Source of the DNA: Streptomyces albireticuli
GTDB lineage: Bacteria; Actinomycetota; Actinomycetes; Streptomycetales; Streptomycetaceae
Direction: 5' to 3'
DNA length: 64,000 nt
Assembly (NCBI RefSeq): GCF_021228125.1
Contig: NZ_JAJQQS010000018.1
Location: 1 to 64,000 of the forward strand
The notes under the pieces were generated by a model. It made no database searches, was not told where the DNA came from, and saw only the letters and a program-made list of their open reading frames with translations. Of this stretch, positions 1-64,000 are shown piece after piece. Made by a program: the position numbers and the translations under genes. The stretch's first letter is position 1, and each line of letters starts with the position of its first letter.

Positions 1-757
1 CGGGGCTGTAGCCGTAGCGGGAGAAGACGGCGCAGATCTCGGCGTCGGGGAAGGTGCGGTGCAGGTAATCGGCCGTCTCGGCCGCGGACTGACCCGCACC
101 GACCACGACGAACCGCCGATGCGGACGGACCGTCAGTTCCGGTGCGCGGAACAGCAGATCGCGGTTGTGCCAGACGTGCGGACCCAGCCGGACACCTTCC
201 GGCAGGCGCGGGGTCAGCCCGGTGCCGAGCGCGACGTTACGGGCGCGCCGGACGGTCTCGCCGGCCGGGCCCTCCACGGCGCGGTGGACGACGTCCACGC
301 TCTCCACGGTGCCGTCGTCGCCCGTCACCGGCCGCACGGCGACGGCGGTGCGACCGTACCCGACGGATCGCTCGAACGCGGCGGCGCACCACTCGAAGTA
401 GTCGTGGAACTCGATCCGGGTGGGGTAGAAGCTCTTCTGGTTGATGAAGTCCGCGAGCCGGCCGCGCTCCTGGAGGTAGTGGAGGAAGGAGAACCGGCTG
501 CCGGGGTCCCGCATGGTGACCAGGTCCTTGAGGAACGACACCTGCATGGTGGCGCCTTCGAGGAGCATCCCCTGGTGCCAGCCGAACCGCTCCTGGCGCT
601 CCAGGAATCCGGCGCGCAGCGGGCTGCCGGGGTGCTCGCGGTTGTGGCCGTCGATCGCGATGGCCAGGGCGAGATTGGCGGGGCCGAAGCCTATGCCGAC
701 CAGATCGTCGATGGGGCCGCCGCCCGTCAGTGCGGTGTCCCCGCGCCGTGCCGACAT
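1..757 (-). CDS. L-ornithine/L-lysine N-monooxygenase, 3' part beyond the window
   Basis: This flavin enzyme hydroxylates the side-chain amine of ornithine or lysine with NADPH and O2, the first step of hydroxamate siderophore synthesis (SidA/PvdA/IucD family). The visible 252 residues show the FAD motif GIGFGPANLALA at residues 21-32, the family stretch MQVSFLKDLV near 71-80 and the NADPH motif VVVGAGQSAAE near 217-227. Family members have about 430-450 residues, so the C-terminal third lies outside. The ATG at 757 was chosen over one at 763 because AAAGG sits 6 bases upstream of it. An iron box lies 66 bases upstream. The neighbouring ornithine acetyltransferase also has an iron box, which makes ornithine the likelier substrate; this is inference. 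Confidence 0.93.
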   Translation of the reverse strand, partial: MSARRGDTALTGGGPIDDLVGIGFGPANLALAIAIDGHNREHPGSPLRAGFLERQERFGWHQGMLLEGATMQVSFLKDLVTMRDPGSRFSFLHYLQERGRLADFINQKSFYPTRIEFHDYFEWCAAAFERSVGYGRTAVAVRPVTGDDGTVESVDVVHRAVEGPAGETVRRARNVALGTGLTPRLPEGVRLGPHVWHNRDLLFRAPELTVRPHRRFVVVGAGQSAAETADYLHRTFPDAEICAVFSRYGYSP

Positions 758-822
758 GCTCATCCTTTCGCCGTGCCGCCCGGCCCGCGAACGCTTCACC
801 GGTCAGCCCAAGAAGTTGATGT

Positions 823-841
823 TTAGGTAAGCCTAACCTAA
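823..841 (-). promoter_or_regulatory. Iron box (IdeR/DmdR operator) of the N-monooxygenase
   Basis: The 19-base dyad TTAGGTAAGCCTAACCTAA matches the DmdR/IdeR consensus of actinobacteria closely. It lies 66 bases upstream of the monooxygenase start, where an iron-loaded repressor would block the promoter. Iron-limited induction is inferred. Confidence 0.88.
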
Positions 842-916
842 CTTTCCGATCGGCTTACCTGTCAAGTCCCCGGCCCGTTCGGCATTTGAGGGCCGGCCGG
901 CCCGCCCCCGCGCCCC

Positions 917-2068
917 TCAGGAGCTGTACGCGCTGTTCTCGTGGACGTACTCGGCGGTCAGGTCGTTCGCCCAGATGACGGCGGTCTCGCCGCCGGCCGC
1001 CAGATCGGCCGTGATCCGGACCTCCCTGCCCCGCATGTCGACGAGGTCACGGTCGGCCCCGACGGAGCCGTCGCGGCAGACCCAGACGTCGTTGATGGCG
1101 ACGTTGAGCCTGTCGGGGTCGAAGACGGCGGAGGTCGTGCCGATCGCGGACAGCACCCGCCCCCAGTTCGGGTCCTCACCATGGATCGCGCACTTCAGCA
1201 GGTTGTTCCGCGCGAGGGAGCGCCCCACCTCCACCGCGTCGTCCTCGCTCGCGGCGTTGATCACCTCGATGCGGATGTCCTTGGAGGCGCCCTCGGCGTC
1301 CCCGATCAGCTGGCGGGCGAGGTCGTCGCAGACGCTGCGCACCGCCTCGGCGAACTCGCCCCCGCCCGGCACCACCCCCGAAGCGCCCGACGCCAGCAAC
1401 AGCACCGTGTCGTTGGTGGACATGCAGCCGTCGGAGTCGATCCGGTCGAACGTGGTGCGCGTCGAGGCGCGCAGGGCCGCGTCGAGTTCGGGGGCCTCCA
1501 GGTCGGCGTCGGTGGTCAGGACCACCAGCATCGTGGCGAGACCCGGCGCGAGCATGCCCGCGCCCTTGGCCATACCACCGACCGTCCACCCGTCCCCCTC
1601 GTACACGGCGGTCTTGTGGACGGTGTCCGTCGTCTTGATCGCCAGAGCCGCCGCCTCCCCGCCGTCCGCCGAAAGCTCCGCGGCCGCCTTCCCGATCCCC
1701 GGCAGCAGCCGGTCCATCGGCAGGTACACACCGATCAGGCCGGTGGAGGCCACCGCGATCTCGCCCGCGCCGCACCCCAGCGCCTCGGCCGCCCTCTCCG
1801 CGGTGGCCCGGGTGTCCCGGAAGCCCCGCGGCCCGGTGCAGGCGTTCGCCCCGCCCGAGTTCAGCACCACCGCCGAGACCCGCCCGCCCTTGAGCACGCG
1901 CTCCGACCACAGCACCGGTGCGGCCTTCACCCGGTTCGACGTGAACACCCCCGCCGCCGCCGAACGCGGCCCCTCGTTCACCACCAGCGCCAGATCCGGG
2001 TTACCGCTCTCCTTGATCCCGGCCGCGATACCCGCCGCCGTGAATCCCTTCGCTGCCGTCACGCCCAT
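917..2068 (-). CDS. argJ: Bifunctional ornithine acetyltransferase / N-acetylglutamate synthase (ArgJ)
   Basis: ArgJ transfers the acetyl group from N-acetylornithine to glutamate, giving free ornithine and recycling acetylglutamate in the arginine pathway. The 383-residue protein has the self-cleavage site KGAGMLAPGLATM, with nucleophile Thr179 after Ala178, and the conserved C-terminus EYVHENSAYSS. The ATG at 2068 has GGGAG about 8 bases upstream; an in-frame GTG at 2101 lacks this. Unlike a normal arg-operon copy, no argC, argB or argD flanks it. Instead it has its own iron box and lies directly before a hydroxamate-type N-monooxygenase on the same strand. I infer it is a dedicated copy that raises ornithine for siderophore assembly when iron is short. 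Confidence 0.95.
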   Translation of the reverse strand: MGVTAAKGFTAAGIAAGIKESGNPDLALVVNEGPRSAAAGVFTSNRVKAAPVLWSERVLKGGRVSAVVLNSGGANACTGPRGFRDTRATAERAAEALGCGAGEIAVASTGLIGVYLPMDRLLPGIGKAAAELSADGGEAAALAIKTTDTVHKTAVYEGDGWTVGGMAKGAGMLAPGLATMLVVLTTDADLEAPELDAALRASTRTTFDRIDSDGCMSTNDTVLLLASGASGVVPGGGEFAEAVRSVCDDLARQLIGDAEGASKDIRIEVINAASEDDAVEVGRSLARNNLLKCAIHGEDPNWGRVLSAIGTTSAVFDPDRLNVAINDVWVCRDGSVGADRDLVDMRGREVRITADLAAGGETAVIWANDLTAEYVHENSAYSS

Positions 2069-2113
2069 GGAGCCACTCCCGTGATGTCGCTGTCCCACCA
2101 CCCCCGACGAGGC

Positions 2114-2132
2114 TTAGCTTAGGCTAACCTAA
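2114..2132 (-). promoter_or_regulatory. Iron box upstream of argJ
   Basis: The 19-base dyad TTAGCTTAGGCTAACCTAA fits the IdeR/DmdR consensus. It lies 46 bases upstream of the argJ start and just past the stop of the Rieske gene, so argJ is its natural target. Confidence 0.87.
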
Positions 2133-2152
2133 CTTCGATCAGTGGTCGTCCA

Positions 2153-3178
2153 TCATCCAGCCGGGCCGGAGGCATAGAACTGCCGCGCCCAGTTCCGGAA
2201 AGCGCCGATGGGGCCATCGCCGCTGTTGAGTTTGGGGTGGGAGAGATACGCCTTGTGATGGAAGACGAACAGGTCGGTCCCGGTGTCGTGCAGCGTCCAC
2301 CGGTTCATGCCCGCGCTTGAGGCACGCTCGACCGACCGGCGCACCGGGGAGGGAAGCCGGAGCGCGCTGTCGGTGACCACGTTCGCCGCCAGCCAGTAGC
2401 GAATGCGCCCTGGCCCGATGGGTGTCGGCAGCATCCACTGTGCCGCGCGGATCCGGTACCGGGGCACGTCGATGAGGATGACCGCGCCACCGAGCCCGAG
2501 CAGCCGGAAGCCGACCTCCTGGACCGAGGGGAGCAGGGAGGGGAACAGCGGGAGCGTACGGCGGGCGACGAACGTCATGGTGTAGAACGGCCCGTCGCCC
2601 GCGGGTTCCGACACCACCTCGAAGTGCTCGACACCGTGCAGCTCCGTGACGTGCCCGTAGTCGACGAAGTTCTCCATCACGTCCTGCGGGTGCCCCGCCA
2701 GCTCTACCGCGCAGAAGGCGCGCGGCCGGGCCAGGGCGGGCAGTTCCGGCAGTTCCCAGCCGGGAGGGGCGCCGTCGGCGTGGTGCCACACCCAGACGAT
2801 GCCGTACGCCTCCCTCGACGGCAGCACGTCGAGGGACGCCTTCGGCGGCGCCCCGTAGGGCGTACGGGCGCAGGAGCCGTCCACCGCGAAGGCGAACCGG
2901 TGGAACGGGCACACCAGGAGTTCCCCGTCGACCGCGCCTCCGGCGCCCAGATGGGCGCCGAGGTGCGGGCAGTACGGCCGGGTGACCCGCAGGGTGCCGG
3001 AACGGGTGCGGTAGACGAGGACGTCGGCTCCCATGAAGGGCCGGGTACGGACCGCCCCCGGAGCCCACTCCCGCGAGAACCCCACACAGAACCAGCCGGC
3101 CGGATACGGGAACGGCGCCGGGAACGCCTCGTCCGCCGGGCGGGCCTGATGGACGGACTTGTACGTGCGCACTCGCAT
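2153..3178 (-). CDS. Rieske non-heme iron oxygenase, alpha subunit
   Basis: This 341-residue protein is a terminal oxygenase of the Rieske family (KshA-like size). Cys70-x-His72 and Cys90-x2-His93 form the [2Fe-2S] centre. The segment ENFVDYGHVTELHG (about 169-182) supplies the bridging Asp and two His ligands of the catalytic iron. It would need an external ferredoxin and reductase, none of which is nearby. The ATG at 3178 has GGGGGAG just upstream. It lies 119 bases after the terpene synthase on the same strand, so it is probably the tailoring oxygenase of a terpene product. The substrate cannot be read from the sequence. Confidence 0.87.
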   Translation of the reverse strand: MRVRTYKSVHQARPADEAFPAPFPYPAGWFCVGFSREWAPGAVRTRPFMGADVLVYRTRSGTLRVTRPYCPHLGAHLGAGGAVDGELLVCPFHRFAFAVDGSCARTPYGAPPKASLDVLPSREAYGIVWVWHHADGAPPGWELPELPALARPRAFCAVELAGHPQDVMENFVDYGHVTELHGVEHFEVVSEPAGDGPFYTMTFVARRTLPLFPSLLPSVQEVGFRLLGLGGAVILIDVPRYRIRAAQWMLPTPIGPGRIRYWLAANVVTDSALRLPSPVRRSVERASSAGMNRWTLHDTGTDLFVFHHKAYLSHPKLNSGDGPIGAFRNWARQFYASGPAG

Positions 3179-3297
3179 GTCACTCCCCCACTCGGAAAAG
3201 ACCGGGCGCCGGGTCCGCCGGGCCCGGGACGGTCGCCACCGGCAACGTCATGTCGGCTCACGGCACTTCACGGCGTCCCACGACAGCTCGCGGTGGC

Positions 3298-4335
3298 TCA
3301 CGGCGCGAGGAAGCTCGTCGTGCGGCGGTACCGCAGCGTGTCCTCCTGCCAGCGGAAGTAGCCGGAGATCGCCTCCTCCAGCACCCGCACCCCGCGCAGG
3401 ATGTCGTCCTTGGCCATGGAGTGCGGGTCGACGGGGCGGTCCACCAGCCCGCGCAGGCGCTCCGCGACCCGGACGAAGTCCCGTAAGCGCTGCTCCACCA
3501 TGTGCCCAGCCTGCTCGACGGCCTCACCCAGCGTCAGGCCGCGCGCCTCGCGCAGCACCAGGACCAGGTTGTGCGGGTTGCGGTAGTGAAGGTCCTTGCG
3601 GACGGTGTAGGTGTCGTTGGACCACAGCCACACCTCGCTCGCGAAGGCGCGGAGTTCACCGTAGAGCCCGTGCCGCAGGGCGTCGGGGACCTCGGCGCCC
3701 TGGAGGCCCTCCATCATGTCGATGCTGGAGCGCGTCGCGCCGTTCACCCGGCGCAGCCGCAGGTACGAGTCGAGGTCGGGGATCCGCTCCGCGGCCCGGT
3801 TGGCGGTCTCGTCGGCCATGGCCTGCAGGTAGAGCCGGACCGACACCGGGAAGCGCCGCCGCGCGGTCCCGGTCGCGCGGGCGTGGAAGGTTCCCCACAG
3901 GTCGGCGAGGGCGCGGGCGAGCGGGAGCGTCGGCCCCTCCCCCGCCCGGCCGGGAGGTTCGAGGGCCCGGTCGACCTGGGCCACCGCGGTCCGGAAGGCC
4001 ACCGGGTCACGGCCGAGCGGGCCGTCGTCGAAGAGGTCGTCCCACAGGAACAGCCAGATGATCCACTGCGCCATGAGCACCGCGCCGTCGCGGTCGGCCC
4101 GCGGGCAGTACAGGGCGGAGAACATGCCGCATCCCATGTCGGCCAGCCGCTGGGCGGCCGCGGGCGTGCGGTCCAGGCCGAACGCGTGGGCCCAGCGCAG
4201 GGCCTGCGCCTCCGCGTACGCGTGGTAGGGGCCCAGGACCACCGGGAACGGCACGCTGTACCGCGGCACCCGGTACGCGGCCAGCGCGGCCCGGTCGTTC
4301 TCGAACGACTCGGAGAACAGCGGCGGCCTGGACAT
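3298..4335 (-). CDS. Class I terpene synthase
   Basis: This 345-residue enzyme ionises a prenyl diphosphate with bound Mg2+ and cyclises or rearranges the cation. The aspartate-rich motif DDLFDD lies at residues 99-104 after WLFLW. The NSE-type motif NDTYTVRKD is at 240-248, and a C-terminal RY pair is present near LRYRR. The length is that of bacterial sesqui- or diterpene synthases. ATG 4335 has AAGGAG about 6 bases upstream. It sits 79 bases after a Z-prenyltransferase gene and is followed by a Rieske oxygenase, giving a three-gene terpene operon. The product is unknown; it does not carry the signature of geosmin or methylisoborneol synthases. Confidence 0.93.
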   Translation of the reverse strand: MSRPPLFSESFENDRAALAAYRVPRYSVPFPVVLGPYHAYAEAQALRWAHAFGLDRTPAAAQRLADMGCGMFSALYCPRADRDGAVLMAQWIIWLFLWDDLFDDGPLGRDPVAFRTAVAQVDRALEPPGRAGEGPTLPLARALADLWGTFHARATGTARRRFPVSVRLYLQAMADETANRAAERIPDLDSYLRLRRVNGATRSSIDMMEGLQGAEVPDALRHGLYGELRAFASEVWLWSNDTYTVRKDLHYRNPHNLVLVLREARGLTLGEAVEQAGHMVEQRLRDFVRVAERLRGLVDRPVDPHSMAKDDILRGVRVLEEAISGYFRWQEDTLRYRRTTSFLAP

Positions 4336-4414
4336 CGCTCTCCTTTCCACCGGGATTCCACCGGGCCGGGCGGGACATGGACGTGCGGGGCGGAGCACGG
4401 TCGTCCGGTGGTGT

Positions 4415-5167
4415 CTACCGGCCCAGACGGCGCCGGCGGGAGCGGTAGTGCCCCAGCGCCTTGTCGAACTCGCTCCTGTCGAACTCCGGCCAGTGGACGG
4501 GGCAGAAGTAGAACTCCGAGTACACGGTCTGCCAGGGCATGAAGCCGGACAGGCGCTGCTCCCCCGAGGTCCGGATCACCAGGTCGGGGTCGGGCTGGCC
4601 CGAGGTGTCCAGGTAGTGGTCGAACTCCTCGGGCCGGATCCCGTCGGCCAGGACGGGCAGGGTGCCCGCCTCCCGGTGGGCGAGGAAGAGGTTCCGCACG
4701 GCTCGGGTGATCTCGTCGCGGCCGCCGTAGGCGACGGCGATGTTGACGACCGGGTCGGAGCGGTGTCCCGACCGGCGGGCCAGCCGGACCAGTCCGTCGG
4801 CGAGCCGGGCGGGCAGCACCTCCGGGGCGCCGATGATCCGGATCCGCCAGTGACCGGTGGCGGCTATCTCCTCGGCGATGCTCATGATGACGTGCAGGAG
4901 GCCGGTCAGTTCCCCGTGCGGCCGGTGGAGGTTCTCGATCGACAGCGGCCAGAGGGTGACGGTCTCGATCTCGTCGGCGTCGCGGCACCAGGAAAGCAGG
5001 TCCAGGGCCCGCTGCCCGCCCCGCTGGTACCCCGCCAGGGTGGGGAGACCCCGGTCGTGCGCCCAGCGCCGGTTGCCGTCCAGGATCACGGCCAGGTGGC
5101 GCAGCAGGGGCCGGCCGCTCGCCACGGGAGGCACGAGGGTGTCGCCACTACCGGTGGTGAGGCTCAT
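4415..5167 (-). CDS. Short-chain Z-isoprenyl diphosphate synthase (UppS superfamily)
   Basis: Cis-prenyltransferases condense isopentenyl diphosphate with an allylic diphosphate to give a Z double bond. Visible signatures are LDGNRRWA at residues 29-36 (catalytic Asp30), AYGGRDEI near 146-153 and DLVIRTSGEQRLSGF at 195-209. The segment LSIENLHRP at 75-83 resembles the mycobacterial Z,E-farnesyl diphosphate synthase Rv1086 (STENLQR, as I recall it) more than the FSSENWxRP of housekeeping UppS. The 250-residue length also fits. ATG 5167 has AGGAG at good spacing. Its place just before a terpene synthase suggests it makes the cyclase's substrate; a second housekeeping UppS or a lavandulyl-type condensing enzyme are the alternatives. 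Confidence 0.88.
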   Translation of the reverse strand: MSLTTGSGDTLVPPVASGRPLLRHLAVILDGNRRWAHDRGLPTLAGYQRGGQRALDLLSWCRDADEIETVTLWPLSIENLHRPHGELTGLLHVIMSIAEEIAATGHWRIRIIGAPEVLPARLADGLVRLARRSGHRSDPVVNIAVAYGGRDEITRAVRNLFLAHREAGTLPVLADGIRPEEFDHYLDTSGQPDPDLVIRTSGEQRLSGFMPWQTVYSEFYFCPVHWPEFDRSEFDKALGHYRSRRRRLGR

Positions 5168-5637
5168 GGCATCTCCTGGCCTGGCTCGGCGGAAGAGGTC
5201 CTTGGCACCGGGGAGCGGTGCTGCCCGGTGTCGGGGTTGCTCCTTGGTGACGCGTGCTCTTGCCCTCGGTCCGGCGGCCGCCCGTCGACGGCGGCGACCG
5301 TGCGGTAATTTCCCTCCGTACCACTGCTGATCCGTGCCGCGTGCTGACGGTGCCCTTGCCTTCCCGCGCCGCCGCCGGACGCCCCGGCGGGCGCACGGCA
5401 CACCGGCTCCCCCGCCCTTTCCCGGGAAAAGGGCAGGCGGACAAGCGGCGCCTCCCTTCATGGTCCCCGCCGGAGGGGCGTTCGCGAAGGCGCGCGCCAC
5501 CAGCGCTTGACGCGTACCCATTCCTACGAAGTGCGCGGTGGTGCAACCCCCTTCGTAAGCATCCGTCCGTACGCCAGAGCGACGACCGGGTGTCGAGGGG
5601 CGGCGGCCGGGCGCGGTGGGCCCGGTGCGGGTCCGGT
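5168..5637. other. Intergenic region, 470 bases
   Basis: No convincing gene is seen. Possible reading frames have poor composition and no ribosome site. The stretch must hold the promoter of the terpene operon. A palindromic block centred on CCCGGG near 5414-5434 could be a weak terminator for the DUF4360 gene. Confidence 0.5.
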
Positions 5638-6360
5638 TCAGCGCGCGGGGCACTGCTTCCAGGCGAAGTGGTAAAGGGTGTTGATGCTGCCGTCCGTGGA
5701 GTCCATGGCCATGAAGCTGTTGGTCTTCGCCGGGTCCGAGGTGCCCGCGTCCACCCGCAGCTCGGTGTTGATGTTGAAATATCGCACGGCACCGCACGGG
5801 GCGTAGATCAGCGCGTCGATCTCCGTGGTGTCGGAGGTCTGCCAGCCGTCGTTGAGCGGTCCGGCGAACGGGTGGTTCATATAGGCGGTCTGCGACATGC
5901 CCTGGAAGTAGTACGTGGCCCGCTGGAGGGCGGTGGCCCCCTTCTCCAGCTTCGCGAAACCCCGGTAGTCGGCCTTGGCCACGGCGTAGGTGAAGCCCTG
6001 GGGGACATGGACGTTCAGGCTGAGCTGACAGTTCTTCCGGGCGTCCGTCGGCTTGGAACCGACGCCCACTTGGGCGACGTAGCTGCTGTACGACACGGTG
6101 AAGGCGGTGTTGTCCGGCGAGACGGCCACGATGGCCGAGCCGAGGGGACAGCCGGAGCCGTTCACGGACACCACATCGATCACTATCTTGTCCGGCGGGG
6201 GCACTCCGTCGGTGGCCGCCGCCCCGGGCGGCGCCGACACCGCGAGCAGCAGTCCCACCGCGCCGCCCACCGCCGCCGGCCTCGCCGTCGCCCGGCACGC
6301 CCTCCCGCGCACCGATCTGATGCCCGTCTCGCGCTTCCGTCTGAACACCGGTCCGAACAT
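5638..6360 (-). CDS. DUF4360 secreted protein, first copy
   Basis: This 240-residue protein starts with a charged, Arg-rich region and a hydrophobic signal segment ending near GAAAT, so it is exported. The mature part has the DUF4360 hallmarks PPDKIVIDVVSVNGSGCP, FTVSYSSY, KNCQLSLNVHVPQGF and YYFQGMSQT, plus four cysteines that could pair outside the cell. The function is unknown; the fold is probably beta-sandwich. ATG 6360 has GGGAGGG upstream. The next gene upstream is a paralogue with the same layout. The C-terminus SINTLYHFAWKQCPAR is shared almost exactly with it. Confidence 0.86.
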   Translation of the reverse strand: MFGPVFRRKRETGIRSVRGRACRATARPAAVGGAVGLLLAVSAPPGAAATDGVPPPDKIVIDVVSVNGSGCPLGSAIVAVSPDNTAFTVSYSSYVAQVGVGSKPTDARKNCQLSLNVHVPQGFTYAVAKADYRGFAKLEKGATALQRATYYFQGMSQTAYMNHPFAGPLNDGWQTSDTTEIDALIYAPCGAVRYFNINTELRVDAGTSDPAKTNSFMAMDSTDGSINTLYHFAWKQCPAR

Positions 6361-6545
6361 GGAGATCCCTCCCACTGCCCCATGGCCCGTTCGAGCGCCT
6401 GATGTGCTCATGCCACCATCAGTTACCGGATGTGTACAGAACAGGTTGAGCCGATACCACGGTGCCCGGTGGCCCGCCCTCGGGGCGGACCACCGGGCAC
6501 AAGCGTGACGTTCCCCGCCGTACGCGCCCCGGGGGGGGCGACCGG

Positions 6546-7190
6546 TCAGGGGCACTCCTTCCAGGAGAAGTGGTAGAGCGTGTTGACGCTGCCGTCCGTG
6601 GAGTCCATCGCCATGAAGCTGTTGGTCGTGTCGGGGTCCGAGGTGCCGGCGGCGACCCGGAGCTCGGTGTTGACGTTGAGGATCCGCTGCGCGCCGCACG
6701 GGGCGTAGACGAGGGCGTCGGCCGCCGTCACGTCGGTCGTCCGCCAGTTGTCGCTGAGCGGACCGGTGAAGCGGTGGGTCACGGACGTCGTCTGCGACAT
6801 CCCCTGGAAGTAGTAGCTGGCCTTCTCCAGGCCCGTGGCCCCTCGCTGGAGGTGGGCGAAGCCCCGGTAGTCGGCCTTGGCTATCGCGTAGGTGTAACCC
6901 TGCGGGACGTGGATGTTCAGGCCGAGCTGACAGTTCTTCCGGAAGTCCGTCGGCCGGGACCCGAGGCCGACCTGCGCGAGGTAGTCGCTGTAGGTCACGG
7001 TGAACGCCGTGTTGTCACCGGCGACCGCGACCGCCGCCGTCCCGGCCGGGCAGCCCGAGCCGTTGACCGACACCACGTCGATCACGACCTTGTCCGGCGG
7101 AGGTGCCCCGTCGGCGGCCGCCGACGGTGAGAACGACGCGGCCACCACCAGCGCCACGGCCGCGCCACCGATCATCACCGGTCTGAACAT
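6546..7190 (-). CDS. DUF4360 secreted protein, second copy
   Basis: This 214-residue paralogue of the gene at 5638-6360 is on the same strand and 185 bases away. It has a shorter signal peptide (MFRPVMIGGAAVALVVAAS) and the same core: DVVSVNGSGCP, FTVTYSDY, KNCQLGLNIHVPQG, YYFQGMSQT and SFMAMDSTDGSVNTLYHF. ATG 7190 has GGGAGGG at 6-7 bases. The pair arose by tandem duplication and is now well diverged in the middle. The family has no established role; surface or envelope association is an inference from the signal and cysteines. Confidence 0.87.
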   Translation of the reverse strand: MFRPVMIGGAAVALVVAASFSPSAAADGAPPPDKVVIDVVSVNGSGCPAGTAAVAVAGDNTAFTVTYSDYLAQVGLGSRPTDFRKNCQLGLNIHVPQGYTYAIAKADYRGFAHLQRGATGLEKASYYFQGMSQTTSVTHRFTGPLSDNWRTTDVTAADALVYAPCGAQRILNVNTELRVAAGTSDPDTTNSFMAMDSTDGSVNTLYHFSWKECP

Positions 7191-7302
7191 GGGGTTCCCT
7201 CCCACGACTCTGCGGACTCGCTCCGCCCTGTCCTTGCCACCACGAAAATAGGGCATGTACAAGTCAAGTCAAGCCATTCGGAACCCCTAAGACCGCGCGG
7301 GA

Positions 7303-10300
7303 TCATCCCACCCCGGTGCGGCCGTCCGGGGCCGTGATCCGGCCATGAGCGGCGTCCGGTCCGGGGTTTTCCGGCCCGACCTCCGGGGCCGCGGTGCGGG
7401 TCTCCGGCGCCGGTCCGTCGGGGTCGCCCTCCGGGAGGAAGAGGATGAGGGCGAGGGTCGCCATGGCGAGGACCCCGTAGAGCACGGCGAAGGCGGCCCA
7501 GGCGCCGAGGGGGTGCCAGGTGTCCTGGAGGGCGCCCGCCCCGGCGCCGACGAGGAGCGGGGTGAGCACGCTGACCCGCCGGACGCCCACCCCCGCGAGC
7601 AGGGGAAGGGCCACGGCTCCGCCGTAACCGAGCGCGGTGACGAGGAAGACGCCCGCGGTCCCGAGGTCCGCCCGCTGGTGGTCCAGCCATCCGTAGCCCG
7701 CCACGAGCCCCGCGCCGAGGGGGACGAGGAAACCGGGCAGCAGCGCGCGGCGGCCCTTCGGCAGGTGATGGAGACAGATCCCCGTGACGGCCAGCGAGGC
7801 GCCGACGAGGACGGCGAGGTGGGCGGGGAAGGAGAACCAGACCCCGGTGCCGGCCATGACGGCGAACCAGGCGCACACGGCCGACGCGAGCGCCGCGGAC
7901 GGGGCGACGAGGGACAGGACGAGCGGCAGGCACACGAACGGCAGGCAGAACCACATGAACCCGCGTGCCGCGTGGGTGCGCGGGCGCCCGCCCGAGGGCT
8001 GGAGGGCCTCCCAGGCGACGAGGCCGAGCCGCAGGGCGGCGCGGCGGGGCGCGGGCCTGCGGACGAGTTCGCCGACCGGCTGGGCCCCGACGTCGACGAG
8101 GGGGGCCAGCCGCTCGTCGAGCGGCCGGTCGTCGGGCGGCGCGGGGACGTCGGGCTCTTCTCCGAGGGGGCCGTCGCGCCTCTCCTCCTGGAGCCTTTCG
8201 ACCAGGGGGAGTTCCTCGTCGAGGATCTGCCGCTGGATCCGCTCGGTGACGGCGGCGCGCACGGGGTCCCAGGGGCTGCCCGTGGGCGCGGGCTCCACCG
8301 GGGCGGCGAGCAGACCGGCGAGCGCCGGGTCGTCCGGGCCGGTGTAGACCTTCGCCAGCCGCTCGTCCGTCGCGACGACGTCCACCAGCGAGGCGGCGGT
8401 GTCCAGCCGTCCCCAGGTCCAGTCGTTGAGCCGCCAGCGGACGCTCAGGAAGGAGGCGAAGTTGTGCAGTTCGTTGCCGCCGAGCTTGGCGTCGACCAAG
8501 TTCTCCGTGGCGGCGGGGAACGCCTGCCGGGTGGCCCAGCTGGAGTTGGCGGCCGAGACGGTGTGGAAGCGGATGCGGGTGGGTTCGCCCAGCGGGTCGG
8601 GGCGCAGGGGCCCGATGAGCACCTCGGCGGCGAGCAGGGCGTCCAGGACGGCCTCCCGGCCCGCGGCGCCCTGGAGCCCGCCGAAGCCCGGTACGGGCGC
8701 CCGCACATCGGCGCCGATCGCGAGGCCCAGGGCGACGAGGCGCCGCCACACCGGCGCGTAGAGGTCCTCGGGCCAGTCGGCGTCGAGGTCGGCGGTCGCC
8801 GGGTTGGCGACGGCGACCGCGGCGGCCAGCCTGCCCGGCCACTCCTGCCAGGCGGCCACGTCCTCGGGGCCCGGCGTGCCGGCCTCGGCCATGACCGCGC
8901 CGAGCCAGACGGTGGCCTCGCGGATCCGCCGTACGGGCTCGTCGCCGCATTCGCGGAAGCGCCGGAGCACGAGCCGGTCCCGGGCGGCGACCAGGGTGGC
9001 GACGGCCAGCCGGCAGGCGTACAGGCGCTCGCGGGTGGCCGGTGACACGCTCTGCCCGGTCTCCTCCGCCGCCCGGATCCCGTCGAAGAGCAGCCGCACG
9101 GCGCGGGCCAGGGGCAGCGGCGAGACGCCGTGCGTCCGCACCTCCGCGAGCGACCCGGGCGCGGCGGGAAACGCGAGCCCGTCGGCGGCCTCGCGCAGGC
9201 GCTGGAGGCAGCGGGGCGAGGAGCCGCCGTCGAGCGGTCCGGGCCCCGGGGGCAGGGGCAGCGGGTCCGGGCCGGTGACCTCGGCGGGGTCCTCCAGGAG
9301 GCGGGCGAACCGGTCGGCCTCGGCGTGTCCGGTCAGTGAGCGGTACCGGGGCAGCCGGCCGTTCCGGAGCGCCTCCTCCGCCCAGCCGCTGGCGGGCAGG
9401 GCGGACACCGGGGCCCGGCTCTGTTCCGCGGCCGACCGGGCGGCGCGCAGGTCGACGGCGTCCTCCCAGAGCGACTCGGACCCGGTCTTGATGGCCGAGG
9501 CCCGCCGGGCGAGCCGCAGCAGCCGGGTCATCCGGCGCTGCGGTACGGGCCGGGTCACGGCGTCGGGGAGCATCGGGGGCACGGGTTGCAGGTAGAACAG
9601 CCAGCGGTCCACCGGCGCCTTCGCGGGCATGCCGGCGACGGCCCGGACGGCCCAGGCGACGGGGATGTTGTCCAGCAGGCCGCCGTCGACGAGTTCGAGG
9701 CGGCCGTCGGGCGGCTCGCCCTGGCCCGCCTCGCTGCTGACGGAGCTCATGTCGACGACGTCCGGGCCGTTCGGCGGCACGGTGGCCCCGGGGGCGCCGA
9801 CGAAGGGCCGGGCCGGCTCGAAGGCGCCGGGGAACGACGAGCTCGTACGCGCGGCGTAGGCGAGGCGGCGTACGGCCTCCTCCGGGGGCCAGGGGCCGGA
9901 CGGGCTGCCGAAGTCGGTCAGGAACGCGGTGCCGGGCCGGTGCCGGAAGCGGAAGAAGGCACGGGCGCGCCCCACTTCCAGCGGCTGGCCGAGGGTGGGG
10001 CGCACCCAGTCCTGGCGGGGCCTGACCCGGGTGGCGGTGAGGATCAGGCGTACGGGGCCGCCGCCGGGCCGGTCCGGGGGCTGCTTGCGGATCTCCGCGA
10101 GGAGGCTGTCGGCGAGCCGCCCGTAGAAGACCTCGTCGCCGCGGAGCAGGGAGTCCGGGACGGACGCCGGGCCCGGCGTCCGCAGGAAGGACAGCGGGCC
10201 CAGGCCGGGACGGCGGGTGAGGGACTCCAGATCGCCCAGGCGCAGCCACAGGCGCCGCATGTTGTCGCCGAACTCCATCCCGTAGGCCAGATGGCAGGCG

Positions 10301-10548
10301 AGCAGCGCGCCGTTGAGCCCGCCCGCGCTGGTGCCGGCGAGGACGTCGACGGTCACGTCCTCGTAGCGGCAGAGGTCCAGGAGCGCGCCGTAGCCCTCGG
10401 CCCCGGGCGCGTCCGCCCCGCGTGCCCGGTCCTGGGCGGCCCCGCGCAGCGCGGCGATCTCCCGGCAGCCCCCGCCCATCCAGACGGCGAGGCTGACTCC
10501 GCCGCGCATGGCCACCGCGATCCGCAGCTCCTTGGGGACCTGATCCAT
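7303..10548 (-). CDS. Large patatin-like phospholipase with C-terminal membrane domain
   Basis: This protein of about 1081 residues starts with a patatin domain: glycine-rich oxyanion stretch MRGGVSLAVWMGG, nucleophile elbow GTSAGG and the dyad Asp in LVDGGLLDNIP. Patatins hydrolyse acyl esters of lipids with a Ser-Asp dyad. The middle 500 residues match the layout of the actinobacterial patatin-related family with DUF3376. The last 250 residues hold six to eight hydrophobic segments, so the enzyme is membrane-bound. ATG 10548 was chosen because the conserved family start follows it; an in-frame ATG at 10731 would add a Pro-rich, unconserved tail. Neither has a strong ribosome site. Lipid remodelling is inferred, the substrate is not known. 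Confidence 0.85.
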   Translation of the reverse strand: MDQVPKELRIAVAMRGGVSLAVWMGGGCREIAALRGAAQDRARGADAPGAEGYGALLDLCRYEDVTVDVLAGTSAGGLNGALLACHLAYGMEFGDNMRRLWLRLGDLESLTRRPGLGPLSFLRTPGPASVPDSLLRGDEVFYGRLADSLLAEIRKQPPDRPGGGPVRLILTATRVRPRQDWVRPTLGQPLEVGRARAFFRFRHRPGTAFLTDFGSPSGPWPPEEAVRRLAYAARTSSSFPGAFEPARPFVGAPGATVPPNGPDVVDMSSVSSEAGQGEPPDGRLELVDGGLLDNIPVAWAVRAVAGMPAKAPVDRWLFYLQPVPPMLPDAVTRPVPQRRMTRLLRLARRASAIKTGSESLWEDAVDLRAARSAAEQSRAPVSALPASGWAEEALRNGRLPRYRSLTGHAEADRFARLLEDPAEVTGPDPLPLPPGPGPLDGGSSPRCLQRLREAADGLAFPAAPGSLAEVRTHGVSPLPLARAVRLLFDGIRAAEETGQSVSPATRERLYACRLAVATLVAARDRLVLRRFRECGDEPVRRIREATVWLGAVMAEAGTPGPEDVAAWQEWPGRLAAAVAVANPATADLDADWPEDLYAPVWRRLVALGLAIGADVRAPVPGFGGLQGAAGREAVLDALLAAEVLIGPLRPDPLGEPTRIRFHTVSAANSSWATRQAFPAATENLVDAKLGGNELHNFASFLSVRWRLNDWTWGRLDTAASLVDVVATDERLAKVYTGPDDPALAGLLAAPVEPAPTGSPWDPVRAAVTERIQRQILDEELPLVERLQEERRDGPLGEEPDVPAPPDDRPLDERLAPLVDVGAQPVGELVRRPAPRRAALRLGLVAWEALQPSGGRPRTHAARGFMWFCLPFVCLPLVLSLVAPSAALASAVCAWFAVMAGTGVWFSFPAHLAVLVGASLAVTGICLHHLPKGRRALLPGFLVPLGAGLVAGYGWLDHQRADLGTAGVFLVTALGYGGAVALPLLAGVGVRRVSVLTPLLVGAGAGALQDTWHPLGAWAAFAVLYGVLAMATLALILFLPEGDPDGPAPETRTAAPEVGPENPGPDAAHGRITAPDGRTGVG

Positions 10549-10883
10549 GGGACCAGCCTGTACGCGGCGGCTCCGGGGCGCACGTCCGTGCCGTCCTTGG
10601 GGGGGCGTTTGCGGCCGGCGGTCCCGGCCCAGGGGGTAGACCGGGGCCGCCGGGGGCGTCCGAGGGGGCGGAGCGCCCGAACGGAACACCGGGGGCCGAC
10701 GAGGAGGTGTCGTCCCTGGATGTTCGTCCATGTCCCGGGCCGCCGCTTCAGGGGCCCGGGGGTGCCCACGAAGTAAATATATTTACCGCCAAGTAAGCAA
10801 GTGCATGAAAAATTTCATGTGCGTTCGGGGAGGAAAATCCCGGTGGGGCGTGGGTGGGCGCACCGGCTCCGGGCGCCCCCCGG
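10549..10883 (-). promoter_or_regulatory. AT-rich promoter island with two palindromes
   Basis: A strikingly AT-rich stretch lies at about 10770-10822 in DNA of over 70% GC. It contains the perfect palindrome GTAAATATATTTAC (10774-10787) and CATGAAAAATTTCATG (10804-10819, seven-base arms). TGAAA-n-TTTCA is the usual operator shape of RpiR regulators, and an RpiR gene ends just upstream on the same strand. It probably carries the promoter of the patatin gene. The rest of the interval shows no gene. Confidence 0.6.
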
Positions 10884-11807
10884 TCAGGACTCCAGGAAGA
10901 AATCGTGCTGGTCGGCGGCCTGCTCGTACTTCTCCAGACGGAGCTGGGTCCGCTCGGGATCGGCGTCGGCCATGGCCTGGAGGAGCGCCGCGGACAGGAT
11001 CCCCGGCGCCGCGTACGAGTCGAAGACGAGGCGCGACCCGGTGCCGGCCGTGAACGCCACGTCGGCCTCCTCCACGAGCGGCCCCAGCGTCAGGTCCGTG
11101 ATCAGCGCGACGCGCAGGCCGGTGCTGCGCGCGGCCCGCATCGCGGCCAGGGTCTCCTTGGCGTGCCGGGGCATCGCGAAGGCGAGCACCCAGGTGCCGC
11201 CCGCCTCCCGGGACTGGAGGAGCGTGTCGTAGGCGACGCTGCCGCCGCGGGACACCAGGCGGACGTCCGGGTGGATCCGCCGGGCCGCGTAGGCGAAGTA
11301 CTCCGCCAGGGAGACGGAGATCCGCAGGCCCAGGACGGTCAGCGGGACCGACGTGGCGAGCTCGCGGCCGACCTCGAGTACCTGGTCGGCGTCGGCGAAC
11401 ACGCGGCGCACGTGCTCCAGGTTCGCGATCTCGGCGTCGACGGCCGCCTGGAGCTCGTTGCGGCGGGCCTCCTCCCTGGCGCCCGGGGAGCCGGCGACCG
11501 CGCGCAGCGCGATGGGCTGGAGCACCTCCCGGAGCGCGGGGTACCCGCTGAATCCCAGGGAGGACGCGAAACGCGTCACCGACGGCTGACTGACGCCCAC
11601 CCGGTCGGCGAGGTCGGTGATCGACAGGAACGCGGCCTCGGTGAGGTGGTCGGTGATGTACTGCGCGATGCGCCGTTGCGCGGGGGACAGCCGGTGGCCG
11701 CCGAACAGGGCGCGGACCTTCTCCGCGGCGGGCGGCTCCACCGCCGGGGACCGCGTGCCCGGCGTGATCGCGGACGCCTGCGCGCGTGCCTGCTGCCCTG
11801 ATGGCAC
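10884..11807 (-). CDS. MurR/RpiR-family transcriptional regulator with SIS domain
   Basis: The 307-residue protein has an N-terminal RpiR helix-turn-helix domain (about residues 35-110, with SITDLADRVGVSQPSVTRFASSLGF) and a C-terminal SIS domain (about 140-270) that normally binds a phosphosugar. The GTG at 11807 has GGGAGG about 8 bases upstream. No sugar catabolic operon is adjacent; the next gene downstream is the patatin-like protein, with an RpiR-type palindrome between them. Regulation of that gene or autoregulation is inferred. The effector is unknown. Confidence 0.92.
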   Translation of the reverse strand: MPSGQQARAQASAITPGTRSPAVEPPAAEKVRALFGGHRLSPAQRRIAQYITDHLTEAAFLSITDLADRVGVSQPSVTRFASSLGFSGYPALREVLQPIALRAVAGSPGAREEARRNELQAAVDAEIANLEHVRRVFADADQVLEVGRELATSVPLTVLGLRISVSLAEYFAYAARRIHPDVRLVSRGGSVAYDTLLQSREAGGTWVLAFAMPRHAKETLAAMRAARSTGLRVALITDLTLGPLVEEADVAFTAGTGSRLVFDSYAAPGILSAALLQAMADADPERTQLRLEKYEQAADQHDFFLES

Positions 11808-11913
11808 CGGCGTGCCTCCCTCTCGTCCGATCTCCGCTCAACATAGCCCACCGCCCGGCGCCGCCCGCCACGGGCGAACGGCGCCCGGACGGGCGGCGGC
11901 CCGCCGGACCGGC

Positions 11914-12360
11914 TCAGTGGGCGGAGGCGGCGGGCTCCAGGACGAAGACGGGGATCTCGCGCTCCGTCTTCGCTTGGTAGTCGGCGTAGTCCGGGTACGC
12001 CGCGACCGCGCGCTCCCACCACAGCGCCTTCTCCGCGCCGCCGACCTCCCGGGCGGTCACGTCCCGTCGCACGGGCCCGTCCTGGAGCTCGGCCCGGGGG
12101 TCGGCGACGAGGTTGTGGTACCAGACCGGGTGCGTGGGCGCCCCGCCCTGCGAGGCGACCACGGCGTACGCGCCGTCGTGCTCGACCCGCATCAGGGGCG
12201 TCTTGCGGATCTTCCCGCTCTTCGCCCCCAGCGTCGTGAGGATCACGACGGGCATCCCCCGCAGCGTCGTCCCCTCGGTACCCCCGGAGCCCTCGAAGAG
12301 CTCGACCTGATCCCGCACCCACCCCGCCGGGCTGGGCTCGTACTCACCCTGAAGAGGCAT
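11914..12360 (-). CDS. Deazaflavin (F420)-dependent nitroreductase family protein
   Basis: This 148-residue protein belongs to the Ddn/FDOR split-barrel family that uses F420H2 to reduce varied substrates. Seen are the motifs [21 protein letters not shown] and [16 protein letters not shown], both typical of the cofactor-binding barrel. ATG 12360 is preferred over 12366 because GGAAGG lies 6 bases before it. It stands alone between an RpiR regulator and an FAD monooxygenase, and the context does not reveal a substrate. Confidence 0.92.
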
Positions 12361-12493
12361 GTCCATCCTTCCCCTCGTCAAGAACGCGTGTCACGTGTGC
12401 TGTCCTGACCATGACGTACCCTCAGCACCTCCGCAATCACACACGTACGCCCGGCCCCGGGGACATACTCTCGGAACGGCCCGCGCGGCCGCG

Positions 12494-13606
12494 TCACCCG
12501 TCCAGCGCGATGCCGTTCTTGGCCTTCTCCAGGGACTCCTCGGAGGGCATGCCGCCCGGGTTCTCGTCCACGAGCGCCTGGTTGAGGCCGACGAACGGCC
12601 GCATGCGGGACTCGTAGCGGGCGAACGCGGCGGAGTGGTCGCCGGGGGCCTCGCCGAGTTCGGCGGCCAGTACGTACGCGCCCACGAGGGCCAGGCTCGT
12701 GCCCTGGCCGGAGAGCGGGGAGGCGCTGTGGGCCGCGTCGCCGACGAGGGCGACCCTGCCGGCGGTCCAGCGGTCCATGCGGATCTGGGCCATCGCGTCG
12801 AAGTAGAAGTCGGGCGCGTTCCTCATCGCCTCCAGCAACCGCGGGGTCTCCCAGCCCACATGGGCCAGCCGCTCCGTCATGAGCGCCTTCTGCCGCTCGA
12901 CGTCACGGTGGTCGTAGGCGATCGGCTCCGACCGGAAGCCCAGCGTGGCCCGCAGCTCGCTGTTGCCGCGCACGGGGTAGAGGCAGTAGCTCGCGGAGTC
13001 CTCGTTCAGCCAGACCTCCCAGTCGTCGAGACCCAGGAAGTTGTCGGTGCTGAAGACCGTCAGATACGCGCCGAGGTGCCGTACGTACCGCTGTTCCGGC
13101 CCGAAGGCGAGCCGCCGTACGTTCGAGTGCAGGCCGTCCGCGCCCACCACGAGGTCGAACGTCCGTGCCTCGCCCCGCTCGAAGGCGACCCGTATCCCGT
13201 CCGCCCGCTCGTCGAGCGCGGTGACGGAGTCGTCGTAGCGGAACTCCACCCCTTCGTCGAGCGCCCGCCGGTGGAGCAGCCCGGTGAGGTCCTCGCGCAG
13301 CAGCTCGATGTCGGCGCTGTCCAGGCGGCCGCCGCTGAAGGTCATCTCGGTGGAGCGCCACTGCTCGTTCCCCTCGGGGTCGAGCATCGACATGCCGCGC
13401 AGGCGGGTGCGGGCGCCGCGCGCCTCCTCCAGGATCCCGGCCCGGTCGAGGACGTCGAGGGCGACGCCCCGGACGTCGATCGCCTGGCCGCCGGGGCGTA
13501 CGGCGGGCGCCCGCTCGACGACGGTCGGGACGAAGCCGTCGCGGCGGAGCCGGCAGGCGAGCGTGAGGCCGGCGACACCGGCACCGGAAACGAGGACGGT
13601 CTTCAT
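12494..13606 (-). CDS. FAD-dependent aromatic-type monooxygenase
   Basis: This 370-residue enzyme belongs to the p-hydroxybenzoate hydroxylase/TetX group of flavin monooxygenases. The N-terminal GAGVAGLTLACRLRRDG binds the ADP part of FAD, DLVVGADGLHSNVRR is the DG motif, and RVALVGDAAHSASPLSGQG is the GD motif. Such enzymes hydroxylate aromatic or polyketide substrates and some inactivate drugs. It is divergent from a GntR-TetR fusion regulator, and the 169-base gap holds four palindromes, so it is probably repressed until a ligand appears. The ligand may be its substrate; that is inference. ATG 13606 is at the conserved start, with AGGG upstream. Confidence 0.92.
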   Translation of the reverse strand: MKTVLVSGAGVAGLTLACRLRRDGFVPTVVERAPAVRPGGQAIDVRGVALDVLDRAGILEEARGARTRLRGMSMLDPEGNEQWRSTEMTFSGGRLDSADIELLREDLTGLLHRRALDEGVEFRYDDSVTALDERADGIRVAFERGEARTFDLVVGADGLHSNVRRLAFGPEQRYVRHLGAYLTVFSTDNFLGLDDWEVWLNEDSASYCLYPVRGNSELRATLGFRSEPIAYDHRDVERQKALMTERLAHVGWETPRLLEAMRNAPDFYFDAMAQIRMDRWTAGRVALVGDAAHSASPLSGQGTSLALVGAYVLAAELGEAPGDHSAAFARYESRMRPFVGLNQALVDENPGGMPSEESLEKAKNGIALDG

Positions 13607-13620
13607 GGGAATCACCCTTC

Positions 13621-13654
13621 TGTACGGCGTACGCTTCTGAATGTACGCCGTACA
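13621..13654. promoter_or_regulatory. Pair of palindromes, TetR-operator-like
   Basis: TGTACGGCGTACG (13621-13633) and TGTACGCCGTACA (13642-13654) are near-identical dyads 21 bases apart. They lie close to the monooxygenase start and could bind the TetR domain of the divergent regulator. Confidence 0.6.
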
Positions 13655-13697
13655 TACAGGTGCGCCAAGTCCCGTTCGCAAGGCCACTGCGCGGGGC

Positions 13698-13757
13698 TGA
13701 ACTAGTACAGCGGGCCCGGAGCGGCCCATCCCCCCTGCTAGCCTGTGTACTAGTACA
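13698..13757. promoter_or_regulatory. Pair of palindromes, GntR-operator-like
   Basis: TGAACTAGTACA (13698-13709) and the perfect palindrome TGTACTAGTACA (13746-13757) form a second class of dyad, 48 bases apart, next to the regulator start. Their shape (GTACTAGTAC core) suits a GntR wing-helix dimer. Confidence 0.6.
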
Positions 13758-13775
13758 GGAGGAAGGAGCCCCTTC

Positions 13776-14786
13776 GTGGCCGAAAAAAACGTTCCGCCGT
13801 ACCTGCGCATCGCCGCCGAGCTCCGGCGCCGCATCGCGGACGGCGAACTCGCCCCCGGCGACCGCGTCCCGTCGACGCGGCGGATCGCCCAGGAGTGGAG
13901 CGTCGCGCTCGCCACCGCCGCCAAGGTGCTGACCGCACTGCGGCAGGAGGGTCTTGTGGAGGCCCGGCCGCGGATCGGCACCGTGGTCGCGGGGCCGGGG
14001 GCCGGCGACCACGGGCGTACGTCCCCGGACGGACCCGCGCGTACGTCCGCGAGGGCCTCGTCTTCGCCCTCGCCCGCCTCCGCGCAGGCGCACGCGCCCG
14101 ACCGGGAGCTGACCCGCGACCGCGTCGTGCGCGCCGCCGTCGGCATCGCCGACTCCGAGGGCCTGGCCGCGCTGTCCATGCGCGGGGTCGCCGCCCGGCT
14201 CGGAGTCGCCGCCATGTCGCCGTACCGCTATGTGAACAGCAAGGAAGACCTGGTGTTCCTCATGGCCGACGCCGTGCTGGCGGAGGCGGAGTACCCCCGC
14301 GACGCCCCGGCCGGCTGGCGGAGCCGGCTGGAGCTGGGCGCGCACACGCTCTGGGCGCTGCACCGCGCGCACCCCTGGCTGGCGCAGATCGGGCCCCTCA
14401 CCCGGCCGCTGGCCGTCCCCTCCCTGATCGCCTACTCCGAGTGGATGCTCACCGCCCTCGACGGCCACGGCCTCGATCCGGCGACCATGCTCGACCTCAA
14501 CGCGCTGATCTACAGCTACATCCAGGGCACCGCCGTCCACCTGGAGCGGGAGACCCAGGCGGCGAGCGCCACCGGGCTGACGGACGAGCAGTGGATGGAC
14601 TCCCAGGCCGCCGCCTACGGCGCGCTCGTCGCCTCCGGCCGGTTCCCGACGTTCGCCAAGGTGCTCGGGTCCTTCGGGGACGAGGGCTACGACCTGCGCC
14701 TCGACGCGATGTTCGAGCTCGGCCTCACCTCGATGCTGGACGGCCTGACCGCGCTGATGGAGGGCCCGGGGCGGGCCCGGCCGTAA
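13776..14786 (+). CDS. GntR-TetR fusion transcriptional regulator
   Basis: This 336-residue regulator carries two different DNA-binding modules. Residues 1-71 are a GntR winged helix (RIAAELRRRIADGELAPGDR, then TATAAKVLTALRQEGLVEAR-like helix). A Ser/Ala/Pro-rich linker covers about 72-108. Residues 110-165 are a TetR helix-turn-helix (MRGVAARLGVAAMSPYRYVNSKEDL), followed by a TetR ligand-binding domain. The GTG at 13776 has AGGAGGAAGGAG upstream. It is divergent from the FAD monooxygenase and most likely represses it and itself. Two classes of palindrome in the shared promoter match the two modules. Such fusions are known in actinobacteria but the dual recognition is inferred here. Confidence 0.9.
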   Translation: MAEKNVPPYLRIAAELRRRIADGELAPGDRVPSTRRIAQEWSVALATAAKVLTALRQEGLVEARPRIGTVVAGPGAGDHGRTSPDGPARTSARASSSPSPASAQAHAPDRELTRDRVVRAAVGIADSEGLAALSMRGVAARLGVAAMSPYRYVNSKEDLVFLMADAVLAEAEYPRDAPAGWRSRLELGAHTLWALHRAHPWLAQIGPLTRPLAVPSLIAYSEWMLTALDGHGLDPATMLDLNALIYSYIQGTAVHLERETQAASATGLTDEQWMDSQAAAYGALVASGRFPTFAKVLGSFGDEGYDLRLDAMFELGLTSMLDGLTALMEGPGRARP

Positions 14787-14854
14787 GGATCCTGGCGTGT
14801 GGGACCCGGCCGGAGGGCTCCCGGGGTGTGGGGCCCCCGGGAGCCGCCGGCGCC

Positions 14855-15589
14855 CTACCGCCCGCGCCGGCCGGAGGTGATGACGAAGTCGAAGGTCGCC
14901 TGCTTCGCCGGCCCGGCCTGGCGGACGTTCATCAGCAGCGCCGCGTTGAAGATCGGGTCGGTGTTGTTGCGGGGTTCGCCGGGGAAGTAGAGCTGCGTCG
15001 TGAGGACGCGTCCGCCGGGCGCCTGGACCTTGACGTGGATGTGGCGGGTGCGGCCCGGGTAGAGCCCCGGCACGATGGTCGTCAGGGTGAACGCCCCCCG
15101 GGCGTCCGTGTACTGATGCCCCCTCATCCGGAAGCCCCGGTTGTCGTACGCGCCCGCGTCGTCCGCCTGCCAGAAGTCCATCAGGGCCTGCGCGACGGGC
15201 TGACAGGTGAGCCCGAAGACGAAACCGGAGACCGTGAGCCGGGTGCCCCGGGTCCCCGGCTCCAGCAGGGAGGCACGCTCCGGCGAGTTCGGCTTGAAGT
15301 ACGGGCCCTCGGTCTGCGGCGGCGTCGGGTCGTCACCGTCGTCGCAGAACGGCGTGGGCTCCAGGGGCGCGTCGGAGGGCCGGTGGTCGCGCGCGAGCGC
15401 CGCCCCGCCGCCGAGCAGCGCGGGCACCGGCACCGCGACGAGCGCCGCCTTGAGCAGGGTCTTGCGGCTGACCGGCCACCGCCCCGCGGCCGTCGCACCG
15501 CCGCCTCCGCCGGCTCTGCCGGTTCCGCCGGTTCCGCCGGTTTCTTCGGGCCCGCCTATGCCACCGCCGGCTCCGCGCTCATCCGTCAT
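14855..15589 (-). CDS. Intradiol ring-cleavage dioxygenase-like secreted protein
   Basis: This 244-residue protein has a Gly/Thr-rich N-terminus, then SRKTLLKAALVAVPVPALLG (about 42-61), which looks like a Tat-type signal with RK in place of RR. The mature part has the intradiol dioxygenase fold signatures TEGPYFKP, DFWQADDAGAYDNRGFRMRG and PGLYPGRTRHIHVKV. The two Tyr and two His there match the Fe(III) ligands of protocatechuate and catechol dioxygenases. Exported versions act on unknown catechols or have other roles. ATG 15589 has AGGAGG at 6 bases. An AraC regulator lies directly upstream on the same strand. Confidence 0.89.
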   Translation of the reverse strand: MTDERGAGGGIGGPEETGGTGGTGRAGGGGGATAAGRWPVSRKTLLKAALVAVPVPALLGGGAALARDHRPSDAPLEPTPFCDDGDDPTPPQTEGPYFKPNSPERASLLEPGTRGTRLTVSGFVFGLTCQPVAQALMDFWQADDAGAYDNRGFRMRGHQYTDARGAFTLTTIVPGLYPGRTRHIHVKVQAPGGRVLTTQLYFPGEPRNNTDPIFNAALLMNVRQAGPAKQATFDFVITSGRRGR

Positions 15590-15627
15590 CGTCCGCCTCC
15601 TGGGGGTGAGTTGGCTCGCTGACGAAC

Positions 15628-16578
15628 CTACGGACGCGGGCCGTCCGGATCGATGGACTCCGTTCGGTGAACGTGGTGATTCCCTCCTGCCGTCCGGCGG
15701 AAGTCCCCGGGGCTGACGCCGGTTTCGCGCCGGAAGAAGCGGCAGAAGTACGCGGGGTCCGTGAACCCCACCCGGCGGGCGACCTGACCGACGGTGAGGG
15801 CGGATCCGGTCAGCAGCCGCTTGGCCTCCAGGGTCCGCGTGGCGCGGACCAGCTCGCCGGGCGTCCTCCCGGTGGTCTGTTTGACGGCCTCGTTCAGATA
15901 GCCGACCGAAACCCCGAGGCGCGCGGCGTACGCCCCGACCGACCGCTCGGCCCCGGTGGTCGCGGTGAGGAGCAGGCCGAACTCCCGGGAGACCGCCGCG
16001 GCCCGGCCGGTGCCGGGTCCGGGGCCCGTCGCGCCGGGCAGGCGCAGCGCGCGCACGAGCAGGATGTGCAGGTACGCCTCCAGCACGGACGCGTAGCCGT
16101 CCGCCTTGGCGGTGAACTCCCGCCCCATCGCACGGACCAGCCGGCCGAGGCCCGCGGTGTCGTCGCCGTTCGACCCCCGGGGCAGGTCCAGCCACGGCCG
16201 TTCGCCGAGGGCCCGCAGGAGCTGCCGGTCGGCGGGGCGGGACAGCAGGAAGTCCTCGGTGAACAGCATCACCACACCGCGCAGCCCGGAGACCCGCTCC
16301 CAGTAGTGCACCTGGCCGGGCAGGAGGAAGCACAGGTGGGGCGGGTCGAGCGGACGGCGGACGAGGTCGACGACGTGGGCGCCCGAGCCGCCGGTCACGT
16401 GGACGATCTCGTAGAAGGTGTGCCGGTGCGGATAGCCCGCCCGGGAGTCGGGCCCGAAGACGTCGAAGGATCCCATGGCGAAGGGCGGCACCGACGGCCG
16501 CGGGACCCCCAGCCGGTGCAGCGGCACCGGGTCGGCGGCCGGTGACCCGGCGCGTGTTCGCGTGTCCATGCCTGCCAC
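15628..16578 (-). CDS. AraC-family transcriptional regulator
   Basis: The 316-residue protein has an N-terminal cupin sensor (PHRHTFYEIVHVTGGSGAHVVD, about 50-70) and a C-terminal AraC domain with two helix-turn-helices (about 205-300). The second reads LTVGQVARRVGFTDPAYFCRFFRRETG. The GTG at 16578 has GAGG about 7 bases upstream; ATG 16569 is an alternative. It ends 38 bases before the dioxygenase-like gene on the same strand and may control it. The ligand is unknown, possibly an aromatic compound. Confidence 0.92.
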   Translation of the reverse strand: MAGMDTRTRAGSPAADPVPLHRLGVPRPSVPPFAMGSFDVFGPDSRAGYPHRHTFYEIVHVTGGSGAHVVDLVRRPLDPPHLCFLLPGQVHYWERVSGLRGVVMLFTEDFLLSRPADRQLLRALGERPWLDLPRGSNGDDTAGLGRLVRAMGREFTAKADGYASVLEAYLHILLVRALRLPGATGPGPGTGRAAAVSREFGLLLTATTGAERSVGAYAARLGVSVGYLNEAVKQTTGRTPGELVRATRTLEAKRLLTGSALTVGQVARRVGFTDPAYFCRFFRRETGVSPGDFRRTAGGNHHVHRTESIDPDGPRP

Positions 16579-16679
16579 GCCCCCACCTCTTCATCCGATG
16601 TGGTCCCGGATTCAAGCGCAGGGTGGGGGCCGCCGCCAGAAAGGTATGAGCCGATCGCGCGGGCCGGGGCCGGGGGCGG

Positions 16680-17258
16680 CTAAAGGTCGGCGAGCGTGCT
16701 CTCCACGATGTCCAGCAGGACCTTCCGGTCGTCCTGGACACGGCTCAGGATCCGCAGGCCGTAGTACGCGCTCTGGACCTGCCGGGCCAGGCTCGGGGCG
16801 TCCCGCGTGGAGCGGATCTCCCCGGAGCGCTGGCCGACCTCCAGGACCAGGCGGAGCTCCTCCTCGACGCGGGCGAAGTTCCGGCGGGCCTCCTCCTTGA
16901 CGTCCGGGTCCGCCGCGGCCATCTCGACGGCCGCGTTGATCGCGAAGCACCCGGCCCGCCCGGTGCCCGCGAGGTCGGCGTCGACGCCCTGGACCATCAT
17001 GGCGCGCAGCCGGTCCTTGGCGGTGCCGGGAGAGCGGAGCAGCGCGATCTGGTCGGCGGTGCTCGTCTCGTAGTACCAGCGCAGGGCGCGCAGGTACAAC
17101 CGGCGTTTGTCCCCGAAGGTGTTGTACAGGCTCGACGGCCCGAGCCCGGTGCTCTTGCTGAGCTCCCGGGTGGACGTGCCCTCGTAGCCGTGCCGCCAGA
17201 ACGTCTCCATCGCCGCGCGGATGACACGGCTCTCGTCGAACTCTCTCGGCCTGGCCAT
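16680..17258 (-). CDS. TetR-family transcriptional regulator
   Basis: This 192-residue regulator has the TetR DNA-binding domain at residues 1-55 (STRELSKSTGLGPSSLYNTFGDKRRLY) and a helical ligand domain. It follows the MFS pump gene by 73 bases on the same strand. It is therefore likely to be the local repressor of that pump, acting at the inverted repeat at 18665-18688. ATG 17258 fits the family start; GTG 17264 would add two residues. Confidence 0.92.
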   Translation of the reverse strand: MARPREFDESRVIRAAMETFWRHGYEGTSTRELSKSTGLGPSSLYNTFGDKRRLYLRALRWYYETSTADQIALLRSPGTAKDRLRAMMVQGVDADLAGTGRAGCFAINAAVEMAAADPDVKEEARRNFARVEEELRLVLEVGQRSGEIRSTRDAPSLARQVQSAYYGLRILSRVQDDRKVLLDIVESTLADL

Positions 17259-17331
17259 GCCCACACGCTAAAGGGTTCGACGCGTTTACGGAAACCAGGG
17301 GGCGGAGCGTGCGGCAGGGCGTACGAGGTGG

Positions 17332-18555
17332 TCAGAGGCCGGGTCCGGCGGGTGCGGGGCGGGGTTCCGGCGTCTCGCGGACCGCGGGAGGCACGGCGGC
17401 CCCGGCGCGGTCGGCGCGCTGGAGACGGCCGGCCCAGAAGACGGCCGCGCACCCGGCCGCGCCGAGCGCGGCGCCGACCCAGGCCACGGACGCGAAGCCG
17501 AACCCGGCGTCGATGGCCAGTCCGCCCAGCATCGGCGCCAGGGTGTTGCCGACGTTGAACGCCGAGGTGTTGGTCGCGCCGGCCAGCGTGGGGGCGTCCG
17601 GGGCGAGGGGGAACACCCGGGCCTGGAGGGTGGGGTTGGTGACGTAGCCGGCCAGGCCGAGCAGGAAGACCAGCGGGATCGTGACGGCCAGGTGCCGTGC
17701 CGTCAGCGCGAGCAGTGCCGAGGCGATCACGAGCGCGCCCAGTCCCCAGGCGAGCGTGGCCAGCGGGTGTCCGGCGGCGGTGCGGCCGCCGATCACCAGG
17801 CCGAGGAGGCCGCCGACGCCGAACAGCGCCAGCACGGCGGGCACCCAGCGCTCCGGCAGACCGCTCACGTCGGTGAGCACCGGGGCCAGATAGCTGAAGG
17901 TGACGATGACCGCCCCGAAGGTGAACGCGGTGACGGCGTACGAGAGCCACAGCTGCGGCCGTGCCATGCCGCGCAGTTCGGCCCTGACCGACCGGGGCCG
18001 CTCGTCGGCGCCCGCGGCGGGCACGGCCACCAGGGTGCTCAGCAGGCTGACGACGGTCGCCGCCGCGACGGCCCAGAACGCCGCGCGCCAGCCGGAGAAC
18101 TGGCTGAGGACGGTGCCGGCCGGCACCCCGACGATGGTGGCGAGCGTGAGCCCCCCGCCGACCACGGCCACGGCCTTGCTCCTGGCCTCCGCGGGCACCA
18201 GCGCCACGGCCGTGGTCACGGCCACGCCCCAGAACCCGGCGTAGGCCAGGGCGCTCACGACCCGGGTGGCGAACAGCACTCCGTAACCCGGCGCGAGCGC
18301 GCCGACGACGTGCGCGGCGACGAAGACCCCTTGCAGGGCGACCAGGGCCGTCCGGCGCGGCCAGTTCAGGGTGGCGACCGTCAGCAGGGGGGCGCCGACG
18401 ACCATGCCGACGGCGAAGGCGGAGATCAGCAGCCCGGCGTCGGGGATGGAGACGCCCAGGTCGTCGGCGAGGGTGGGCAGCAGCCCGGACAGCATGAACT
18501 CCGAGGTGCCTTGGGTGAAGATTCCGAAGCCGAGTATGTAGACGGCCAGGGGCAT
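17332..18555 (-). CDS. Cmx/CmrA-type MFS drug efflux transporter
   Basis: This 407-residue, 12-segment membrane protein of the DHA1 group begins MPLAVYILGFGIFTQGTSEF and continues MLSGLLPTLADDLGVSIPDA. It resembles the chloramphenicol exporters CmlR/Cmx of Streptomyces and Rhodococcus. It would export hydrophobic drugs by proton antiport. Motif A-like WPRRTALVAL and motif C-like GVPAGTVLSQFSGWRAAFW are visible. ATG 18555 has GGAGG 8 bases upstream. It is followed by a TetR gene and preceded by a TetR-type inverted repeat. The true substrate cannot be decided from sequence. Confidence 0.93.
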   Translation of the reverse strand: MPLAVYILGFGIFTQGTSEFMLSGLLPTLADDLGVSIPDAGLLISAFAVGMVVGAPLLTVATLNWPRRTALVALQGVFVAAHVVGALAPGYGVLFATRVVSALAYAGFWGVAVTTAVALVPAEARSKAVAVVGGGLTLATIVGVPAGTVLSQFSGWRAAFWAVAAATVVSLLSTLVAVPAAGADERPRSVRAELRGMARPQLWLSYAVTAFTFGAVIVTFSYLAPVLTDVSGLPERWVPAVLALFGVGGLLGLVIGGRTAAGHPLATLAWGLGALVIASALLALTARHLAVTIPLVFLLGLAGYVTNPTLQARVFPLAPDAPTLAGATNTSAFNVGNTLAPMLGGLAIDAGFGFASVAWVGAALGAAGCAAVFWAGRLQRADRAGAAVPPAVRETPEPRPAPAGPGL

Positions 18556-18664
18556 GAACGCGTCCTCCGTTGCGGTACGGGGCGGCGGCCGGACGGGCAG
18601 ATTTTGAATCATCCGCTTCAGAACCGGACCGCGACACCCCTTGCGTGAGGTCGAACGCTAACAC

Positions 18665-18688
18665 GTTATGGATCACTCGCTCCATAAC
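18665..18688. promoter_or_regulatory. Inverted repeat, likely TetR operator
   Basis: GTTATGGA (18665-18672) and TCCATAAC (18681-18688) form perfect eight-base arms around an eight-base spacer, about 110 bases upstream of the MFS start. The local AT content is above the surroundings. It is the best candidate operator for the TetR-MFS pair. Confidence 0.65.
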
Positions 18689-18859
18689 CCTCGGCACTCA
18701 CGACACCGGCCTTCCCGGACGGGCGCCGCGCCGGCGGCGCCGACCGGGCCACCCTGTCGACGCCACCGTCAGCCCGGGAGCACCCCGCCGCCCGCCGACG
18801 CGGCCACTCGCACCGCCCGGCGCCCTAGCCCTCGCCCTCGCCCTCGACGTGCGGCAGGA

Positions 18860-19042
18860 TTACTCGACGTCCCCGGGATCAGAGCCTTCGAAATGAACGA
18901 CATCACTCGTCGTCGGGCTGTCGCTGTTCACGGTAAGAGTCACTTGGACACCGCCAATGGTGATCACGTCAGTCTGCTGCACCACTTCCTCGTCATCGGG
19001 CAATCTGGTCAGCAGCTTCAGCGTCATCTGCCGTGCCGGCAC
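18860..19042 (-). CDS. Possible small protein or gene remnant
   Basis: This 60-codon frame (GTG 19042, or ATG 19027 starting MTLKLLTRLPDDEEVV) has a protein-like composition, unlike the Arg/Pro-rich shadow frames around it. No ribosome site precedes either start. The open frame continues upstream through a plausible PPPPDQTVPARQ stretch for about 30 codons without a start, so it may be the 3' end of a decayed gene. I do not recognise it. The rest of 18689-19240 shows only low-complexity GC-rich DNA. Confidence 0.3.
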   Translation of the reverse strand: MPARQMTLKLLTRLPDDEEVVQQTDVITIGGVQVTLTVNSDSPTTSDVVHFEGSDPGDVE

Positions 19043-19240
19043 GGTCTGATCGGGCGGAGGCGGGGTCTTGTCCGGCGCACTGTCTGTCTGAGCCGTACGG
19101 GTGAAACCGCTTCAGCGATCCGCCATGTCATCGAGGGGCATGCCGACCGGGATACGAGGCCGGGGTACCGGGCACCCGCGGCGAAGGCGCCGCGAGTTTC
19201 GCTCAGAGGCCACTCAAGGCCCAAAAACACGTCCTGATGT

Positions 19241-20614
19241 TCAGCGATGGGCTGTGAGGAAGTCGCGCCCGCGTTCGTCGAGCTCTGCCGCGCAGCGCAG
19301 ACCACGGGCTCGGAAGCGGGTCAGGTCGCGGCGCATGTTTCTGACGGCCTTGCGGGTTCGGACGGAGGCGACGCCGTCCATGTGGTCCATGGCCCGGCCC
19401 CAGGTGACACATGCTTCCTCGATGGCGCCTTGGCCGGCTTGGATTTCCGCTCGGGCGACGAGATCGAGGGCGATGATGCGCGCGTACGTACCCGGCGGCC
19501 TGCCGGCAGCAGCGCGGGCGTACTGCTGCGCGGCGTTACGGGGGTCGCCCAGCGCGGCGAATACCTTGGCGGTACGGGAGCGAACAGTGCCCTCGATCGG
19601 GCCCCACGCCAGAGCCCAGAAGGGTGTGGAATCGCCCTTGGCCGCATCGAGGCAGGCCCGCGCGCGCTCGACCGCGCGGAGGGCTTGCCTGCTCTGGCTC
19701 GTCTTAGCCAGCGCGTGGGCATAGGTGACGTGGAAGAGGGCTTCGGTGGCAGGGTCGACGTGACCTTTGGCTCTGTCCAGGCCGGTCTCGGCCAGGGCCA
19801 GGCAGTGCTCGGCGCGGTGGACCTTCATGCCCTGTTGAGCCATGGTCCGCATCACGAAACCATCGTGGCCGGGAACGCCTGACTCGGCGGCGAGCGCATA
19901 GCACTGCAAGTAGTACCGCTGCGCGAGCCCCTGTTCCCCGGCGTCATAGCTCTTCCAGCCGGCCAAGTGCACACCCGATGCGGCAACGGAGAGCATCTGA
20001 CGGCGCGCTTCCTCGGTGCGAAAGCGCCCCCGGCACAGGGTGGCGACGTCGGACATCAGGTACTGCACCAGGGCCGAGCGGCCGTGCTGCCCGCCGTGGA
20101 GCTCGTCCATGTCTGTGAAGACCCGCACCATGTCGCGCACGGCGGCGACTTCGGCGTTTCCCGCGATGGCGCCGCTGCGGGCGGCGGCGGCCCGGCCGGC
20201 GATGTCGTGGAGGTAGCCCAGTGGCAGGGCTGCGGCTGCGACGGAGTAGGCGGAGGAGGCGAGGAAGCGTCGTCGGTTCACGTCTGCCTTCCCGATCAGG
20301 GTCAGGGTCTCGACCGGGTCGGGACCGAGGGACAGTCCGATGCTGTCATCCTCCCCACGCTCTGTGGAAAGACCCAAGTGGTCCACAGTCACGAGGCGAC
20401 CCAGCAGCCTGGAGAGGGCTTCGGCGAGATACCGGGGAGTGTTTCCGGCAGGCTGGGCCCCGGAGATCCAGTGCTCGACGGTGGAACGGTTGGTGCGTAA
20501 GACCTCGCCCGACTCCGCCGCGGCGGCGCGCACGACGTGAGCGATGGTTTCGTACGGCAGCCTCTTCTCGTCGATGAGGGCCTTGAGCTGCATGTTCGGC
20601 GTGCGCTTGGTCAT
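19241..20614 (-). CDS. XRE/TPR-type regulator beside the lasso cluster
   Basis: This 457-residue protein starts with a helix-turn-helix-like region (RLPYETIAHVVRAAAAESGE, then NRSTVEHWISGAQP). A linker with NRRRFLASSAYSVAAAALPL follows near residue 115-135, and the last 300 residues look like helical TPR-type repeats. This layout is common in Streptomyces regulators next to peptide clusters. ATG 20614 has GAGG 7 bases upstream. It is divergent from the lasso precursor, with 190 bases between. The imperfect dyad GTATACGCGATATAC (20626-20640) lies just before its start and may be its own operator. A peptide-signal-sensing role is speculation. Confidence 0.85.
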   Translation of the reverse strand: MTKRTPNMQLKALIDEKRLPYETIAHVVRAAAAESGEVLRTNRSTVEHWISGAQPAGNTPRYLAEALSRLLGRLVTVDHLGLSTERGEDDSIGLSLGPDPVETLTLIGKADVNRRRFLASSAYSVAAAALPLGYLHDIAGRAAAARSGAIAGNAEVAAVRDMVRVFTDMDELHGGQHGRSALVQYLMSDVATLCRGRFRTEEARRQMLSVAASGVHLAGWKSYDAGEQGLAQRYYLQCYALAAESGVPGHDGFVMRTMAQQGMKVHRAEHCLALAETGLDRAKGHVDPATEALFHVTYAHALAKTSQSRQALRAVERARACLDAAKGDSTPFWALAWGPIEGTVRSRTAKVFAALGDPRNAAQQYARAAAGRPPGTYARIIALDLVARAEIQAGQGAIEEACVTWGRAMDHMDGVASVRTRKAVRNMRRDLTRFRARGLRCAAELDERGRDFLTAHR

Positions 20615-20804
20615 AGCCAGCCTCGGTATACGCGATATACGTCTCCGCCAGGCCCACACGGTACCCCTCAACTCGCCCTCGCAGTTCACTGATTGAGCGC
20701 CCACAAGCGCGGTCCTCCCGGGCCGTTGAGGGGGCGGCGTAACCCCGTTGGCCGTGTGCCCATGAGGTGGTGCACGGGACGGCGAAGCGACGAAGGAGGA
20801 ATCG

Positions 20805-20933
20805 ATGGAGATCACCCAGTCCCCGGCCTACACCGCGCCGGTCGTCCTGGACGCCGGAGCTGTCGTGGAGGTGACGCTCGGCAACCAGAACTTCGACACC
20901 GTCGACGACACCCAGTACAAGCAGGGCACCTGA
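20805..20933 (+). CDS. Lasso peptide precursor (A)
   Basis: This 42-residue precursor is too short for routine gene calls. ATG 20805 has a strong AAGGAGGA 5 bases upstream. The leader (1-25) has the RRE-binding pattern Y9-x2-P12-x-V14-x3-G18 and ends VTL, with Thr at position -2 as in most lasso precursors. The predicted core is GNQNFDTVDDTQYKQGT. Gly1 would form an isopeptide with Asp9, giving a nine-residue ring and an eight-residue tail; there are no cysteines, so class II. Asp6-Thr7-Val8-Asp9 resembles the DTAD ring motif that I recall from aspartimide lasso peptides such as cellulonodin-2 and lihuanodin. The methyltransferase at 23647 supports this. Confidence 0.9.
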   Translation: MEITQSPAYTAPVVLDAGAVVEVTLGNQNFDTVDDTQYKQGT

Positions 20934-20941
20934 TCCACCTG

Positions 20942-20979
20942 CCGGGGCCGGGCGCGGTATTCGCCGCGCCCGGCCCCGG
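20942..20979 (+). terminator. Stem-loop between precursor and cyclase
   Basis: A perfect 16-base stem (20942-20957 with 20964-20979) and a six-base loop lie 9 bases after the precursor stop. No U-tract follows. It may be a partial terminator or RNA stabiliser that keeps precursor mRNA in excess over the enzymes. Confidence 0.75.
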
Positions 20980-21031
20980 GCCTTTGCAGGTCATGTCCGG
21001 TCTTGAGGACGAGGGAGTCAGGAGGCTCACG

Positions 21032-22860
21032 ATGCGGTGGTGCACGGGATGGGAGAGCGGCCCGGCCGGTCGGCAGCCCCGAGCAGGGCGTCCGGTGACC
21101 GCGCTGGGCGAGACGTGGACGGTCGGCTGGCCCGAGGACCAGGTCCGCACGGCCGGGGCGGGGGCGGTGGCGCTGGCCGTGATCGGGGTGTGCGGGGCCG
21201 GCGACCGGCAACTGGAGGAAGCCTTGCCTGTCGTGCGGGCGCAGCGGTGGCAAGCGCTGACACGGTGGCCCGGCTCTTACCTGGTGGTGGCCCGCAGCGG
21301 CCCGACGCTGGCGGTGATCGGCGATCTGTCGGCGCAGCACCCGGTCTACTTCCGGCGGGAGGCGGCCGGGACCTGGTGGGCGACCTCTGCCACCGCCCTC
21401 GCCGCGCTGGACGGGGCACCGGCCGATCCCATCGCGCTCGCGGCGCACCTGGCGTTCGGTCAGCCCGACGTCCTGGCCTCCCGTAGCCTGTTCCGCAGCG
21501 TGAACAGGGTACCCACCGGGCACCTGCTCCAGATCACCCCCGAGGGTGCCCGGACCGTCCGCTACGAACCCGCCGAGTACGAGCCGGTGAGCCTGCGCGA
21601 CGCGGCGCCGACGGTGCGGGCGGCCCTGGCCGAGGCGATCGCGGTCCGTATGGACGGCCGCCCGGTGAGCGCGGACCTCGCGGGCCTGGACTCCACCACG
21701 TTGGCCTGCCTGGCGGCCCGGCACCGGCCGGTGACAGCGGTGACGTTCGCCGATGAGCGGCTGCGGGACGACGATCTGGCCTATGCGCAGCGGACGGCCG
21801 CCGTGGTGCCCCGGCTGCGTCACTACAAGGTGCCCGGCGCGCAGGAGACGGTCTACTACGCGGGACTGGACGACGTGTCTGCCCTCCCGTTCACCGACAC
21901 ACCGAACGCGTTCGCGGTCTCGGCGGCGGTCAAGCGAACTGTCCTGGACACCGTGATCGCCCATCAGACGGCGCCCGGCGTGCACCTGACGGGCGTCGCC
22001 GGAGACGGGCTGCTGTCCGCCTCCCCGTCGTACCTGGCTGATCTGCTGCGTGAACGGCAGCACCCGCGAGCCTTGCACCACGCCCAAGGCCACGCGCGAC
22101 TGCGGCAGACCTCCGTGTGGTCGGTGCTGGGCCGGGCCCGGCCTGCGGCCCGTACCGGGCTGGCGGACGGCTGGCGCCAGGCCGCCGCCGAATTGCGTGA
22201 GGCGCCGAGGCAGTGGGTGCCCCAAGCACGCCGTCCGATCGCGTGGACGCCGCTGCTGGCCACGGCCGACTATCAGCCCCGGCGTGCGTCACCGGCTCGC
22301 CGACGCCCTCGCTGCGGCGGCCGACGAACTGACGAAGCCGCCTGAGCGGCTGGCGGCGTGGACGGACAGCCAGGACCTCGCCCGTATCGGAGCGGACACC
22401 AGCGGCTGGCGCACCCTCGCCCTCGACGAGCACGGCATCGAGATCGCCGCCCCGTACCTGGACAACGAAGTCCGAAGGGCCTGCCTGGCCGTGCCGGCTG
22501 ACCAGCGCGGGACGCCAGGACGGTACAAGCCGTTGCTGGCCGAAGCCTTCGCGGGCACCGACGTGCTGCCTGACTTCGTCCTCGATCGGGCCACGAAGGG
22601 CGGCTTCAACGCGCTCTCCTACGCCGGGCTCGTCCAGCACGCCCCCGCCCTCCGCCGCCTGCTCGGCCCGTCCTCGCGCCTGGGCGCCATGGGCCTGGTG
22701 GCCGACGGGCCGGTGGGGGGCGATGCTCGCTCGTGCGGCAGTCGGCCGGACCACCGCCCAAGGTGCCTTGCATGTGGCGGTCGTGACCGAAGTGTGGCTG
22801 CGGCAGCTCGAACATGCCGGGGCCCGGTGGGAGGTGACCGGTTGTGTGGCAGCTGCGTGA
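21032..22860 (+). pseudogene. Lasso cyclase (asparagine-synthetase-like, C), frame broken twice
   Basis: The product resembles the ATP-dependent enzyme that adenylates the ring Asp and closes the lasso. ATG 21032 has AGGAGG 6 bases upstream. The N-terminal glutaminase-like domain is followed by the AMP-forming domain. The frame shifts at the C run 22277-22280 and again at the G run 22715-22720. Removing one base at each restores one protein of about 608 residues with YLDNEVRRACL, KPLLAEAF and TKGGFNALSY in order and the end WLRQLEHAGARWEVTGCV. The PP-loop at 21674-21694 reads DLAGLDS, one residue shorter than the usual SGGxDS form. The stop overlaps the next start by 17 bases. Either the sequence has homopolymer errors or the gene is decaying. 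Confidence 0.85.
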
Positions 22861-23134
22861 AGGCTCCCACCCTGTCCTCACGGACGAAGGCGGAGCCATC
22901 CTGAACGAGCGGACCGGCCGCTGGGTCTACCTCACGCCGACCGCCGCCGCAGCGGTGCTGCTCCTCACCGCCAGCGGCAGCGAAGACCGGGCCGCCGAGC
23001 AGTACGGCACCCGCTACGGTCTGAGCCCCGAGCGGGCCCTCGCCGATGTCCGCGCCGTCGCCGCCGCCCTCACCACGCGGGGCATCGCGGGGGAACCCGT
23101 ATCCCGGACCCGCTGGTGGGGGTGGTGGCGGTGA
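22844..23134 (+). CDS. Lasso RRE protein (B1/E, PqqD-like)
   Basis: This 96-residue protein is the leader-binding RiPP recognition element that delivers the precursor to the protease and cyclase. It shows the PqqD-like pattern HPVLTDEGGAILNERTGRWV, YLTPTAAAAVLLLTASGS and a C-terminal helix. GTG 22844 lies inside the last codons of the cyclase, so translation is probably coupled. Its stop overlaps the start of B2 as GTGA. The strong conservation of this protein suggests the cluster is, or was recently, functional. Confidence 0.9.
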   Translation: MWQLREGSHPVLTDEGGAILNERTGRWVYLTPTAAAAVLLLTASGSEDRAAEQYGTRYGLSPERALADVRAVAAALTTRGIAGEPVSRTRWWGWWR

Positions 23135-23553
23135 CCACCATGGAGTCGTACGCCACCATCCGCACCGGCCCCTTCCGTGACCGCCTGGCGGCAGCCACGG
23201 GCCTCGCCCTGGCTCTGGTGCTCCTGGCGGTGCCCTTCCGCTACACCGTCCGCGCTGTCCGCCTCGCCCACCGTGCCGGCCGCCGGGCGATAGCACCCGA
23301 CAGAGCGGAGGCCCTCGTCGCCGCCGTCCGGCACACCGGCCGGCTCTGGCCGGTCCGGGCGGCGTGCGCGGAAATCTCGCTCGGGACGGTCCTGGCCGCA
23401 GCCCTCCTCGGCCGACGCCTGGACTGGTGCCTGGGGGTGCGGTTCTCCCCGCCACCCACCGAATACCACGCGTGGACAGCGATTCCCGGCGGCGGACCGG
23501 TTGGCGAATACACCGAGGCCGGATGGCACCACTACGCCGCTCTCGTCATCTGA
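23131..23553 (+). CDS. Lasso leader peptidase (B2, transglutaminase-like)
   Basis: This 140-residue cysteine protease would cut the leader just before core Gly1. The nucleophile is the Cys in RAACAEISLG and the catalytic His is in TEYHAWTAI; a Gly-rich PGGGPVGEY segment follows, as in other B2 proteins. The N-terminal hydrophobic stretch GLALALVLLAVPF is also typical. GTG 23131 overlaps the RRE stop by four bases. The length is normal for actinobacterial B2, so this enzyme appears intact. Confidence 0.9.
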   Translation: MTTMESYATIRTGPFRDRLAAATGLALALVLLAVPFRYTVRAVRLAHRAGRRAIAPDRAEALVAAVRHTGRLWPVRAACAEISLGTVLAAALLGRRLDWCLGVRFSPPPTEYHAWTAIPGGGPVGEYTEAGWHHYAALVI

Positions 23554-23554
23554 G

Positions 23555-23582
23555 CGCGTCAACTCGGCGCCCCGTTGACGCG
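23555..23582 (+). terminator. Stem-loop between B2 and the methyltransferase
   Basis: Perfect nine-base arms (CGCGTCAAC at 23555-23563, GTTGACGCG at 23574-23582) enclose a ten-base loop just after the B2 stop. There is no U-tract. It may separate expression of the methyltransferase from the core operon, or serve as an operator dyad. Confidence 0.6.
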
Positions 23583-23646
23583 TGTCCCTCACTCACTCGG
23601 AGCAGTTGAGGAACGCGTCCTGACCCTTCCACGAAGGAGTGAACTA

Positions 23647-24666
23647 ATGACCCCCGTCGCTGCCGCCGCTGAGAGAGTCCCCGAGCAGCACTACACCCAC
23701 CACAAGGCCAGGGGCGCGACCATCCACCGCACGAACCCGGTCTTCATCCACCGGGAGCTGGAAGCACTCGACGTCCACATGGGCATGAACGTCGCCGAGG
23801 TCGGCACCGGCTCAGGCCTCTCCGGGGGCCTGCTCGCCGAACTCGTCGGGCCGACCGGCATGGTCACCAGCCTCGACATCGACCCGTACCTCACGCGGTG
23901 GGCCAACCACATCCACGCCGAGCGCGGAGTGAGCAACATCCGCTGCTACGCCGTGGACGGCACCGCCGGCTATCCCGGCCGGGCGCCCTACGACCGCATG
24001 GTGGGCTGGTGCACGCCTCCGCTGCTGCCGAAGGCGTGGGTGAACCAGGTCAAGGACGGCGGACTGATCGTGGCCACGCTGCCGATCACGGCCGTGCCGA
24101 ACCTGGCGATCGGTGCCGTGATCCGCATCAGCGACGGGCAGCCGAGCGTCGAATCGATCTTCCCCGGCTCCTACATCGAGACCGGCTCCTCTCCCCGCAG
24201 CGACTTCTCGGTCCCGGCACGGTGGGTCGACTGGGAGAGCCGCGTCCCGGCCACCTCGTGGGTGTCGATCGCCTGGCGCGAGCAGGACGACTGGCAGAAC
24301 TCCGGGGCACGTGGGGTCCTCGACCGCCTGCGGGAGCCCGGTCACACCGAGCGGTACAAGGGCGAGGAGATCGACTGGTCCAGCCTGCGCGTGTGGCTGG
24401 CCACCACCGGCTCTCGGCTGACGATGACCGAGCTGAAGGCCGACGTCATCGGCCTCGGGCACTCGACCCGCGACACCGCGGCCGTGATCCAGCAGGACGG
24501 CACCATCACCGCCGACGCGGCGGACTCGACGTCGCTGACCTTTCTGCGGGGCCGGCTCACCGCATGGGAGGACGCCGGCCGCCCCGCCCCCGACACCTAC
24601 ACCGCGAGCCTGACCCTCGATACGGAAGGCGACGTCTCCGGCTGGGACCTCCGACTGGCACGGTAG
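23647..24666 (+). CDS. Protein-L-isoaspartate O-methyltransferase homologue, lasso-tailoring
   Basis: This 339-residue SAM enzyme has the PIMT N-terminal pattern (VFIHRELEALDVHMGMNVAE) and motif I AEVGTGSGLSGG at residues 50-61, then DGTAGYPGRAPYDRMV. Housekeeping PIMT is near 210 residues. The extra C-terminal 130 residues are a feature of RiPP-associated PIMTs, which methylate a backbone-adjacent Asp so that it collapses to an aspartimide. The predicted target is core Asp6, followed by Thr7. ATG 23647 has AAGGAG 7 bases upstream. It is 93 bases after B2 in the same direction. No exporter or isopeptidase gene follows. Confidence 0.9.
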   Translation: MTPVAAAAERVPEQHYTHHKARGATIHRTNPVFIHRELEALDVHMGMNVAEVGTGSGLSGGLLAELVGPTGMVTSLDIDPYLTRWANHIHAERGVSNIRCYAVDGTAGYPGRAPYDRMVGWCTPPLLPKAWVNQVKDGGLIVATLPITAVPNLAIGAVIRISDGQPSVESIFPGSYIETGSSPRSDFSVPARWVDWESRVPATSWVSIAWREQDDWQNSGARGVLDRLREPGHTERYKGEEIDWSSLRVWLATTGSRLTMTELKADVIGLGHSTRDTAAVIQQDGTITADAADSTSLTFLRGRLTAWEDAGRPAPDTYTASLTLDTEGDVSGWDLRLAR

Positions 24667-24828
24667 CGACGCCGGAGCGAGACTCGGAAACAGAACCGGG
24701 CGTCAGCTCACCTCGTCCGTCGGCCCTCTGAGCCGTGGACTCCTGCCTGCGGTCCTGGGAGTCGTCTTGGCCTCGGATCAGCATTGCGAGGCGACCGCGC
24801 CGAGGCTCCCGGCCTCACACCGGCCTCA

Positions 24829-24870
24829 CCCGGCCCGGCCACCGCGGTTTCCCATGGTGGCCAGGCCGGG
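24829..24870. terminator. Terminator between methyltransferase and chitinase
   Basis: Fifteen-base arms (24829-24843 and 24856-24870) with one mismatch form a strong GC hairpin. It lies 8 bases past the chitinase stop and serves two convergent genes. Confidence 0.7.
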
Positions 24871-24878
24871 ACTGCGGC

Positions 24879-25943
24879 TCAGCGGCCCTGCAGTCTTTTG
24901 ACGTTGTCTCCGAAGCTCCACGCCCTAGAGCCGTCCCAGTTGGCCGACCACGTCATCAGCCCCTTCAGGCCGCCCCCGTAGGTGTTCCACGCCTGCGACA
25001 CCAGGTTGGGGGTCATGTACCCGCCCCCGGCACCCGGTTGTGCCGGCAGGCCCGGGACCTGTTTGTCGTACGGGACCTTGATCGTGGTGCCCTGGACGAC
25101 GAGGCCCTTGTTCAGGCAGTCGGTCTGGGCGGTGAACCCCTTCACCGTCCCCGCGGAGTACGAGTCACCGGAGCAGCCGTACATGTTGCCGTTGTAGTAC
25201 TGCATGTTCAGCCACCACAGGCGGCCGTTGTCCGCGTACTTCTTCACGATCGGGAGGTACGCGCCCCAGATCGACCCGTACGTCACACTGCCGCCGGTGA
25301 CATAGGCGGTCTCGGGCGCCATCGTGAGGCCGAAGCCGGAGGGCATCCGGGCGAGCACGCCGTCGATGATGCGCATGAGGTTGGCCTGCGAGGCCGACGG
25401 TTTGGTGATGTCGCCGCCGCCGGTGAGGCCGGTCTCGATGTCGATGTCGATGCCGTCGAAGTTGTACGCCTTGAGGATCGGCACCACCGTCTCGACGAAG
25501 CGGTCGGCGACGGTGCTGGAGTTGAGGTCGATCCCGGCGGCCGCGCCGCCTATGGACATGAGGATCGTGGCCCCCGCCGCCTTGGCCTGACACATCTCGG
25601 CCGGGGTCGCGACCTTCACGGTGGCGTCCATCCCGTCCTCCCACAGGACTGTGCCGTCCGGGCGGATGACGGGGAAGGCCTCGTTGAGCACGTTGTAGCC
25701 GTGGTCGCGGAAACGGGCGTCGGTGATCGGAGCCCACCCGAACGGCGGGTGGACGCCGTTGGCCGCGCCGTCCCAGTTCTCCCAGTACCCCTGGAGCACC
25801 TTGCCCGCGGGCTTCGGCTTGACCGCGCAGGTCTCCTCCTTGGTCGGGCCCGCCGCCGCGTCGGCGGGCGGCTGCGCGAGAAAGGCCAGGGCCAGACCGG
25901 CCCCGAGCAGACGTGCCGTTCTGCCGAAGACGCTGTTTCCCAT
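24879..25943 (-). CDS. Secreted GH18 chitinase
   Basis: This 354-residue enzyme has a signal peptide (GRTARLLGAGLALAFLAQPPADA) and a single GH18 catalytic barrel with no chitin-binding module. The catalytic motif DGIDIDIE is at residues 163-170, with Glu170 as the acid/base, and MSIGG (129-133) is the conserved strand 3. It cleaves beta-1,4 GlcNAc links in chitin by substrate-assisted catalysis outside the cell. ATG 25943 is preferred to 25949 because of the GGAGGGG spacing. The promoter holds the 12-base chitinase element that DasR binds, so induction by chitin and repression by DasR is expected. Confidence 0.95.
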   Translation of the reverse strand: MGNSVFGRTARLLGAGLALAFLAQPPADAAAGPTKEETCAVKPKPAGKVLQGYWENWDGAANGVHPPFGWAPITDARFRDHGYNVLNEAFPVIRPDGTVLWEDGMDATVKVATPAEMCQAKAAGATILMSIGGAAAGIDLNSSTVADRFVETVVPILKAYNFDGIDIDIETGLTGGGDITKPSASQANLMRIIDGVLARMPSGFGLTMAPETAYVTGGSVTYGSIWGAYLPIVKKYADNGRLWWLNMQYYNGNMYGCSGDSYSAGTVKGFTAQTDCLNKGLVVQGTTIKVPYDKQVPGLPAQPGAGGGYMTPNLVSQAWNTYGGGLKGLMTWSANWDGSRAWSFGDNVKRLQGR

Positions 25944-26014
25944 CGACATCCCCTCCACGCTCGCCTCCGGCCGCGCCCGACCGCACCGGGGCGCGATGAC
26001 ATCCGGAGGGGGCA

Positions 26015-26056
26015 ATCGTCGGAGCGGCCGGACGGGCCGTCAATAGGTCTGGACCA
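26015..26056 (-). promoter_or_regulatory. Chitinase promoter with DasR-type element
   Basis: On the minus strand, TGGTCCAGACCT (26045-26056) matches the 12-base element of Streptomyces chitinase promoters and the dre consensus. It is followed at once by a -35 TTGACG (26038-26043), a 17-base spacer and a -10-like GACGAT (26015-26020). The site touches the -35 box, which suits repression. Confidence 0.8.
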
Positions 26057-26077
26057 AGTTAGGGAAGTGTGCGCGGC

Positions 26078-27184
26078 TCAGGCGCGGCGTTCGACGGCGA
26101 CGAACGCCGCGTCGTCGTCGAGGGAACCTCCCGCGTGGGCGAGCAGGCTCTCGTGGATCAGCCTGACGAGCCGCGGGGGATCGGTCTCGTTCCAGGCCGC
26201 CACGTTCCCGGCGAGGTCGTAGAAGGCGCCGTGGGAGTCGCGCGCCTCGACGACGCCGTCCGTGTAGAGCAGGAGCACATCGCCGCCGCGGTAGGCGAAC
26301 GTCTCGGACGCGTAGTCGCCCTCCGCCAGCTCGCCGCCCACCCCGAGCGGGAGCGCCGGGTCCCCCGCCGTCAGGAAGGTGACCTTCCCCTCGCGCAGGA
26401 GCAGCGGCGGCGGGTGACCGCAGCTGATCAGCCTGACCAGCTGTTCGTCGGCCGGGACCTCCAGGATCGCGGCGGTCACGAAGCTCTCGCCGTCGTCGGG
26501 CGCGCCCGTGGGCTCCACCGTGTTCCAGTAGACGGCGTTGTGCAGGTGCGCGACGAGCCGCGCCAGCGGAGGGTTGCGGTGGGCGGCCGCGCGGAAGGCG
26601 CCGAGCAGCAGCGCGGCGTCGCCGACGGCGGGCAGGCCCTTGCCGCGCACGTCCCCGATCAGGAAGCGCGTCCCGTACCGCCCGGGCGCCACCGCGTAGA
26701 GGTCGCCGCCGATCTGCGCCTCCGCCTCCGCCGCGACGTAGACGGAGGCGATCCGCAGCGCGCCGACCCGGTCCGGGAGCGGCCGGAGCAGGACCTTCTG
26801 GGCGACGTCGGCGACCGAGCGGACCCGGTCCAGGGCCCGTTCGTGCCGTTCGTGGACGGCCCTGAAGGCCACGACGAAGAGCGAGACCAGGAAGAGTGCC
26901 ACGATCTGCGTCTGGCGGTTGGCCGTCGCCACCCCGCCGAGCAGCACGCCGAGGAGGATCTGGGCGCCGACGGCGAGCACCCCGACCAGGGCCGTGAGCC
27001 TGACGCCGCCGATCATGGCGGCGACCGCCGGCGCCACCACGAGCAGCGGCCCCAGCTGGATGTCCTTGCCGGTCACCAGGTCGAGCACCATGATCACCAC
27101 GATGAGCCCGAACGGTACGGCGAGCAGCGCGGGGCGGTGACGCCACGGCTGCCCGAGACCCGGCGGACGGAGCTGGAGGCGCAT
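26078..27184 (-). CDS. SpoIIE-family PP2C protein phosphatase, membrane-bound
   Basis: This 368-residue protein has three to four N-terminal membrane segments (about residues 20-110). It ends in a SpoIIE-type serine phosphatase domain with IGGDLYAV, LIGDVRGKGLPA, ISCGHPPPLLL and LLLYTDGVVEARD, all metal-binding motifs. Such proteins dephosphorylate anti-anti-sigma factors in sigma-factor switch pathways. Streptomyces has dozens, so the partner cannot be named, and no sigma or anti-sigma gene is near. ATG 27184 has AGGAG very close upstream. Confidence 0.92.
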   Translation of the reverse strand: MRLQLRPPGLGQPWRHRPALLAVPFGLIVVIMVLDLVTGKDIQLGPLLVVAPAVAAMIGGVRLTALVGVLAVGAQILLGVLLGGVATANRQTQIVALFLVSLFVVAFRAVHERHERALDRVRSVADVAQKVLLRPLPDRVGALRIASVYVAAEAEAQIGGDLYAVAPGRYGTRFLIGDVRGKGLPAVGDAALLLGAFRAAAHRNPPLARLVAHLHNAVYWNTVEPTGAPDDGESFVTAAILEVPADEQLVRLISCGHPPPLLLREGKVTFLTAGDPALPLGVGGELAEGDYASETFAYRGGDVLLLYTDGVVEARDSHGAFYDLAGNVAAWNETDPPRLVRLIHESLLAHAGGSLDDDAAFVAVERRA

Positions 27185-27323
27185 GACTCCTGCTTACCTT
27201 CCCGGCGCACCGGGTGCCTCTCCGGCGCGTCCGACACGCCTCCCGCCCCGCGCTTTCGGGCTCCCGCCCCCCCGCGTTGCCGTGGCGCTCCCGCGCCCGC
27301 GTCGCCGTGGCAGGGCCGGAGCT

Positions 27324-27398
27324 CTCGGACGTACGCGCCGGGTCCGGGAGCCTCGGACGTACGCGCCGGGTCCGGAGCCTCGGACGTACGCGATCGGG
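27324..27398. repeat. Short tandem repeat, 27-28 base unit
   Basis: Two and a half copies of a unit starting CTCGGACGTACGCGCCGGGT begin at 27324, 27352 and 27379. They lie between two genes and do not encode a convincing protein. Confidence 0.8.
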
Positions 27399-27440
27399 GC
27401 GGAGGGTCCCCGCTCCGCGCCGTCCCGGGCCGCGGCCCGC

Positions 27441-28190
27441 TCAGCCCTGCGGCTTCAGCGCGACCTCCGGGCTGGACTCCGCCGGGAGGCGGTGGGCGGG
27501 GCAGGTGTCGAGGACCTTCCGCATGGCGGCGCCCTCTTCGGCGGTGACCCAGAGCTTGTACTCCTTCTTCACCGCGATCTGGCGCGCCACATAGGGGCAC
27601 GCGTACGCCTTGTTCGGGGGCAGCCAGGCGGCGGCGTCCTTGTCGCCTTTGGCCCGGTTGGCCGGGCCGTCGGCCGCGATCAGATTGAGGGGATCGTTGG
27701 CCAGGGCCTCACGCTTTCCCTGGGTGAGCTGCTGCGCCCCGGTCCGCCACGCGGCCGAGAGGGCCACGGCGTGGTCGATGTCCACCGGGGAGGACCGGTT
27801 CCCGCGCTGGAAGGAGATCGTCCGGCCGGTGTACGGGTCGGCCAGGGTGCCCGAGGCGATCACGCACTTCTTCCCGCCGTCGAACACGGGGTCCTTCAGA
27901 TCGCGGCGCAGGATGTCGTTCCTGGTGTCGCACTTGTTGCCCGAGCCGGGCGCGTCCGTCTTGTCGGACCAGGCCGGGCCGAACGACTTGGCCCGGTCGT
28001 AGCCCTCCTTCGACGCGGCGGCCTTCACGGGCAGTTCCGCCAGCGCCGCCCGGGCGGTGCCCGGTTTCGCGTCGCTGCCGGAGCGGTGTTTCTCGTCCTC
28101 TTCGCTGGAGCAACCGGCCAGGGCCGCCAGCAGCAGGAGGGAGAGTACGGAGAGAGCGGAACAGGTGTGGGTACGGGCACGAGGGCGCAA
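27441..28190 (-). CDS. HNH-family nuclease-like lipoprotein (DUF1524)
   Basis: This protein of about 249 residues has a lipoprotein signal (ALSVLSLLLLAALAGCSS) with the lipobox Cys, so it is exported and anchored. The mature domain has the DUF1524/HNH pattern: SSPVDIDHAVALSAAW with the DH pair, and DPLNLIAADGPANRAKGDKD with the Asn and Lys residues. Such secreted nucleases are common in Streptomyces and may degrade extracellular DNA. No ATG or GTG fits the signal; the TTG at 28190, preceded by GGAG and GGGG, is the best start. Start is uncertain, function is well supported. Confidence 0.83.
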   Translation of the reverse strand: MRPRARTHTCSALSVLSLLLLAALAGCSSEEDEKHRSGSDAKPGTARAALAELPVKAAASKEGYDRAKSFGPAWSDKTDAPGSGNKCDTRNDILRRDLKDPVFDGGKKCVIASGTLADPYTGRTISFQRGNRSSPVDIDHAVALSAAWRTGAQQLTQGKREALANDPLNLIAADGPANRAKGDKDAAAWLPPNKAYACPYVARQIAVKKEYKLWVTAEEGAAMRKVLDTCPAHRLPAESSPEVALKPQG

Positions 28191-28420
28191 CGGAACCCCA
28201 TCTCCTCGGCGTGGGTCCGTCCGGTCGCCGACGCGGAATCGCGGCGGAACCGCTGCGGGCCCGCGGGAAAACTCCGTTCCGGGAAAGCTGTGCCCGGGGC
28301 CCGTAGCGGAACCACCGGCTTCCCGCCGCGCCTCGACGCATACGGGGATCCCGCCCCTCGGGGCCCGCGCACCGGCGTACGCGCGAGGGGAAAGGGGGCG
28401 TCCGCCGGACACGGACGACG

Positions 28421-28452
28421 CGCGGCCACCACCCGTGAGGACGGTGGCCGCG
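28421..28452 (-). terminator. Terminator of the M6-type protease gene
   Basis: Ten-base arms (28421-28430 and 28443-28452) form a GC-rich hairpin about 30 bases after the protease stop on the minus strand. Confidence 0.6.
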
Positions 28453-28482
28453 GTCCGTAGGGGAGATCGGGAGGCCGCCGGT

Positions 28483-30498
28483 CTACCTCTTCAGGGAGCA
28501 GGTGGCCCTGGCGGTCTTGCTCGGGTCGCTCTCGGAGCGCGCGGTGAGCACGACCTTGCCGTCCCGGTCGGCGCCCGCCTTGGCGTTCACCGCGACCTCG
28601 ACGGGCACGGAGGAGCCGGCCTCGGTGGTGGCGAGCCGGTTGGGGAGCCAGGCGGACCAGCCGCGTCCGGCGGCCGTGGCCGACAGCCGGTACACGTCGG
28701 AGGACAGGTGCGGACCGGTGTCGCCGGCACGGCCGGTGTTGGCGAGGGCGAAGGTGCACACGGCCCGTCCGTCGGTGGGCCGGCCCTGAGCCTTGCCCTG
28801 GCCGAGGGCGAGCCCGCGGGTCTGCGGTCCCGCGCCGTCCAGGGACTTCACGCCGACGCTGTAGGACAGCACCCCGGCGGCGTCGCGCCGCATGTCGAGG
28901 ACGTAGAAGTGCAGCCGGTTGGCCTGGTCGACGTACTCGTACGAGCTGCCGGAGTCGGCGCCCGCGTGCAGGAGCGCGTCGCTGAGCTGCCGGTAGTCCC
29001 CCATGGTGATCTTCTGGGGGGTGCCGTCGGGGCGCAGGAAGTCCACCATGCCGATGTCTTCGGGGTGCGCGTCGATCACCCAGGCGAAGGGGGCGCGGTC
29101 CGCGTTCTTGGTCTTGCTGAGCAGGACCCCGTTGTCGGGTGTGAAGGAGTCCATGCCCATGCGGTCGACGACCTCGACGGTGTAGTTGTCGTAACCCCCG
29201 CCGTCGCAGAGGGGGTCGGTGGCGCGGTCGCAGGCGGGCGACAGGTCGCGGCCCATGGTGATGTTGACGCCGGTGAGGCCCTTGTCTCCGGGCGGCGCGG
29301 AGCGCGCGGTGACGCGGGCGACGACGAGGCCGGAGCCCTTGAGGGCGTCGCGGTCGAGGCGCAGGACGTTCTTCTCGTCGACGATGCCGAGTTTGAGCTT
29401 GTCCCGGAGGACGTGCTGGGCGCCCATGGAGCCGCCGGCGGTGGCGGGGACCTGCCAGCGCGTGTGCGGTCCGCCGGGGCCGTTGAACGAGCCCCGGGAG
29501 AGCATGCCCCAGATGCCCGTGTAGGCGCGGCTCAGCGGAGTGCCGTAGGGGTTGTTGTAGTTGTCCCCGATGCCCAGGATGTGGCTGAGTTCATGGGCGA
29601 AGGTGGCCATGCCGGAGCTCTCGGCCTGGGTGGACGAGCCGCCCGCGGCGTTGGGCCAGATGCGGGCGGCGGCCTGCCAGGACGTCCACGGCACGTAGCG
29701 GGTCTTCGCGGCGTTGCCCCCGCCGGGGATCGCGGAGGGCGGGCCCCAGGCGGCGGGCACGTCCTGCGGGGACGCGAACTTCATCGGGCCGAACTCCTGC
29801 CAGGCGGAGGACTCGTCGACGCCCGCGGTGAGGTAGAAGACGAAGTCGAACTCCGCGGCCTTGTCGGCGCCCACGTCGGCGACCCAGTTGCGCTTGCCGT
29901 CGGTGCGGATGTCCTTGCCGCAGGAGTCGCCGACCGGGCAGGCGCCGGGGTTCATGCCGGGCTCGATGCCGTACTGGTAGGACTTCCACGGCATGCGGTA
30001 GACGCCGAAGGCGGTCAGGTTCACGCCGACGCGGCCTCCGGAGTCCTCCATCCAGTATTCGTTGATGGTGTGACCGTGGTTGAGGGCGCCGGGCTTGTTG
30101 AGGAAGTCCTCGTAGAACTTCGGGACCCGCGCGCGGGGGATGCCGGACGCGCTGGGCAGCGGGTTCCCGAATCGGGCGGCGCCGGGCGGCTTGCTGACCG
30201 AGAACTCCTCGTCGGGGTAGTCCAGGAGCACCAGGGCGCCCTTGAAGGTGCGCTTCGTGGGCTTGAGATCGGGGTCGGCCCAGTTCGTCCCCGGGACCGA
30301 GCGGTACTCGGCCCAGGTCATGTCGTCGGGGTTGCGCCAGTTCTGCGGATCGATCGGCTGGACGAGGGGCGGTCGGACCCGGGGGGCGTCGGGCGTCGCC
30401 CGCGCGGGTCCGGCGGCGACGACGGCCATGACGCCGAGGAGCAGGGCGACGATACTCGACCGCCGTAATCGGCGTGCGCGTCTGGGGCGCGGGAACAC
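28483..30498 (-). CDS. Secreted M6-type zinc metalloprotease
   Basis: This 671-residue protein has a signal peptide (SSIVALLLGVMAVVAAGPARA). Its protease domain has the zinc motif HELSHILGIGDNYNNPYG, where HExxH plus a downstream Asp is the metzincin-like/M6 pattern. The C-terminal 200 residues look like beta-rich accessory domains ending with a paired Cys (ATCSLKR). It would cut extracellular proteins. GTG 30498 has AAGAGGTGA 5 bases upstream. It is monocistronic, with its own terminator, and its substrate is unknown. Confidence 0.88.
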   Translation of the reverse strand: MFPRPRRARRLRRSSIVALLLGVMAVVAAGPARATPDAPRVRPPLVQPIDPQNWRNPDDMTWAEYRSVPGTNWADPDLKPTKRTFKGALVLLDYPDEEFSVSKPPGAARFGNPLPSASGIPRARVPKFYEDFLNKPGALNHGHTINEYWMEDSGGRVGVNLTAFGVYRMPWKSYQYGIEPGMNPGACPVGDSCGKDIRTDGKRNWVADVGADKAAEFDFVFYLTAGVDESSAWQEFGPMKFASPQDVPAAWGPPSAIPGGGNAAKTRYVPWTSWQAAARIWPNAAGGSSTQAESSGMATFAHELSHILGIGDNYNNPYGTPLSRAYTGIWGMLSRGSFNGPGGPHTRWQVPATAGGSMGAQHVLRDKLKLGIVDEKNVLRLDRDALKGSGLVVARVTARSAPPGDKGLTGVNITMGRDLSPACDRATDPLCDGGGYDNYTVEVVDRMGMDSFTPDNGVLLSKTKNADRAPFAWVIDAHPEDIGMVDFLRPDGTPQKITMGDYRQLSDALLHAGADSGSSYEYVDQANRLHFYVLDMRRDAAGVLSYSVGVKSLDGAGPQTRGLALGQGKAQGRPTDGRAVCTFALANTGRAGDTGPHLSSDVYRLSATAAGRGWSAWLPNRLATTEAGSSVPVEVAVNAKAGADRDGKVVLTARSESDPSKTARATCSLKR

Positions 30499-30688
30499 GG
30501 CTCACCTCTTGCCTGAACGTCATCGGATGCGGACATGACAAGCTGTTCGAGTGTGCCTAGCGTGGCCAAGGTAGAGCTGGGGGACGGCAGGACGCCAGAG
30601 TGCAGGCACGATGTTCGTGGGGCGCCGCCGAAGGCCGTCCGGCCCTGCTCGACCGAGGGTCGCGCTCGGACGGACCGCCGGCGATCGG

Positions 30689-31723
30689 TCAGTAGTCGAT
30701 CCTGAACATGTAGCGCCGCTTGTCCGGACCGTGGCCCCGCACCGCCTCCAGGTGCTGGGAGAACCGGGTCGTCACCGTCGCGAGCGCCAGCGGGCCGATC
30801 GCCCCCCGCGCCGCCGCGGGCACGCCCGGGAGCCTCAGCTCCGCCGTGTCGATGTAGTGGGCCTTCTTCGTGTGCCGGTCGAGGAAGGCCCGCGCGCGTT
30901 CGGCCAGCGGGCGGGTCGCGTCCTCGCCGAGGAAGAGGAGGACGGCCTGCTCCGCCGTGACGATCTCGAAGGCGCCGTGGAAGAACTCGCCCGCGTGGAA
31001 GGCGGCGGCGTGCTTCCACTGCTTCTCCAGCAGATGGCACATGGCGAAGGCGTACGCCTCGCCGTACTGGGGGCCCGAGGCCAGGACGTAGGTGACGGGC
31101 TCGTCGGCCAGCGCGGTGGCGAGGGCGTGGTTGAGCTCCTCGGTCTCCTCCAGCGTCGCGTACAGCGCGTCGGGCAGCGCCTCGTACGCGGCGCGGACGG
31201 TGGCGCGGTCACCTTCCCCCTCCGCGCCGGCCGCTTCGAGGAACGCGTGGGCGAACTGGCCGAGCAGGACCTGCCGGGGCGCCACGACGGTCTCGTCGCT
31301 CCGGTAGGTCCAGACCGCGTCGGACATCCCGGCCAGCGGGCTGTCGCCGGCGCGGGTGACGGCGGCGACGCGGGCTCCGGCCGCGCGGGCCAGGCGCGCG
31401 GCGGCGAGGGACTCCTTGGTGGTCCCCGTGTGCGAGCTGACCAGGACGACCGAGCCCTCGCCCAGGGTGGCCGGCCGGCGGTGGGTGAACTCGGCGCTGG
31501 TCAGGCACCGGACGGGGAACGGCGCTCCGGCCTCCAGCAGGAAGTGCGCCGGGCAGGCGTCGGCCAGCGCGCCCCCGCAGCCGACGAGGAAGACGCCGGA
31601 CACGCCCGCCGCGAAGGCGCCGGCCGCGAAGTCGCGGACGGCCCCGTACTGGCCGAGCGCGAAGGCGACGGTGTCTCTGAAGTCCTGGGGTATCGGCTGG
31701 AGCGGGGTGGCGGTGGTGGTCAC
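30689..31723 (-). CDS. SIS-domain protein, fructosamine deglycase (FrlB)-like
   Basis: This 344-residue protein has two SIS domains: FLVGCGGALADACPAHFLLE and SSHTGTTKESLAAARLARAAGA mark the first sugar-phosphate site; a second lies near 190-300 with KQWKHAAAFHAGEFFHG. The arrangement matches FrlB and related deglycases, which release an amino acid from a 6-phosphofructosyl amine. No kinase or uptake gene is adjacent, so the substrate is unproven. GTG 31723 has GAGGGG about 5-6 bases upstream. An alternative is a glucosamine-type isomerase. Confidence 0.85.
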   Translation of the reverse strand: MTTTATPLQPIPQDFRDTVAFALGQYGAVRDFAAGAFAAGVSGVFLVGCGGALADACPAHFLLEAGAPFPVRCLTSAEFTHRRPATLGEGSVVLVSSHTGTTKESLAAARLARAAGARVAAVTRAGDSPLAGMSDAVWTYRSDETVVAPRQVLLGQFAHAFLEAAGAEGEGDRATVRAAYEALPDALYATLEETEELNHALATALADEPVTYVLASGPQYGEAYAFAMCHLLEKQWKHAAAFHAGEFFHGAFEIVTAEQAVLLFLGEDATRPLAERARAFLDRHTKKAHYIDTAELRLPGVPAAARGAIGPLALATVTTRFSQHLEAVRGHGPDKRRYMFRIDY

Positions 31724-31831
31724 GGGTGCCCCTCATCGTCGAAGGTGCGGTGGGAGTGCCGGTCGGTGTCCGGCGCCTTTCCCTTACCCGCCCCGCCCCA
31801 AGGGCATCTCCTGGAAATAGCCCACCGCCGG

Positions 31832-32683
31832 CTAACCCGCGCGCCGCCCGTGCATCACACCCCAGCGCAGCTTCCCCCCGCGCGCCGCCTCCGCCCACAC
31901 CGGCAGGTTCTCCAGCAGGTGGTCGACGTACGCGCCGCTGACGGTCCTCCGGAGCTCCCCCTCGCGCGCGTGCGTCTCCGCCGTCAGCCGTGTGTAGTGG
32001 GTGAGAAGTTGCTCGCTGTGGTCGTCGAAGCCGACGTCCGTCAAGGCGAGTTCGGTGAGTCGCCGGTGGTACGAGGACGGGGTGGCCAGTGTGTCCACGC
32101 CGAGGCGGGACACGGCCGGGCGGAGCGCCTCCGCGGGGGTGTCCTCGGCGGCCATGATGTCGGTGAAGGCCAGCGCGCCGCCGGGGGCGAGGACCCGTGC
32201 CGCCTCGCCCAGCGCCCTGGCGCGGTCATCGCTGTGGCAGAGGGCTTCCAGGGAGCAGACGGCGTCGAAGTGGCCGTCGGTGAAGGGGATGTCGTGGAAC
32301 GATCCGGTGACGACCTCGACGAGGCCGGCCAGGCCGCGCTCGGCGTTGGTGGCGCGGTGGTGCGCGTTCTGGGCGGCGCTGAGGTTGAGCGCGACGACGC
32401 GGCAGCCGAAGCGTTCCGCCAGATAGCGGGCGGTCCCGCCGTAGCCGGAGCCGAGGTCCAGTACGGAGCGGCCGGGGCCGAGCCGGTCGGCGAGCCGGTC
32501 CGCCACCCGTGCGACGGTGCGGCGGGAGGCGGCCGCGACGGGCTCGTCAGGGCGCAGGTAGATGCCGGTGTGGATGTCCTCGCCGCCCCATATGGAGCGG
32601 TAGAAGGCGTCGACGTCGGTGGAGTCGTAGTAGCGGCGCGTCGCGTCCTCGCCGGCGCCCGGCGTGCTGGTGTCCTGGCTCAT
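31832..32683 (-). CDS. SAM-dependent methyltransferase, sarcosine/dimethylglycine type
   Basis: This 283-residue class I methyltransferase has motif I VLDLGSGYGGTARYLAERFG and the later VLAPGGALAFTDIM. The DLGSGYGGTARYLA stretch and YYDSTDVDAFYRSIWGGEDIHTG at the N-terminus resemble the enzymes that methylate sarcosine and dimethylglycine to betaine. That would give the osmoprotectant glycine betaine, but this is a resemblance only. ATG 32683 has GAGGT 8 bases upstream. It lies 109 bases downstream-to-upstream of the SIS gene on the same strand. Confidence 0.82.
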   Translation of the reverse strand: MSQDTSTPGAGEDATRRYYDSTDVDAFYRSIWGGEDIHTGIYLRPDEPVAAASRRTVARVADRLADRLGPGRSVLDLGSGYGGTARYLAERFGCRVVALNLSAAQNAHHRATNAERGLAGLVEVVTGSFHDIPFTDGHFDAVCSLEALCHSDDRARALGEAARVLAPGGALAFTDIMAAEDTPAEALRPAVSRLGVDTLATPSSYHRRLTELALTDVGFDDHSEQLLTHYTRLTAETHAREGELRRTVSGAYVDHLLENLPVWAEAARGGKLRWGVMHGRRAG

Positions 32684-32807
32684 CGGTGCTGACCTCGCTC
32701 GTCGTCGATCGGGACCGGCCGGGTTCAGCCTCTCCACCCGGCCGACGACGATCACAGGGACGAACCGGCCAAGTTCGATCAGTCTTACGGGCCCTTGGTC
32801 CCCGGCG

Positions 32808-34397
32808 TCACCCGCCGCCCGCGAGTTCCCCGCTCAGCGCGCCGTGCAGCTTCGCGCTCTCCCCGGCGAGCCCGGTGATCTCCACCGTCTTCCCGCGCTG
32901 CGCGTACTTGGCCTCGACCGCGTCCAGCGCGGCCACGGAGGAGGCGTCCCAGACACGGGCCCCGGAGAGGTCGACGACGACCGTGCCGGGGTCGCCCGCG
33001 TAGTCGAAGCGGCCGACCAGGTCGTCGGACGAGGCGAAGAAGAGCTCGCCGGTCACCGTGTAGACGACCCGTTCGCCGCCGGGCGCGAGGGCGGCCTCGA
33101 CGTGGATGACTCGGGCGACCCGCCTGGCGAAGACGGCCATGGCGGCGAGGGAGCCGACGATCACGCCGACGGCGAGGTTGTGGGTGGCGACGACACAGCC
33201 GACGGTGACGACCATCACGGCGATCTCGCCCGCGGGCATACGTCTGAGGGTCTTCGGGGCGACGGAGTGCCAGTCGAACGCGGCGACCGACACCATGATC
33301 ATGACGGCGACGAGGGCGGCCATGGGGATGTCGGAGACTACGGGGCCGAAGACGACGCACAGGACCAGCAGGAACGCCCCGGCCAGGAACGTCGACAGCC
33401 GGGTGCGGGCGCCGGACACCCGTACATTGATCATCGTCTGGCCGATCACCGCGCAGCCGCCCATGCCGCCGAGGAAGCCGGTCACGATGTTGGCGACGCC
33501 CTGGCCCATGGACTCGCGCCTCTTGTCGGAGGGGGTGTCGGTGAGGTCGTCGACGAGCCGCGCGGTCAGCAGCGACTCCATCAGCCCGACCAGGGCCATC
33601 GCCAGCGCGTAGGGGGCGATCGTCGTGAGGGTCCCGACCGTGAGCGGCACGTCCGGCAGGCCGGGGACCGGCAGGGCCGAGGGCAGGTCGCCCCGGTCCC
33701 CCACCGTCGGCACCGCGATGCCCGCGGCCACGGTCACCACGGTGAGGGCGACGACGGAGACCAGGGGCGCGGGCACGGCCTTGGTGATCCTGGGGAACAG
33801 CACCATCAGCCCGATTCCGGCGGCGACGAGCGGGTAGACGGCCCAGGGCACGTCCCGCAGTTCGGGCACCTGGGCCAGGAAGACCAGGATGGCCAGGGAG
33901 TTGACGAACCCGACCATCACGCCGCGCGGGACGAACCGCATCAGCTTCGCGACGCCGAGCGCGCCCAGGACGATCTGGAAGACACCGGCGAGGACGACAC
34001 AGGCGATCAGGTACCCCAGGCCGTGTTCCCGGTTGAGGGGCGCGATGACGAGGGCGACGGCCCCGGTCGCCGCCGAGATCATGGCGGGTCGGCCGCCCAC
34101 GACGGCGGTGGTGACCGCCATGGTGAACGAGGCGAAGAGGCCGACGCTCGGGGCGACCCCGGCGATCACCGAGAACGAGATCGCCTCGGGGATCAGGGCC
34201 AGCGCCACGACGAGGCCGGCCAGGACCTCGGTGCGCAGGACCTTCGGGGCGAGCCAGGACGGACGGGAGCCGCGCCACCGCGCGCCCCGGGACGATATGG
34301 AGGAGGGCAAGGAGAGGTACCTGTCGGGATCGGGCTCCGCCCGGGGCCTCGTCGGCCGGGCACGGTGAGGGGGCCGGGCGTGACCGGCACCGGGCAA
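32808..34397 (-). CDS. SulP-family anion transporter with STAS domain
   Basis: This protein of up to 529 residues has 10-12 membrane segments beginning VLAGLVVALALIPEAISFSV and GLFASF, the SulP signature. A C-terminal STAS domain follows (about 415-520) with VVVDLSGARVWDASSVAALD. It takes up sulfate, bicarbonate or similar anions. The start is unclear: the TTG at 34397 is the earliest possible codon and no good ribosome site exists; the true start may lie up to about 35 codons downstream. No carbonic anhydrase gene is fused or adjacent. Confidence 0.85.
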   Translation of the reverse strand: MPGAGHARPPHRARPTRPRAEPDPDRYLSLPSSISSRGARWRGSRPSWLAPKVLRTEVLAGLVVALALIPEAISFSVIAGVAPSVGLFASFTMAVTTAVVGGRPAMISAATGAVALVIAPLNREHGLGYLIACVVLAGVFQIVLGALGVAKLMRFVPRGVMVGFVNSLAILVFLAQVPELRDVPWAVYPLVAAGIGLMVLFPRITKAVPAPLVSVVALTVVTVAAGIAVPTVGDRGDLPSALPVPGLPDVPLTVGTLTTIAPYALAMALVGLMESLLTARLVDDLTDTPSDKRRESMGQGVANIVTGFLGGMGGCAVIGQTMINVRVSGARTRLSTFLAGAFLLVLCVVFGPVVSDIPMAALVAVMIMVSVAAFDWHSVAPKTLRRMPAGEIAVMVVTVGCVVATHNLAVGVIVGSLAAMAVFARRVARVIHVEAALAPGGERVVYTVTGELFFASSDDLVGRFDYAGDPGTVVVDLSGARVWDASSVAALDAVEAKYAQRGKTVEITGLAGESAKLHGALSGELAGGG

Positions 34398-34685
34398 CTT
34401 TACCGTCGGTCCTCATAGGGCCGTCGGTCCTCATACGGCCCGTTTTTCCCGGCCTCCCCCGGAGCCGAGCGGCGGACTGCTCGGCTCCACATCCTTACCG
34501 CCGGTTCGGGCGGCGCGATCGAGCGTACGAATCCGGCCACTTGGCGGGCTCAACGACGTGATCGCCACTGGTGGGGCGGGTGTGACGCGTGAGAGGTTCG
34601 CGCCATGCAGGCCCCCGGGCCGACCCGGCCGCCACGGGCCCTGCCGAAGCTCTGGTGCGGGACGATCACGCTGCGTAAGGCGATC

Positions 34686-34765
34686 GTCCGAATATCGGAC
34701 AGGCGGATCGAGTCTTCGTCCGCTTGCCCATACTCGTAACCCCCGATCTCGCATATTGGACAGGT
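34686..34765 (+). promoter_or_regulatory. Operator-like repeats upstream of the amino acid permease
   Basis: GTCCGAATATCGGAC (34686-34700) is a dyad with six-base arms. A related half, GCATATTGGACAGGT, recurs at 34751-34765, 61 bases on and just before the start. The two share ATAT(C/T)GGACAGG. A specific regulator probably binds here. The rest of 34398-34771 holds no gene. Confidence 0.5.
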
Positions 34766-34771
34766 ACGACC

Positions 34772-36175
34772 ATGAGCCGGACAGTCCCGTCCCCTCCCCC
34801 GCCGACCGAGACCTCCCCGCAGCAGGGCTCCCCGCTGTCGAACGGACTCAAGCAGCGGCACCTTTCGATGATCGCCCTCGGCGGTGTCATCGGCGCGGGC
34901 CTCTTCGTGGGCTCCGGCGCCGGCATCGCCTCGGCCGGCCCGTCCATCGTGCTGGCCTACGCCGTGTCCGGGCTGCTCGTGATGTTCGTGATGCGCATGC
35001 TCGGTGAGATGTCCGCCGCGAACCCGGTCTCGGGCTCCTTCTCCGTGCACGCCGACCGCGCGATCGGCCGGTGGGCGGGCTTCACCGCCGGCTGGATGTT
35101 CTGGACCCTGCTGGTGGTGGGCGTGGCGATCGAGGCGATCGGCGCGGCCCACATCGTCCAGGGCTGGCTGCCCGGCACCCCGTCCTGGATGTGGGTGCTG
35201 ATCTTCATGGCGTTCTTCTGCGGCAGCAACCTCGCCGCGGTCTCCAACTTCGGCGAGTTCGAGTTCTGGTTCGCCGCGCTGAAGATCGCCGCCATCGCGG
35301 CCTTCCTGATCCTGGGCGTCCTCGCGGTCATGGGCGTACTGCCCGGCAGCGACTCCCCGGGCGCGTCGCACCTGCTGCACGACGGCGGCTTCCTGCCCAA
35401 CGGCATGGACGGCCTGCTCATCGGCCTGCTGGCCTCCCTCGCCGCGTACGGCGGCCTGGAGACGGTGACCATCGCGGCCGCCGAGTCCGAGAACCCGGTC
35501 ACCGGTGTGGCGAAGGCCGTGAAGACGACGATGTGGCGCATCGGCATCGTCTACGTCGGCTCGATGCTGGTGATCGTCACGCTGATCCCGTGGAACGACA
35601 AGACCGTCACGGAGAACGGTCCGTACGCGGCCGTGCTCGACCGCCTCGGCGTCCCCGCCGGCGGTCAGATCATGAACGTGGTCGTCCTGATCGCCCTGCT
35701 GTCGGCGATGAACGCCAACATCTACGGCTCCTCGCGCATGGCCTACTCGCTGGTGTCGCGCGGTCAGGGCCCGAAGGCCCTGGCCAAGGTCTCCGGCGGG
35801 GTGCCGCGCCGCGCGGTGCTGGCGTCGTCCGCGTTCGGCTTCTTCGCCGTCCTGCTGTCGTACTGGTGGCCCACCACGGTCTTCGCCTGGCTGCTGAACA
35901 TGGTCGGCGGCGTGGTGCTGATCGTGTGGGGCTTCATCGCCGCCTCGCAGCTGCTGCTGCGCCGCCGGACGGAGCGCGAGGCGCCCGAGCTGCTGGTGGT
36001 GCGGATGTGGGCCTTCCCGTATCTGACCTGGGTGACGCTGGCCGGTGTGGTCGGCGCGCTGGTCCTGATGGGCCTGGAGACCGACACCCGCGTCCAGCTG
36101 TACTCCACGGGCGGCCTGGCACTGGCCCTGGCCCTGGTCGGCTACGTCCAGCAGCGGGCGGCCGCGCGGCGCTGA
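34772..36175 (+). CDS. Amino acid permease (APC/AAT family, GABA-permease-like)
   Basis: This 467-residue protein has 12 membrane segments. The N-terminal SNGLKQRHLSMIALGGVIGAGLFVGSGA pattern is the hallmark of the AAT family, and GEMSAANPVSGSFSVHADRA is its conserved loop. It couples amino acid uptake to protons; GABA, proline or aromatic residues are possible substrates. ATG 34772 has AGG 8 bases upstream. It is followed by a strong terminator, so it is monocistronic. The dyad repeats in its promoter suggest substrate-specific control. Confidence 0.93.
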   Translation: MSRTVPSPPPPTETSPQQGSPLSNGLKQRHLSMIALGGVIGAGLFVGSGAGIASAGPSIVLAYAVSGLLVMFVMRMLGEMSAANPVSGSFSVHADRAIGRWAGFTAGWMFWTLLVVGVAIEAIGAAHIVQGWLPGTPSWMWVLIFMAFFCGSNLAAVSNFGEFEFWFAALKIAAIAAFLILGVLAVMGVLPGSDSPGASHLLHDGGFLPNGMDGLLIGLLASLAAYGGLETVTIAAAESENPVTGVAKAVKTTMWRIGIVYVGSMLVIVTLIPWNDKTVTENGPYAAVLDRLGVPAGGQIMNVVVLIALLSAMNANIYGSSRMAYSLVSRGQGPKALAKVSGGVPRRAVLASSAFGFFAVLLSYWWPTTVFAWLLNMVGGVVLIVWGFIAASQLLLRRRTEREAPELLVVRMWAFPYLTWVTLAGVVGALVLMGLETDTRVQLYSTGGLALALALVGYVQQRAAARR

Positions 36176-36191
36176 GTGCCGCCACCCGCCA

Positions 36192-36239
36192 CGAAGGCCG
36201 GTCACCCCTCCCCGTGCGGGGAGGGGTGACCGGCCTTCG
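36192..36239 (+). terminator. Terminator of the permease gene
   Basis: A perfect 22-base stem (36192-36213 with 36218-36239) and a GTGC loop begin 16 bases after the permease stop. Confidence 0.9.
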
Positions 36240-36302
36240 GCGTACGTACGCGGGCCCGCGCGGCACTTCGGCGTACGCGGGCCCGGGAGGAGCCGGTGTG
36301 CC

Positions 36303-36848
36303 CTACCCGACCGGAACGCCGAGCCCCGGGAGGACGTGGGCGCCCGGCAGTCCGGCGAGCAGCGGCCCGGGGACCCAGAGCTTGGAGCCGCGGATCCCGG
36401 ATCCCACCACCAGCTTGGGGTGGGCGGCGACCGCGGGGTCCACCAGGATCGGCCAGCCCGCCGGGAGCCCGACCGGGGTGATGCCGCCGTACTCCATGCC
36501 GGTGGCCGACAGGACGGTGTCCATGGGCGCGAACGACACCTTGCGGGCTTCGAGGTGACGCCGCACCAGGCCGTTGACGTCGGCACGGCCGGTGGCCGGG
36601 ACGACACAGGCCGCGTAGCTCGTCTCCCCGCCCCGCTTGGCGGCGACGACCACGCAGTTGGCGGAGTCCTCCAGGGCCACGCCGTACGCCTCGCAGAACT
36701 CGACCGTGTCGGAGAGCGCGGGGTCGATGCCGGCGATCTCCACCTGGGCAGCGGCCGGCTCGGTCCAGCCGCCGAGGGCGGCGGCGACGGCGGGGGCCAT
36801 CAGATCGGTCCGGGACAGGGCGGGGCATACCTCGAGCGTGGTGTTCAT
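36303..36848 (-). CDS. YbaK/EbsC-type aminoacyl-tRNA deacylase
   Basis: This 181-residue protein is a free-standing editing domain of the YbaK/ProXp superfamily that hydrolyses misacylated tRNA. Characteristic parts are VVVAAKRGGETSYAACVV, VSFAPMDTVLSATGMEYGGI and PVGLPAGWPILVDPAV, where the Lys and Gly residues shape the pocket. ATG 36848 is the conserved start though its ribosome site is weak. It converges with the permease and lies 49 bases after the MFS gene on its own strand. Specificity (Cys, Ala or other) cannot be told. Confidence 0.9.
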   Translation of the reverse strand: MNTTLEVCPALSRTDLMAPAVAAALGGWTEPAAAQVEIAGIDPALSDTVEFCEAYGVALEDSANCVVVAAKRGGETSYAACVVPATGRADVNGLVRRHLEARKVSFAPMDTVLSATGMEYGGITPVGLPAGWPILVDPAVAAHPKLVVGSGIRGSKLWVPGPLLAGLPGAHVLPGLGVPVG

Positions 36849-36897
36849 GGAGCCATCCAACCGCACCGGCCCCACCGGGCGGCGGCCGAGGGGTGGG

Positions 36898-38199
36898 TCA
36901 TGCCCCGGCCCGCCCGGCACCCGCCCGTACCGCCCGGCGCCCGGCCGGGAAGCGGCGCACCTGCGGGGAGAGCAGGGCCGCCGAGGTGGCGAGGACGACG
37001 AGGGCGGCGCAGCCCAGCAGCGCCGGCCGGGGTCCGGTCGCCGCGGCGACCGGACCGGCCACCAGCAGGCCGAGCGGGGCGAAAGCGAGGGAGCCGAACC
37101 AGTCGTAGGCGCTGACCCGGGAGAGGGAGTCGGCGGGCACCTCGCGTTGCAGCGTCGTCGCCCACAGGACCCCGAAGACGTCGCCCGAGACGCCGGCGGC
37201 GAACGCCGCCACCGCGGTCACCCAGACCGGGGCGTCCGCGCCCAGCAGCACCATGGGCGCCGCCGCCGGGAAGGTGGCCAGGACGGCGACGAGGAGGGGC
37301 CGCCGCGCGCGGAGCCGGATCGCCGCGGCGGCGCCCACGAGCGTGCCCACCGCCTGCGCGGCGACGACGAGGGACCACTCGCGCGCCCCGGCGGGGCTCC
37401 GCCCGCTCGCGAGCGGACCCAGGACACCCACCGTGGCGTTGACGGCCGCGACGACGAAGGCGTATTGGGCCACCACCACCCACAGCCACTGCCGCGAGGC
37501 GAACTCGCGCCAGCCGTCCCGGAGGTCGGCCCACCCGGTCCCGCCGCGCCGGTGGTGGGCCCGGGCCGGCCGGATGCCGGCGATCAGCACGGCGCTCGCG
37601 AGGAACGAGAGCGCGTCGAGGGCCAGTGCCCAGCCCGCCCCGGCCCAGGCCACGACCGTCCCGGACAGCGCCAGACCGAGCACCATGGCGACGTTCGTGC
37701 CCATCCGCAGCAGGGCGTTGGCCTCCGCCAGCCGGTCGCGGGCGACGATCTCCGGGACCACGGCGGTCATCGCCGGGGAGAAGAGCGCGGTGGCCGTCCC
37801 CGCCGTCGCGGCGAGCAGGGCCATGGCGGGGAGCGGCGCGTGTCCGGTGAGCGTCATGACGGCGAGGCCGCCGTAGGCGAGCGCGCCGGTGGTCTCGGCG
37901 ACGGCCATGAGGCGTACGCGGGGTATTCGGTCCGCTATGACGCCGCCGGGCAGGACGAAGAGCAGCTGGGGAAGCAGCTGGCAGGCCAGTATCAGGGAGA
38001 GCTTCCCGGGGGTGGCGCCGGGCAGGCCGAGCACGGCGAACGCGAGGGCCACGCGGGCGAATCCGTTACCGAGGACGGACACCGTCCGGGCCCAGGAGAG
38101 GAGTTGGAAGTTCCGGTCGCGCAGTGGGGCCGGGGCGTCCGGGGGCACGGGTGCGGAGGGTGGTGACGGCGGTGCGGGCCGTCCGGATGAGCGACTCAC
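36898..38199 (-). CDS. MFS transporter, EntS/MFS_3-like
   Basis: This protein of about 433 residues has 12 hydrophobic segments. It begins after a Pro-rich tail with RDRNFQLLSWARTVSVLGNG, and the loop GGVIADRIPRVRLM is motif A. This group exports siderophores and drugs. The GTG at 38199 is chosen because conserved sequence starts soon after; the frame is open upstream to 38424 but that part has no family character and overlaps the promoter of the divergent operon at 38393. It could export the product of that operon, which is speculation. Confidence 0.86.
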   Translation of the reverse strand: MSRSSGRPAPPSPPSAPVPPDAPAPLRDRNFQLLSWARTVSVLGNGFARVALAFAVLGLPGATPGKLSLILACQLLPQLLFVLPGGVIADRIPRVRLMAVAETTGALAYGGLAVMTLTGHAPLPAMALLAATAGTATALFSPAMTAVVPEIVARDRLAEANALLRMGTNVAMVLGLALSGTVVAWAGAGWALALDALSFLASAVLIAGIRPARAHHRRGGTGWADLRDGWREFASRQWLWVVVAQYAFVVAAVNATVGVLGPLASGRSPAGAREWSLVVAAQAVGTLVGAAAAIRLRARRPLLVAVLATFPAAAPMVLLGADAPVWVTAVAAFAAGVSGDVFGVLWATTLQREVPADSLSRVSAYDWFGSLAFAPLGLLVAGPVAAATGPRPALLGCAALVVLATSAALLSPQVRRFPAGRRAVRAGAGRAGA

Positions 38200-38392
38200 C
38201 CCGCCAGTGTGCGTCGCCTCCCGAGCGGGGAGACCGGAACTTTCGGGCAGAGAACCATTTTCCGGCCAGTTCTCACCGGCTTCTCCGTAACCCCAGGAGA
38301 GGGACATTACGGGGTCTAGCATGGGTGAACGGACATGCTCAAGGACGTTCCGGCGAGTCGGCCCATGGGGTCCGGCGGTACGGGAGGGACCG

Positions 38393-39755
38393 ATGGGAGC
38401 ACACGGGCCGACGGTTCTGGACAATGCGCTCAGCCGTTATTACGACCGCGTCCAGACGGCGCTCCACCGGGTGGCGGAGAGCCGTCGCGCCGACGGCCGG
38501 GAGGACTTCTCCCCCGGCCCTCTCCTGCCTCCCCCGACCGACCGGTTGCGTGACTACCTGTCCGTATCCGGCCTGGCGGCGGCCGGGGCGGGAGAGCACC
38601 ACGGCGTGCGGCTCACCCTGCTGGACCTGATGCGCAACCCCGGGACGAGAACGACCAAGACCATGGCCTCGCTGGTCATCGTGGCACGCGCCGCGCACCA
38701 TGTGCGCGAGACCGGGGAGCCCCTGATGCTCCTCACCCCCTCCTCCGCGAACAAGGCCACCGCGCTGCGCGACGCCGTCCTGCGCGCCGTCGACCACGGC
38801 CTGGTCCGCCGCGGGGGGGCTGCGCGTCGCCTGTGTGGTCCCCGAGGAGTCCGCCCACAAGGTGTGGCGGTCCCGGCTCTCCGACGACCCGGAGCTGCGC
38901 CGCCGCAATCCGGTGCTGGTGCACGCCGGCCCCGGCGCGGCCGTCAAGGCCCTGGCGAGCGAGGCCGCCGGGGACGTCGCGGCCCGCGTCCGGCACCTGA
39001 CCGGCGTCCGCGTCTGGCACACCCTCGACCTCGACAACTACCGCGCCGCGGACACCGTGAGGGCCTACTTCGAGGACGAGTACCTGCCGCCGCCGGACGG
39101 CGTCCGCTGGCACTCCCACGCGGTGTCCAGCGCGTTCGGCCTCCTCGGCCACCACTTGGGCACCAGGCTCCTCGCCGAGGAGAAGGCGGGCTCCGGCGCC
39201 GCCCGTCCGGCGACCGGGTACCTCCTTGTCCAGCACCTCGCCACCCCCGACATGGTGCTCGACCTGCACGGGGACGGCGGGTTCCCCAAGTACGGCGAGG
39301 ACCCCGGGAGCGGGCTCTTCACCCAGGACGGAAACCCCCGCTTCCCTTCCGTCACGGACGACCCGGCGGAGGCCATCGACCCCACCTTCTACACGAAGTC
39401 GCCCGCCACGGCCCCCGCGATGAGCGGGATCGTCCGGGCCCGGGGCGGCGGGGGCATGGTCGTCTCACGGCACGAGTGCGTCGCGCTGTACGAGCGGGTC
39501 CGCGCCCTGGTGGCGCCCTCCGGGGTACACCTGCCGGCCGACCCGGCGCGGCTGCGCGAGTGGTCGCTGGTCATGGCGGTGACGGGCACGCTGCTCGCCG
39601 TCGAGCGCGGCCTGGTCGAGGCCGACGAGGTCGTCGTGCACTGCTCCGGCTCCTACACGGCCGACGACTTCACGCCGCTGCCGCCCGCCGCGCTGCGGAC
39701 CGTGGGCGGCGTCGCCGACGTCGCCGACGCGCTCCACACCGCGGCGGCGGCCTAG
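38393..39755 (+). pseudogene. PLP fold-type-II-like enzyme, frame broken once
   Basis: ATG 38393 has GGGAGGG about 5 bases upstream. The frame shifts in the seven-G run 38813-38819; removing one G gives one protein of about 453 residues that runs smoothly across it (RRGGLRVACVVPEESAHKV). The motif NPGTRTTKTMASLV resembles the PLP-lysine site of threonine-synthase-like enzymes, and LLTPSSANKATALR resembles the phosphate/carboxylate-binding SSGNKG loop. SGSYTADD is near the end. I think it belongs to an uncharacterised Streptomyces family (possibly DUF6002). It heads a five-gene operon. It is classed as broken, but a homopolymer error is likely. Confidence 0.75.
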
Positions 39756-39813
39756 GCAGGACGACCGCGGGGCGCGGAGGTCCTCGGGATACAGACGGAA
39801 GGAGGCGGCGAGG

Positions 39814-40746
39814 ATGCGCGTCGGGATCGTCATCCTTCCCGAACACCCCTGGCCGGTGGCCCGCCGGCACTGGCTGCGCGCCGAGGAGCTCGGCTTCCAC
39901 CACGCCTGGACCTACGACCACCTCTCCTGGCGCTCGCTGCGCGACGCGCCGTGGTTCGGCGCGGTCCCGCTGCTGGCCGCGGTCGCCGCGGTCACCACCC
40001 GCGTCCGGCTGGGACCCCTGGTCGCCACCCCGAACTTCCGTCACCCGGTGGTGCTGGCCAAGGAACTCATGACGCTCGACCACATCGCGGACGGCAGGAT
40101 CGTCGCGGGTCTCGGCGCCGGGGCGGCCGGCTCCGACGCCCGCGCGCTCGGCGCCCCGCCGCTCTCCCCCGCCCGGCGGGCCGCCCGCTTCGAGGAGTTC
40201 GTCTCCCTGACCGACCGGCTGCTGAGCCAGGACCGCACCGACCACGAGGGACACGTCTACACCGCCCGGGGCGCCCGTACGGTCCCCGGCTGTGTGCAGC
40301 GGCCCCGTGTCCCCCTCGCGATCGCGGCGACCGGACCGCGCGGCATGCGCCTGGCGGGGCGGTACGGACAGTCCTGGGTGACCCACGGCACGGACACCGG
40401 GCCGGGCGAGCTCCCCGAGGCCGACGTGCTCCCCCTCCTGGCCCGGCAGTCCGCCCTGTTCCGGGAGGCCTGCGCACAGGTGGGCCGCGCCCCCGCCGAG
40501 GTCGACCGCATGGTGCTCGGCAGCCGGCTGGTCCCCGGACTCACGGATTCCGTGGACCGGCTGCTCGGCTTCGCCGGGGAGTGCGCCGCGCTGGGCTTCA
40601 CCGACCTGGTCCTCCACCGGCCCCGCCCGTCAGGGGTGTTCGCAGGGGACGCCACGGCCTTCGAAGAAGTCGTCGCGGCCGCGCTCCCGCACATCGAGCG
40701 GCTCAAACCGCCCGGGGGTCCGCGGCGGGGCGGGGAGAACGGCTGA
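39814..40746 (+). CDS. Luciferase-like (LLM) flavin/F420-dependent oxidoreductase
   Basis: This 310-residue protein is a bacterial-luciferase-like TIM barrel. Signatures are YDHLSWRSL, VRLGPLVATPNFRHPVVLAKELMTLDHIADGRIVAGLGAG and PRVPLAIAATGPRGMRLAGRYG. Members use FMN or F420 for oxidation or reduction. ATG 39814 has AGGAGG 8 bases upstream. It is the second gene of the five-gene operon, 58 bases after the PLP-type gene, and probably adjusts the redox state of its product. Cofactor choice is not resolved. Confidence 0.92.
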   Translation: MRVGIVILPEHPWPVARRHWLRAEELGFHHAWTYDHLSWRSLRDAPWFGAVPLLAAVAAVTTRVRLGPLVATPNFRHPVVLAKELMTLDHIADGRIVAGLGAGAAGSDARALGAPPLSPARRAARFEEFVSLTDRLLSQDRTDHEGHVYTARGARTVPGCVQRPRVPLAIAATGPRGMRLAGRYGQSWVTHGTDTGPGELPEADVLPLLARQSALFREACAQVGRAPAEVDRMVLGSRLVPGLTDSVDRLLGFAGECAALGFTDLVLHRPRPSGVFAGDATAFEEVVAAALPHIERLKPPGGPRRGGENG

Positions 40747-40756
40747 CGGCGGCCAC

Positions 40757-41593
40757 ATGACGCACGGAGGAAGCACCGGGAAGGAGACGGCGGACGTGGA
40801 AGCGGACGAGGAGACCCCGCCACCCGGCCGGGAGCCGGACGGCCACGGCAGCGGCGACTACGGCCGGACCTTCGGCGAGGTCTACGACGACTGGTATCCC
40901 CCGGGGTTCGCCGACGGCGACGCGGCGGTGGCGGCCCTGGCAGACCTCGGAGGCGACGGCGAGGCCCTCGAACTGGGCGTCGGCACCGGCCGTATCGCCA
41001 TACCGCTCGCGCGGCGCGGCCTCCGCGTCCACGGCGTGGACAGCTCGCCGGAGATGCTGCGCCGGCTGCGCGGCAAACCCGGCGGGGACCTGGTGCGCGC
41101 CGTGCTCGCGGACATGGCCGACTGCGACCTGGGCCACCGGTTCACCCTCGTCTACTCCGTCTTCAACAGCCTCTTCTGCCTCCCCGACCAGGCCCGGCAG
41201 GCCGCGTGCCTCGCCGTCGCCGCCCGACACCTGGCGCCCGGCGGGCGTCTCGTCGTCGAGCACCAGATGCCCGCCGGGGTCTCCCCCGGGGTCTCCGTCC
41301 GCCACTTCCACACCGGAGCGGACCGCTTCCGCTTCTCCGTCGTCGACTGCGACCCGGTGACCCAGGTGATGGAACGGCGCACCGTGGCCGTCACCGACGG
41401 CGACGCCGTCTCGTACCGGTCGGTCATCCGCTACGTGTGGCCCGGGGAGCTGGACCTGATGGCCGCGGCCGCGGGGCTGGTCCCGCTGGCCCGCACGGCC
41501 GACTGGAAGGGGTCGCCGATGAGCCCCGACAGCCCGTGCTGCGTGTCCGTCTACGGCCACCGGGCCCCCGGAGCCCGGGCGGGCGCGCGGTGA
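40757..41593 (+). CDS. Class I SAM-dependent methyltransferase
   Basis: This 278-residue protein has a disordered charged N-terminus, then FGEVYDDWYP and motif I ALELGVGTGRIAIPLARRG. Later motifs are HGVDSSPEMLRRLR and HLAPGGRLVVEHQM. It lies 10 bases after the oxidoreductase gene, and its TGA overlaps the next start as GTGA, so the operon is translationally coupled. ATG 40757 has a poor ribosome site; GTG 40796, with AAGGAG 9 bases upstream, is an alternative start. The acceptor (N-, O- or C-) is unknown. Confidence 0.9.
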   Translation: MTHGGSTGKETADVEADEETPPPGREPDGHGSGDYGRTFGEVYDDWYPPGFADGDAAVAALADLGGDGEALELGVGTGRIAIPLARRGLRVHGVDSSPEMLRRLRGKPGGDLVRAVLADMADCDLGHRFTLVYSVFNSLFCLPDQARQAACLAVAARHLAPGGRLVVEHQMPAGVSPGVSVRHFHTGADRFRFSVVDCDPVTQVMERRTVAVTDGDAVSYRSVIRYVWPGELDLMAAAAGLVPLARTADWKGSPMSPDSPCCVSVYGHRAPGARAGAR

Positions 41594-42750
41594 CGGCGCC
41601 CGGCCTCCCCGGCCCCCGCCCCCCGGCGCCCGCCCCGGCCAGGGCGCCGGCACCGCTCCGCGCGGTGCTGCGGGCGCGGTACGCGTGGGACACCGATCCC
41701 CGGCTCGCGGCCGTACGCGTCCGGTGGGACGGCGCCGTGCTCGCCCGGCGCCCCTTCATTGCCTGTTCACCGCCGCACAGCCCGGTGCGGCTGTGCTACG
41801 AGGGGCTGGGTGACGGCTCGCGCCACGTCCTGCCGTTCCTCCGGCAGCGGGGCGTGGAGACCGTGCGGACACGGCCCGGCGAACGGCACGGCGCGCCCGT
41901 GGACGTCCGGCTGTCCGGGCTCCCGGCCCGGCGGATTCCCGCGCCGGGCCCGGCCACGGTCGTGCTTCCCTTCCGGGTACGGCTCGTCGTCCCGGTCGGC
42001 GACGGCCCCGAAGCCCTCCGCGCCCGGATCTCCGCGCGCGAGCTCCGCACCTTCCGCGCCCGTCGCGCCGCCCGGGGGTGGACGTGGGAGACCGGCACCG
42101 GCCCGTACGCCTTCGACCACTTCTACGAGCGGATGCACCTGCCCACCATGCGCCGCCGGCACGGGGAGGCGGCCCGCGGCCTGCCCGCCGCCCTCGCCTA
42201 CGAATGCCTCTTCCGCCAGGGGATCCTCTTCTTCCTGGTCGAGAACGGCACCCGGGTGGCCGGAGTGCTGTGCGCCCGAACCCGGCGGCACCGCGTCCTG
42301 ACCATGCGGCTGCTCGGCGTCCTCGACGGCGCCGAGCGGTACTACGCGGACGGCGCCGTACGAGCGCTGACGCACTTCACGCTGGAGTGGGCGGGCGCGC
42401 ACGGCTTTGACCACGTCGACCTGTCCGGGTGCGAGCCCTTCCTCAGCAAGGGGATCTTCCAGTTCAAACAGCGCTTCCACCCGCTGTGCCTGCTGCCGGA
42501 CGACCACTTCGGCGGCAAACGGCTGGTGCTGCGCGTCGAGCGGGACACCCCCGGGGTGCGGGACCTCCTGGTGGCGAACCCGGTGATCGCCTGTGCCGGC
42601 GACGGCCTCGAAGCCCTGTACTTCCACGACGCGGACCGGCCGCCCCGCACCGGACTGGCCTGGCGGTGCCCGGGTGTCCGCCGCGCCCGCCACGTCCCGC
42701 TGGACGCCTTCCTGAGCGACACCGCCGGGTACGAGGGGGACGGGCCATGA
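41590..42750 (+). CDS. GNAT/BioF2-like acyltransferase
   Basis: This 386-residue protein has a Pro-rich start and a C-terminal GNAT-like fold (about 150-330) of the BioF2/FemX type: GILFFLVENGTRVAGVLCAR, MRLLGVLDGAERYYADGAV and DLSGCEPFLSKGIFQFKQRF. FemX-like members transfer amino acids from aminoacyl-tRNA; others use acyl-CoA. GTG 41590 overlaps the methyltransferase stop (GTGA), and its stop overlaps the next ATG (ATGA). The acyl donor cannot be inferred. Confidence 0.82.
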   Translation: MTAPGLPGPRPPAPAPARAPAPLRAVLRARYAWDTDPRLAAVRVRWDGAVLARRPFIACSPPHSPVRLCYEGLGDGSRHVLPFLRQRGVETVRTRPGERHGAPVDVRLSGLPARRIPAPGPATVVLPFRVRLVVPVGDGPEALRARISARELRTFRARRAARGWTWETGTGPYAFDHFYERMHLPTMRRRHGEAARGLPAALAYECLFRQGILFFLVENGTRVAGVLCARTRRHRVLTMRLLGVLDGAERYYADGAVRALTHFTLEWAGAHGFDHVDLSGCEPFLSKGIFQFKQRFHPLCLLPDDHFGGKRLVLRVERDTPGVRDLLVANPVIACAGDGLEALYFHDADRPPRTGLAWRCPGVRRARHVPLDAFLSDTAGYEGDGP

Positions 42751-44081
42751 CGGAGCACCACCCCTGGTTCGGCTCGTACGCTCCGGACGTCCCCGCCCGG
42801 CTCGGCCCGGCCGGTGTCCGCGAGGTCCTCCGCGAGGAGATGCGCGACCTGGGCTTCCACGAGGAGCTGGTGTCGGCCCGGCCGCTGCTCGTTCCCCCGC
42901 GCGCCGCCGCGGAGCTGTACGGCGCGGCCGCGCGGCTGCTGGACCTCCTCCGCCGCGCCCTGCTGGCGAGCGGGCCCACGGCGCGGCACCGGATGGCCGC
43001 GCTGGGCGTGGACGAGTCGCTGCACCCCCTGTTCACCGACGACCGGCTGGAGGAGCGCTACTGCGGCTGCATGGCCCGTCCGGACGCGGTGATCGGGGCG
43101 GACGGTCCGCGGTTCCTGGAGTTCAACGTCGGCGGGGCGGTCGGCGGCGCCGTGCACACCCACATGATGACGCGGGCCTGGCGCCGCGTGTACGGCCCCG
43201 GTGGCGTGCCCTTCGACGGCCCTTCGCTGTTCGGGGCGCGCCGCCGGCTCTTCGCCGCCGTCTGCGAGGAGCTGGGGGTGCCGCCGGCCGTCGCCCTGTT
43301 GGGCACCGTCCGCGACCTGCCCGGGGTGGGCAGCGCCCGCTACTTCGACGTCGAGGTCGGGCACCTGCGGCGGCACGGATTCCGGGCCGAGTTCTTCGAG
43401 CCGGAGGAGCTGGACGGGGGCCACGACCCCGGAGGCGGCTTCCGGTTCCCCGTGGGCCTGCGGCACTTCACGGTCACCGAGTGGCGCGGGCACGGCATCG
43501 ACCTGGCGCCGGTGCGCCGGGCGCTCGACGCCGGGTGCCTCTTCCTCGCGCCGCAGACCGCCTTCCTGATCTCCAACAAGAAGGTCCTCGGGTGGATCTC
43601 GGAGGGGCTGCCCTGGATGACGGGCGCCGACCGGGAGCTGGTCCGCCGGTACCTCCCCTGGACCCGGGTCGTCCGCGAGCGCCGCGTCGTCTGGCGCGGC
43701 CGGGGACACGACCTCGGTGAGCTGCTGGTGCGCCGGCGGGCGTGCTTCGTGCTCAAGAAGGCCGTCGGGATGTGCGGCGACGGCGTGCTCCTGGGGCCGT
43801 CCACCGGCCCCGCGGTGTGGGAGCGCGCCGTCGGGCGGGCCTTGCGCGAGGAGGACAGCATCGCCCAGGAGTACGTGGAGGCGGGGCGGTGCGCGGCGGT
43901 GGTGACGGACGGCACGGGGTCCGGCACCCGGCCCGCGACGATCGCCCCGCTCCTCGGCCCGTACGTCGTGGCCGGGAAGCCGGCGGGATGCCTGGTCCGC
44001 TACTTCGCCTCGGGCGAGAGCGGCATCGTCAGCATGTACGGCCACGGGGCCCTGATCAACGTCCTGGTGGCCGGTCGCTGA
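42747..44081 (+). CDS. ATP-grasp-type amide ligase, last gene of operon
   Basis: This 444-residue protein has the features of the glutathionylspermidine-synthase-like/circularly permuted ATP-grasp group: RFLEFNVGGAVGGAVH, LISNKKVLGWISEG and FVLKKAVGMCGDGVLLG, where the KK and Gly-rich loop fit nucleotide binding. Such enzymes join a carboxylate to an amine through an acyl phosphate. ATG 42747 overlaps the previous stop by four bases. As the last member of the operon it would couple an amino acid made upstream to an amine. The reaction is inferred from the fold. Confidence 0.8.
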   Translation: MTEHHPWFGSYAPDVPARLGPAGVREVLREEMRDLGFHEELVSARPLLVPPRAAAELYGAAARLLDLLRRALLASGPTARHRMAALGVDESLHPLFTDDRLEERYCGCMARPDAVIGADGPRFLEFNVGGAVGGAVHTHMMTRAWRRVYGPGGVPFDGPSLFGARRRLFAAVCEELGVPPAVALLGTVRDLPGVGSARYFDVEVGHLRRHGFRAEFFEPEELDGGHDPGGGFRFPVGLRHFTVTEWRGHGIDLAPVRRALDAGCLFLAPQTAFLISNKKVLGWISEGLPWMTGADRELVRRYLPWTRVVRERRVVWRGRGHDLGELLVRRRACFVLKKAVGMCGDGVLLGPSTGPAVWERAVGRALREEDSIAQEYVEAGRCAAVVTDGTGSGTRPATIAPLLGPYVVAGKPAGCLVRYFASGESGIVSMYGHGALINVLVAGR

Positions 44082-44106
44082 CGTGCGCGGGGTCCCGTGC
44101 CGCGGG

Positions 44107-44910
44107 TCAGAACGCGGAGTTCGCGGACCAGCGCGCCAGCAGTTCCCCGTCCCCGTCCACCCGGAGGGCGTCCGGGCCGGGGCCGAGGCGCCCGTACAGG
44201 AACAGCAGCAGATCCGCGGCCGCTCCCTGGACGGTCACGCCGGCGGCGACGGCGGTGCGCGTGCCCTCCGGGTCCGGGCCGGTGGTCTCCACGCCGAAGC
44301 CGTCGGGCCGGAGGCGGACGAGCCAGTCGCCGTCGGTGTCGGCGCACCGGAAGCGCAGGGTCTCGCCGTCACCGCGCAAGTCGGCCACCTTGGGGGCGAA
44401 GAACGCGGCGTGGGGAAGGTTGACGAGGAACTCGTCGACGCCGTCGGTGGCGAGGTCGCGGTCGATCACGGGCCGGAGGCCGAGGGCGCGTTCCGCGTCG
44501 GTGCGGTGGACGAGCGTCTCGAACAGCATCCGCCGGATCCAGAACCTGGCGTGCTGGTCGGCTCCCCAGGCCCACATGGGCGCGTCCGGGTCGAGACCGG
44601 CGAAGGCGTCGGCGGCCTCGGCGGCGCTGTCCGCCAGCCAGTCCGGGTAGCCGTCCTCGTTCGCCGGGAGCCGCAGTTCCACGTCGCGGCCGCGCGGCGG
44701 CTCCTGGATGCGTCCGCGCAGGAGGACGGAGAACCAGCGCTGGACGCCGCCGGTGTGCTTGACGAGGTCGGCGAGCGTCCAGCCGGGGCAGCCGGGCACC
44801 GGGAGGGTGAGGTCCGCGCCCTTGACCGCCGCCACGAACGCGGCGGTCTCGGCGGTGACGGCCTCGCGGTGGACGGCGGGGGCCGACGCGTTGCCCGAGG
44901 GGTTCGACAT
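44107..44910 (-). CDS. Maleylpyruvate isomerase family, mycothiol-dependent-type protein
   Basis: This 267-residue protein has the DinB-like mycothiol-binding N-terminal helical bundle (PGCPGWTLADLVKHTGGVQRWF; ARFWIRRMLFETLVHRTDAERA, with a His-x3-Asp-type metal site) and the MDMPI C-terminal domain. Members use mycothiol in detoxification or isomerisation; most are uncharacterised. ATG 44910 is the conserved start. It converges with the ATP-grasp operon, 25 bases apart. No substrate is suggested by context. Confidence 0.9.
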   Translation of the reverse strand: MSNPSGNASAPAVHREAVTAETAAFVAAVKGADLTLPVPGCPGWTLADLVKHTGGVQRWFSVLLRGRIQEPPRGRDVELRLPANEDGYPDWLADSAAEAADAFAGLDPDAPMWAWGADQHARFWIRRMLFETLVHRTDAERALGLRPVIDRDLATDGVDEFLVNLPHAAFFAPKVADLRGDGETLRFRCADTDGDWLVRLRPDGFGVETTGPDPEGTRTAVAAGVTVQGAAADLLLFLYGRLGPGPDALRVDGDGELLARWSANSAF

Positions 44911-45087
44911 GGTGCGTTTCGCCGCGCTTCCTGGTGCTCCCGGCCCGGCGGTCCGACCCGCGGGCGTCTTGGAGGCAGCCTGCCACAGGGGCCTCGGCGG
45001 CCGGCGGGCGGGCCGGGGCGCGCCCTGCGGGCAGCCTGTTCCCCGGCCCCGCCCCTTCCCGAACCCGGGCCCCGCCCCGGACCCGGG

Positions 45088-45136
45088 TCCTCAAACGCCG
45101 GACAGGCTGAAAATCAGCCTGTCCGGCGTTTGAGGA
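45088..45136 (-). terminator. Terminator hairpin downstream of the APC permease
   Basis: A perfect 23-base stem (45088-45110 with 45114-45136) has an AAA loop. The stem includes CAAACGCCGGACAGGCTG, a hairpin sequence that recurs in many Streptomyces genomes. It lies 38 bases after the permease stop. Confidence 0.92.
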
Positions 45137-45173
45137 CATTCGGGAAGGGGCGGGTAGGGGAAAAGATCCGCCC

Positions 45174-46835
45174 CTACGCGACCGTCGTCCCGGCCGGGCT
45201 GCCCTGCCGGGGGATTTCCGGACCGGCAACCACCGGCTCCGCCACGTCCCCGAGCGGATCCGGAGCCGGCAGCCCCGCCTCATGAGCCCGTACTCCCGCC
45301 CGTACCGCCCAGAAGTAGAAGCCCAGGGCCGACACCCCGACCAGCGCCGTGTCGACACCGCTCGGAAGCACTCCGTGGCCGCCGAACTCCTCGCCGCCGA
45401 GGGCGGACAGCAGGGACATCCACAGCAGGAAGCCGACCATCCACCAGGCCGGGGCGAACTGCTTCCGCAGGTCGGTCTCGCCCTTGCGGCGCAGCACCAG
45501 CGCGGCGATGGGCACGGAGATCAGGGTGAGGAGGGCGACCTTGCCGGTGTTGGGCCACTTCGACCAGTACAGGGCGCAGGCCGCGAAGGCGAAGGTGAGG
45601 GGGCAGAGCACCTTGGCCGCGGGGAGGCGGAACGGGCGGGGCAGGTGGGGCTTGGTCTGCCGGAAGACGCCGACGGCGATGGGGCCCATGAGGTAGGAGA
45701 CGACCATCGCGGCGGAGACGACGCTGGCCAGGGCCTCCCAGCTGTGGCCGATGGTGAGGAGCAGCAGTACGGAGAAGCCGAGGTTCAGCCACATAGCGGG
45801 CCGGGCGACGCCGTAGCGGGGGTGCACCTCGGCGATCTTCTTGGGGAAGAAGCCGGTCTCGGCGAGGTTCTGGGCCAGGTAGGCGGCCGAGGCGACATTG
45901 CCGATGTTGGCGCCGGACGGCGAGATGAAGGCGCCGAACTGGAGCATCGTGACGACCCAGTGCAGCATCAGCAGCTTGGCGAGGTCGGCGAAGGGGGACG
46001 CGAAGTTGATGCCGCTCCAGCCGCCGGCCTCGGCGAGCCGCTCCGGCGGGACGGCGCCGAGGAAGGCGACCTGGAGGGCGAGGTAGATCACGAGGCCGAG
46101 GACGAGCGCGCCGACGAGGGCGCGCGGGATGGCGCGGCCCGGGTCCTTGGCTGCGCCGCCGAGGTTGACGACGGCCTGGAAGCCGTTGAAGGCGAAGACG
46201 ACGCCCGAGGCGGTGACCGCGGTGAGCACGGCGGACCAGCCGTTGGGGGCGAAGCCGCCGTGGCCGGTGAAGTTCTCGGTGTGGAAGCCGGAGGCGATGA
46301 GCGCGCCGACCGCGAGGACCGGGATGGCGAACTTGACCAGGGTCAGGAGGTTGTTGGCGCGGGCCAGCAGCGCGACCGACCAGTAGCAGGCCAGCCAGAG
46401 GGCGACGGTCAGGAGGAGGGCCACCGCCATGCCGGTGCCCGTGAGGCGGCCGTCGGAGACCAGGCCCTGGGCCCAGCCGAAGTTCCAGGAGGCCATGTAC
46501 TGGGTACCGGCGATGGACTCGATGGGGATCAGGGAGGCCGTCGCGATCCACACCGCCCAGCCGGTGATGAAGCCCAGCACCGGGCCGTGCGAGATGGAGC
46601 CGAACCTGGCCATGGCCCCCGGCAGCGGGTAGGCGGCGCCCACCTCGGCGTACGACATGGCGATCATGCCGATGAAGACGGCACCGATCACCCAGGCGAC
46701 CAGGGCGGCGGGGCCCGCGACCTGAGCGGCCTGACCGGCTCCGAAGAGCCAGCCGGAGCCGAAGATGGACCCCAGCCCGATCATGATCAGGGCGAAGAGG
46801 CTGAGGCCTTTTCGATTGGCCGCGCTCAGATCCAC
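45174..46835 (-). CDS. APC-family amino acid permease
   Basis: This 553-residue protein has about 13 membrane segments. It begins with KGLSLFALIMIGLGSIFGSGWLFGAG, and PLPGAMARFGSISHG is the conserved TM3 loop. It is longer than the permease at 34772 and belongs to a different APC subgroup (aspartate/D-Xaa-like). GTG 46835 has GGAAAAG about 8 bases upstream and sits at the start of the conserved region. It is monocistronic, ended by the strong hairpin. Substrate is unknown. Confidence 0.92.
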   Translation of the reverse strand: MDLSAANRKGLSLFALIMIGLGSIFGSGWLFGAGQAAQVAGPAALVAWVIGAVFIGMIAMSYAEVGAAYPLPGAMARFGSISHGPVLGFITGWAVWIATASLIPIESIAGTQYMASWNFGWAQGLVSDGRLTGTGMAVALLLTVALWLACYWSVALLARANNLLTLVKFAIPVLAVGALIASGFHTENFTGHGGFAPNGWSAVLTAVTASGVVFAFNGFQAVVNLGGAAKDPGRAIPRALVGALVLGLVIYLALQVAFLGAVPPERLAEAGGWSGINFASPFADLAKLLMLHWVVTMLQFGAFISPSGANIGNVASAAYLAQNLAETGFFPKKIAEVHPRYGVARPAMWLNLGFSVLLLLTIGHSWEALASVVSAAMVVSYLMGPIAVGVFRQTKPHLPRPFRLPAAKVLCPLTFAFAACALYWSKWPNTGKVALLTLISVPIAALVLRRKGETDLRKQFAPAWWMVGFLLWMSLLSALGGEEFGGHGVLPSGVDTALVGVSALGFYFWAVRAGVRAHEAGLPAPDPLGDVAEPVVAGPEIPRQGSPAGTTVA

Positions 46836-47216
46836 GACGTGCTTTTCCGTTCTGCCAGGAGACAAGGTCTGGAGGCAGCGTCGAGCGACCCTCCGGTCGT
46901 ACGGCTGCCACACCTGTTGCTTTGGCTCGCGCCGACCGACGGCGCCATTTCCGGACTGAGTGCGTACTGAGTGAGTTCAGCCACCCTCGCTGAAATACCG
47001 GCCCCGTCGGCTTTGCCGACATCGGGCCCCCGGGAGCACACACCGGGATTTGCGTGACGGGCCCGGGGAAATTCGTGCGGGCGATTCTCCCCGGCCGTCG
47101 GCGACGAGATCGCCGAGGACGCAATAGCGACGCCCGTCATCGTACGGTAATTCGAGGGGCGGATCCAAACGCGAGCGGGCGCCCCATTACCCCTGTGAGC
47201 ATGCCATTACCGCCGG
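46836..47216. other. Intergenic region, 381 bases
   Basis: No gene, repeat or clear operator is seen. It must hold the promoter of the APC permease. The composition around 46960-47060 is less GC-rich than the flanks. Confidence 0.5.
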
Positions 47217-48200
47217 TCAGGCCCGTCCGTTCCGCGCCCCGTCGCCCCTCCGGACGAGCAGGCTCCCCAGGGCGGTGCGGCGGTGCAGCACCGCCCGTCC
47301 GGCGCGGACCGTGCTGACCAGTCCCGCACCGCGCAGCGCGGCGGCGTGGGCGGACGCGGTGGCTCCGCTGACGCCCAGGCGGCGGGCGAGCCCGCCGGTG
47401 GTGTGCTCGTCCTCGAGCAGGAGCAGGGCGTCGGCGCGGGTCCGCCCGAGCACCCCGGCGAGCGCGTCACCGGCGCCGCCCGCCCCGGCGGGTTCCGGCG
47501 GCAGGCCCGTACCGGCCGGATAGGTCACGACGACCGGCCGGCCGGGCAGGTCGGAGAGCAGGGGACGGCCGGTCCAGTGGAAGGTCGGCAGGAGCAGTAC
47601 GCCCCGGCCGCGCGGCCGGACGTCCCGTTCCCCGGGCGCCTCCCACTCCCAGACGGCCCCGCGCAGCCGGGTGCCGGGGACGAGCGTGGCGAGCGCGGCC
47701 CCGACGCCGTGCTCGGCCACGGCCAGGGCGTGCCGGGTGAACTCCGCGTGGTGCAGGTCCTGCACCAGGGGCCACACGGGGCGCAGCACCGTCTCGAAGG
47801 CCGCGCGCTGGGCGCGGTGGAGGATCCGCCACGCGTCGGCGTCGCCCCGGTGCAGCTCACGGACCCAGGGCGGGGCCGGCGCGTGCCCGGCGTACACCCG
47901 CTCGATCTCGCTCCGTACCAGGTCCGGTGGTACGGCGCGGACGCTTTCGAGGCCGTCCTCGAGCGAGTCGGCGAACACGTCGACGAAGGCGGGGGCCTCC
48001 CGCCCGGGCACCAGGTCGCCGAACGGCTCGGCGGCGGCCGGCAGGGAGTGGAACAGCCGCCGTCGCCAGCGGCCGAAGAGCAGCGCGTCGCCGTGGTCGA
48101 ACAGCATGGTGAGCGCCGCGTTCAGCTCCTGCAAGGGGGCCGGCCGGGCCGCGAACCGGACCCGGGCGAAGTCCTCGGCCGTGAGGTGGATCCGGATCAC
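47217..48200 (-). CDS. ArsR-type transcriptional regulator (DUF5937-like)
   Basis: This 327-residue protein has a long N-terminal domain of unknown fold (about 1-235). A C-terminal winged helix follows: LLEDEHTTGGLARRLGVSGATASAHAAALRGAGLV. This layout is found in large ArsR-like regulators of Streptomyces. GTG 48200 has GGGGAG about 5 bases upstream. It is divergent from the hydrolase gene at 48361, with 160 bases between, so that gene is the likely target. The ligand is unknown. Confidence 0.86.
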   Translation of the reverse strand: MIRIHLTAEDFARVRFAARPAPLQELNAALTMLFDHGDALLFGRWRRRLFHSLPAAAEPFGDLVPGREAPAFVDVFADSLEDGLESVRAVPPDLVRSEIERVYAGHAPAPPWVRELHRGDADAWRILHRAQRAAFETVLRPVWPLVQDLHHAEFTRHALAVAEHGVGAALATLVPGTRLRGAVWEWEAPGERDVRPRGRGVLLLPTFHWTGRPLLSDLPGRPVVVTYPAGTGLPPEPAGAGGAGDALAGVLGRTRADALLLLEDEHTTGGLARRLGVSGATASAHAAALRGAGLVSTVRAGRAVLHRRTALGSLLVRRGDGARNGRA

Positions 48201-48360
48201 TACGCTCCCCGCCGGGGCCGCGCCATCGTTTCGGGCAGGGCCTGAAGGATCGCCCGCGCGCCCCGCCCGCACCAGCATTCAGGTCATGCCCTCGTCATTC
48301 ACTCAGGGGGCCGGCGCCCGGCACAAGGACCGGCGTCACAGCGGCGCGAAGGGGAGGACC

Positions 48361-49620
48361 ATGTTCCACGGAGAGCTCGGCGACGGCGGGCGCGCGGGGG
48401 CCACCGGGGTGGGCCGGCGGGCCGTCGCGAAGGCGGCCGTAGCGGGTGCCGCGCTGGTGGTGACGGGCGGCACGGGCAGTGCGGCGGCTCGGGCCCGCGT
48501 CATGGGCGGCGTCGTCCCGCGGCTGCCGGCGCCGACCGGCCCGTACCCGCTCGGGGTCGCCGCGCTGCACCTGGTCGACAGGGGCAGGCGCGACCCTTGG
48601 GCGCCCGCGATCGCGGTGCGGGAGCTGATGGTGACGGTCTTCTACCCGGCCCGCGACGTCCGCGGCCGTCCGGTGGCACCTCGGATGACCGCCGACGCCG
48701 CCGCCACGTTCGCGGTGCTCGACCCCGCCGTGCACCCCGGACTGCCGACGTCAGGGGTGGACTGGGCGGCGGCCTCGACCCACGCGCACACGGACGCGCC
48801 CGCGCTGCCCGGACGGCGCCCGGTGCTGCTGTACAGCCCGGGAGGCGCCGATCCGCGCACGCTGGGCACCGGGCTCGCGGAGGAACTGGCGAGCCGCGGC
48901 CGTGTCGTGGTGACCGTCGACCACCCCGGCGACGCGAGCGAGGTCGACTTCCCGGCCCGTACGGCGTGGCGGAAGAAGGTGCGGACGACCGTCTTCGAAG
49001 GAGACCCCCGGAAGGACCCCGGTCTCTTCCGGACCGCGATCGGCGCCCGTGTCGCGGACCTCCGGTTCGTCCTGGACCGGTTGGGGGTCCTGGCGGCGGG
49101 CGGGAACCCGGACGCGGCGGGGCGGCCGCTGCCGGACGGTCTCGGCCGGGCCCTGGACCTCCGGCGGGTGGGGGCGTACGGGCACTCGGCCGGGGGCACG
49201 GCCGTGGCCCAGGCGCTGTACGAGGACCGTCGCATCGGGGCGGCCGTCTGTATGGAGGGGTATCTGGACCACCCTCCGCAGGCGCCCGGCCGGGAGGGTG
49301 AGTTGTTCCCGGTCGCGCGGTACGGGGTGGACCGGCCGCTGCTCCTGCTGGGCACCGACGGCTTCGCGGACCAGGAGGCGCTGGAGCGTTCCTGGTCGGC
49401 CGCGGCGGCCCACCCGGGGCGCCACGTCCGGCGACGGCGGATCGAGGGGGCCGGGCACTGGGTGTTCACGGACTACGGGCCGGTGGTGGCGCGGCTGCAC
49501 GAGGCGGGGCTGATGACGAGGGAGGACCGGGTGCGGATGGTGGGGGCCATGGGGGCGGCGGAGTCGGTGCCGCTGGTGCGGGGGCTCGTGGGATCGTTCT
49601 TCGACCGGTGGGCGGCGTAG
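48361..49620 (+). CDS. Secreted alpha/beta hydrolase, PAF-acetylhydrolase-like
   Basis: This 419-residue protein has a Tat-type signal (VGRRAVAKAAVAGAALVVTG). The hydrolase fold has the nucleophile motif GHSAGGTAVAQAL, an oxyanion stretch LYSPGGADPRTLG, LLLGTDGFAD for the acid and GAGHWVFTDY for the His. It resembles plasma-type PAF acetylhydrolases, which cleave short acyl esters of phospholipids. ATG 48361 has GGGGAGG 3 bases upstream. It is divergent from the ArsR-type gene. Export to the cell surface is expected. Confidence 0.88.
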   Translation: MFHGELGDGGRAGATGVGRRAVAKAAVAGAALVVTGGTGSAAARARVMGGVVPRLPAPTGPYPLGVAALHLVDRGRRDPWAPAIAVRELMVTVFYPARDVRGRPVAPRMTADAAATFAVLDPAVHPGLPTSGVDWAAASTHAHTDAPALPGRRPVLLYSPGGADPRTLGTGLAEELASRGRVVVTVDHPGDASEVDFPARTAWRKKVRTTVFEGDPRKDPGLFRTAIGARVADLRFVLDRLGVLAAGGNPDAAGRPLPDGLGRALDLRRVGAYGHSAGGTAVAQALYEDRRIGAAVCMEGYLDHPPQAPGREGELFPVARYGVDRPLLLLGTDGFADQEALERSWSAAAAHPGRHVRRRRIEGAGHWVFTDYGPVVARLHEAGLMTREDRVRMVGAMGAAESVPLVRGLVGSFFDRWAA

Positions 49621-49711
49621 CTCCCGGGCTCCCGGGCTCTACCGGCTTTCCCGGACGTCCACGGGCTCCCACGGATTCCCCGGACGCCCACGGATCCTCC
49701 CGGTCGGGCCC

Positions 49712-50224
49712 TCACCGCTCCGGCGGTTCCGCCCCGGACCGGTCCTCACTCCGGAGTTCCGGCGGCAGGGGCGCGGAGCTCAGGTGCGGCAGCACGCTCC
49801 GCGCGATGTCCACCAGATGCGCCTGCTGCTCACGCGTCAGATGGTCCAGCAGGTAACCCCGTACGCCCTCCACGTGCACCGGCGCCGCGACCCGCAGGGC
49901 CTCCGCCCCGCTGCCGGTCAGGGCGGCCCGGGCCCGGCGCGGGTCGTCCGCGTCGCCCTCGCGCGTCACCAGGCCGCGCTCCTGCATCCGCCGGATCTGG
50001 TGGGAGACCCGGCTCTTGGACCACTGGGCCTCGGCGCACAGGTCGCTGAGGCCCATCCGGTGCCCGGGCGCCTCGGAGAGCAGGACGAGGACGGTGTAGT
50101 CGGCGCTCGACAGGCCGACCTTGCGGAGGTCCTGGCCCAGGCGCGCCTCGAGCATTTCGCTCATGGCGACGTACCCGCGCCAGGCCCGCATCTCGTCCCG
50201 GTCCAGCCACTTCGGTTCATTCAC
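49712..50224 (-). CDS. MarR-family transcriptional regulator
   Basis: This 170-residue regulator has the MarR winged helix (MGLSDLCAEAQWSKSRVSHQIRRMQERGLV) and wing residues DADDPRRARAALT. GTG 50224 has AGGG about 8 bases upstream. It follows the MoaF-like gene by 81 bases on the same strand. Two near-identical dyads upstream of that gene are the likely MarR sites, so the pair seems to be one autoregulated operon. Confidence 0.92.
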   Translation of the reverse strand: MNEPKWLDRDEMRAWRGYVAMSEMLEARLGQDLRKVGLSSADYTVLVLLSEAPGHRMGLSDLCAEAQWSKSRVSHQIRRMQERGLVTREGDADDPRRARAALTGSGAEALRVAAPVHVEGVRGYLLDHLTREQQAHLVDIARSVLPHLSSAPLPPELRSEDRSGAEPPER

Positions 50225-50305
50225 GGCAGCACCCTAATGAAGGGATTGATCCGCCACCTATTCCGGACCCGTTCGGGCAGGACCGGCCCGGGGCCCGTAA
50301 AAGGC

Positions 50306-50809
50306 TCAGCATCCGTTCTTGACGGACGTGAAGGTGCCCTGGAGCTCCGTGCGCTCCCTGGTCCCGGCATTGTCGAATTCGATGACCGCCCTGACGGTGC
50401 GGTCGCGCCAGTTCTGCACCTGCTCGACCGTCGTGCCGTCGGCCTCGGTCCACTTCAGGCGGTAGACGCCCGGCGCCTCCTGACGGTATTCGACCCGGAC
50501 CGTGCCGCCCGCGGGGTCCTGTCCGGCGACGACCTTCCAATGGGCGGTGCGGGCACCCTCGAAGCGCAGCTCGAACACGAAGCCGTTGTCGTAGGAGACG
50601 CGCAGGGTGCGGTCGGCGAATCTCGGCGCGTCCGACCGGGTCGCCGGGTGTGTGTCCGGCGTCCGGTCCGACGCGGCCTGGGCGACGACCGGGCTCAGGC
50701 CCAGCAGCGTCACGGCCAGCAGCGCTCCCGCGCCGAGCCGTGCGGCCGGGCGGCGGTCTCCCCGGATCGCCCGGGCTGCTCCCCGGGTTCCACGGATCTC
50801 TCGGGTCAT
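50306..50809 (-). CDS. Secreted MoaF/calycin-like small protein
   Basis: This 167-residue protein has a signal sequence (GAGALLAVTLLGLSPVVAQA). It is followed by a beta-barrel-like domain: LRVSYDNGFVFELRFEG, AHWKVVAGQDPAGGTVRVEY and GVYRLKWTEADGTTVEQVQNW. This pattern resembles MoaF and phenolic acid decarboxylase folds, which bind small ligands. ATG 50809 has GGAGGGG 6 bases upstream. It shares a promoter, and probably control, with the MarR gene downstream. Function is unknown; ligand binding outside the membrane is an inference. Confidence 0.84.
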   Translation of the reverse strand: MTREIRGTRGAARAIRGDRRPAARLGAGALLAVTLLGLSPVVAQAASDRTPDTHPATRSDAPRFADRTLRVSYDNGFVFELRFEGARTAHWKVVAGQDPAGGTVRVEYRQEAPGVYRLKWTEADGTTVEQVQNWRDRTVRAVIEFDNAGTRERTELQGTFTSVKNGC

Positions 50810-50826
50810 CGGTAACCCCTCCTTGG

Positions 50827-50874
50827 GTTGATGTGTCAACCTTGACGTTACGAGCGAATGGTTGATACGTCAAC
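50827..50874. promoter_or_regulatory. Two MarR-type dyads
   Basis: GTTGATGTGTCAAC (50827-50840) and GTTGATACGTCAAC (50861-50874) are near-identical 14-base palindromes 34 bases apart, just upstream of the MoaF-like gene. The TTGAnnnnTCAA shape is usual for MarR proteins. Confidence 0.82.
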
Positions 50875-50900
50875 TCAATGGGCAGGGGGCGGCGGGAACG

Positions 50901-50938
50901 CGAAGGGCCCGTACGGCGTGTGCCGTACGGGCCCTTCG
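50901..50938 (-). terminator. Terminator of the ArsC-like gene
   Basis: A perfect 17-base stem (50901-50917 with 50922-50938) and a GTGT loop lie 14 bases after the ArsC stop. Confidence 0.9.
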
Positions 50939-50951
50939 GCGCGGGTCGCGG

Positions 50952-51323
50952 TCAGCCTCGCGGGGACCTCGCCAGCGCCTCGCGCACCGCCTCCTCCGTG
51001 CGGGCGACCACGGCCGAGCCGTCGTCCGCCGTGATGAGGGGGCGCTGGATCAGCCGGGGGTGGGCGGCCAGCGCGGCGACCCAGCGGTCCCGCGCCGACT
51101 CGTCGCGGGGCCAGCTCTTGAGGCCGAGCTCCTTCGCCTCCGCCTCCTGCGTGCGCGTGATGTCCCACGGCTCCAGCCCGAGCCGGCCGAGCACGGCGCG
51201 GATCTCGTCCTCGTCCGGCACGTCCTCCAGGTAGCGGCGCACGGTGTACTCCGCGCCTTCCGCGTCCAGCAGACCGACCGCGCTGCGGCACTTGGAACAG
51301 GCGGGATTGATCCAGATCTCCAT
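50952..51323 (-). CDS. ArsC/Spx-family thioredoxin-fold protein
   Basis: This 123-residue protein has the N-terminal INPACSKCRSAVGLL redox motif (Cys-x2-Cys) and later LIQRPLITADDGSAVVAR, as in glutaredoxin-type arsenate reductases. Arsenate reduction is one option. With no ars operon here, a redox or Spx-like role is as likely. ATG 51323 is the conserved start; the ribosome site is weak. A strong terminator follows it. Confidence 0.9.
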   Translation of the reverse strand: MEIWINPACSKCRSAVGLLDAEGAEYTVRRYLEDVPDEDEIRAVLGRLGLEPWDITRTQEAEAKELGLKSWPRDESARDRWVAALAAHPRLIQRPLITADDGSAVVARTEEAVREALARSPRG

Positions 51324-51365
51324 GGCGCACACGGTATCGCGGGGCGGCGGGGCGCCCCGGGGGCG

Positions 51366-52466
51366 TCAGGGACTGACGGCGAGGACGATGTAGGCCGCCA
51401 GGAGGGAGAGGTGCACCCCGCCCTGGAGCGGTGTGGCGCGGCCCGGGATCACCGTGAGGGTGCCGACGACGACCGTGAGGGCGAGCAGCACCATATGGGT
51501 CGCGCCGAGACCGAGGACGAGCGGGCCCTCCAGCCAAACGGAGGCCACCGCCACCGCGGGGATGGTCAGGCCGATGCTGGCCATGGCCGAGCCGAGGCCG
51601 AGGTTGAGGCTGGTCTGGACCCGGTCGCGGCGGGCGGCGCGCACGGCCGCGATCGTCTCGGGCAGGAGGACCAGCAGCGCGATGACGACACCGACGACGG
51701 AGGCGGGCAGTCCGGCGGCGGCCACCCCGGACTCGATGGTCGGCGAGACCCCCTTGGCCAGGCCGACCACCGCGATCAGGGCGACGGCGAGGAGGCCGAG
51801 GCTGGTCAGGGCGGCGCGGGCGGACGGCGGGTCGGCGTGGTCGTCGGCGTCGATGACGTCGCCCTCGGCGGTCACGGGCAGGAAGTAGTCGCGGTGCCGG
51901 ACGGTCTGGGTGGCCACGAACAGCCCGTAGAGGATCAGCGCGGCGACGGCCGCGAAGACGAGCTGCGCCGGGGAGAACCGCGACCCCGGGGTGCTGGTGG
52001 TGAAGGTCGGCAGGACCAGGCTCAGGCCGGCGAGCGTGGCCACCGTGCCGAAGGCCGCTCCGGTGCCCTCGGCGTTGAACACCGCGACCCGGCGTTTGAG
52101 CGCGCCCACCAGCAGGGACAGGCCGACGATGCCGTTACAGGTGATCATCACGGCGGCGAAGACCGTGTCCCGGGCGAGCGTGCTGCTCTTGTCGCCGCCG
52201 TCGGCCATCAGCGTCACGATGAGGGCCACTTCGATGATGGTCACGGCGATGGCCAGGACCAGCGAGCCGAAGGGTTCGCCGACCCGGTGCGCGATCACCT
52301 CCGCGTGGTGCACGGCGGACAGCACCGCGGCGGCCAGACAGCAGCTGACCAGGACCACCATTCCGGTGGGCAGTGAGCGCCCCCAGGTCAGGGCGAGCAC
52401 GGCGGCCGCGAGGACCGGTGCGAGGGTGGGCCAGTGCCGGGCGTACGAGCGGAGCCGAAGGTTCAT
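51366..52466 (-). CDS. ChaA-type cation:proton antiporter (CaCA family)
   Basis: This 366-residue membrane protein has 10-11 segments and two inverted repeats, each with an acidic exchange motif: EPFGSLVLAIAVTIIEVALIV and GVVIALLVLLPETIAAVRAAR. ChaA-type proteins exchange Ca2+ or Na+/K+ for protons. ATG 52466 starts MNLRLRSYARHWPTLAPVLA. It lies 42 bases before the ArsC-like gene on the same strand, so they may be co-transcribed. The exact cation is not predictable. Confidence 0.92.
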   Translation of the reverse strand: MNLRLRSYARHWPTLAPVLAAAVLALTWGRSLPTGMVVLVSCCLAAAVLSAVHHAEVIAHRVGEPFGSLVLAIAVTIIEVALIVTLMADGGDKSSTLARDTVFAAVMITCNGIVGLSLLVGALKRRVAVFNAEGTGAAFGTVATLAGLSLVLPTFTTSTPGSRFSPAQLVFAAVAALILYGLFVATQTVRHRDYFLPVTAEGDVIDADDHADPPSARAALTSLGLLAVALIAVVGLAKGVSPTIESGVAAAGLPASVVGVVIALLVLLPETIAAVRAARRDRVQTSLNLGLGSAMASIGLTIPAVAVASVWLEGPLVLGLGATHMVLLALTVVVGTLTVIPGRATPLQGGVHLSLLAAYIVLAVSP

Positions 52467-52594
52467 GGGACGATCTTCGCAGATTGCCCCATGAGGACCG
52501 TTTCAGGGCGCTTGATGCCGCTACGGTCACCGAGGCCGGGTTTCCGCACGGCGACGACGCCCGCTTCCGCCGCCGGCCCGCCCGTCGCGCCTCT

Positions 52595-53596
52595 TCACCC
52601 TCCGTCGCCCGGAGGCCCCGGCGGGGCCGGATGCGGGCGGGGCGTCTTCAGCTCGTCGGCCGGCGGTTCCGCCTCGGCGGGCTCCCTGCCGCTCTTGCAC
52701 GAACCGGCCAGGGACTTGGCCATGGAGCTCAGGGTCTCGTTGCGCAGGGCGTCGTCCCCGGAGATCCTGGCGGCGAGGTAGTTGCCGAAGTGCAGATAGT
52801 GGGTGGTGACCAGCCGGTCCTGCTGCGCCGTCAGCCTCTTGGAGGTCTCCTGGAACATCCTCAGGAAGATGTACGCGACGAAATTCGTCAGGATGCCGGC
52901 GACCGCGCCCACCCCACCGGTGATCAGTTTGGCCGAGGTGTCCGCTTCCTCGGAGCCGCTGACCTGTTTGAGGCTGTACGCGATGATGACGAAGCCCAGC
53001 AGGATGCAGAACAGGCCGAAGAGGAAGATGATGCGCCCCTGCGACAGGGTCTGGCTCTGATGCCGCTTCACCTGTAGCTGGTTCAGCCGGAAGAGCTTGT
53101 AGGCGAACAGGTCCACGGGCTGGCGCTCGAAGTCGACGAGGTCCTTCTCGTCGTCGATGTTCTGTATGTCCACCGTCACTTCACCCGCGGACGACAGCAT
53201 AAAGCCGCCCAGCGCCGTGACCAGCAGGCCGTACAGCACGATCGGAATGGTGAGGGGGCGCGTTTCCTTGTCGAGGGTCACGTACAGGATGACCATGCCG
53301 ACGGTGGCCAGGCACCCGACGGCCACGAGAACGACCCCGATGATGAGCCTGCGGGAGCGCCTGTCCTTGAGTCCGACCCGGCGCGCGTCGAGGACCTCGA
53401 CGCGCTCCGCCACCCAGGCGTGCAGTTCGGGGTCGCGCGGAAATCCGGGTGCCCCGGGTTCGGATCCGGATGTCCCGGGCTCGGATCCGGGCTTCTCGGG
53501 CTCGCCGGGGACGTTATCCCCTCCGGCGTCCTCGATCGGCGGGAGGTCGATCGGCGGGAGGTCCTTGCGTCGTCCCGGCGACCTGAATCTGCCCAT
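52595..53596 (-). CDS. Membrane protein with TRADD-N-associated-type domain
   Basis: This 333-residue protein has an acidic Pro/Gly-rich start, then four membrane segments in two pairs (about 85-150 and 195-255). Between them lies VEVLDARRVGLKDRRSRRLI and EVTVDIQNIDDEKDLVDFER. The last part, LRMFQETSKRLTAQQDRLVTTHYLHFGNYLAAR, recalls the two-TM domain associated with TRADD-N in predicted conflict systems. I am only moderately sure of that family. ATG 53596 has GGGGAGG 6 bases upstream. It is on the same strand as the lipoprotein gene and 2.2 kb from a membrane NACHT ATPase. Confidence 0.6.
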   Translation of the reverse strand: MGRFRSPGRRKDLPPIDLPPIEDAGGDNVPGEPEKPGSEPGTSGSEPGAPGFPRDPELHAWVAERVEVLDARRVGLKDRRSRRLIIGVVLVAVGCLATVGMVILYVTLDKETRPLTIPIVLYGLLVTALGGFMLSSAGEVTVDIQNIDDEKDLVDFERQPVDLFAYKLFRLNQLQVKRHQSQTLSQGRIIFLFGLFCILLGFVIIAYSLKQVSGSEEADTSAKLITGGVGAVAGILTNFVAYIFLRMFQETSKRLTAQQDRLVTTHYLHFGNYLAARISGDDALRNETLSSMAKSLAGSCKSGREPAEAEPPADELKTPRPHPAPPGPPGDGG

Positions 53597-53713
53597 TGCG
53601 GCCCTCCCCTTCCCTTGACCGTGCAGGAGGGTGGGTACATCCATTCTCGTCCTTGCGGAGGGATCCCGCGATCGCGGCTCCGACCGGCGGGGCCCTGCTG
53701 CGGGCCGGCCGTG

Positions 53714-53750
53714 GCGGATCCGCCGGGTGCGCGGCACCCGGCGGATCCGC
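53714..53750 (-). terminator. Terminator of the lipoprotein gene
   Basis: A perfect 17-base stem (53714-53730 with 53734-53750) and a GCG loop lie 39 bases after the lipoprotein stop. Confidence 0.9.
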
Positions 53751-53789
53751 TTTCCCCGTGGTGCGAGGTCAGGGCCGACCGCCGGTGGT

Positions 53790-54695
53790 TCAGCCGAAGA
53801 AGACCGAGGAGACGGTGTTGTCGAAGCCGAGGGCGGCGAGGTCGGCGACGTCGCCGCTGACGACCTTGGACCGGCCGGTGCAGTCGCGCTCGGACCAGAT
53901 CTTGAGGCTGCCCCGGGCCTGGAGGGACGACGCGACGTCGTCGCGCGCGACGTTCCGGCAGCCCTTGCCCGCCAGGCCCTGGGACGGGTCGCCGAAGGCC
54001 CGCTCGTCGAAGAGGACGACGCTGGTGGCGGCCCCCGCCTGGGCACCCGTGCCCGCGGCCCCGGATCCGGACGCGGCCCCCTTACCGGCCTTCTTGCCGT
54101 CGGGGGTGACACCGAACCACGTGCCCCCGACGCCCTGCCCCTTGGTGTCGCCCGGCTTGGTGTCCTTGGCGAAGCGGTAGACCGGCCAGCCGCCGATCGT
54201 GACCTGGCGGGTGCCGTCGGCCCGCTTGACTACGCCGACCTTCGACCTGTCGACCCCGTCGAGGAAGATCTTGCCGCCGGGCGCGACGACGACCGGCGGC
54301 CAGGTGACCGCGCACGCGCCGTCGCACGTGGACTTCGACGGGCTCGCCGTGTCCTTGTCGAAACGGTAGAGGGTGAAGCCCGCGCCGTTGACGACCACCG
54401 GGTCGAGCGCCCCGGCCCTGGACGCGGTGAGCTGCGTCCACCGGGTCGCCTCCGGCTTGACCGCGGGCTTCCCCGGGTCGTTCGCCCAGTCGCCGGTCAT
54501 GGCCGGGGCGTTGTTCTTCTTCGCGGTGCCGCTGAGGAAGTTCAGGTCCTGTCCGGTGGCGTTCGCCCGGTCCTGGGCGGCGGTCGCGCCGGCCGGCGCC
54601 GAGGATTCCTTGTCGTCACCGCCGCCGCACGCGGTGAGCAGCAGGGCTCCGAGGGCGGCCGACGTCACGAGCGCTGCGGTGTGCTTGCGGAACAT
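53790..54695 (-). CDS. SCO0930-family secreted lipoprotein
   Basis: This 301-residue lipoprotein has the lipobox LLLTACGGGD. The mature region contains two copies of the secreted repeat found in Lipoprotein_15 proteins: VVNGAGFTLYRFDKDTASPSKSTC and VTIGGWPVYRFAKDTKPGDT. The first also has CAVTWPPVV. A C-terminal part (SLKIWSERDCTGRSKVVSGD) looks like a beta/gamma-crystallin or inhibitor-type fold. Similar proteins are in most Streptomyces; function is unknown. ATG 54695 has GGGGGG about 7 bases upstream. Confidence 0.9.
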   Translation of the reverse strand: MFRKHTAALVTSAALGALLLTACGGGDDKESSAPAGATAAQDRANATGQDLNFLSGTAKKNNAPAMTGDWANDPGKPAVKPEATRWTQLTASRAGALDPVVVNGAGFTLYRFDKDTASPSKSTCDGACAVTWPPVVVAPGGKIFLDGVDRSKVGVVKRADGTRQVTIGGWPVYRFAKDTKPGDTKGQGVGGTWFGVTPDGKKAGKGAASGSGAAGTGAQAGAATSVVLFDERAFGDPSQGLAGKGCRNVARDDVASSLQARGSLKIWSERDCTGRSKVVSGDVADLAALGFDNTVSSVFFG

Positions 54696-54920
54696 GAGAG
54701 ATCCCCCCAGTCGTGGCCCCGGACCGGACCGGTGCCGTCGTCCCCCTGTACGGAGCCGGCTCCGCGACCGCCTCAGCCGGTTACCGTCCCGATACACGAC
54801 GCGGACGATGTCACCGAGCCCGCGTCCCCTGACGTCTCCCCCGCCTCCTCCCGTCTCGCGTGTCCCGGTGGATACGGGCCCCCGGCTCGTGCCGTGCCCG
54901 ACGCCCGCCGAAGAGAAGGT

Positions 54921-55673
54921 ATGAACCGCATGCAAGGCACGCTGCACCGGGCCTCCGACCGTCTCTTCCCCGGTGGCACCAACCAGTACGGCGCGCTGCC
55001 GGCCGTATTCGTCCTGCTGACGGTCGTCACGGGCATCGTGGACGCCGTCAGCTTCCTCGGTCTGGGTCACGTCTTCGTCGCCAACATGACGGGGAACGTC
55101 GTCTTCCTGGGGTTCGCCCTGGCCGGAGCGGCGAACCTGTCCGCCGGGTCGTCCCTGGTGGCCGTCGGAAGCTTCATGGCCGGGGCCTGGGCGACGGGCC
55201 GTCTGGGCCGGCGCCTCGGGGACCCCGGGCGGCTGTTCACCACCGTCACCACCGCCCACGCCGTGTTCACCGCGGCCGCCCTGGCCGTGGCCCTCGCCGC
55301 GGGCCACCGGCCGTACGGCGTCCGGACGGTGCTCACCGCCCTCCTGGCCGTCGGCATGGGCATGCAGAACGCCGTCGTCCGCCGGCTGGCCGTCCCCGAC
55401 TTCACCACGACGGTCCTCACCAGGGCGGTCACCGGTCTCACCGCCGACCCGCCGGGCCCCGCCACCACGCGTCGGCTCGTGGCCGTCGCCGCGATGTTCA
55501 CCGGCGCGCTGTGCGGAGCCCTCCTCCAGCTCGGCCCGGGGCCCGGGGCGGCGCTGGTGCCGGTCGTGGTTCTGCTGGTGTGCCTGGCGTTCGCCACCGC
55601 TCCCGGTCCGTCCGGCGGCCGAGGGCCGGGGCCGGGGCCGGGGCGAAGCCCCGTTGGGGAAGGGACGGGGTGA
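54921..55673 (+). CDS. YoaK/DUF1275 membrane protein
   Basis: This 250-residue protein has six predicted membrane segments. TGIVDAVSFLGLGHVFVANMTGN and GMGMQNAVVRRLAVPDFTTTVLTRAVTGL are the DUF1275 signatures. The function is not established; transport is assumed from the topology. ATG 54921 has AAGAGAAGG close upstream; ATG 54930 is possible. It is divergent from the lipoprotein gene. The stop codon lies inside the first unit of a tandem repeat. Confidence 0.9.
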   Translation: MNRMQGTLHRASDRLFPGGTNQYGALPAVFVLLTVVTGIVDAVSFLGLGHVFVANMTGNVVFLGFALAGAANLSAGSSLVAVGSFMAGAWATGRLGRRLGDPGRLFTTVTTAHAVFTAAALAVALAAGHRPYGVRTVLTALLAVGMGMQNAVVRRLAVPDFTTTVLTRAVTGLTADPPGPATTRRLVAVAAMFTGALCGALLQLGPGPGAALVPVVVLLVCLAFATAPGPSGGRGPGPGPGRSPVGEGTG

Positions 55674-55799
55674 GGACGAACCCCGCGGGAACCCGGTGAG
55701 GACGAACCCCGCGGGGACCCTGTGAGGACGAACCCGCGGGTGTCCTGTGAGGACGAACCCCCGCGGAGGCCCTGCGAGGACGAACCCCCGGCGGGGACC
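55670..55799. repeat. Tandem repeat, five units of 25-27 bases
   Basis: Five imperfect copies of GTGAGGACGAACCCCGCGGG begin at 55670, 55696, 55722, 55747 and 55774. They fill the gap between two convergent genes. The spacing is too regular and too short for a CRISPR array. Confidence 0.9.
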
Positions 55800-55805
55800 G
55801 GCCCC

Positions 55806-58763
55806 TCACCCCACCGCGCTCGGCCGCCGGTCCCCCGTCCTCCCGTCCCGCGCCCCCGGGATGTCCCGCACCGCGCCCCCGGCCGCCAGCCGCTCCTGCA
55901 ACCGGGCGTGCCGGAACTGGTACACCGCCCCCACCTGCCGCAGCACCCCTCGCGCGTGCGCCTCGGCCAGGAAGCCCATCAGCCGCCAGGGCAGCCGCCC
56001 GGTCGCGGCCAGCCAGACCCGCGCCGTCATATAGCGGCCCCACGCGGTCACGTAGAGGCAGATCGGGCCGGCGGGCAGGGCCATGGCGAAGGCCACACCG
56101 CGGTCGAACAGGCCGAACGCCGGCGGCACATAACCGGACTGGACCCCTCCGTAGCGCCAGACGTGCCAGACCAGGAACACGGCGGTCAGCGCCGCGACGA
56201 CGAGGCTGCGGATCAGCGCCGCTCTGCGGTCGCCGTGCAGACTCCCCGCCGGGCTGGTGGCCCGGGCGACGTCGGCCGGCGCGGACAGCCAGCGGCGGAG
56301 GCCGGCCGCGAGGCCCACGACCAGTCCGACGGTCAGCTGCCCGCGGACGGAGTTGTCCACGGCGTGCGCGGCGAGCACGCGGCGCGGCGCGCGTTCCTGC
56401 CACTCCTGGACCGGGCCTCCGGGAGCGAAGCGCACGGGTGTCGGGGCGAGTTCGCCGGGTGACGCGTCCGGGTCCGCCGGTACGGGCCCGCCGGCTTCCC
56501 TCACGGCCGGCAGGTTCAGATACCACTCGACCGCCGGGGACTCCCGCACGCCCTTGCCGGCCACGAGGGTCACCCGGCCGCTGCGGAACCCCTTGGAGAA
56601 GAGCAGGAGCCTGACGTGGCCCGCGTACCGCGTACAGGAGGCGGCCGGGCGGGGGCAGTTCACGGCCTCGGTGCGCAGCACCCTCTCCCACCGCCCGACA
56701 TCGCCGCGCAGCCTCGTCCCGTCCCACAGGTGCGGCACGCCGTCGCCGTCGCGCGTCAGCGCCCCGCTGACCGGCCGGGGGATCTCGACGTAACGTGTGC
56801 CGTCGGGGAGCCGCCCGTAGCGCCAGCCGTCCGGTGTCCTGGTGTAGCGGGAGCCGTCGGGGGCGACGTGGCGGGTACCGGTGGCGGGCAGCCCGTGGTG
56901 CGCCGAGGCCCTGGCGACCGTGACCGCGGCCTGGGCGGCGCCGAACACGGCACCGGTCACCAGACCGGCCGCCAGTCCGGCGGCGAGTGCCACCGGGACG
57001 ATCCGCAGCAGGCGCCGGAGCTGCTCGGCCCTGCTCCGGTGGGAGGCCCTGAAGGCGCGGGAGAGGGCGGTGGGGGTGTACGAGATGCCCATGGCACGTA
57101 CGAGAGTCGCGCTCGCGACGCCGAGCAGCGCCAGTTGCAGGACGAGGTTCGTCGGGTGGGTCTGGGGGTCCCAGTAGCCGGACTCCCCGGATTCGTAGGT
57201 GAGCGGGCGGAACGCCCCGGTGAGGGCGCCCAGGCCGACGAGCACGGTGCCGCACGCCAGGACGCGCGGCGCGAGCCGCCCGCGGTCCCGCGTGGCCCCG
57301 GGCGCCGTCACGTAGGAGAGCAGCCGGTGGGTGCCGCCCATGCCGGCGACGAAGGCGGCCGCTTCCAGGCAGAGCAGTCCGCCGCCGGCGCCGGGCGCGA
57401 CCAGGTAGGAGGCGAGCAGGGCGACGGGCAGTATCAGCAGGATCCTGGTGAGCGCGCCGAGGCCGCGCGGGGTTCCGGGCGGCAGCTCCCACCAGGCCAG
57501 GTCGCGGGTGCCGCGCCGCTGCATGTGGTGGGCGAGGAAGGCGAGGCGCGCGATCGTGCCGTCCGGGCCGTGGGCCTCCGGGGCGTCGGGGAGGTCGCCG
57601 TAGGCGGCGGGCACGAACCCGTCGAGGAGGTGGGCCTCCAGAACGGCCGGGTCGGCGAACCGCCGTTCCAGGAGCGTCCGGGGGTCGGCCGAGGTGTCGC
57701 TGTGGACGGCGCGCGCCAGTCCCACCATCAGCGGGCTGCCGAGCACGGCGCGCAGCGTGCGGCAGACGGCGTCCCTGGGGTCCTGCTCCACTTCGCGCAG
57801 GACGGGCGCCCACGCGGTCTCCGCCGTGCCTCCCGGCCGCGGGGGCGCGGTGCGGGTGAGGTACGCGCCGACGGTCTCCCACGACAGCGGGCGCAGTTCG
57901 ACCACGGCTGCGGAGGTGATCACGTCGGCGGTCGTCACGAGGTCGGCGTAGTCCCGGGCCCGGCAGGTGAGCACCATCGGGTCGCCGCGGCCGAGGTCGC
58001 GGTTCAGGGCGTGGACGGCCTGCGGGCGCAGCGGTGCCGGGAGTTCGTCGAGGCCGTCGAGGAGGGGCAGCACCCTGCCGAGTTCGAGCAGGCGGCGGGC
58101 CCGGGTGACACCGGCGGGGTCCCGTACCGCCGTGGCGGGGTAGCCCGCGATCAGCCGTTCCTCCAGCCAGTCGGACAGGCTCCGGGTGCGCGGGTCCCAG
58201 GTGGCGAGGCCGAAGACCACCGGGACCGGGTCGTCCGGGCGGCGCCCGGCCAGCAGGTCGAGGGCGAGCTGGAGGAGCAGGACGGTCTTCCCCGCGCCGG
58301 GTTCGCCCAGCACGACGAGGCGCCGGGAGGGCACCCGCGCGTAGGCGTCGGCGACCTGACCGAGGTGGCCCCGGAGCGCCGAGGTCATGTCGGGCGGTTC
58401 GGCGGCGCCCGCGGTGACGTTGTCCCAGTGGTCGGACAGGTGCGGTTCCGCCGCGGTCCACCGGACGGGGAGGGGTTCGGGGTCCTGGAGGCGGCGCAGC
58501 CGGGCCTCCGCCCGCCACTGTTCGCCGACCGCCTCGGCCAGGTCGCGGGCGGTGCGGTCGAGGTGCTCGGCGCGGCCGCTCACGGACGCCTCGTCCGCGG
58601 CACCGCGCGCGGTCTCCCGGCCGAGCCCCGCCACGGAGACCAGCAGGGCGAGGATCGAGGCCGCCTGGTTCCCGAGTTCGAGGCCGTGCGCCGCGACGAC
58701 CACGGCGAGCAGCGCCCCCGTCGCGGCGACGGCTCCCACCCACCACCACTGCCGCCGGTTCAT
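55806..58763 (-). CDS. Membrane-anchored NACHT-type NTPase
   Basis: This 985-residue protein begins with two membrane segments (about 8-24 and 33-47) and a charged helical linker. A NACHT module follows with Walker A LGEPGAGKT (152-160) and Walker B LPLLDGLDELP (232-242), and a sensor-like LTCRARDYADLV. The C-terminal 550 residues hold six to eight further hydrophobic segments and no recognisable repeats. STAND NTPases of this kind act as oligomerising switches in regulation or phage defence; no effector domain is visible. ATG 58763 is chosen; GTG 58772 is an alternative. Defence function is only a possibility. Confidence 0.85.
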   Translation of the reverse strand: MNRRQWWWVGAVAATGALLAVVVAAHGLELGNQAASILALLVSVAGLGRETARGAADEASVSGRAEHLDRTARDLAEAVGEQWRAEARLRRLQDPEPLPVRWTAAEPHLSDHWDNVTAGAAEPPDMTSALRGHLGQVADAYARVPSRRLVVLGEPGAGKTVLLLQLALDLLAGRRPDDPVPVVFGLATWDPRTRSLSDWLEERLIAGYPATAVRDPAGVTRARRLLELGRVLPLLDGLDELPAPLRPQAVHALNRDLGRGDPMVLTCRARDYADLVTTADVITSAAVVELRPLSWETVGAYLTRTAPPRPGGTAETAWAPVLREVEQDPRDAVCRTLRAVLGSPLMVGLARAVHSDTSADPRTLLERRFADPAVLEAHLLDGFVPAAYGDLPDAPEAHGPDGTIARLAFLAHHMQRRGTRDLAWWELPPGTPRGLGALTRILLILPVALLASYLVAPGAGGGLLCLEAAAFVAGMGGTHRLLSYVTAPGATRDRGRLAPRVLACGTVLVGLGALTGAFRPLTYESGESGYWDPQTHPTNLVLQLALLGVASATLVRAMGISYTPTALSRAFRASHRSRAEQLRRLLRIVPVALAAGLAAGLVTGAVFGAAQAAVTVARASAHHGLPATGTRHVAPDGSRYTRTPDGWRYGRLPDGTRYVEIPRPVSGALTRDGDGVPHLWDGTRLRGDVGRWERVLRTEAVNCPRPAASCTRYAGHVRLLLFSKGFRSGRVTLVAGKGVRESPAVEWYLNLPAVREAGGPVPADPDASPGELAPTPVRFAPGGPVQEWQERAPRRVLAAHAVDNSVRGQLTVGLVVGLAAGLRRWLSAPADVARATSPAGSLHGDRRAALIRSLVVAALTAVFLVWHVWRYGGVQSGYVPPAFGLFDRGVAFAMALPAGPICLYVTAWGRYMTARVWLAATGRLPWRLMGFLAEAHARGVLRQVGAVYQFRHARLQERLAAGGAVRDIPGARDGRTGDRRPSAVG

Positions 58764-59262
58764 CCGACGCACCGCCTTCCGCACATCCGCTCGACCGAAT
58801 CGGTGCACGACGTGCGCCGCACCCCTGCTCGATCTGTCAACGACGAGCGGCGCGCCTCCGTAACGAATCAGCGGTAAGGCTGACAAATCGGCGACGGTGT
58901 GCGTACGGGCCGCCCCGCGGAGCCTCGGTGCCGGATCCCCTCGTCAGCGCCCCGCGGCCCCTACGCCGCCCGGGTCCGGTGCCACGGCCGGCCGGAGGAC
59001 CGGCGGCGGAGACCCGCTGACGTCCGCTCACGAGGAATTCCGGGCAGCGGTGAGCGCGCACAGGGTCGCAAGAACGATCCGGAATAACGAAAGTGAAGCC
59101 CGGTCGGCGGGCGGATTTCCACCGCATGGCGGAAAGGAGAATTTTCCGTGCCCCGCCAGGAAAACCTGCGGGGCAACGGGCAGGATACGGCCGTGGGGTA
59201 CTGATACTGGCAGTACGGAACCGGATGAATCGGTTCGGGTCGGCCGGGCCGCAAAAACAACG
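58764..59262. other. Intergenic region, 500 bases
   Basis: No gene with a ribosome site is seen. The part near 58764-58880 is the promoter region of the NACHT gene; 59035-59260 is less GC-rich than its surroundings. Confidence 0.5.
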
Positions 59263-59296
59263 AGCTGGGGCCCGCACCAAGGTGCGGGCCCCAGCT
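59263..59296 (-). terminator. Terminator of the cold-shock gene
   Basis: A perfect 16-base stem (59263-59278 with 59281-59296) is followed, on the minus strand, by a run of T. It lies 18 bases past the stop and is a classical rho-independent terminator. Confidence 0.95.
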
Positions 59297-59314
59297 ACGC
59301 CGTACGCGGAGACG

Positions 59315-59518
59315 TCAGGCGGGAACGATGTTCTCGGCCTGCGGGCCCTTCTGGCCCTGCGTGACGTCGAAGGTCACCTTCTGGCCTTCCTGGAGCTCAC
59401 GGAAGCCCTGGGTGGCGATGTTCGAGTAGTGGGCGAAGACGTCGGGGCCGCCACCGTCCTGCTCGATGAAGCCGAAGCCCTTTTCGGCGTTGAACCACTT
59501 CACGGTGCCAGTAGCCAT
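59315..59518 (-). CDS. Cold-shock protein (CspA/ScoF family)
   Basis: This 67-residue protein is a single cold-shock domain. The RNA-binding motifs KGFGFI and DVFAHY are present (written with the intervening EQDGGGP), and the start [20 protein letters not shown] is typical of Streptomyces. It binds single-stranded nucleic acid and melts mRNA structure. ATG 59518 has AAGGAG 6 bases upstream. The long, A-rich 5' leader, with a hairpin at 59547-59561 (GCGCACACTGTGCGC) close to the ribosome site, is a likely temperature- or self-responsive element. A T-tract terminator follows. Confidence 0.96.
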
Positions 59519-59909
59519 GTCAATCTCCTTCGGGGCAGTGCCCGAGGCGCACACTGTGCGCGCCTCGCGTCGCCGCGATGATCGCCCCGGGCGGAAAAGC
59601 ACCGGAAAAACAAAAAGCGCACTCACCGGCCCACCGGGGCCAGGAAGCGCATTTGAAGTCCTTGGGAAACCACAACTGCAACTGGATCCACACTAGCACG
59701 ATGCGGGCCGCCGGGCGGGGTAAGAAAATTCACCGATGCCGCCGCGCCGTAAAAAAAATTACCCCTGTACAAGACACCGATTTTCTGCACGCGCGCGAGA
59801 GGGAGCCGGAGGGCCTCGGGCCGGGCGGCCGGGAAGCCGGAATAGGGCCCGCGCCCGCACGGTTGTGGCCTGGCACGACACACGGTCACGGCCTCCGGAA
59901 GGACTCCCC
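59519..59909. promoter_or_regulatory. Cold-shock leader and divergent promoter
   Basis: This 391-base gap holds the cold-shock leader (to about 59700) and the promoter of the next gene. The A/T-rich segment 59590-59640 and the dyad at 59547-59561 lie in the leader. No gene is seen. Confidence 0.55.
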
Positions 59910-60569
59910 ATGAAGATCGGCATCATCGGCGCCGGCAACATCGGCGGCAACCTCGTACGACGGCTCACGGCGCTCGGCCACGAGGTCTCCGTCGCCAATT
60001 CGCGCGGCCCGCACACCCTCGCCGCGCTCGCCGAGGAGACCGGCGCCACGCCCGTCACCGCGGCCGAGGCGGCGCGCGGTGCCTCGGTGGTCGTGGTCAC
60101 CGTCCCCCTCAAGGCCGTACCGGACCTGCCGTCCGGGCTGTTCGACGAGGCCGCGGAGGGCTTCGCGGTGATCGACACCAACAACTACTACCCGAAGGAG
60201 AGGGACGGCCTGATCACGGCCATCGAGGCCGGTCTGCCGGAGAGCCGCTGGACCGAGCGGCATCTCGGGCACCCCGTCGTCAAGGTGTTCAACGGCACGT
60301 ACGCCCAGGACCTCCTCGACAAGCCGCTGCCCAAGGGCGACCCCGGGCGGCTCGCCGTACCGGTGGCCGGCGACGACGAGGCCGCCAAGCGCCTCGTCCG
60401 CGAGCTGGTCGACGAGCTGGGCTTTGACACCGTCGACGCCGGCGGCATCGAGGACTCCTGGCGCCAGCAGCCCGACACCCCCGTCTACGGTCTCCGCGCG
60501 GGCGTCGAGGGCGTCACCAAGGCCCTCGCGGAGGCGTCCCCGGAGCGGCCGGACACGTTCCGCGCGTAG
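59910..60569 (+). CDS. NADPH/F420-type reductase with Rossmann fold
   Basis: This 219-residue protein begins MKIGIIGAGNIGGNLVRRL, the NADP-binding motif. VIDTNNYYPKERDG and GHPVVKVFNGTYAQDLL are the features of F420-dependent NADP reductase-like proteins. It may transfer hydride between NADPH and a deazaflavin, or act on a small substrate. ATG 59910 has GGAAGGA 6 bases upstream. It is monocistronic. Confidence 0.88.
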   Translation: MKIGIIGAGNIGGNLVRRLTALGHEVSVANSRGPHTLAALAEETGATPVTAAEAARGASVVVVTVPLKAVPDLPSGLFDEAAEGFAVIDTNNYYPKERDGLITAIEAGLPESRWTERHLGHPVVKVFNGTYAQDLLDKPLPKGDPGRLAVPVAGDDEAAKRLVRELVDELGFDTVDAGGIEDSWRQQPDTPVYGLRAGVEGVTKALAEASPERPDTFRA

Positions 60570-60757
60570 GCGGGCCGGGGCTCACGAGGGGGCGGCGCGG
60601 ACGTCGGACCGCGCGGGAACGGACCGGAGCGGCCCGGACGTCACCGCCCTCCGGCACCGGCCGAGGCCCGCGGCAGGGTGACGTCACGGGCGGAGAGCGC
60701 GCTCTCCGGCGCGGCCCACCGTCCGGCGGGCACCGGCACCCCGGCCGGGCGGTGCCG

Positions 60758-61792
60758 TCACCGCGTCCGCGTTCCCGCCAGGGTGCGCGTGCCCGGTGCG
60801 CACCGCTCCCTGAGTTCGGCGAGTTCGCGGTCGGGCAGGCTCAGCGCGGCGCCGCGCCGACCGCTGTCGAGCAGGTCGCGCCCGTGGTCCAGCCATCGCG
60901 GGAGCGGTTCGACGCCGACGAACGCGGCGAGCCGCGCCAGTTCCTCCCGGGGCGCGTCGAGGAGGTGCTCGTAGGCGAGCGTGGTCCGGTGCTCCTCGGG
61001 AAGGGGGGCGAGGTGGTCGGTCGCCTCGGTGACGAGTTCGGACCACAGGGTGCCGAACTCCGGGAGCGGCAGGGCCCGGTCGCGCACCAGGGCGGGGTCG
61101 AAGCGCTCGCCGAGGAGGGGCGCGAGGTCCGGTGGCAGCGACTTCACGTGTTCCTCGGTCAGGTCGGCGAAGTCCCCGACTCCGGCGAGTTCCTTGATCT
61201 CCTTCCAGAGGAAGATCATCCGGTATCCGGGGTGACGGCTCATGGACAGCGCGCAGTCGGGCCCGTCCCTGTGCATGTGCACGAACCGGGCCTCGGGGAA
61301 CGCGGCCCTCAGGCGCGGCACCCAGGCCGTGGAGTACCCGGACCGCTCCACGACGGCCGTACGCCCGAACTTCGCGCACAGCGTGCCGAACAGGGCCCGG
61401 TGGTGGTCGGGCGCGCTCCGCCGGGGGCGGTGGACGACCGTCTCCCGGAGTTCGTCGAGGAGGCCGTCCGGGTCATCGGTGAGGTGGGGCAGCACCATGA
61501 GGGAGAGCCCGGGGATGCCGGTGGTCTCCGCCGCGTACCGGCCCGGGCGCCGGGTGTAGAGGAACTCCGGCATCATGACGCCGCTGCGGATCATGGTCGC
61601 GAAGTACGGGGTCGGCATGGCGAGGCGCTGCCAGAACTCCTCACCGGTCAGCTCTTCTTCGGGGAAGGCGGTGTCGCCGACGGAGGCCATGAACTCGTTG
61701 AGGCTGAGGATGTCCGGATGGGCGTTGAGGATCCGGGACAGCGCGGTCGAACCGCTGCGGCCCGTACCGACGACGAAGGTCAGCGTGCGCAC
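60758..61792 (-). CDS. PAPS-dependent sulfotransferase
   Basis: This 344-residue protein begins with the 5'-phosphosulfate loop FVVGTGRSGSTALSRIL. The 3'-phosphate site is in RFVHMHRDGPDCALSMSRHP (Arg and Ser). It transfers sulfate from PAPS to a hydroxyl or amine; the acceptor is unknown. GTG 61792 has AAGGAG 6 bases upstream. It follows an MFS transporter gene by 203 bases on the same strand, so the product may be exported, which is speculation. Confidence 0.9.
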   Translation of the reverse strand: MRTLTFVVGTGRSGSTALSRILNAHPDILSLNEFMASVGDTAFPEEELTGEEFWQRLAMPTPYFATMIRSGVMMPEFLYTRRPGRYAAETTGIPGLSLMVLPHLTDDPDGLLDELRETVVHRPRRSAPDHHRALFGTLCAKFGRTAVVERSGYSTAWVPRLRAAFPEARFVHMHRDGPDCALSMSRHPGYRMIFLWKEIKELAGVGDFADLTEEHVKSLPPDLAPLLGERFDPALVRDRALPLPEFGTLWSELVTEATDHLAPLPEEHRTTLAYEHLLDAPREELARLAAFVGVEPLPRWLDHGRDLLDSGRRGAALSLPDRELAELRERCAPGTRTLAGTRTR

Positions 61793-61995
61793 GGTCGGCT
61801 CCTTTCCTCTCCGGGGCGGCGGCAGGGTCGTCACCTGTTCCCGGGGCCCGGGTGGGCCGGTGCAGCCTTCCCCGCCCTGTCGGCGGCAAACGGCACCGGT
61901 CCGCGCGCGGTTCTTCGGTGCCGTCGGACGCCGGAGCGGCGAACGCCGGAGCGGCCGGGCCTTCCGGCCCGGTCCGTGCCCGCTGTCGCAGTGGC

Positions 61996-63282
61996 TCAAG
62001 GCTGCGGCGACCGCGCGTCGTAGCGTGCGAAACCGCGCCGCTTCAGGGCGATGAGCGCGACCGCCACGACGCAGGCGACACCGCCGCCGAAGACCGCCCG
62101 GTGCGGGGAGGCCAGGTCCGCGACGGATCCCGCGAGGAAGTCGCCCAGCCGGGGCCCGCCCGCGACCACGACGAGGAAGACGCCCTGGAGGCGGCCCCGC
62201 ATGTCGTCGGGGGTGGCCGTCTGGAGCATGGTGGTGCGGAAGACCGCGGATATGGAGTCGGCGCATCCGGCGAGTGCGAGGAAGAGGAGGCCGAGCCACA
62301 GGTCGCGGGTGAGGCCGAAGACGGCGATGGCGGTGCCCCAGGCGACGACGGAGAGCAGAACGGCGAGTCCGTGCCGGTGTATCCGGCCGAGCCAGCCGGA
62401 GAACAGCCCGCCCAGGACCGCGCCCACGGCGGGTGCCGCGACGAGCAGGCCGACGGTCTTGGTGTCGCCGCCGTACCAGAGCCCCGCGACGGCCGGGAAG
62501 AGGGCGCGGGGCTGGGCGAGCACCATGGCCGCGAGGTCGACGAGGAACGTGAGGCGCACATTGGGGCGGGTGGCGAGGAAGCGGAGGCCGCCGCGTACGG
62601 AGGCGCGGCCCGGCGCCTTGCCTCCGTCCAGGGCCTCGGGGCGCATCGAGGGCAGGCGCCACATCGCGTACAGGGAGGCCGAGAACGCGACGACGTCGAT
62701 CAGGTAGGCGGCCTGGTAGCCCCAGAGTCCGACGATGGCGCCGCCCAGCATGGGTCCGCCCATGAGGCCGAGGTTGGTGGTCAGGGAGGACAGGGCGTTG
62801 GCGGCGGGGAGTTGTTCCTTGGGCAGCAGTCTCGGGATCATCGCGCTGCGGGCCGGGCTGTTCATGGCGAAGCACACCGCCTGGAGGGCGACGATCGTGT
62901 AGAGCAGCCACACATGACGGAGGTCGAGCAGGGCCGCCGCGGCGAGCGCCACGGACAGCAGGGTCGCGCCCGTCGCGCTGACCAGGCCGAGGACGCGGCG
63001 GTCGACGGTGTCGGCGACGGCGCCGCCGTACAGGCCGAAGACGATCAGGGGGACGAGCGAGCAGAGCCCCACCATGCCCACCGAGAAGGTGGAGCCGGTG
63101 ATCGCGTAGACCTGGAGGGAGCCCGCGAGGGCGGTCATCTGCTGGCCGACCCAGGAGACGGTCTGCCCGACCCAGAGCCGGCGGAAGTCGACGGAGCTGC
63201 GCAGGGGCGTGATGTCGGCCAGGAAGCGGGAACGGCGGCGTACGGGGCGGGTTTCGACGGCCACGTCGGACACATCGGGCAC
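61996..63282 (-). CDS. MFS transporter (MFS_3 type)
   Basis: This 428-residue protein has 12 membrane segments. LWVGQTVSWVGQQMTALAG is the conserved first segment and YGGAVADTVDRRVLG motif A. This group exports siderophores, macrolides and other compounds. GTG 63282 has GGAG about 8 bases upstream. The divergent promoter region holds an AT-rich inverted repeat at 63449-63478. The start region is well conserved. Confidence 0.92.
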   Translation of the reverse strand: MPDVSDVAVETRPVRRRSRFLADITPLRSSVDFRRLWVGQTVSWVGQQMTALAGSLQVYAITGSTFSVGMVGLCSLVPLIVFGLYGGAVADTVDRRVLGLVSATGATLLSVALAAAALLDLRHVWLLYTIVALQAVCFAMNSPARSAMIPRLLPKEQLPAANALSSLTTNLGLMGGPMLGGAIVGLWGYQAAYLIDVVAFSASLYAMWRLPSMRPEALDGGKAPGRASVRGGLRFLATRPNVRLTFLVDLAAMVLAQPRALFPAVAGLWYGGDTKTVGLLVAAPAVGAVLGGLFSGWLGRIHRHGLAVLLSVVAWGTAIAVFGLTRDLWLGLLFLALAGCADSISAVFRTTMLQTATPDDMRGRLQGVFLVVVAGGPRLGDFLAGSVADLASPHRAVFGGGVACVVAVALIALKRRGFARYDARSPQP

Positions 63283-63448
63283 GGGAAGGTCTCCAGGGTT
63301 CGGTCGGCATCTCCTCGGTGACGCGGCGGAGTTACCGGGCGGAGCCGGCGTCGCGACCCGCCTGGAGCGGCCGTTCCGGAGCAGCCAGGAGTCATTCGCC
63401 TGTCATGTCCGCAACCCTAGAACATGGTTACTACAACTTCTCAGTCTG

Positions 63449-63478
63449 TCTGACAATTTTTGGCAAGGGTTTGTCAGA
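63449..63478. promoter_or_regulatory. AT-rich inverted repeat, operator-like
   Basis: TCTGACAA (63449-63456) and TTGTCAGA (63471-63478) are perfect eight-base arms around a 14-base spacer. The site lies about 170-190 bases from the starts of both divergent genes and could serve either. Confidence 0.6.
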
Positions 63479-63663
63479 ACCCTTGCCGAGCACTCCACTT
63501 ACCCCCGCGAACCCACCCCGGCGCACACCGGCGGCCGGCGGTGGCGTCCGGGCGCCGCCGGGCGTTCCCGGGCAACGGTTGACCGACCCTCGCCGTCCTC
63601 CTACTTTCCCCATGAGGGCTCGGTCCACAAGGACGGGCCCCGCCGTGGTTCTTGGGGGCGCAG

Positions 63664-64000
63664 GTGCACTGGTATGTGGATGTGCTCAAGAAATACGCGA
63701 CGTTCAGCGGGCGGGCGGGCCGCCCGGAGTTCTGGATGTTCACCCTGATCAACGTCATCATCAGCATCGTCCTGGCCGTTCTCGACGTCGTGTTCGGCAC
63801 GGACCCTCTCCTCGGCACGGTGTACAGCCTCGCCGTGTTCCTTCCCGGGCTCGCCGTGGGCACCCGCCGGCTGCACGACACCGACCGGTCGGGCTGGTGG
63901 CAGCTGATCATCCTGATCCCGATCGTGGGCCTCATCGTCCTGCTGGTGTTCTGGGCGGGCGCGGGCAAGCCGCACGCGAACGCGTACGGCCCGAGTCCGC
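63664..64000 (+). CDS. DUF805 membrane protein, 3' part beyond the window
   Basis: The 112 visible residues start MHWYVDVLKKYATFSGRAGR, then PEFWMFTLINVIISIVLAVLD. The DUF805 signature VGTRRLHDTDRSGWWQLIILIP follows, with three membrane segments. The function of the family is not known. GTG 63664 has GGGGG 5 bases upstream. The gene runs off the right edge, so the C-terminus is not seen. Confidence 0.9.
   Translation, partial: MHWYVDVLKKYATFSGRAGRPEFWMFTLINVIISIVLAVLDVVFGTDPLLGTVYSLAVFLPGLAVGTRRLHDTDRSGWWQLIILIPIVGLIVLLVFWAGAGKPHANAYGPSP

Follow-up and report, generated by a model that had tools for sequence, protein, structure and literature searches.

Does the gene cluster at positions 20,805 to 24,666 of a Streptomyces albireticuli contig (NZ_JAJQQS010000018.1) direct the synthesis of a lasso peptide bearing an aspartimide, and could the sequenced strain make it? 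The analysis covered the 64,000-nucleotide stretch that contains the cluster (the window) and related loci in public genomes. Peptides of this kind are already known, with two characterised members, cellulonodin-2 and lihuanodin, and 58 others mined, as reported in PMC13001092; 67 clusters are reported from another mining study (PMC10787088). According to PMC13001092 and PMC9266682, the methyltransferases TceM and LihM accept Asp6 for methylation only once the lasso is threaded; the aspartimide is then closed by the Thr7 amide, and its hydrolysis is directed to Asp by Thr7. Judged from its sequence, the window cluster is a Val8 member of this type. It probably belongs to a Val8 branch of the group 1 'lassimiditides', with a pathway that should run in sister species and would halt in the window strain as assembled.

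Gene content of the cluster

The host genome comprises 8.56 Mb in 108 contigs and is rated 100% complete with 0.01% contamination. A precursor, a cyclase region, an RRE protein, a B2 protein and a PIMT homologue follow one another on the forward strand (Table 1). Six-frame translation of the window gave a single lasso leader with G-x4-D-[TS]-x-D after it. The RRE protein exceeded the Pfam PqqD cut-off (29.9 bits; cut-off 23.4) and scored below that of the NCBIfam lasso PqqD model (46.6 bits; cut-off 70), and the B2 peptidase was over the cut-off of its model. The original prediction had named both proteins correctly.

Table 1. Features of the cluster and its upstream neighbour, in window positions.
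Feature	Position	Strand	Remarks
NsdA-family TPR-like regulator, 457 aa	19244-20614	-	Stop codon 19241-19243; divergent from precursor
Lasso precursor, 42 aa	20805-20933	+	Leader MEITQSPAYTAPVVLDAGAVVEVTL, core GNQNFDTVDDTQYKQGT; core codons 20880-20930
Strong 17-bp hairpin, precursor-cyclase gap	20942-20979	+	Folding of 201-nt stretch
Lasso cyclase (Asn-synthetase-like), split over three frames	21032-22860	+	
Cyclase frame 1	21032 to ~22271	+	Out-of-frame stop 22343-22345
Cyclase frame 2	~22272-22721	+	
Cyclase frame 3 (C-terminus)	~22717-22857	+	Stop 22858-22860
RRE / PqqD-like leader-binding protein B1, GTG start	22844-23134	+	Profile matches
B2 leader peptidase (transglutaminase-like)	23116-23553	+	NF033537, 51.6 bits, cut-off 33
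PIMT homologue, 339 aa	23647-24666	+	PF01135, 73.3 bits, cut-off 20.3, residues 29-163

Twenty-five loci with a PIMT of the lasso clade were compared (the window, L009-L012, L032-L045 and L073-L078). L013 was dropped, as its PIMT match was partial (75 residues), and L031 and L079, duplicates of L010 and L039, were not counted twice. The precursor, a single-frame cyclase, RRE (B1), B2 and PIMT occurred together in 15 of the 25; all loci were found through the PIMT, and these counts do not give the share of lasso clusters that carry one. The nearest loci fetched were those of S. lilacinus (L009), S. eurocidicus (L010) and S. hiroshimensis (L011), with a PIMT identity of 92-94%.

Precursor and core peptide

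The precursor was recognised by the lasso leader model NF033521 (21.1 bits; curated cut-off 19), in agreement with the leader that had been predicted. The core begins with Gly1 and carries Asp6-Thr7 and the acidic ring acceptor Asp9, placed as originally proposed, with valine at position 8. The group 1 motif is reported as D(T/S)AD in PMC13001092; Ala8, which is absent here, was used as a consensus and not as a definition of the group. The description of DTVD as a Val8 variant was accurate, and the motif is common to four species-level genomes (the window, L009, L010 and L011). The 17-residue core was identical in the three relatives, the 129-base precursor gene differed at 1-2 positions, and the intergenic stretch upstream of it differed at 10-16 of 187 positions.

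A precursor was present in 18 of the 25 loci, and Asp6 and Asp9 were kept in every one. Positions 6-9 of the ring read DTAD in ten, DTVD in four, DSAD in two, and DTDD and DHAD in one each; Val or Asp occupied position 8 in five of the 18. A distant locus from another family of the class (L095; PIMT ~31% identical) has the core GAADDDTADMNTAKYY, with DTAD exactly at positions 6-9.

Cellulonodin-2 (Thermobifida cellulosilytica, TceM) has the same gene set of precursor, cyclase, B1, B2 and PIMT homologue and, by the motif positions given in PMC13001092, the same Asp6 site, Thr7 and Asp9 acceptor. It differs in having Ala8 in place of Val8, and the cyclase is broken in the window assembly. Lihuanodin (Lihuaxuella thermophila, LihM) is described as following the same logic with the same motif positions, and its Thr7 directs hydrolysis back to Asp; its host belongs to the Bacillota, and it too has Ala8. 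Streptomyces DTAD clusters such as L040, L042 and the plasmid loci L073 and L077 resemble the window cluster in gene order, in leader and in a D-D-T-[QE]-Y-K or D-E-T-Q-Y-K segment after the ring, whereas their cores end in KNA, their ring motif is DTAD and their cyclase lies in a single frame. PIMTs outside the sister species were 56-71% identical to that of the window, and the second PIMT of L039 was 48% identical. The group 2 precursors also come from PIMT-associated lasso clusters, but their conserved Asp is reported to lie in the loop (PMC10787088). In the window core it lies in the ring, which places the cluster in group 1.

Five fragments of the core matched no paper in the open full-text literature, a search that stopped short of the supplementary lists of the 58- and 67-cluster mining studies. 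As the identical core is present in three other public genomes, it may stand in those lists.

The PIMT homologue

The methyltransferase core of the PIMT homologue is followed by ~175 further C-terminal residues, and the long extension of the original prediction was thereby recovered. The host genome contains 17 PF01135 matches, seven of which, other than the cluster PIMT, were placed in a tree with 22 PIMT rows of the lasso clade and three distant rows. The 22 lasso rows fell on one side of a branch with a support of 95/98. Together with the three distant rows they were split from the seven own-genome homologues with a support of 100/100, a value to be read with the program's warning that the long branches of the three distant and seven own rows meet. 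The window PIMT is thus adjacent to the lasso genes, carries the C-terminal extension and lies in the lasso clade, and the grouping with housekeeping enzymes that would have spoken against the original prediction was not seen.

A housekeeping repair PIMT that has nothing to do with the cluster and lies beside it by chance is a very improbable reading. Residues 29-163 are homologous to repair PIMTs, and orphan copies without lasso genes do occur (L038 and L076). Against this, every repair-PIMT model scored far below its cut-off (score/cut-off: TIGR00080 67.6/159, PRK00312 72.2/188, PRK13942 80.7/282), the clade is separate from the seven genomic paralogues, and all 18 precursor loci, each of them found through the PIMT, have the PIMT adjacent. 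A housekeeping role was rejected on the repair-model scores and the tree.

The C-terminal domain contains the WXXXGXP motif (W307EDAGRP313) that is reported for lasso PIMTs in PMC13001092. The motif was present in 20 of the 22 lasso PIMT rows, being absent from L010 and from the second PIMT of L039, and also in six of the seven further homologues that the host genome contributed to the tree. It is therefore no evidence for a lasso role and no marker of lasso PIMTs. An AlphaFold model of the PIMT, built from a 5-row alignment, had a mean pLDDT of 32, too low for the fold of the C-terminal domain to be compared with that of TmPIMT (1DL5), and the profile match to 1DL5 covered the N-terminal domain only.

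Frame breaks in the cyclase gene

The cyclase, originally taken to be one gene, is split over three frames in the window. Frame 1 matched positions 14-394 of the 561-position NCBIfam model and frame 2 positions 385-523. In an alignment with L009, L010 and L011, the window lacked two bases near 22271 and had six Gs near 22715-22721, where the relatives have five. The gene is one open frame in L010 and L011, and in L009 it contains a run of N (an assembly gap). A programmed frameshift was rejected on the ground that no shift is needed to read the gene in L010 and L011. The expectation that the cluster as sequenced can make the peptide was not sustained, the cyclase being frame-broken.

There was no relaxation of constraint in any of the three segments. 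Their dN/dS values against the three sister species were 0.15-0.18, 0.12-0.15 and 0.13-0.17, the last calculated from the printed dN and dS. The loss is therefore either very recent or a sequencing error.

Frame breaks were also counted against genome G303, a 67-kb stretch of which is largely collinear with the window. Of 47 reference genes in the 64-kb comparison, 27 were matched at full length, 8 partially and 4 in multiple frames, and 8 were unmatched. Of the multi-frame genes, two were taken as real, namely the cyclase and the gene at 38369-39722, where an extra base lies in a G-run. The gene at 27447-28759 was rejected, as its reference frame was judged false from the translations, and the status of 53793-55036 was ambiguous. 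When 204 kb were compared, 3 of the 149 reference genes fell into more than one frame on the window genome (84 without a match >75%), and 0 of 144 did so in the reverse comparison (82 without a match).

Errors of sequencing or assembly could account for both cyclase breaks, in which case the cyclase is whole and the strain makes the peptide; we give this serious reading slightly less than an even chance. Constraint is unrelaxed on either side of the breaks, the precursor, B1, B2 and PIMT are all intact, and one of the cyclase breaks, like the break at 38369-39722, consists of one G too many in a run of 6-7 Gs. However, the other cyclase break is a two-base loss outside a long run, and two of the three clear frame breaks of the window sit in this one gene. 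The completeness and contamination ratings of the genome also argue against error, as do the plainly decayed loci elsewhere in the family (7 of 25 without a precursor, and the L033 cyclase in two frames).

Proposed pathway and product

The class given in the original prediction, a lasso peptide with the PIMT expected to act on Asp6 and with Asp9 as acceptor, was upheld by the precursor comparison, the gene content and the PIMT phylogeny. The sequences themselves establish the gene set, a core that three sister species have unchanged and the common descent of the PIMT. By analogy with the known pathway, B1 would bind the leader, B2 would cleave after Leu25 and the cyclase would link Gly1 to the side chain of Asp9 around the threaded tail. 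The PIMT would then methylate Asp6, and the Thr7 amide would close the aspartimide. The pathway should be complete in the sister species. As assembled, the window strain would lack the last third of the cyclase synthetase domain, and the pathway would halt before lasso closure; the PIMT would then be without a substrate, because a TceM/LihM-like PIMT needs the threaded lasso.

For the assignment to the cellulonodin-2/lihuanodin type, L010 and L011 combine the identical core with a single-frame cyclase, RRE, B2 and PIMT, the DTAD of the distant L095 occupies the same positions, and all three cyclase segments are under constraint. Against it, the core departs from the reported group 1 motif at position 8, and the 18 precursors are predictions from gene sequence.

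The core keeps Asp6, Thr7 and Asp9, and so an aspartimide is the product most to be expected in the sister species; by homology Asp6 should be converted to it after lassoing. The calculated monoisotopic neutral masses are 1929.834 for the linear core, 1911.824 for the lasso with one water lost and 1893.813 for the lasso plus aspartimide. An unlikely alternative is that the PIMT acts, with the aspartimide as an intermediate only, and that the product ends as Asp, isoAsp or a methyl ester. Lanthipeptide and some graspetide products finish as isoAsp, and the two known lasso peptides lose their aspartimides to hydrolysis in buffer, as PMC13001092 reports in each case; Val8, beside the site of ring closure, is a variant outside the two characterised peptides. 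On the other side, Thr7 is kept, and it is reported to direct hydrolysis to Asp and to permit re-closing, and the aspartimide is the isolated form of both characterised members. The loci add the natural ring variants Val8, Asp8 and His7 (the last in a plasmid cluster), in close relatives with single-frame enzymes. These permit a direct test of positions 7 and 8 against aspartimide formation and of the control of hydrolysis by Thr7.

Distribution, plasmids and decay

Clusters of the PIMT-associated lasso type sit and move on plasmids and often decay. Five plasmid records held a precursor and enzymes (L073, L074, L075, L077 and L079), and two held a PIMT alone (L076 and L078), that of L078 being split. 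No precursor was found in seven of the 25 loci (L012, L038, L041, L044, L045, L076 and L078). PIMT matches at E <= 1e-60 occurred in 16 of 392 genomes drawn from the genus, and matches at E <= 1e-50 in 4 of 394 drawn from the class, the window's own being included in each. Across the phylum, 77 of 396 genomes contained a short DNA pattern designed for D-[T/S]-A-D-D-T; these matches are mostly due to chance, and the pattern was discarded.

The divergent regulator

A gene absent from the original account of the cluster is transcribed away from the precursor at a distance of 190 bases. It was recognised by the NsdA-family model NF053720 (376.8 bits; cut-off 75; scanned with one extra upstream codon), and a Pfam scan of the protein gave no match. 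Its structure model, from a 4-row alignment, had a mean pLDDT of 46. The NsdA family is named after a repressor.

A similar gene (25-95% identity) occupied this divergent position in 16 of the 18 precursor loci; five of the copies, the window's among them, were checked with the NsdA model, and the L042 copy is itself in two frames. The gene was not found in the precursor loci L033 and L043. By eye, L033 has an unrelated-looking helix-turn-helix gene in its place, and L043 has a helix-turn-helix gene further off. Nor was the divergent gene found in any of the seven precursor-less loci, although in one of them (L038) an upstream gene, left unscored, looks similar. The host genome has 19 NsdA-family genes over the cut-off (31 match rows), too few for the divergent arrangement to be due to chance. 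The regulator family is in this way tied to the PIMT-lasso clusters.

One speculative idea, which we regard as improbable, is that the divergent regulator senses the lasso peptide of its own cluster as a signal. If so, the aspartimide ring, electrophilic and slow to revert, would serve to adjust development or the production of antibiotics and not to kill rivals.

The hairpin downstream of the precursor

The stretch that contains the hairpin gave a z of -2.68, and 3 of 200 shuffles folded equally well. One pair was altered on both sides in L009, L010 and L011, and L010 and L011 had additional changes that weaken the pairing. The hairpin is possibly an attenuator or an mRNA stabiliser.

Precursor DNA and adjacent hairpin

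The precursor DNA (20805-20933) was nearly invariant across four species, with 127-129 of 129 bases identical and even silent changes nearly absent, while its flanks differed by several per cent between the same species. A strong hairpin was identified at 20942-20979, with the precursor on one side and the cyclase on the other. In the three sister species, both bases of one of its pairs were changed.

Ring variants and decayed loci

The precursor at L074 3090-3212, on a plasmid of Streptomyces sp. WZ-12, has the core GTNNFDHADDTEYKNA, with His at ring position 7; both the cyclase and the PIMT of this locus were matched in one frame. Thr or Ser is the residue reported at this position in PMC13001092, where aspartimide hydrolysis is said to be steered by Thr7. 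The ring motif at L032 4008-4133 is DTDD. The PIMTs closest to that of the window were those of the sister species and L012, followed by that of the L032 genome.

Upstream of position 4478, L012 retains a shortened cyclase and has lost the precursor; a gene judged by eye to be transposase-like adjoins the cyclase cut. The pSTRVI01 stretch, recovered as both L039 and L079, carries two lasso-type PIMTs, one adjoining a whole cluster (DSAD) and the other a B2 remnant.

Frame breaks and other genes

A second window gene (38369-39722) contains a frame break: a G-run near 38813 carries one base more than in genome G303, of which a 67-kb stretch is largely collinear with the window. In the distant DTAD cluster, too, the cyclase (L095 7432-9124) was matched in two different frames. 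The window's own genome has two further lasso B2 genes, and a cyclase-like gene adjoins one of them.

Neighbouring gene and further lasso genes of the window's genome
Feature	Location	Evidence
Cmx/CmrA-family chloramphenicol-efflux transporter	window 17332-18612, beside the lasso cluster	NF033135, 493 bits (cut-off 400)
Lasso B2 gene	C24:113210-115697	
Lasso B2 gene	C64:200477-200836
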